From positions 1-20,354 of the IMG/VR virus record IMGVR_UViG_3300047393_000055: DNA of 20,354 bases. The stretch is one strand, 5' to 3'. Shown piece by piece: positions 1 to 20,354 of this stretch; positions within the stretch are counted from its first letter, which is position 1, and the number at the start of each line of letters is the position of its first letter. Source of the DNA: a virus. A program made the position numbers and the translations under genes. The notes beneath the pieces are model-generated. The model made no database searches. It had not been told where the DNA came from and was given only the letters and a program-made list of their open reading frames with translations.

Positions 1-114
1 TTGGATGATAGAAGCACTGAATCAGTAAATAGAAGTATGGTTTATTTTAATACACCAGAAGAAGCAGAGCTTGAATGTCTTAAAAAATTAATAGAAATAG
101 TAAAACAAAAATAA
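1..114 (+). CDS. 3' end of a small hypothetical protein (5' truncated by window)
   Basis: The reading frame is open from base 1 to a TAA at 112-114, giving 37 residues. It is rich in Glu and Lys near the end (PEEAELECLKKL then IEIVKQK) and looks like the C-terminal helix of a small soluble phage protein. The next gene starts 4 bases after the stop, as expected in a tightly packed operon. The first codon is TTG, so a start exactly at base 1 cannot be excluded, but truncation is more likely. The family is not recognised. Confidence 0.5.
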   Translation: MDDRSTESVNRSMVYFNTPEEAELECLKKLIEIVKQK

Positions 115-118
115 GATT

Positions 119-418
119 ATGAAAATAGTATTATCAGAGCATTGCTTCGGAAGCAGTGTACATGTAGATGACGTGGATTTAGCAGAAAAAGAAGAAGGGT
201 TATTTGACCCCAAACTTCAAAAAGATTATCGTGGTGCCATTCTTCTTGAACTTATGAGAAATATGGATAACATACCAAACTATTATTGGAAAGAGCTAGC
301 AGAAATGGTAGTACTAGATAACCCAAGATATGTATTAGATGAAGAACAAACATCTCATGATACTTGCGAACAGTGTGGAAATTGGAACAGTTATTTAGTT
401 TATAATAGTCAAGTATGA
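119..418 (+). CDS. Hypothetical small acidic phage protein with C-terminal CxxC
   Basis: A 99-residue acidic protein. The only motif seen is near the C-terminus, HDTCEQCGNWNS, a CxxC pair that could be half of a zinc site or a redox pair. The middle (residues 40-70) is probably helical. The start ATG follows the previous stop by 4 bases. The stop overlaps the next gene's start as ATGA, which implies translational coupling. No Shine-Dalgarno is seen, only an AT-rich leader. I do not recognise the family; position and size suggest an early accessory gene. Confidence 0.72.
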   Translation: MKIVLSEHCFGSSVHVDDVDLAEKEEGLFDPKLQKDYRGAILLELMRNMDNIPNYYWKELAEMVVLDNPRYVLDEEQTSHDTCEQCGNWNSYLVYNSQV

Positions 419-627
419 AAAGAACAATAGTACCCCATGTATTAGACATGATGAATGCACACATAGATAAACCTAAGAAAGTAGATGCAATAGAGTTTGC
501 TGAATGGTTAGGTATAAATCTAATGATGAGGCTAGATGATGGTAGTTGGTGCTCAGAGCCTAAGATTTTAAAAGTTTATTCTATAGAAGAGTTATACGAG
601 AAATTTAAAAAGAGAAGTAAGATATGA
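415..627 (+). CDS. Small phage protein with FAEWL / EELYEKF signature
   Basis: A 70-residue protein containing AIEFAEWLGIN (about residues 24-34) and a C-terminal YSIEELYEKFKKRSK. The combination of an FAEWL segment, a variable W-containing loop and a final ELY..F helix is familiar from very small uncharacterised proteins of many tailed phages; I know of no defined function. The start overlaps the upstream stop by 4 bases (ATGA), and its own stop overlaps the next start the same way, so all three are probably read from one message. No membrane segment or signal peptide. Confidence 0.75.
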   Translation: MKRTIVPHVLDMMNAHIDKPKKVDAIEFAEWLGINLMMRLDDGSWCSEPKILKVYSIEELYEKFKKRSKI

Positions 628-833
628 CAATAAATAAAAAAGTATTGACTCCAGGAGCAAAAGCCAAAGAGTTAGTAGACCGATATGGTGTAGAAGTTGC
701 AAGTGAGATTGTTGATGGCCTACTGACGGAAATACAAGAACTAGGCTGGATTCAAAAAAAGATTGATTACTACCTAGATGTAAAAAATGGAATTAAATTA
801 ATCGCTCAATTCAGAGCACAAAAACAAGAATAG
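624..833 (+). CDS. Small phage protein, AKELVDRY family-like
   Basis: A 69-residue, probably all-helical protein. PGAKAKELVDRYG near the start and IDYYLDVKNGIKLI near the end resemble a common small phage protein of unknown role that begins 'KAKELVDKY' and ends 'YW..VK.EI'. Here the usual Cys-containing central helix is replaced by a Cys-free stretch. It overlaps the upstream gene by ATGA, and its TAG stop abuts the next ATG directly (TAGATGA). Resemblance only; no function is claimed. Confidence 0.72.
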   Translation: MTINKKVLTPGAKAKELVDRYGVEVASEIVDGLLTEIQELGWIQKKIDYYLDVKNGIKLIAQFRAQKQE

Positions 834-1262
834 ATGACAATAAATATTGATTTTGACGGTACGTGTGTTACACATAGTTTTCCAAATATTGGGCAAAGTA
901 TAGGTGCTGCACCCGTATTAAAAAAGTTAGTCCATGCTGGGCACCAACTTATTTTGTTTACTATGAGGAGTAACAGAATTACTTTTAAGAATGTTGGGGA
1001 ACATATTACCCCGGATACAAAAGGTACATTCTTGAATGATGCAATTCAATGGTTCATAGACAACGATATTCCTTTGTATGGAGTACAATCTAATCCGGAC
1101 CAACATAATTGGACAGAAAGCCCAAAAAGTTATGCTGAGTTGATGATTGATGATTCAGCTCTTGGGTGCCCGTTAAAATATGACACAAGTAAATCCCATA
1201 GACCATTTGTTGATTGGGAAAAAGTAGATAAGATGTTAACTGAAATGGGATTAATTAAATAA
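834..1262 (+). CDS. HAD-superfamily phosphohydrolase
   Basis: A 142-residue cytosolic hydrolase. Motif I is IDFDGT with D6 as the expected nucleophile and D8 as general acid. Motif II is LFTMRS (T43). Motifs III and IV are the lysine K98 in SPKSY and the pair D106-D107 in LMIDDSALG. All four HAD elements are present in order and the length fits small cap-less or minimally capped members such as those of Bacteroidota and their phages. The substrate is unknown; next to a dUTPase, a role in nucleotide or 5'-phosphate processing is a fair guess. The ATG abuts the upstream stop. Confidence 0.88.
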   Translation: MTINIDFDGTCVTHSFPNIGQSIGAAPVLKKLVHAGHQLILFTMRSNRITFKNVGEHITPDTKGTFLNDAIQWFIDNDIPLYGVQSNPDQHNWTESPKSYAELMIDDSALGCPLKYDTSKSHRPFVDWEKVDKMLTEMGLIK

Positions 1263-1275
1263 AAATAAACAAAAG

Positions 1276-1800
1276 ATGCAAGTAAAAGTAAAAAAATTAT
1301 CAGAAAATGCAGTAGTACCTGCTTATGGGAAACCGGGGGATGCTGGGATGGATTTAACAGCAACAACAAGACACTTTGATGCAGAGGGGAATGTAGTTTA
1401 TGGAACTGGTTTAGCCTTTGAGATACCGGAAGGTTTCGTAGGATTGCTATTTCCTAGGAGCTCTAATGCTAAGAAAGACCTAGTGTTGACTAATTCAGTA
1501 GGTGTTATTGATAGTGGCTATAGAGGAGAGGTTTCTTTTAAGTTCAAACCAGCTGCTTTTTTTGCAGATGATGCTTGGGCAGAGCCAGGCACTGTAGGTA
1601 ATGTTAGTCAAACTTTTGATTACACAATTTTACCAAAAGGGTATAATCAAGACGATAGTTATGAATTTTCATTGTATGAAATTGGTGACAGAGTAGGTCA
1701 AATTATCATTATGCCTTACCCTCAAGTAACGTTTGAAGAGGTTTCAGAACTTTCTTCTACAGAGCGTGGAGAAGGGGGATTTGGAAGTACTGGTAAATAA
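1276..1800 (+). CDS. dut: dUTP diphosphatase (dUTPase), trimeric type
   Basis: Hydrolyses dUTP to dUMP and pyrophosphate, keeping uracil out of phage DNA and feeding dTMP synthesis. All five motifs of the trimeric family are seen in order: AGMDL (23-27), PRSS (60-63), SVGVIDSGYRGEV (74-86, with the catalytic Asp at 79), RVGQIIIMP (139-147) and the P-loop-like RGEGGFGSTG (164-173) that closes over the substrate. At 174 residues it is longer than the usual ~150. The extra length lies between motifs 3 and 4 (about 91-130), which is typical of dUTPases from Bacteroidota phages. It sits 13 bases after the HAD gene in the same operon. Confidence 0.96.
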   Translation: MQVKVKKLSENAVVPAYGKPGDAGMDLTATTRHFDAEGNVVYGTGLAFEIPEGFVGLLFPRSSNAKKDLVLTNSVGVIDSGYRGEVSFKFKPAAFFADDAWAEPGTVGNVSQTFDYTILPKGYNQDDSYEFSLYEIGDRVGQIIIMPYPQVTFEEVSELSSTERGEGGFGSTGK

Positions 1801-1811
1801 ATAAGATTAAA

Positions 1812-1843
1812 TTAGGTTAAATCAAAAATAAGTTGTAATTTTG
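1812..1843 (+). promoter_or_regulatory. Bacteroidota-type promoter P1
   Basis: A TTAG at 1812-1815 (3 of 4 match to the -33 TTTG), a 20-nt spacer, then TAATTTTG at 1836-1843, a full match to the -7 consensus TAnnTTTG. Transcription would begin only a few bases later, almost at the ATG at 1848, and would serve the helicase unit. Confidence 0.65.
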
Positions 1844-1847
1844 CAGA

Positions 1848-1946
1848 ATGAAAAGAATAATTAGAACAGTAGTAATGTTAACACCATATATAACGCTTAT
1901 TGCGGTTGAGATTTATGGTATTTGTTGGCTAATAAAAAACCTTTAA
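1848..1946 (+). CDS. Putative 32-aa membrane microprotein, possibly leaderless
   Basis: ATG at 1848 opens a 32-codon frame ending in TAA at 1944-1946. The peptide starts MKRIIRTVV, with three basic residues, followed by a continuous hydrophobic stretch (about residues 7-29, including a central Pro-Tyr and a Trp) and a short KNL tail. This is the layout of a single-span inner-membrane microprotein. The ATG lies only 5 bases after the -7 element, so the message would be nearly or fully leaderless. The next gene starts 5 bases after its stop. It could instead be untranslated leader of the following gene. Confidence 0.42.
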   Translation: MKRIIRTVVMLTPYITLIAVEIYGICWLIKNL

Positions 1947-1950
1947 TTCG

Positions 1951-2553
1951 ATGTATATAAACTTTGAGATTGCCAAAAAAAGAGGGTTGTCCCCTACAGA
2001 TGTAGCTAACCTACAACTTATTTCACAAAACAAAACCGAGAAGTTAGAAGGGATTATTTTTGACCATATATCCCTTCCTACTCTTGATGCTTACCAACAG
2101 CAAGGGCTTGTAAATTTAGTCAAAGCTAAGAATAAGAGTCAAACTATCCAAAATAGGATTAGACTAACCCCTAAAGGAAATATTCTGCTAGAGGATTTAC
2201 AAATACCTGAGGTTAATGATGATGATTTAATGCTTTACACTTGGTTAGAGTCTATCTATAAAAAAGAGCAGAAAGAGATAGGTAATCGTAAAAAGACAAA
2301 ACTTCTGATTTCATTGTTCCGGGCTCACTCTGGTATTGATAGGAACAAACTTGCTTTACTTTGTAAGGTTTTTATAAATGATGATACTCAATTCTTGTAC
2401 AGTCAAAGACTAGAATATCTTTTTTTCAAACCTGCTAGTGCTTTTGCAACTAGATTTGATTTAGAGCAATCTAAACTATATCAGTACTACATAAAACGTA
2501 AAGAAGAGTTTGATAATAAATTTAAACTAATAGACGAAAAAGAAAATGATTAG
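1951..2553 (+). CDS. Hypothetical protein upstream of helicase; possible loader or initiator
   Basis: A 200-residue soluble protein. Residues 1-75 (LSPTDVANLQLI through IRLTPKGNILL) read like a winged-helix DNA-binding fold ending in the 'R(I/L)T.KG' wing strand. Residues 90-190 are helical, with KKTKLLISLFRAHSG and a Tyr-rich ending. It overlaps the helicase gene by 8 bases, which suggests coordinated translation. Two-part proteins with an N-terminal winged helix and a helical C-terminal domain beside a DnaB-like helicase are often replication initiators or helicase loaders; that role here is inference from layout, and no family is recognised. Confidence 0.7.
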   Translation: MYINFEIAKKRGLSPTDVANLQLISQNKTEKLEGIIFDHISLPTLDAYQQQGLVNLVKAKNKSQTIQNRIRLTPKGNILLEDLQIPEVNDDDLMLYTWLESIYKKEQKEIGNRKKTKLLISLFRAHSGIDRNKLALLCKVFINDDTQFLYSQRLEYLFFKPASAFATRFDLEQSKLYQYYIKRKEEFDNKFKLIDEKEND

Positions 2554-3664
2554 ACCATTAGGAGAAGTAGCAGATAGGTCATTTAGAGACCTTAATAAAT
2601 ACCAAAAGGGGAGAAGTAAACCTATTAAGACCGGTAGAGAATGGTTAGATGATATTTTTGGAGGATTACTTCCTGGAGATATTACGACTATTGCCGGTGC
2701 CAGTGGTGGAGGAAAGTCATTTGAGGTACAAAGAATCAAGAACTTTGTGATGGATATAGAAAACAATGAAGCAGCAGCAGACTTTGTTTGGTTAGACTAT
2801 GCTTGGGAGATGAGATTTATGTCAAATATTTTACGGGATTTGAATAAGACTCTTGGTAAAACTAAGAAAGATATTTTGACTATTGAATTTACGGAAGAAG
2901 AGAAAGCTTTAGTTAAAGCCTATTCAAAAAATCTATCAGATGGTAGATATTTTATCAACGAAGATACTATTACTCCAAAACAGTTCGAGAAGGAGTGTTC
3001 TGAGTTCTTAGAGCTACAAAAAGATAAAAAAGCTGTCTTTATATCAATTGACCACATTGCCCTCGGAAAAGATGAAACAGGAGAGAAAAAGAATACTGTT
3101 GATTCTATCATTGAGATTATCAATAGGTTGAAAAAGACATACCCAAATAGTTATTGGATTGTTCTTTCTCAGATGAACCGTAATATCCTTGGTAGGATTA
3201 AGGATAAGGACATTATGGCTATGCCAAATAGGTCAGACATTTTTCAATCAGATTCGATGTTTTTTATTTCCGACTACCTTTATATTTGTCATAACCCTTA
3301 TAGACTTGGAATAAAACAGTTCTCTAGGGTAAATGAAGAAGCTTATGAATACTTGAGCCAACACTTCTGTGAAGAGAAGAATGGTAAAGTATCCTTTGAC
3401 ACTCTTGGCAAAATGTTCTATATTGTTCTGAAATCTAGAGAGTCTGAAGTTATCTTTAGAGATATTTTTATAGAGGATTTAGGAGTCAAGAACAAAGAGA
3501 AGTATCGAGATAGACCGGAAGAGGTTGTCACATCTTATGATATTCCAATGTTTAGTAAGAAGCCTGAAACGCCTCAACTAGAAGTTTTACCTCCACCACC
3601 ATTTGGTACATTGGCAGATGCATTTGGACCTCCAGTAATTGAAGATGATGATGCACCATTTTAA
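2546..3664 (+). CDS. dnaB-like: DnaB-like replicative DNA helicase with SSB-like C-terminal tail
   Basis: A RecA-fold hexameric helicase of 372 residues, lacking the N-terminal domain of bacterial DnaB. Walker A is GASGGGKS (51-58). The Walker B strand is FISIDH (D169), aligning with the DnaB 'IDYLQL' strand. LSQMNR (207-212) corresponds to the DnaB 'LSQLNR' sensor segment, and NRSDIFQSDSMFF follows as in DnaB. It would unwind the fork ahead of the polymerase encoded downstream. The C-terminus is unusual: a proline run (PPPPFG) and then the final residues EDDDAPF, nearly the same as the DDDIPF tip of bacterial SSB. The next feature is a long 3' structure and terminator. Confidence 0.9.
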   Translation: MIRPLGEVADRSFRDLNKYQKGRSKPIKTGREWLDDIFGGLLPGDITTIAGASGGGKSFEVQRIKNFVMDIENNEAAADFVWLDYAWEMRFMSNILRDLNKTLGKTKKDILTIEFTEEEKALVKAYSKNLSDGRYFINEDTITPKQFEKECSEFLELQKDKKAVFISIDHIALGKDETGEKKNTVDSIIEIINRLKKTYPNSYWIVLSQMNRNILGRIKDKDIMAMPNRSDIFQSDSMFFISDYLYICHNPYRLGIKQFSRVNEEAYEYLSQHFCEEKNGKVSFDTLGKMFYIVLKSRESEVIFRDIFIEDLGVKNKEKYRDRPEEVVTSYDIPMFSKKPETPQLEVLPPPPFGTLADAFGPPVIEDDDAPF

Positions 3665-3723
3665 TAAAGTAAGAATGTCATAATAAACTGACCTACTTTA
3701 TTGTGCAAAACTTAGTTTATTAT
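3663..3723 (+). repeat. Two interleaved perfect inverted repeats (pseudoknot-like topology)
   Basis: Repeat A is AATAAAGTA at 3663-3671 with its exact complement TACTTTATT at 3694-3702. Repeat B is ATAATAAACT at 3680-3689 with AGTTTATTAT at 3714-3723. The order A-B-A'-B' is that of an H-type pseudoknot, or of two mutually exclusive hairpins. It begins in the helicase stop codon and lies just before the terminator. Chance pairing in AT-rich DNA remains possible. Confidence 0.5.
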
Positions 3724-3730
3724 ATTGAAA

Positions 3731-3762
3731 CCCCGGCTATTAACTTAGTCGGGTTTTTTTTT
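3731..3762 (+). terminator. Rho-independent terminator after the helicase gene
   Basis: An 8-bp stem (3732-3739 with 3746-3753, one G-U pair) closes a 6-nt loop and is followed by nine T residues at 3754-3762. It ends the helicase transcript before the next promoter at 3783. Confidence 0.9.
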
Positions 3763-3780
3763 GAAAAATAATTAATAAAA

Positions 3781-3836
3781 AGCTTGTAGGAATGAAATGT
3801 TGTTCGTACCTTTGCAAAATAAAATTAGAAAACATG
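3781..3836 (+). repeat. Promoter-leader repeat, copy 1
   Basis: This 56-bp segment runs from the -33 element to the start codon and matches 7421-7476 at 49 of 56 positions without gaps; 26 bases (3800-3825 and 7440-7465) are identical. Both copies end exactly at the ATG, so the 5' leader as well as the promoter is conserved. Confidence 0.85.
3783..3814 (+). promoter_or_regulatory. Bacteroidota-type promoter P2
   Basis: CTTG at 3783-3786 (3 of 4 to TTTG), a 20-nt spacer, then TACCTTTG at 3807-3814. Transcription would start around 3820, and the first in-frame ATG after that is 3834. It drives the dNMP kinase and polymerase unit. Confidence 0.82.
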
Positions 3837-4115
3837 AAACATGAAATTAGGGTAATCCCAAAAGAGGAGATATTATCAAACAGATGTAGTGCTTACTCTT
3901 TTGTAGATTTTAACAATCTTGGGCTAGAGACAGAAGTAAGAAGTGTGTTTAACTACTTCAGAAAAGATTTTACAGAGATGTACCCCACAGAGGGTGCTGA
4001 AAAAACATTAGTTAGACCCACAGATGTCTATTCTAAAAAGACTCTAGAATTAAATAAAAGATTAGGTATTCATAAAATTAACAAACAAAACAAAAAAAGT
4101 AATGGAAGAAACTAA
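3834..4115 (+). CDS. Hypothetical small phage protein
   Basis: A 93-residue basic protein beginning MKHEIRVIPKEEIL and ending in a Lys/Asn-rich tail (NKQNKKSNGRN). An in-frame ATG exists at 3792, but it lies inside promoter P2 between the -33 and -7 elements and would not be transcribed, so 3834 is preferred. The 3834 start sits 20 bases after the -7 element, at the same place as in the second copy of this promoter-leader. It overlaps the next gene by 14 bases. No recognised domain. As the first gene of the kinase-polymerase unit it could be regulatory, but nothing shows this. Confidence 0.65.
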   Translation: MKHEIRVIPKEEILSNRCSAYSFVDFNNLGLETEVRSVFNYFRKDFTEMYPTEGAEKTLVRPTDVYSKKTLELNKRLGIHKINKQNKKSNGRN

Positions 4116-4374
4116 AAAACCAGAAAACCCAATTGCATTCCCAAGAACTGCTTTTGATAGTAAAGGAGATATTACTACTTGGGGTAAAGAATATGAAGGA
4201 ATGACTTTAAGAGATTACTTTGCAGCAAAAGCAATGCAAGGAATGTTCACTGAGTCTATCCTTAAAATATCTGATGATGTAGTAAAATCAAATTATAAAA
4301 CAAGAAGAGCAGAATGGTTTGCTGAACAGTCTTATAATTTTGCAGATGCAATGTTAAAACAAAGAGAACTATAA
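4102..4374 (+). CDS. Phage protein with GMTLRDYFAAKAMQG motif
   Basis: A 90-residue protein whose core EGMTLRDYFAAKAMQGMF (about residues 33-50) matches a short motif found in many uncharacterised phage proteins ('GmtlRDyfAakAmqg'). These usually carry a disordered N-terminus ending with a 'Pxp..D..G....GMT' approach and a helical C-terminus (here WFAEQSYNFADAMLKQ). No catalytic residues can be named. It overlaps the preceding gene and lies 28 bases upstream of the dNMP kinase in the same transcript. Confidence 0.82.
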   Translation: MEETKKPENPIAFPRTAFDSKGDITTWGKEYEGMTLRDYFAAKAMQGMFTESILKISDDVVKSNYKTRRAEWFAEQSYNFADAMLKQREL

Positions 4375-4402
4375 AAGTAAAGTAACAAAAAAACAAGAAA
4401 AA

Positions 4403-5092
4403 ATGATTATAGGAATTAGTGGGAAATTGGGTTCGGGAAAAGATACAGTAGGAGAAATTATTAAATATTTAACAGCTGGGGATACAGGTCCAGAATGTAT
4501 AAAAAGATTAAGAGCAGGATTACCTATTGAAGGGTATCACAATAGTACTTTTGTAAACAAAAAATTTGCTGGAAAGCTGAAGACTGTTGGGAGTCTTATC
4601 TCAGGAGTTGCTGTTGAAAACTTTGAAGACCAGGATTTTAAAAAGCTTGATATGGGGAAAGAATGGGGTATGACTTATAGAGAGTTCCTTCAAAGACTTG
4701 GTACCGATGCAATGCGTGATGGATTACATAAAAATGTTTGGATTAATGCTTTGTATGCTGATTACAAAGCTGGAGACCCAGACTATGATGCATTTTATCC
4801 AAATTGGATTTTGACAGATATGCGTTTTCCAAATGAATTAGATTCTGTAAAAGAAAGAGATGGATTTACTATCCGGGTTAATAGAACCACTTTTAGAACA
4901 ACAGAGACAGAGCTTGGAAAATTAAGTGTAGTTAATCAACCGGAAGTAGATAAATTACTAGGTATCCAAGAACACCCCTCAGAAACAGCTCTTGATGATG
5001 CTGAGTTTGATTACACAATAAACAATAATGGCACCATAGAAGATTTGGTGAACTCAGTGAGAAGGATTTTATTAAACGAAAGAATTATATAA
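4403..5092 (+). CDS. Deoxynucleoside monophosphate kinase (phage type)
   Basis: Phosphorylates dNMPs to dNDPs to supply the phage polymerase. The N-terminal P-loop is GKLGSGKDT (7-15). Further along come REFLQRLGTDAMRDGLHKNVWINAL (about 91-115), characteristic of phage dNMP kinases related to T4 gp1, and WILTDMRFPNE (about 133-143), where an Asp-Met/Val-Arg-Phe-Asn-Glu strand is typical. The length, 229, fits the family. Its TAA overlaps the next ATG as TAATG. Together with the dUTPase it makes a small nucleotide-supply set. Base specificity cannot be read from the sequence. Confidence 0.9.
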   Translation: MIIGISGKLGSGKDTVGEIIKYLTAGDTGPECIKRLRAGLPIEGYHNSTFVNKKFAGKLKTVGSLISGVAVENFEDQDFKKLDMGKEWGMTYREFLQRLGTDAMRDGLHKNVWINALYADYKAGDPDYDAFYPNWILTDMRFPNELDSVKERDGFTIRVNRTTFRTTETELGKLSVVNQPEVDKLLGIQEHPSETALDDAEFDYTINNNGTIEDLVNSVRRILLNERII

Positions 5093-5460
5093 TGGAATAT
5101 ATAGGGATTAACGAGGAGTACCAAGAATGGAGAGAAACTTGGCAGGACAGTAACTTTATGGCTGATTTGACAATAAGACAACGAGAAAGAGATTTCCGTG
5201 AAGGATATATGAGAGGTTTTAAGATGGCTAAAATAGATGCAAAAAAAGAATTGGAGAATGTATTTTTTAATAGTTTAGACCAAGATTTACTCCAAGAAAT
5301 TACAGCTTATGCTGAAAAAAATAAGCCGGAAGTGAAAAGAGTAGAAGTAATACAACACTCTACTCCACATAACGGAAGAGCATATACGAACTATGCTGCC
5401 AAAGAGGTGGAAGTTCAGTATCAAGATGGTGGTAGAACATTAAAAATTTTTTGTAAGTAA
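5092..5460 (+). CDS. Hypothetical protein upstream of DNA polymerase
   Basis: A 122-residue protein. Residues 1-60 are charged and helical, with WRETWQDSN and RQRERDFREGYMRGFKMAK; the 'F(R)EGYMRGFKMAK' segment recalls short phage proteins with an amphipathic 'F..GY..G...A' helix. The C-terminal third is more beta-like (VEVQYQDGGRTLKIF). It shares the TAATG with the kinase and ends 1 base before the polymerase ATG, so the three are probably co-translated. No enzyme motif; possibly a polymerase accessory, but only by position. Confidence 0.75.
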   Translation: MEYIGINEEYQEWRETWQDSNFMADLTIRQRERDFREGYMRGFKMAKIDAKKELENVFFNSLDQDLLQEITAYAEKNKPEVKRVEVIQHSTPHNGRAYTNYAAKEVEVQYQDGGRTLKIFCK

Positions 5461-5461
5461 T

Positions 5462-7405
5462 ATGAATTTAGACAAAGTATACGTAATAGATTTTGAGTCA
5501 GATGGACTCGTTGACCAAGCCACAAAAATATGGTGCATGGGTATTTCTTGGAAAGATAAGAGTGGAAAGTGGCAAGTTAAGTCTACTACAGATTATGATG
5601 CTATGAAAAAAGTTCTTAGTAATCCTGATAGTACTGTTGTCTGTCATAACTTAGTTAGATTTGATGTCCTTTTATATGAAAAGATTATGGGAGAGAAAGT
5701 CCAAGCTAGTCTTATTGACTCTCTTGGGCTATCTTGGTATTTGTATCCAGAAAGAGGTCAAGGAGAGCATGGATTAGCTGCTTGGGGAGAGTTTTTTGGT
5801 GTGCCAAAACCTAAGATTGATAATTGGGAGAATTTGTCAATAGAAGAATACTGTCATCGTGTGGAAGAGGATGTAAAAATTAACACAAATTTGTGGGTAA
5901 AACAATACGAGTATTTGAAAAAGATTTACCCAAATCCGGAGGATATTATTCGCATCATAAAATACCTGAACTTTAAACTTCTTTGCTTGAGAGTACAAGA
6001 AGAAGAAAAGATTTTGATTGATGTAGTGCAATGCCAAAAGAACCTGGATATTCTGCAAACCATAGAGACCGAAAAGAAAACTTTATTGGAAGCAGCTATG
6101 CCTAAAATTCCAATAGTAAAAACTCTGACTAAGCCAAAGGTTCTACATAAAAAAAATGGTAGTCTTAGTGTAGCCGGTGCCAAGTGGTTCGAGATATTGG
6201 AGCATAATGGTATCAGAGAAGATTTTGAAGGAGAATTAAATCTTACCACGGGGTATGATGAACCAAATGCCGGTAGTCCCAGCCAAGTAAAAGAATGGTT
6301 AATGAAACTAGGTTGGAAACCTTTGTTATTTGAAGATGGTAGAAACGGCAAAGTTCCACAAGTACGAGATAAAGAAAAAATGCTTTGTAAAAGTGTCCTT
6401 GCTCTCAGAGAAGTTGAGCCGGCAATTGAGCATTTAGATGGACTTTCTGTTGTAACACACAGAGCTGGTTATCTGAAAGGTTTTTTAGAACGTGCCGATG
6501 AGAATGGTTATGCAGTTGCTTACGCCCATGGATTCACTAAGACTCTTAGGTTAAAGCATGCCAAACCTTTTGTTAATTTGCCAAAACCTACTTCTCCTTA
6601 TGGAGAGTTTATTCGTGGTGTTATTATTGCCCCGGAAGGCAGTATCTTGATTGGTTCAGATGTTAGTAGTTTGGAGGATAAGATGAAACAGATTTCAATC
6701 TACCCTTATGACCCTGAGTATGTAAATGATATGAACCGGCCAGGTTGGGATGCCCACTTGGATATTGGGATAAAAAGTGGTATGATTTCTCAAGAAGAAT
6801 CTGACTTCTTTCGTTGGTATAAAAAGAAAGACCGTCAGAAAGAAGACTTACCTGATATTTTCAAAGTCTATACAGATGATGAGTTATCGGAGCAGTTCGA
6901 GAAAGTTAGTAAGAAAAGAGCAATTGCCAAGACTGGAAATTATGCTTTGACTTATGGTTGTGGTGTTCCAAAACTAAAAGAGTCTACTAATCTGACTACC
7001 AAGGATGCGAAGATTTTATTTGATGGGTATTGGGGACGTAATTGGTCTGTTAAAAAATATGCTGAGGACCAAGCGGTAAAAAATGTAGATGGTAAATCAT
7101 GGATTTGGAATCCTATTACACAGTTCTACTACTTCTTAGCTTCTGAGAAAGACCGTTTTTCTGCTTGTAATCAGTCTGCCGGTGTTCGAGTGTTCGATGC
7201 TTATGTCTTTGAAATGCTTAAACGTGGTATTAAACCTATTTTTCAAGCCCATGATGAGGTTTTATTAAGAGTTAGGAATGAAGATGTAGAAAATACGTAT
7301 TCGGCTCTTAAATCGTCCATAGATAAAGTAAATAAACAATTCAACTTCCCTGTTAAAATAGAAGTTGATATACAGAAAGGAATGTCTTATGCAGCTGTTC
7401 ACTAA
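5462..7405 (+). CDS. polA-like: Family A DNA polymerase with 3'-5' exonuclease domain
   Basis: The replicative polymerase of the phage, 647 residues, slightly shorter than T7 DNA polymerase. Exonuclease domain: Exo I is DFE (D10, E12), Exo II is HNLVRFD (N63, D68), and Exo III ends in EED (D137), with Arg rather than Tyr four residues before that Asp. Polymerase domain: motif A is SDVSSLEDK (D400, with E405 at the steric-gate position), motif B has R486, K490, Y494 and Y498-G499, and motif C is HDE (597-599). Motif A reads LEDK where most family A enzymes have ELR. Y494 occupies the position of E. coli Pol I F762 and T7 Y526. No 5'-3' nuclease domain, as in other phage polymerases. Confidence 0.96.
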   Translation: MNLDKVYVIDFESDGLVDQATKIWCMGISWKDKSGKWQVKSTTDYDAMKKVLSNPDSTVVCHNLVRFDVLLYEKIMGEKVQASLIDSLGLSWYLYPERGQGEHGLAAWGEFFGVPKPKIDNWENLSIEEYCHRVEEDVKINTNLWVKQYEYLKKIYPNPEDIIRIIKYLNFKLLCLRVQEEEKILIDVVQCQKNLDILQTIETEKKTLLEAAMPKIPIVKTLTKPKVLHKKNGSLSVAGAKWFEILEHNGIREDFEGELNLTTGYDEPNAGSPSQVKEWLMKLGWKPLLFEDGRNGKVPQVRDKEKMLCKSVLALREVEPAIEHLDGLSVVTHRAGYLKGFLERADENGYAVAYAHGFTKTLRLKHAKPFVNLPKPTSPYGEFIRGVIIAPEGSILIGSDVSSLEDKMKQISIYPYDPEYVNDMNRPGWDAHLDIGIKSGMISQEESDFFRWYKKKDRQKEDLPDIFKVYTDDELSEQFEKVSKKRAIAKTGNYALTYGCGVPKLKESTNLTTKDAKILFDGYWGRNWSVKKYAEDQAVKNVDGKSWIWNPITQFYYFLASEKDRFSACNQSAGVRVFDAYVFEMLKRGIKPIFQAHDEVLLRVRNEDVENTYSALKSSIDKVNKQFNFPVKIEVDIQKGMSYAAVH

Positions 7406-7420
7406 AAATAAATTAAAAAA

Positions 7421-7476
7421 AGCTTGTGGGAACAAAAACTTGTTCGTACCTTTGCAAAATAAAATAAGAAAATATG
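7421..7476 (+). repeat. Promoter-leader repeat, copy 2
   Basis: Second copy of the 56-bp module at 3781-3836 (49 of 56 identical, no gaps), again reaching from the -33 element to the ATG. Confidence 0.85.
7423..7454 (+). promoter_or_regulatory. Bacteroidota-type promoter P3
   Basis: CTTG at 7423-7426, a 20-nt spacer, then TACCTTTG at 7447-7454. It is the near-identical sister of P2 and lies right after the polymerase stop codon; it serves the small-gene cluster. No terminator separates it from the polymerase gene. Confidence 0.82.
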
Positions 7477-7623
7477 ATAGTACTTATAATTTTAGTAGTT
7501 CTCGCAGTAGTTGTTGAGAATATTTGGTCCCCACGTTTGGCCTATATACATAGAGAAGACATGTTGATTGTACATTACAGTAAAAAAAATACTAGAGATT
7601 ATATAGTTATTGTAAAATTTTAA
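7474..7623 (+). CDS. Putative 49-aa membrane-anchored small protein
   Basis: ATG at 7474 begins a 50-codon frame ending with TAA at 7621-7623. Residues 2-14 are purely hydrophobic (IVLIILVVLAVVV), followed by ENIWSPRLAYIHRED and a basic/aromatic tail (KKNTRDYIVIVKF). It looks like a single N-terminal membrane anchor with a short cytoplasmic or periplasmic tail. The start lies 20 bases after the -7 element of P3, at the position where the sister promoter has its own gene start, which supports translation. No family is recognised; as a promoter-proximal membrane peptide of a phage it could act on the host envelope, which is speculation. Confidence 0.58.
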   Translation: MIVLIILVVLAVVVENIWSPRLAYIHREDMLIVHYSKKNTRDYIVIVKF

Positions 7624-7643
7624 CAAATACAAAGATAAAAAAT

Positions 7644-7871
7644 ATGGAAGTAGAGATTAGTTACTTAGGTGTAGAAATGACAATTGAGGGTATGTACTAC
7701 CCAGGGGAACCAGAAATTATGTATGAGTCAGATATGGGTGGTTATCCTGGCAGTAGTTCTGAGTTTGAGATATTTAATGTATTTGTAGGAGAGGTTTCAA
7801 TTATTGACCTTTTATCAAGCTACCAAATGCAAGAAATTCAATCAGAGGTTTTAGAAAAAATAGAAGAATGA
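7644..7871 (+). CDS. Small phage protein with PGEP / PG motif
   Basis: A 75-residue acidic protein. The order 'GMYYPGEPEIMYESDMGGYPG...EFEI', then 'VSIIDLLSSYQMQEIQSEVLE', follows a pattern common in small proteins of unrelated tailed phages, where a beta-strand approach with two Pro-Gly turns leads to a helical tail. The function is not known. It follows the membrane microprotein by 20 bases and overlaps the next gene as ATGA. Confidence 0.8.
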   Translation: MEVEISYLGVEMTIEGMYYPGEPEIMYESDMGGYPGSSSEFEIFNVFVGEVSIIDLLSSYQMQEIQSEVLEKIEE

Positions 7872-8152
7872 TGGTAGCAACAAAAAAAGAAGAAAACTTG
7901 ATTTGGGATATTTATCGAGAGCTTTATAAAGAAGCCACCCCCAGTGCAGATTTTGACAAACTAGTAGAGGAAGCTCCAGTAGACAGTAGTGGTAGAAAAT
8001 ACATTGCTTTTATGGATTACGAGATAGCTCAGAATACCTTTAATGAGATATTAGACAAACAATTGGAAGGTCGTAGATTAACAAAGCTGAAACAAGGTAT
8101 GATTCGTAATACAGTCTTACTCGGTTGCAGCCCTAAATTTAAAAAAGAGTAG
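7868..8152 (+). CDS. Conserved phage protein, IWDIYRELY...PSADF...LGCSPK family
   Basis: A 94-residue protein with three recognisable pieces in order: NLIWDIYRELYKEATPSADFDKLVEE (about 9-35), YIAFMDYEIAQNTFNEIL (about 44-62) and LLGCSPKF (83-90). Together these mark a small protein family that recurs in many phages, particularly of Firmicutes and Bacteroidota; I know of no established role. The start forms ATGATGG, overlapping the upstream stop; the second ATG (7871) is an equally good start. Confidence 0.83.
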   Translation: MMVATKKEENLIWDIYRELYKEATPSADFDKLVEEAPVDSSGRKYIAFMDYEIAQNTFNEILDKQLEGRRLTKLKQGMIRNTVLLGCSPKFKKE

Positions 8153-8154
8153 TT

Positions 8155-8478
8155 ATGTTGAAAAAAGGAGATAAATACATTCACTTCACTAAATATGGTG
8201 GAGTGAATTTTGGAACAGTTAAGGAGGTATTTAACCTACATTCTTTTGACCACTTAAATAAAGTAACTTATTTAAAACCTTGTATTAGAAATGAAAATAG
8301 TATGACTTATGAGTTAGAAAAAGATGGTAGATTTTATAAAATTGACCGAGAATATACTCAAGAAGAAGCAGATAATTTACACAATCATTTTATAAGATTA
8401 GTAGGAATGACTAAACATCAAAGAATATCAGAAAGTTTAAAAGGAGTAAAACTACCCCATGAAAAAGCTGATTTGTAG
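8155..8478 (+). CDS. Small phage protein beginning GDKYIHFTKYGG
   Basis: A 107-residue protein. The N-terminal half, KGDKYIHFTKYGGVNFGTVKEV then THGLKP-like and YELEKDGRFYKIDREYT, resembles a recurring small phage protein that reads as a compact beta-barrel (possibly SH3-like, as the 'KYIHFTK.G....GTVKEV' opening suggests). The C-terminal 40 residues are charged and helical (EEADNLHNHF then HQRISESLKG). It overlaps the following gene by 20 bases in another frame. Role unknown. Confidence 0.78.
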   Translation: MLKKGDKYIHFTKYGGVNFGTVKEVFNLHSFDHLNKVTYLKPCIRNENSMTYELEKDGRFYKIDREYTQEEADNLHNHFIRLVGMTKHQRISESLKGVKLPHEKADL

Positions 8479-8662
8479 TCTTTTGGGGCATAGGTTTAAA
8501 TACAACTTCGGTTGGGCACCTAATAAATGTTACTGTTCACGATGTGGAGCAAAATGGAAATCAATTAAAAACCCGGATTACAATGGAAACCCAATTGAAA
8601 CAGAGATGTACATTTGGGTTTCTTGTGAACCAAAAATAGAAGAAAAATGTATTATAGATTAA
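8459..8662 (+). CDS. Zinc-ribbon-like small protein (DUF1660-like)
   Basis: A 67-residue protein starting MKKLICSLLGHRFKYNFGW and continuing with CYCSRCGAKW, the arrangement of the DUF1660 prophage family ('CkLfGHk....kCkRCG'). C6, H11 and the C(x)CxxC cluster around residues 24-29 could bind one zinc. A further Cys is at about 55. It starts inside the previous gene (20-base overlap). Similar proteins occur in many phages; the function is unknown. The family assignment is from memory of the pattern and moderate. Confidence 0.72.
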   Translation: MKKLICSLLGHRFKYNFGWAPNKCYCSRCGAKWKSIKNPDYNGNPIETEMYIWVSCEPKIEEKCIID

Positions 8663-8668
8663 CTAGAC

Positions 8669-8674
8669 AAGGAG
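8669..8674 (+). promoter_or_regulatory. Shine-Dalgarno AAGGAG deciding the start at 8683
   Basis: AAGGAG lies 8 bases before the ATG at 8683. Most genes of this window lack any Shine-Dalgarno, so this strong site stands out and argues for 8683 over the upstream in-frame ATG at 8647. Confidence 0.6.
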
Positions 8675-8682
8675 ACGGACTT

Positions 8683-8904
8683 ATGAAAGAGTCCAAAGAC
8701 ATCAAATGGATTGAGTTTGATGAACAAGGTAAATTTAAAAAGGATTATAAAACCCCTAAAAAAGGTAGAAGTTTATTGATGAGCCCTTTTAACTCTTTTT
8801 TTACTTGGCAAACAACTCCGGTTGTAAAAGTAATAGAAAGAACAGAAACTATGGTTCATTTCAAAACAGAAAATTCAGAGTATAAACTTTACAAAGTAAT
8901 ATAA
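8683..8904 (+). CDS. Hypothetical small phage protein
   Basis: A 73-residue protein, MKESKDIKWIEFDEQGKFKKD onward, with a beta-rich C-terminal half (VVKVIERTETMVHFKTENSEYKLYKVI). The opening resembles short phage proteins with an 'IKWIEFD..GKF' strand, and the ending is compatible with a small barrel. An in-frame ATG exists at 8647 inside the previous gene, but the AAGGAG site favours 8683, which also removes the overlap. Its stop shares bases with the next start (TAATG). Role unknown. Confidence 0.7.
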   Translation: MKESKDIKWIEFDEQGKFKKDYKTPKKGRSLLMSPFNSFFTWQTTPVVKVIERTETMVHFKTENSEYKLYKVI

Positions 8905-9170
8905 TGGAAGGTACTTTAAGATTTGACCAAGATAAAGATGATTGGTTTGTAGAATACGAGGAGCACTTTAGGATAGTAAAAGATGATAAAGGGCAAGCTT
9001 ATGATGCTCAGACTATCACTAGAAGACTTATAGTGGATTCTTTTTTGTGTCCTGGAAAATACCCCACAGACATATTGAACCACGATGGGACAACTGTAAA
9101 TTTTGATACAGTTGTCTTTAATCTAAATAATGAAAAAGGGCAGTATTATTCTGCTAGAATTAAACAATAA
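8904..9170 (+). CDS. Hypothetical small phage protein
   Basis: An 88-residue protein beginning MEGTLRFDQDKDDWFVEYEEHF, with a central CPGKYPTDILNHDGTTVNFDTVVF. The alternating pattern suggests a small all-beta domain. Short phage proteins of the form 'M.G.L......WfV.Y' with a later 'H.G..V.F' are common and functionally unassigned. The start overlaps the previous stop as TAATG. No zinc or catalytic motif. Confidence 0.72.
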   Translation: MEGTLRFDQDKDDWFVEYEEHFRIVKDDKGQAYDAQTITRRLIVDSFLCPGKYPTDILNHDGTTVNFDTVVFNLNNEKGQYYSARIKQ

Positions 9171-9174
9171 AAAA

Positions 9175-9486
9175 ATGACAGAAGAAGAATCATTGGTACA
9201 AAGTTACCTATTAGAACAAGAGCACGAAAATGATAATTATAGTCCATACTGTCCGGTATGTTCTGGTTGTGGAGAGTCTGGATGTTGTAGCCCAAAAAAC
9301 TGTGACCCCGATAATGTACTTTGTCAATATCCAAAGACTTATACAGCAGACCTTAAATTAGGCTACCGTACTTGGGAAAAATGGTATGACTTATTAGAAG
9401 AGAACTCTTGGTTTGGTAAAAAGGAGGATTTTATGAAGATTTACCATGAGGAATTGGATTATAGATTTGGAGGAGATGAAGAATAA
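9175..9486 (+). CDS. Cys-rich small protein, possible zinc binder
   Basis: A 103-residue protein. After an acidic N-terminal helix (MTEEESLVQSYLLEQEHEND) comes a dense cysteine patch, CPVCSGCGESGCC followed by CDPDNVLC, seven to eight Cys in about 30 residues; the end is WEKWYDLLEENSWF and an acidic tail. The patch could hold one or two zinc ions; no named zinc-finger family fits. An in-frame ATG at 9130 lies 41 bases inside the previous gene. The ATG at 9175, 5 bases after that gene's stop, gives the better N-terminus. Confidence 0.68.
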   Translation: MTEEESLVQSYLLEQEHENDNYSPYCPVCSGCGESGCCSPKNCDPDNVLCQYPKTYTADLKLGYRTWEKWYDLLEENSWFGKKEDFMKIYHEELDYRFGGDEE

Positions 9487-9937
9487 AATACTAAAACTAT
9501 GGAGGTATTTCTTTCCAGTAAAGTTAGAAATACAAAGAGAGGTTGTCTACAATGAAGTAACTTGTCTTGAATGTAATGAGTCTTTAGTTAGCTATAATAG
9601 GCATGATTATAAGACTTGTAGTTGCCCAAATCAGGCAATGGTTGATGGAGGTCAATCTTATGGTAGGTATGGTGCCAAAGACTTAAACAAAATTGAGACT
9701 TTCTATGTTTACAGTGATGATGACTTTAAGTTTGTTCGTAGGTATGCTTCCCGTGGAGGACGTGGTGTAGATGGTAGACAGCCTTTGACTTGGACTAAGC
9801 TAAAAGATATGAATGATGAGTGGTTACAAGCAGTTCTAGATTATTACCCTGAGGGTACAGATAATTCTCATCTTAGACTTATACAAAAAGAAATTGATTA
9901 CCGTAAACAACATAGAAGTCGTGGAAAAAACATATAA
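9476..9937 (+). CDS. Zinc-binding phage protein (CxxC...HDxxTCSC...VDGG type)
   Basis: A 153-residue protein. Residues 27-60 carry CLECNESLVSYNRHDY, then CSCPNQAMVDGGQSY, matching a widespread phage protein pattern 'C..C...i.S..rHDf..C.C....vDGG.dY.R' (DUF7695-like in my recollection). Four Cys probably bind zinc. The remaining ~90 residues, with YVYSDDDFKFVRRYASRGGRG and WLQAVLDYYPEG, form the usual second half of this family. The function is unknown. ATG 9476 is chosen over 9446 because it reduces the overlap with the upstream gene to 11 bases and starts with a basic MKNKILKLWRYF. Confidence 0.75.
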   Translation: MKNKILKLWRYFFPVKLEIQREVVYNEVTCLECNESLVSYNRHDYKTCSCPNQAMVDGGQSYGRYGAKDLNKIETFYVYSDDDFKFVRRYASRGGRGVDGRQPLTWTKLKDMNDEWLQAVLDYYPEGTDNSHLRLIQKEIDYRKQHRSRGKNI

Positions 9938-10373
9938 AAAAGTAGGTAGAAAGTATGTTGAGATTCAGCCCTCAATACCATTGAATCAAGAAATTGTATT
10001 AAGTTGTGCTTTTAGATATGCTTTGGGTAGAGCTACGTATGTAGTAGGCTCTGTTTGTGAAGAGCTTATTCGTCTAGAACCGTTGCTTGACAAAAACTTT
10101 AAGTATCGTACCGCTAAAGAAATCCAAGAATACCAAGATGAACATGGAAAAGCCGGTTGGGATTTTGATAATGATGAATGGAATTACGTAAAGTGGCTGT
10201 TTACTCCCGAAAGAAGAGTTATGGTTGAAGCTAATTACTATCAATCCGATAAGTGGGTAGATGTAGAAGCCGTAAGAAGTGACGATTTAGATGATGATGG
10301 GAATGTTAAATATCTTTCTTTAGTAAGTAAAGATAGGTATTATTTTAAAGTGAGAAATATAAGACAAAAATAA
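9921..10373 (+). CDS. Hypothetical phage protein
   Basis: About 150 residues. From the GTG at 9921 the protein starts VEKTYKKVGRKYVEIQPS (Val read as Met), then SCAFRYALGRATYVVGSVCEELIRLEPLL, a helix-rich segment. An 'ALGR.TYVV' stretch recurs in phage proteins of this size, with no function I can name. The C-terminal third is acidic and beta-like. A TTG at 9894 is an alternative start that would overlap the previous gene by 44 bases. The stop overlaps the RNase HI start (TAATGG). Confidence 0.68.
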   Translation: MEKTYKKVGRKYVEIQPSIPLNQEIVLSCAFRYALGRATYVVGSVCEELIRLEPLLDKNFKYRTAKEIQEYQDEHGKAGWDFDNDEWNYVKWLFTPERRVMVEANYYQSDKWVDVEAVRSDDLDDDGNVKYLSLVSKDRYYFKVRNIRQK

Positions 10374-10744
10374 TGGAAAAACCAAATTCAGGGATAGCGG
10401 TAGATGGGGCCTGCTCAGGTAATCCTGGGCCAGCAGAGTATAAAATTGTAGATATTGCTACTGGCAAGACTTTGGTTGAGCGTAGTATAGGTATTGGTAC
10501 AAATAACCACGCTGAGTTTATAGGATTGTGTCATGCAATATATCTTTACCCAAATAAAACTATCTATTGTGATAGTGTTACAGCAATGTGTTGGGTTAAA
10601 AAGAAGTCTGTAAACTCTAAACATCCCCACCCAGAAATACAAAGGTGTATAGATATGTTAAAAAGTATCACTAAAATACCAAGACTTGTTAAGTGGGATA
10701 CTAAATTGCATGGTGAAATCCCTGCTGATTTTAATAGAAAATAA
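10373..10744 (+). CDS. rnhA: Ribonuclease HI
   Basis: Cleaves the RNA strand of RNA-DNA hybrids, here presumably removing primers made by the primase encoded downstream. The catalytic set is complete in a 123-residue protein: D11 in AVDGACSGNPG, E48 in NNHAEFIGL, D67 in YCDS and D119 in EIPADFNRK. The short length and the 'GEIPADF.RK' ending resemble RNase HI domains of phage and Bacteroidota. It closes the small-gene cluster and is followed by an independent promoter. Confidence 0.92.
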   Translation: MEKPNSGIAVDGACSGNPGPAEYKIVDIATGKTLVERSIGIGTNNHAEFIGLCHAIYLYPNKTIYCDSVTAMCWVKKKSVNSKHPHPEIQRCIDMLKSITKIPRLVKWDTKLHGEIPADFNRK

Positions 10745-10758
10745 TAAAGTTTAACAAG

Positions 10759-10790
10759 TTTGTATATTTAATATAAAGGTTGTATCTTTG
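10759..10790 (+). promoter_or_regulatory. Bacteroidota-type promoter P4
   Basis: TTTG at 10759-10762, a 20-nt spacer, then TATCTTTG at 10783-10790: a perfect match to the -33 and -7 consensus. Transcription should begin a few bases later, at or very near 10794, the first base of the hairpin described next. Confidence 0.88.
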
Positions 10791-10793
10791 CAA

Positions 10794-10891
10794 AGTATTA
10801 TGGTCTGAAACCTAAAGATAATACTGTAAAATATTTGCCTTTTGAATGATGTGTTGCTTCAGACCCAACACAGATTTTGGAAGGCTTTTTT
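10794..10891 (+). ncRNA. Putative structured ~98-nt RNA with complementary hairpin loops
   Basis: Two hairpins lie between promoter P4 and a T-run. Hairpin 1 pairs AGTATTAT (10794-10801) with ATAATACT (10818-10825) around a 16-nt loop; an inner GGT/ACC pairing is optional. Hairpin 2 pairs 10837-10856 with 10866-10885 (17 of 20 positions paired, three G-U, one 3x3 internal loop) around a 9-nt loop. GGTCTGAA (10802-10809) in loop 1 is the exact complement of TTCAGACC (10858-10865) in loop 2, so the loops could kiss. Own promoter, start at the first stem and intrinsic terminator together suggest a discrete RNA. It could equally be a leader attenuator for the genes that follow. Confidence 0.62.
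10837..10891 (+). terminator. Rho-independent terminator ending the structured RNA
   Basis: The long stem 10837-10856/10866-10885 with a GCC/GGC base is followed directly by TTTTTT and then ATTTT. It stands between P4 and the GIY-YIG gene, so the downstream genes would need read-through or anti-termination. Confidence 0.85.
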
Positions 10892-10903
10892 ATTTTAAAT
10901 AGT

Positions 10904-11590
10904 ATGGAAAAGATTTGTGGAATTTACAAAATAACTTCTCCTAGTGGGAGAGTTTATATAGGAGAAAGTAAAGACATTTTTAAAAGGGTGTATTATTACA
11001 AGATACTTAGTTGTAAAAGTCAAAATAAGCTTTATAGCTCCCTAAAGAAACATGGTTGGGATTCTCATATCTTTGAAATTATAGAAGAATGTGAGTTTGA
11101 AGAGTTACTCTGTAGAGAACGGTATTGGCAGGATTTTTATGATGTGCTAAATGAAGGTTTGAATTGTAAATTGACTGAATGTGGGCAAATAAAACAAGTT
11201 CATTCTGAAGATACATTACAGAAATTAAGAATACCTAAACCTCAATTAAGAGGGGAGAATCATCATAACTGGGGTAAAGAATTAAGTAATGAGACTAAAG
11301 CTAAACTGAGATATTCTGCAAAAGAACGTTATAAAAATAATCCAGAGCTAACTTTGAATATAAGTAAGATGAGAAGTGGAAAAGGTCATAGACAATACGG
11401 TATCCCTATAAGTAATCATCAAAAAGATGCTATAAAAAGAAAAAATTCCAAGATAGTTCTTTGCATAGATACAGGTATATTTTATTGCAGTGCTTTAGAG
11501 GCATCTGTGGTTTTTGGTATAAAATACTCAACTCTTAGAAGTATGCTAAATGGGAGTTGTAAAAATAAAACAAATTTAATTTATTGCTAA
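10904..11590 (+). CDS. GIY-YIG homing endonuclease with NUMOD3/NUMOD1-like regions
   Basis: A 228-residue selfish endonuclease of the free-standing type. The GIY-YIG domain is complete: G6-I7-Y8, Y18-I19-G20, R28 and the catalytic Glu E72 in CRERYW. A NUMOD3-like DNA-binding region follows (about 105-155: RGENHHNWGKELSNETKAKL), and the end (about 185-228: DTGIFYCSALEASVVFGIKYS) resembles NUMOD1. An upstream in-frame TTG at 10877 lies within the terminator hairpin, so ATG 10904 is preferred. It lies between RNase HI and the primase, and its stop overlaps the primase start (TAATG). It probably spreads by cutting phages that lack it. Confidence 0.9.
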   Translation: MEKICGIYKITSPSGRVYIGESKDIFKRVYYYKILSCKSQNKLYSSLKKHGWDSHIFEIIEECEFEELLCRERYWQDFYDVLNEGLNCKLTECGQIKQVHSEDTLQKLRIPKPQLRGENHHNWGKELSNETKAKLRYSAKERYKNNPELTLNISKMRSGKGHRQYGIPISNHQKDAIKRKNSKIVLCIDTGIFYCSALEASVVFGIKYSTLRSMLNGSCKNKTNLIYC

Positions 11591-12498
11591 TGTCACATTA
11601 TAAAGATATAAAATTTCAATATTACCCCTGTCAAATTAGTGTACCAACTCCATTGGGGGAAGTTACTTTTGAGCAGTTTATAAAAGCCAACAAAAATCCT
11701 AAAGGAGAGATTATAACTCTTTTTGAACAAATTTCTGCTGCCAGTGCTGCTGGGGATATGGAATTAAAAGCTAAGCTAAAGTCAAAGTTATACTATTTTA
11801 CTCCTTGTGTTAATACAGATGGGTTAGGTAGAAGTTATTCAAACATAACAAGTTTTACGTCTTTTATGACTCTTGATTTTGATAAACTACCAGATGCACC
11901 GGCTTTTAAGCATTTTTTGTTTGGTGCTGTGCCTAGTATTGTAGCTGCATACCTATCACCATCAAAATTAGGTTGTAAATTCATTGTTAAAATTCCTGTA
12001 TGTAAAACTACAGAGGAATTTAAAAGTTACTTTTATGGTATGGGTAATTACTTAGAAAAGTATGAAGGATTTGACCCCTCTACTCAGAACTGTATTTTAC
12101 CCCTATACCTTTCGATTGACCCCGACTTATTATACCGTGAAAATGCAGAGACTTGGACTGAAAGAGGTTATAAGCTTGATGAGTTCAAGGTATTTACTGG
12201 AGAGATTGAAGTTTTAGAAAACATATCTGATAAGGATAAGAGTAGGGTAAAGACTATTTTAACTAGGTCTATGGAAAAGATTGTAGATTCTGGCCACTTT
12301 ATTGTTAGGTCTACAGCACTTTGTGCCGGGGGTTATGTTGCCAGTGGCTATTACACTCAAGAAGAGATAGAGGAGATACTTTATTCTTTGATTGCGGATA
12401 ACGATTACTGTAAGAAAAATTTACGTGGGTATAAACAAACTGCAAAAGAGATGATAATCAGGGGTATGAAAAGCCCATTATACTTAAAAAATGACTAA
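11590..12498 (+). CDS. DNA primase, BT4734/VirE N-terminal (AEP-like) type
   Basis: A 302-residue protein with the signature of the BT4734-like/VirE-N domain seen in Bacteroidota mobile DNA and phages, related to archaeo-eukaryotic primases. FMTLDFDKL (D96, D98) would bind the metal ions, and YLSPSKLGCKFIVKIP (121-136) is the conserved 'SPSg.GlK' strand-turn with the Lys. Residues about 220-300 form a helical C-terminal part (TAKEMIIRGMKSPLYL) similar to PriCT-like tails. It would make primers for the polymerase. A TTG at 11584 is the alternative start. No own promoter with correct spacing is seen, so it depends on transcription through the upstream terminator or the GIY-YIG gene. Confidence 0.82.
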   Translation: MSHYKDIKFQYYPCQISVPTPLGEVTFEQFIKANKNPKGEIITLFEQISAASAAGDMELKAKLKSKLYYFTPCVNTDGLGRSYSNITSFTSFMTLDFDKLPDAPAFKHFLFGAVPSIVAAYLSPSKLGCKFIVKIPVCKTTEEFKSYFYGMGNYLEKYEGFDPSTQNCILPLYLSIDPDLLYRENAETWTERGYKLDEFKVFTGEIEVLENISDKDKSRVKTILTRSMEKIVDSGHFIVRSTALCAGGYVASGYYTQEEIEEILYSLIADNDYCKKNLRGYKQTAKEMIIRGMKSPLYLKND

Positions 12499-12649
12499 AA
12501 AAGATTTTTATCGTAAAGATTATTTAACGTATAAGAAAAAGTATAAACTTTTCTGTAAAAATGAGCCAGCAAATTTAATTTGTTTGGTAAAACCGAATAT
12601 AAGTAGTACTTTTGCAAATAGAATTTTAATTAGTGAAATTAAAAAATAA
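12491..12649 (+). CDS. Possible 52-aa basic ORF between primase and phosphoesterase
   Basis: ATG at 12491 overlaps the end of the primase gene by 8 bases and opens a 53-codon frame to TAA at 12647-12649. The first 25 residues are strongly basic and Tyr-rich (MTKKDFYRKDYLTYKKKYK); the rest is ordinary. The overlap is like that of true neighbours. Against it, the second half runs across promoter P5 and no motif is seen, so it may be a chance frame. Confidence 0.35.
   Translation: MTKKDFYRKDYLTYKKKYKLFCKNEPANLICLVKPNISSTFANRILISEIKK
12583..12614 (+). promoter_or_regulatory. Bacteroidota-type promoter P5
   Basis: TTTG at 12583-12586, a 20-nt spacer, then TACTTTTG at 12607-12614: full consensus at both elements. 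It leads to the phosphoesterase gene at 12653 with a leader of about 30 nt. Confidence 0.87.
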
Positions 12650-12652
12650 AAT

Positions 12653-13894
12653 ATGGAGATTAACAAAAAGAGATTACAAGAGCTCTATGAGCAAGAACAA
12701 AGTAAGACGTTGGCCGCTAAAGCCTATTGTGAAGAAGTTGGTATCGTTTATGACGAAACTTTTCGTAAAAAAGCTAATGCCTACATCTTAAAATCTGAAC
12801 GTTCTGTAGAAGAGTCAGAAGATGAAGACATAGAAAATGTTTCTAGTACTGATACCAATCAATACGAAAAAGTGGCTTCTTTGTCGGCACTAAAACCTGA
12901 TGGTTCTATTATGAGTGTCAAGGAATACTGTGAGTTTTATAAAATCCCATTCGAGGATGTGCGTACTTACAAATTAGTAACTCATACTGGAAAAGGTGCT
13001 TATTATAATATTGCCTCTAATCCTATTGAAGGTGGTTATATGGAAAGCTTCCACAAGAAGATTCTTGAAGATATTGCCGCAATACCTAACAGACCGACAA
13101 CCTGGTATAGACAAGATGATATTGAATTTGATGATGAACATTTATTTGTAATTGACCCTGCTGATGTCCATATTGGAAAGTTAGCTAAAAGTTTTGAAAC
13201 TGGTGAAGATTACAATAATCAAATTGCAGTACAAAGGGTTCGTGAAGGTGTTGAAGGATTATTAGAAAAAGCAAAAGGTTTCAAGATTGATAAAATTTTA
13301 TTTATCGGAGGAAATGATATTCTTCATATCGATACACCTAAAAGAACTACAACATCCGGTACTGACCAAGATACTGATGGAATGTGGTATACCAATTTCT
13401 TGATTGCTAAGGAGCTTTATATTGAAATTTTGACTAGGCTTATTCAAGTAGCCGATGTACATTTTGTATTTAATCCTAGTAACCATGATTATACCCATGG
13501 ATTCTTTTTAGCCGATGTAATCCAAACTTATTTCAAAGACTGCAAGAACATCACTTTTGACTGTTCTATCGCTCACAGGAAGTATTATGTGTATAATGAG
13601 AACTTAATTGGTACCACACATGGTGACGGTGGGAAACTAGATAATCTTCCTTTAACTATGGCTCACGAAAGTCCAGATTGGAGTTCTTGTAAACATAAGT
13701 ATATTTATGTACATCATTTCCACCATAAGATAAGTAAAGACTATATGGGTGTTTGTGTAGAGGCTTTGAGAAGCTGTTCCGGGACAGACTCCTGGCACCA
13801 CAGGAATCAATTCCAGCACGCCCCTAAGGCGATTGAAGGATTTATACATCATCCTTTGCACGGTCAGATTGCTAGATTAACACATCTTTTTTAA
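12653..13894 (+). CDS. Calcineurin-like metallophosphoesterase
   Basis: A 413-residue protein. The phosphoesterase core has the metal-binding motifs in order: DVH (D171, H173), GGND (219-222) in place of GDxxD, NHD (277-279), THGD (H323) and the HHFHH segment (354-358) in place of GHxH. This fits nucleases and phosphatases of the Mre11/SbcD-calcineurin fold. Residues 1-60 look like a helix-turn-helix (LAAKAYCEEVGI) followed by an acidic linker, so DNA binding is plausible. The DNA-processing context favours a nuclease role, but a protein or nucleotide phosphatase cannot be excluded. It has its own promoter and ends just before the convergent terminator. Confidence 0.85.
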   Translation: MEINKKRLQELYEQEQSKTLAAKAYCEEVGIVYDETFRKKANAYILKSERSVEESEDEDIENVSSTDTNQYEKVASLSALKPDGSIMSVKEYCEFYKIPFEDVRTYKLVTHTGKGAYYNIASNPIEGGYMESFHKKILEDIAAIPNRPTTWYRQDDIEFDDEHLFVIDPADVHIGKLAKSFETGEDYNNQIAVQRVREGVEGLLEKAKGFKIDKILFIGGNDILHIDTPKRTTTSGTDQDTDGMWYTNFLIAKELYIEILTRLIQVADVHFVFNPSNHDYTHGFFLADVIQTYFKDCKNITFDCSIAHRKYYVYNENLIGTTHGDGGKLDNLPLTMAHESPDWSSCKHKYIYVHHFHHKISKDYMGVCVEALRSCSGTDSWHHRNQFQHAPKAIEGFIHHPLHGQIARLTHLF

Positions 13895-13910
13895 TAGTGT
13901 TGTAAAAAAT

Positions 13911-13945
13911 AACCCCCTTAGATTTTTAAGTCTTTGGGGGTTTTT
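13911..13945. terminator. Probable bidirectional terminator between convergent operons
   Basis: CCCCC at 13913-13917 pairs with GGGGG at 13936-13940, with further pairing inside (two T-T mismatches) to a tiny loop. On the plus strand TTTTT follows. On the minus strand the flank reads TTATTTTTT, so both the phosphoesterase and the giant minus-strand gene could terminate here. Confidence 0.85.
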
Positions 13946-13949
13946 CTTT

Positions 13950-14001
13950 GCCTATACTCTAACGCTCTAGTAACTCGGAACTGCTTTTGACAGCGATAGG
14001 C
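13950..14001. other. GC-richer 52-bp element bounded by GCCTAT/ATAGGC
   Basis: A 6-bp inverted repeat (13950-13955 and 13996-14001) encloses about 40 bases with several three-base inverted pairs (CTA/TAG, AGT/ACT, CTG/CAG). About 48% G+C in otherwise AT-rich surroundings. It lies in the 3' untranslated part of the giant minus-strand gene, just before the terminator. It is too short for a tRNA. Function unknown. Confidence 0.35.
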
Positions 14002-14012
14002 TTACGTGTACT

Positions 14013-17000
14013 TTAATAAGGTTGCTGATTTGCTTGCTCCTCTAATTGGGCAGCTTTAATCTGCTCTTTTGTCTTTTCATCAATAAACCATGCTATTGGT
14101 GTAAAGGCTTCCTCTTTGTTAAAGAAATCATACGAATCTCTTTGTGATTGTAAGTTTTTAGCTGACCAGAAATCAAAGAATGATTTAGCTCCAACTATAT
14201 TTTTAATTGCATAGGCTTCTTGATAAGTAACTCCTTTATACCTACCTGATTTTACTACATCTGTATTTACTAAGTCTCCTATAGAAACTAGGTTTTGTAT
14301 TTTTTGAAGTCCTACAAGCGGTTCTTTTGCAGAACTATAAAATTCCCCAACTACCCCAAATTGAGATGATGAAGTTTCATTTGCCATTCTTTCAAACAAA
14401 TACGCAGAAGTTTGTGCTAACATACTGTCTTTATCATCATCTGCCCAACGTCCCAATGCTAGGGATACCAAAAAGATTCCTGATAAAACACCAACTTCTA
14501 TCATAACTCTTCTCATATTCTGCCTTACTACTTCTGAGTCTGCATTCATATACTCGGATTTAATTTCTGAAAAACTACCTTTTAGGCCATTTTTATTGAA
14601 TCCCATATTTATATTCTTCGTCAAAAATTTCAATAAAGATATGTAAGAGCCTTCTTCATACATTCCGTTTTGTAGATTTAATTGTGCTCCCTTGAACCTA
14701 TTTGAATAAGCAATAGATAACCAACCTTTGTGAGTCATAGTAAATTTACCTACTACGTCTCTTTGTAGCATAGTTCTCTCTTCGTCTTTTATCTGGCCAT
14801 CAATTCTCTCAATAACCTTACCAATTCTACTTATCACTCCAAGCTCTATGTTAGAGAAATCTTTCTTAAATTGCTCATCATTTGCTCTACCCATATCTTT
14901 GGATAAGTTCTCATAGTCATAGGTAACTCTTGGTAGTGGTTTTCCTTGAGCATCACTTGTTACAATATACTTATACAAGTTTTTGTCTTCAATAGCTCTC
15001 CAACCCTCTCTAATTCCTTTTTCTGTAGCATCTGAATTTTCAGCTTTGAATAACCTACTAAAAGTTCTAAAATCTACTAATTTACCATTATATATTCTGT
15101 GCCCAAATAATTGAGACAACATAGCATTTGAAATTGGGCTAAAGTTACCTACCGTATGTAATGCATACAATGATTTACCTAAAGCTCTTGTTGTATTCCC
15201 GTATTGGGAATCTTCAAATCTTTTGTTCACGTCAAATGCTCGGAAAGACTCTCCAATTATAGAAAGTTTTGATTCAGAATATACTGCAAGACCTTCTTTC
15301 ATAGCCGGTGTTGCCAGTTTTCTAAATTCATTGAATCCCATGTTGTACGAATCTTTATCCACATACTGACCAATCAATCTTTCTGTAAATAGTCCAGCTT
15401 CTGCTGTAATCCAAGAAGTCACCGGTACTACAACGTTAAGTGCAAGAGAGTTATTTTTTAACCAACCGTGCAACCAGTTGATTATTTTTGATAAATCTAC
15501 CTGTCCTAAGAATGGTAGTGTTACTCTCCATTGCTTTATCTCTTTTACCCCAAACATATTATAATCAAGATATGATTTAAACATTTTGTAGGTATTTGTA
15601 GCTTGTGCCTCTTTACCTTGTGGGTATGCTCTGCTCAAAGCTGTATCATGCAATGCTGCAAATTCTGAGAAACTTTCTCTTTTAGCTTTGTATAGCTCCG
15701 ATTGTTGGGCCATTGCCATAGAGCTATAAAATAAGTCATTTGATATAAATGAAGAGTCTGGGAAACGGTTCAAGAAATACTTAGGTATAATTCTAAGACC
15801 TGACTTCTTGATTAATGACTCACCATCTAATTCTTCTCCAAAAGCTTGTTCATCTATTCTATATCTTGTTATGTCTGACCACCAATCTTTAAGACTTCCT
15901 TTTTTACCTTGTACAGAGGTTATAATCCTCTCCATTTTAGTTTTACTAATCTGTGGTGCCAAGTATAAATTATGCTCTCCTAACTCTCCGTATGAACGTA
16001 GTGTGTCTTTCTGAAAATTTAAGAAATCTTCATATAGGGCATACAGTTTCTGATTGCCCCTAACTGTCATCTTTCCATTTACATCTAAAACAGGATTATT
16101 GTTTGCATCTAATACCGGATTAAACATTTCAACAAATCTTGGATTAAGATATTGAGAAAGTTTTGGTTGTTGCATTCCCCCCTCAAAGTTCTCTTTATAA
16201 TTGTCGTTCTTCTGTTTTAAGTTAGTCGCTTCATAATAAGAAAAGTTATTACTCATCTTTATATCGCTTCTTGTTAAATTCAGATTAGCTACAATACTAT
16301 GCACACTTTTATTACTTTCTCGTAATTCTTTATAAAAAGCATCTAATCCTACTGGAGAAAAGGCTCTATAATAAGGAGCTAGTTTACTCTCTGCATACTG
16401 TACTTTTAAATTGCCTAAGTCCTCTTTGACTAAAGTACTTAAATCTAGACCCCCAGCTATTTTTTGTATAAGCAATCTCTGGTTATCAGTTGTATATCTA
16501 CCTGCTAAGAAGTTCTCTAATGTATCTCCAAATGCTCTAACTCTTTTAGCGTTATCAGAGGTCATGTGCTTCATAGCAAAATCAAACCTTTTGTTAGTGT
16601 CTTTTTCAATACCTTCATCTTGTAAGGCTTCGTAATAAGCTTGGTTAGGTGTTACTTCAAAAGGTTTCTCTCCTGGTTCTTCATAGTTTTCTGTTTTGAA
16701 TAATGAAGTTAGTCTTGAATACCCATCATCAATACTAGCTGACATCTCAATTACTAGATTCTTAATCTCATCTGGAATTTCATCTGCTAAAGTATTAGTA
16801 AAGTTTCTAGAATCTTGGTACTGTTTTAGTATAGATTTTCTTTTATCTAGTGCTTTTCTATAATCTTTAATCTGATTTACCCATCCTGGTTCTGCTTCCG
16901 GGTTTTCTAAATAGTCATCTAGTTTTTTATTGAAAGATTCAGAGTTGTCATAATTAGCCCAGAAATCATTTGAAAAACCTATATTAGAATTTAGTAGAAA

Positions 17001-19805
17001 GAACTCAAGAGCCATATCTCTACCACCTTCTGTTTTATCTTCTTCAATAGCCTGCAATTCTTCTAAGAATTTAGGTGCTAATCTCTCAACATCTATTTTT
17101 TCTCCTGTGGCAGCTGCTTCTGCCTTTTTATCTTCCATAAACTTTTGGTCAAGTTTATTTATCTCAAAAGCAATAGTACCATCTTCTCTATCTCCTTCTG
17201 GAAGACTAGTATTAAGTTCAATTAATTTTCCACCAACATCTAATGTAACCCCTGGGGTAATTACTTCTACTTCTATTAATCCTTGCTTTAAAACCCCTCT
17301 GTTATCAGTCAGAGATTTTAATCCTCTTCTTTGTAGATTTAAAGCATTTAAGTTGTGCTTCTCCTCTGCGGTATATCTAGGTAATCCTTTTTCTGTCTTA
17401 GTACGAGATATAATCTTGCCTAAATCTGTAGAAATAGTCTTTAACCAAGTTTTTGTTATATCGCTAATTCCTAAGTCTTCGTATTTTTGGTCTCTTTCTT
17501 TATAGTAATCCTCCGTAAAAGTTCTCTCAATTTTGCTTGTTATAGCTGCATTTGTAATTTTAGAGTATTGTTCTTTTTGGTCCTTGTCTGTGATTTGAGG
17601 TAGTTTACCCTCTTTCATCATAGTTTTTATCTCTTCCTCAGTATTTGTACTTCCGGTTACTGTTATAAAAGCTTGGGCCTTGATACTGCTTAAATCATTG
17701 TCGAATCTGGACCAATCATATACACTCAAAATATACCCATCTTTATCCATAAATTTAGGCATATCTTTTTCAGTAAATCCATGTTTTTGTAACATTGCTT
17801 GGAATCCTTTAGCCCTATCTTGATAATTTTGTGTGGCTTTGATTGTCATATCTGAAATTACAAGGCCTAACATTCTTAGTAGTGGGTCATCTGCATGAGT
17901 TATTTGACCAAACCACGCATACAAGTTACCTGTATCCTTCTTGGCGGCATTAATCCCCTCTATTAATTTTGCTCTATCTGTATCGTCTAAACTCCATCTT
18001 ACAACTAATCTATCAACAATTCTATTTAAGATTTTGTTTTCTATATTGTCAATTTTACCTTGTACTCTAGTAATATTAAGAACTACTTTTTCAATATCTG
18101 GAACAATATCTTTCAAGTCCTCATCTACTTTGGCAAGTACCATTAATCTACCTAATAAAGGATTTATGTTTTCCTTTAAACTGTGAAGAACGATGTCCTC
18201 TTCGTTTGTCAAGGTTTCTCCTTTTCTTTCTGCGTTCTGAATAGCTACATCAATATAATCACTCTGCCTTTTTGCCAATTTAATAAGTTCTAAAGCAGAA
18301 CTTTTTGTAAGTTGTTTATCTAGGGCTTGTGTTAAGATTCTATTACTTGTAGCAGAACCTCTACCGGCTCTTTTTAAGTTTTTTTCTTGCTCTAGAAGTA
18401 CTCGTACTAATTGGTTTGAAACGGCTGACTTTGTATCTAATTCTATATCCCCAGTTGAGCCCTGTGTCTGATACATCCTAAAGGCTTTAGTCCTGGTTTG
18501 TTCGATATTAAGATACTTATTTACATCTTTTGATAAAAGTAAGTCTTCAACTTTCAAAGTTAAAGTTGCGATGTCTTTTTCTAATTGGCCAGTTACTGTA
18601 ACTCCCTGGAAGAATTTTACAAACATATCATATATTCTTTGTATGATATTTCTTTGCACTTCGGTCTTACCTTCCATATTGAAATTATTCATTATGTTTT
18701 TGGTAAGTTCTTTTCCAAGAATTTCTTTTCTAACTAATTGCTCTACCTCTTCGGCAGTCATTGTTGGGTTTTCTCTTGTATAGATTTCTCTATAGTGTTC
18801 TGCATGCTCTTGATAAGACTCTACTTTATGTATATTTCTCAAGATATTCTCAATCTCTGCTTCGTCCCAGGCTTCCACAATAAAGTGTATAGTCTCTTCT
18901 GTCAATACATCAACACCTATTCTACCCTCTTTCAAGGCTACTATTTGTTTAGCAATATCTACTAATCCTTCTGCTGATGGGTCAGCCCCATTCTTTCCTG
19001 CGTAGTTTTTATTGTAATTAGTAATACTAGTCACTTTTACACCCATTGCATTCAATATCCCAAGAAGTTTTAGCTTCAAAGAACTTTCATCAATTTGTGT
19101 TACTTCTTCATTTATACCACTTGGCAATGCTTGTCGGATTGCATTCTCTATATTTAGGTTTGCTCCGGCATCTTTACCAAATTTATCTTGTAATTCTTTT
19201 TTGTTAGCATTTCTGATTTCCTCTAGTGGAACTATTTTATCCCCTACTTTTACAGAATTTGCTTCATTTTTCAGAGTTATTCTACCGTCTCTAAAAATCT
19301 CAATGTTTCTTTTATTCAAACTTTGTATTGCCCCTTCCTTTAAGACAAGTTCATTTGCCATTTGTAGAGCTTGGTCATTACCTGCTGCTTGGTGGAAAAC
19401 TTCCCCGTCTTGGATAAGTCTTTCGTCAGATAAAATATTCTCTTTTATATAGCTATTTATGAAACCCTCATAAGAAGATGGGTTTGTATTTGAAGATACT
19501 GTTTGTAATACTACAAATCCTTTTTCTCCAAAAACTCCTGTTTGAATATCTCCACCATTAGAGTCTTTTAAAGCCTCTTTGTAGGTATCGAAGCTTTGTC
19601 CTGTATCTGACTTAAAAGCAAGTTTTGAATCTTCCTTTATTCCAGAATCTTCCACATAAATATTTTTGTACAATTCTAGAGCCTCCTCTAAAGATGTTAT
19701 GTGTGGTAATTTTGAGATTTGTTTAAATAGCATGCTTTCTGAACCATCTATGTTCAAAACTGTATTTATCTTACCCGATTTATTAAAGTGTATAGTACAA
19801 TTCAT
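14013..19805 (-). CDS. Giant 1930-aa protein, probably virion or ejection-associated
   Basis: One uninterrupted frame of 1930 residues, far longer than any other gene here, and on the opposite strand. Residues about 60-90 (LAFKSDTGQSFDTYKEALKD) form a short domain. At 301-313 LTEETIHFIVEAW contains E303-E304-x-x-H307, and RKEILGKELTKN follows at about 359-370, an arrangement reminiscent of a metallopeptidase-like region in large phage polyvalent proteins. The middle is long, charged and helical. Hydrophobic segments lie near 1450-1470 and 1765-1785 (VGVLSGIFLVSLALG). No DFDGD motif of crAss-like RNA polymerases is present. A structural or DNA-ejection role is inferred from size and orientation only. 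It has its own promoter. Confidence 0.8.
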   Translation of the reverse strand: MNCTIHFNKSGKINTVLNIDGSESMLFKQISKLPHITSLEEALELYKNIYVEDSGIKEDSKLAFKSDTGQSFDTYKEALKDSNGGDIQTGVFGEKGFVVLQTVSSNTNPSSYEGFINSYIKENILSDERLIQDGEVFHQAAGNDQALQMANELVLKEGAIQSLNKRNIEIFRDGRITLKNEANSVKVGDKIVPLEEIRNANKKELQDKFGKDAGANLNIENAIRQALPSGINEEVTQIDESSLKLKLLGILNAMGVKVTSITNYNKNYAGKNGADPSAEGLVDIAKQIVALKEGRIGVDVLTEETIHFIVEAWDEAEIENILRNIHKVESYQEHAEHYREIYTRENPTMTAEEVEQLVRKEILGKELTKNIMNNFNMEGKTEVQRNIIQRIYDMFVKFFQGVTVTGQLEKDIATLTLKVEDLLLSKDVNKYLNIEQTRTKAFRMYQTQGSTGDIELDTKSAVSNQLVRVLLEQEKNLKRAGRGSATSNRILTQALDKQLTKSSALELIKLAKRQSDYIDVAIQNAERKGETLTNEEDIVLHSLKENINPLLGRLMVLAKVDEDLKDIVPDIEKVVLNITRVQGKIDNIENKILNRIVDRLVVRWSLDDTDRAKLIEGINAAKKDTGNLYAWFGQITHADDPLLRMLGLVISDMTIKATQNYQDRAKGFQAMLQKHGFTEKDMPKFMDKDGYILSVYDWSRFDNDLSSIKAQAFITVTGSTNTEEEIKTMMKEGKLPQITDKDQKEQYSKITNAAITSKIERTFTEDYYKERDQKYEDLGISDITKTWLKTISTDLGKIISRTKTEKGLPRYTAEEKHNLNALNLQRRGLKSLTDNRGVLKQGLIEVEVITPGVTLDVGGKLIELNTSLPEGDREDGTIAFEINKLDQKFMEDKKAEAAATGEKIDVERLAPKFLEELQAIEEDKTEGGRDMALEFFLLNSNIGFSNDFWANYDNSESFNKKLDDYLENPEAEPGWVNQIKDYRKALDKRKSILKQYQDSRNFTNTLADEIPDEIKNLVIEMSASIDDGYSRLTSLFKTENYEEPGEKPFEVTPNQAYYEALQDEGIEKDTNKRFDFAMKHMTSDNAKRVRAFGDTLENFLAGRYTTDNQRLLIQKIAGGLDLSTLVKEDLGNLKVQYAESKLAPYYRAFSPVGLDAFYKELRESNKSVHSIVANLNLTRSDIKMSNNFSYYEATNLKQKNDNYKENFEGGMQQPKLSQYLNPRFVEMFNPVLDANNNPVLDVNGKMTVRGNQKLYALYEDFLNFQKDTLRSYGELGEHNLYLAPQISKTKMERIITSVQGKKGSLKDWWSDITRYRIDEQAFGEELDGESLIKKSGLRIIPKYFLNRFPDSSFISNDLFYSSMAMAQQSELYKAKRESFSEFAALHDTALSRAYPQGKEAQATNTYKMFKSYLDYNMFGVKEIKQWRVTLPFLGQVDLSKIINWLHGWLKNNSLALNVVVPVTSWITAEAGLFTERLIGQYVDKDSYNMGFNEFRKLATPAMKEGLAVYSESKLSIIGESFRAFDVNKRFEDSQYGNTTRALGKSLYALHTVGNFSPISNAMLSQLFGHRIYNGKLVDFRTFSRLFKAENSDATEKGIREGWRAIEDKNLYKYIVTSDAQGKPLPRVTYDYENLSKDMGRANDEQFKKDFSNIELGVISRIGKVIERIDGQIKDEERTMLQRDVVGKFTMTHKGWLSIAYSNRFKGAQLNLQNGMYEEGSYISLLKFLTKNINMGFNKNGLKGSFSEIKSEYMNADSEVVRQNMRRVMIEVGVLSGIFLVSLALGRWADDDKDSMLAQTSAYLFERMANETSSSQFGVVGEFYSSAKEPLVGLQKIQNLVSIGDLVNTDVVKSGRYKGVTYQEAYAIKNIVGAKSFFDFWSAKNLQSQRDSYDFFNKEEAFTPIAWFIDEKTKEQIKAAQLEEQANQQPY

Positions 19806-19825
19806 GTTTTATTTATTATTTTATG

Positions 19826-19857
19826 CAAAATTAATGTTTTTATTTGATATACACAAA
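19826..19857 (-). promoter_or_regulatory. Bacteroidota-type promoter for the giant gene
   Basis: Read on the minus strand: TTTG (19857-19854), a 20-nt spacer, then TAATTTTG (19833-19826). Both elements match the consensus. The start codon lies 20 bases after the -7 element. Confidence 0.85.
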
Positions 19858-19870
19858 TAAGTTAAAAAAG

Positions 19871-19892
19871 TTAAGGCTTCCGAAGAAGCCTT
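19871..19892 (-). terminator. Terminator with UUCG loop after the partial minus-strand gene
   Basis: An 8-bp perfect stem (19873-19880 with 19885-19892) closes a 4-base loop. On the minus strand the loop is C(UUCG)G, a very stable tetraloop, and AACTTTTTT follows. On the plus strand seven T residues also follow, but no plus-strand gene ends here. Confidence 0.88.
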
Positions 19893-19895
19893 TTT

Positions 19896-20354
19896 TTATT
19901 GACACTCGAAGTAATCATCATTTATCTGTTTGAGTTCAGCCTTGCTGTAATACTGCTTAGAATGTTTGAAGACTTCTGGAGTTGTTTCAAGATGTGTATA
20001 TTTCTTGTAGTCTATATTAGATAGGGGCTTTTCTGCCTCTATTGTTTTATAACTTCCTTCTGATGGAGTGAGTTTATTAAAGAACTTCACATTACCGCTT
20101 TCATAAGACATTTCAAATATTCCTGCCGGAGTTCTCACAATGTTATTAGCTTCGTTCTTAGCAGCTAAAACCCCTCCTTCTATATATGAGTACTCCCCTT
20201 TGATTTTAGGTACTTCATTTGGGTTATTTATAGCCTCTAATCTATTTTCTTTCTCCTTGTCGAACTCTTGGTATACATCGTCCTCTTGCTCAAGTCCAAG
20301 ATTTAAGCTTTTAGATAAATTATCATATTGTGCAAAATCTTCTTTCCAATCTTG
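19896..20354 (-). CDS. C-terminal part of a minus-strand protein (5' beyond window)
   Basis: The frame is open from the window's edge (20354) to the stop at 19896-19898, giving 152 residues without an upstream stop. A GTG at 20136-20138 could be mistaken for a start, but the frame continues above it with protein-like sequence (EEDDVYQEFDKEKENRLEAINNPNE is broken by no stop), so it is truncated, not short. The part seen is acidic and hydrophilic, with the ending KQYYSKAELKQINDDYFECQ. No family is recognised. Lying upstream of the giant gene on the same strand, it may belong to the same structural group. Confidence 0.72.
   Translation of the reverse strand, partial: QDWKEDFAQYDNLSKSLNLGLEQEDDVYQEFDKEKENRLEAINNPNEVPKIKGEYSYIEGGVLAAKNEANNIVRTPAGIFEMSYESGNVKFFNKLTPSEGSYKTIEAEKPLSNIDYKKYTHLETTPEVFKHSKQYYSKAELKQINDDYFECQ

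Follow-up and report, generated by a model that had tools for sequence, protein, structure and literature searches.

What does the short RNA unit between an RNase HI gene and a homing endonuclease gene do for the phage that carries it, and where else does it occur? The window, a virus record of 20,354 bases, comes from a relative of the crAss-like phages, its DNA polymerase being 80-85% identical to those of several metagenomic phages and ~39% identical to that of Cellulophaga phage phi38:1. Directly 5' of the endonuclease gene lies an RNA of ~98 nt made of two hairpins, P1 and P2, with mutually matching loops (Table 1). A sequence-only reading had described a promoter with 20-nt spacing, an 8-bp hairpin, a 17-bp terminator and two complementary octamers, and all of these coordinates agree to the base. 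We give a probability of about one half to the unit being a 5' leader, placed between promoter and start codon, that would attenuate transcription through its kissing loops.

Table 1. The RNA unit and its flanking genes in the window
Feature	Position	Strand	Details
RNase HI, upstream neighbour	10373..10744	+	
Promoter, Bacteroidota-type	10759..10790	+	TTTG 10759-10762, spacer of exactly 20 nt, TATCTTTG 10783-10790; from sequence
Hairpin P1, at the inferred transcript start	10794..10825	+	8-bp stem, arms AGTATTAT 10794-10801 and ATAATACT 10818-10825; 16-nt loop; from sequence and fold
Segment A, loop 1	10802..10809	+	GGTCTGAA; from sequence
Hairpin P2, terminator-like	10837..10885	+	basal stem of 10 bp, 10837-10846/10876-10885; apical stem of 7 bp, 10850-10856/10866-10872; 17 bp in total; 9-nt loop
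Segment A', loop 2	10858..10865	+	TTCAGACC; perfect complement of A, 8 bp; duplex ~-10.9 kcal/mol
Terminator U-run	10886..10891	+	six T in the DNA; from sequence
GIY-YIG/NUMOD3 homing endonuclease, free-standing	10904..11590	+	apparently one inserted cassette with the RNA; region missing in L002 and L017
BT4734-like primase, downstream neighbour	11590..12498	+	

The match between the loops had been judged unlikely by chance, and 58 of 200,000 loop shuffles reach 8 nt; the fold as a whole is also more stable than shuffled sequences (z = -3.1). The ATG of the endonuclease stands 19 nt past the end of the P2 stem and thus outside the hairpin. The same form of promoter, TTTG-N20-TATCTTTG, is found 5' of protein genes elsewhere in this phage (+ strand, 1813, 3784, 7424 and 12584) and before genes of its relatives. 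None of this form was found at 10790-12584, in line with the earlier remark that the endonuclease and primase genes have no promoter of their own. Nor was a known RNA family recognised, as the sequence-only reading had it: an Rfam 15 scan of the window gave no RNA-family match at the gathering score, a scan of 10700-10950 gave none even at E<=1, and 25 related loci returned tRNAs only.

Searches of phages and viral contigs for exact and near DNA matches to the RNA gave nothing useful, two pattern matches (L044, L045) being due to chance, and blastn and nhmmer found no copy in close crAss-like relatives. In two relatives (L002 and L017), just 12 nt separate the homologues of RNase HI (~73% identical) and of the primase (~71%), and both the RNA and the endonuclease are missing there. 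The closest relative of the RNA, L070, has loops identical to those of the window; three of the eight P1 pairs and one pair in each terminator stem are compensated, and the apical stem has lost its basal pair. This unit precedes a related endonuclease at another site, between a homologue of the protein encoded at 1951-2553 of the window and a helicase-like ATPase. Since L002 and L017 lack both RNA and endonuclease and L070 carries both elsewhere, the two appear to travel as one cassette. An RNA belonging to RNase HI is rejected, as L002 and L017 have that gene without the RNA and the copy behind RNase HI in L003 is unrelated in sequence. That copy (L003 6385-6480) directly follows an RNase HI homologue 72% identical to that of the window, on a contig with an integrase and with no gene close downstream. 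Relative to L002 and L017, positions 10745-11589 of the window, from RNase HI to primase, are an insertion, and L008 and L015 also lack RNase HI; the region looks like an insertion hot spot.

Beyond what the sequence-only reading could see, the unit is one of a recurring class: unrelated phages have it, and replication genes can also follow it. We scanned 81 loci with homologous homing endonucleases for a 5' segment that is complementary to the loop of a terminator near the start codon. Such units stood directly before the endonuclease at 19 loci, whereas dinucleotide shuffles predicted 0.25; L042 and L103 among the 19 are doubtful by eye, and four units that the strict scan overlooked are visible by eye (L070, L088, L089 and L095). 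The majority of endonuclease homologues have no unit, and the design is also found away from endonucleases. Isolated phages carry it as well (B40-8, FCL-2, FL-1 with two, 11b, phi10:1 and RAP44): a scan for promoter plus unit in 505 kb of 11 isolated Bacteroidota phages gave eight matches at a score of at least 16, compared with 0.4 in shuffles, and the same scan of 320 kb of Bacteroidota host chromosome gave only near-background matches and one at a contig end. The unit of B40-8, which infects B. fragilis HSP40, lies at ~28400-28500, and that of FCL-2, which infects F. columnare B185, at 37490-37590. In a catalogue of 42 units, which is biased because the detector requires exact complementarity, P1 mostly starts 1-7 nt past the -7 element, most RNAs measure 75-115 nt, and in most cases 10-20 nt separate the end of the U-run from the ATG, leaving no room for a second promoter. 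Two unrelated promoter motifs, TAnnTTTG and TATTTATA-like, occur, each directly 5' of P1. In three large metagenomic phage records (G398, G400 and G401), the place of the promoter is taken by the promoter-like motif CTATTTATATTAA, and all units found precede a gene resembling an endonuclease (GIY-YIG, HNH or similar); of ten proteins scanned, two had no Pfam match. These records and G399 (loci L207-L219) have several endonuclease genes per phage, each after the CTATTTATATTAA motif and a unit of type A or B (see below), and many endonucleases without a unit have a similar TATTTATA motif directly 5' of the ATG. Ancylomarina (L153 1526-1619) carries AAAAAGTGCACAATAC, a 16-nt inverted repeat close to a terminator-like site; the promoter seen with the phage units is missing there.

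Units that do not precede endonucleases mostly stand before replication-initiation genes or antirepressors. Behind them are replication initiators (L067 and FCL-2 gp54), primosomal or replisome-organizer proteins (L096 and L065), a primase-polymerase/helicase (L088), a BT4734/PriCT primase (L116) and antirepressor-type regulators (B40-8 gp26 and, in RAP44, a gene just before an antirepressor); these plausibly need tight control. In Riemerella phages (L165 30390-30580, minus strand, L168 and L169), the first codons of the downstream gene repeat segment A, as TTAAACCATC or TTAATCCAAG, and the repeat changes together with the loop pair, so that A' could also pair with the start of that gene. As a general antisense to the downstream start codon A' fails: its complementarity to the gene start is near random except in RAP44-type phages (12 nt) and, weakly, in L039 and L136 (8 nt).

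Compensatory change gives strong support to the loop-loop contact; the sequence-only reading had proposed to look for such change in the stems and in the loop-loop pair of relatives, and it was found. Two backbone families, types A and B, could be aligned, with 18 sequences in all, of which eight were seeds picked by eye and ten were found by nhmmer on backbone similarity alone, free of the detector's bias. All ten of the latter keep perfectly complementary 7-nt loops (7/7 pairs); homologues that keep the promoter and lose the complementarity, which had been named as the outcome that would tell against the fold, were not seen among them. Across both subfamilies, all 119 kissing cells are Watson-Crick, the backbone being conserved while the loop pairs vary with compensation. 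In type B, both partners have changed in all seven kissing pairs, and pairing is 100% over 25 pairs in eight sequences; in type A, both partners have changed in five of seven. None of 500 shuffles matches the observed share of paired cells, the both-side changes or the covariation score in either type, and in type A the observed value for further pair types is reached by 30 of 500. L203, a type A copy whose loops are complementary too, differs in register and was omitted from the count for that reason. The loop pair likewise changes together in the Riemerella phages RAP44, GRAP2 and CRP5, and BF766P1 is a counter-example with an A.C mismatch at one of seven kissing pairs. Types A and B had no match in isolated phages. 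The kissing columns (alignments A8 and A9) hold no G-U pair in the 119 cells, and the changes may arise in one step, for example by template switching between inverted repeats.

Loops also vary more than the linker, with mean pairwise differences of 0.42 versus 0.26 in type B and 0.31 versus 0.15 in type A, and units within one genome all have different loop pairs (eight in G401). This suggests an address-like specificity of the loops, although a permutation test of within-genome uniqueness, with few labels, is not significant for type A (P ~0.37) and is uninformative for type B.

Attenuation is the most likely role because the placement leaves the downstream gene dependent on readthrough of the terminator. 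RNA polymerase would start at the promoter just 5' of P1, which would fold at the 5' end of the transcript and expose segment A. Some 30-60 nt later the terminator hairpin P2 would fold and present A' in its loop, after which P1 and P2 would pair loop to loop over 7-11 bp. The majority of transcripts would stop at the U-run as a short, compact RNA of ~75-115 nt, and the downstream gene would be expressed from readthrough only. The kissing helix would alter termination or readthrough by its shape, by kinetics or as a binding site, the level being set by a signal such as genome dosage, via the accumulated short RNA, or a phage protein reading the kissing shape. For the window, this would mean restrained expression of the mobile endonuclease and, partly, of the primase behind it. 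As in leader attenuators in the wide sense, a terminator does separate the promoter from the start codon, and no second promoter intervenes. The classical switch between alternative hairpins is excluded: in the window, as in both aligned subfamilies, A' belongs to the loop of the terminator and takes no part in its stem, so that the kissing helix and the stem share no bases and do not compete. A leader peptide was also rejected, as many leaders, read by eye, have no ATG.

The replication-gene targets and the variety of loops recall plasmid antisense attenuators and incompatibility, and suggest feedback by the short RNA itself. It is conceivable, albeit doubtful, that the terminated leader is its own antisense RNA, free copies pairing in trans with nascent P1 loops and resetting termination. 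Replication and endonuclease genes would then be under dosage feedback as phage genomes multiply, and each unit of a genome would need its own loop pair, much as plasmid incompatibility groups do. Such a mechanism would explain why loops are more variable than the linker without losing their perfect complementarity, with eight different pairs in one 102-kb phage.

The rival explanations differ in how far they account for these observations. Promoters and terminators are common in intergenic DNA, and an ordinary pair of them might show complementarity by accident, but the loop complementarity of the window unit is not due to chance: the compensatory changes refute this, and the 81-locus scan, the isolated phages and the ten backbone-found copies agree. 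The DNA itself might matter, with A and A' forming an inverted repeat bound by the endonuclease, as I-TevI represses its own promoter via an operator resembling its homing site (PMC2988022). The lack of G-U pairs is what a DNA palindrome would give, but we consider this very improbable, since the stems around both loops are conserved and compensated, replication genes are preceded by units as well, and one loop sequence, CTGGTCC, is common to an HNH enzyme (G398) and GIY-YIG-type enzymes (G399 and G401).

The sequence-only reading had left open whether the RNA stands alone or attenuates the genes behind it. A stand-alone small RNA would act in trans, for example by one loop pairing with other transcripts, and the downstream gene would be a mere neighbour. 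The compact, terminated form with its own promoter would suit this, as would the Riemerella match to the gene start, kept through sequence change, and two copies (L003 and L066) with no gene close behind keep the idea alive. The attenuator nevertheless fits better, given the short distance from U-run to ATG and the missing room for a promoter; the very regular spacing to the start codon, the different loop pair of each unit in a genome and the near-random complementarity to most gene starts make a purely stand-alone RNA unlikely. We hold it similarly unlikely that the unit is a 5'-UTR element for mRNA stability or translation, in which the leader would shield the 5' end, P2 would terminate little and ribosomes would enter at the U/A-rich stretch 5' of the ATG. 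Shine-Dalgarno sites are often absent from Bacteroidota genes, and P1 does sit at the extreme 5' end. Leader hairpins also control T4 endonucleases (PMC2988022). Against such an element, the stem, like that of an intrinsic terminator, passes directly into a U-run of ~5-8 that has A-run partners, and the ATG lies outside the hairpin.

Several known systems share part of this design. The replication genes of plasmids pT181 and pIP501 are controlled by antisense transcription attenuators, in which the exact loop sequence gives specificity. As here, a leader with a terminator lies between promoter and replication gene and a loop-loop contact is made. In the plasmids, however, the leader pairs with an antisense RNA made separately, and pairing decides between mutually exclusive hairpins; in the phage unit one RNA provides both partners, the second being the loop of its terminator. 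No pT181-type counter-transcribed RNA is indicated at the window unit, a search of the minus strand near 10800 for Bacteroidota-type promoters, the only type scanned, having found none. Put RNA of phage HK022 affects transcription termination through two hairpins located directly 3' of an early phage promoter, but it suppresses downstream terminators and contains none, and we know of no loop complementarity in it. Divergence of the RNAI and RNAII loops of ColE1 is linked to compatibility. These 7-nt loops are fully complementary and diverge by compensatory change (PMC9458437), as do the phage loops, but they belong to two different RNAs whereas both loops here lie in one predicted transcript, and no replication primer is involved. 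Engineered forms of the pT181/pIP501 type are reported (PMC3753616, PMC4878617). In T4, RNA structure likewise limits the expression of phage endonucleases, I-TevI, mobE and segB having leader hairpins or terminators and mobE and segF weak internal terminators; those hairpins hide the ribosome site and are bypassed by a late promoter, whereas here two hairpins kiss and the start codon is free (PMC2988022). The position of the ATG, 10904, beyond the P2 stem end at 10885 rules out a hairpin of that sequestering type.

Leader attenuators and kissing loops as such are already known. No published description of the unit was found in the literature searched, with subscription literature largely outside that search. 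To our knowledge, a self-complementary form with varying yet complementary loops across unrelated phages has not been described, and the unit probably represents a so far undescribed type of RNA-based gene switch.

If this is right, the units would form a widespread and so far undescribed class of phage RNA switches that can be told by their architecture but not by their sequence, which is why sequence-based RNA searches would miss them. RNA engineering would gain naturally occurring sets of orthogonal kissing-loop attenuators, and units are at hand in isolated phages with culturable hosts (B40-8, FCL-2, 11b and phi10:1). The class would also show how free-standing homing endonucleases stay quiet inside operons, and would tie their regulation to the control of replication initiation in phages.
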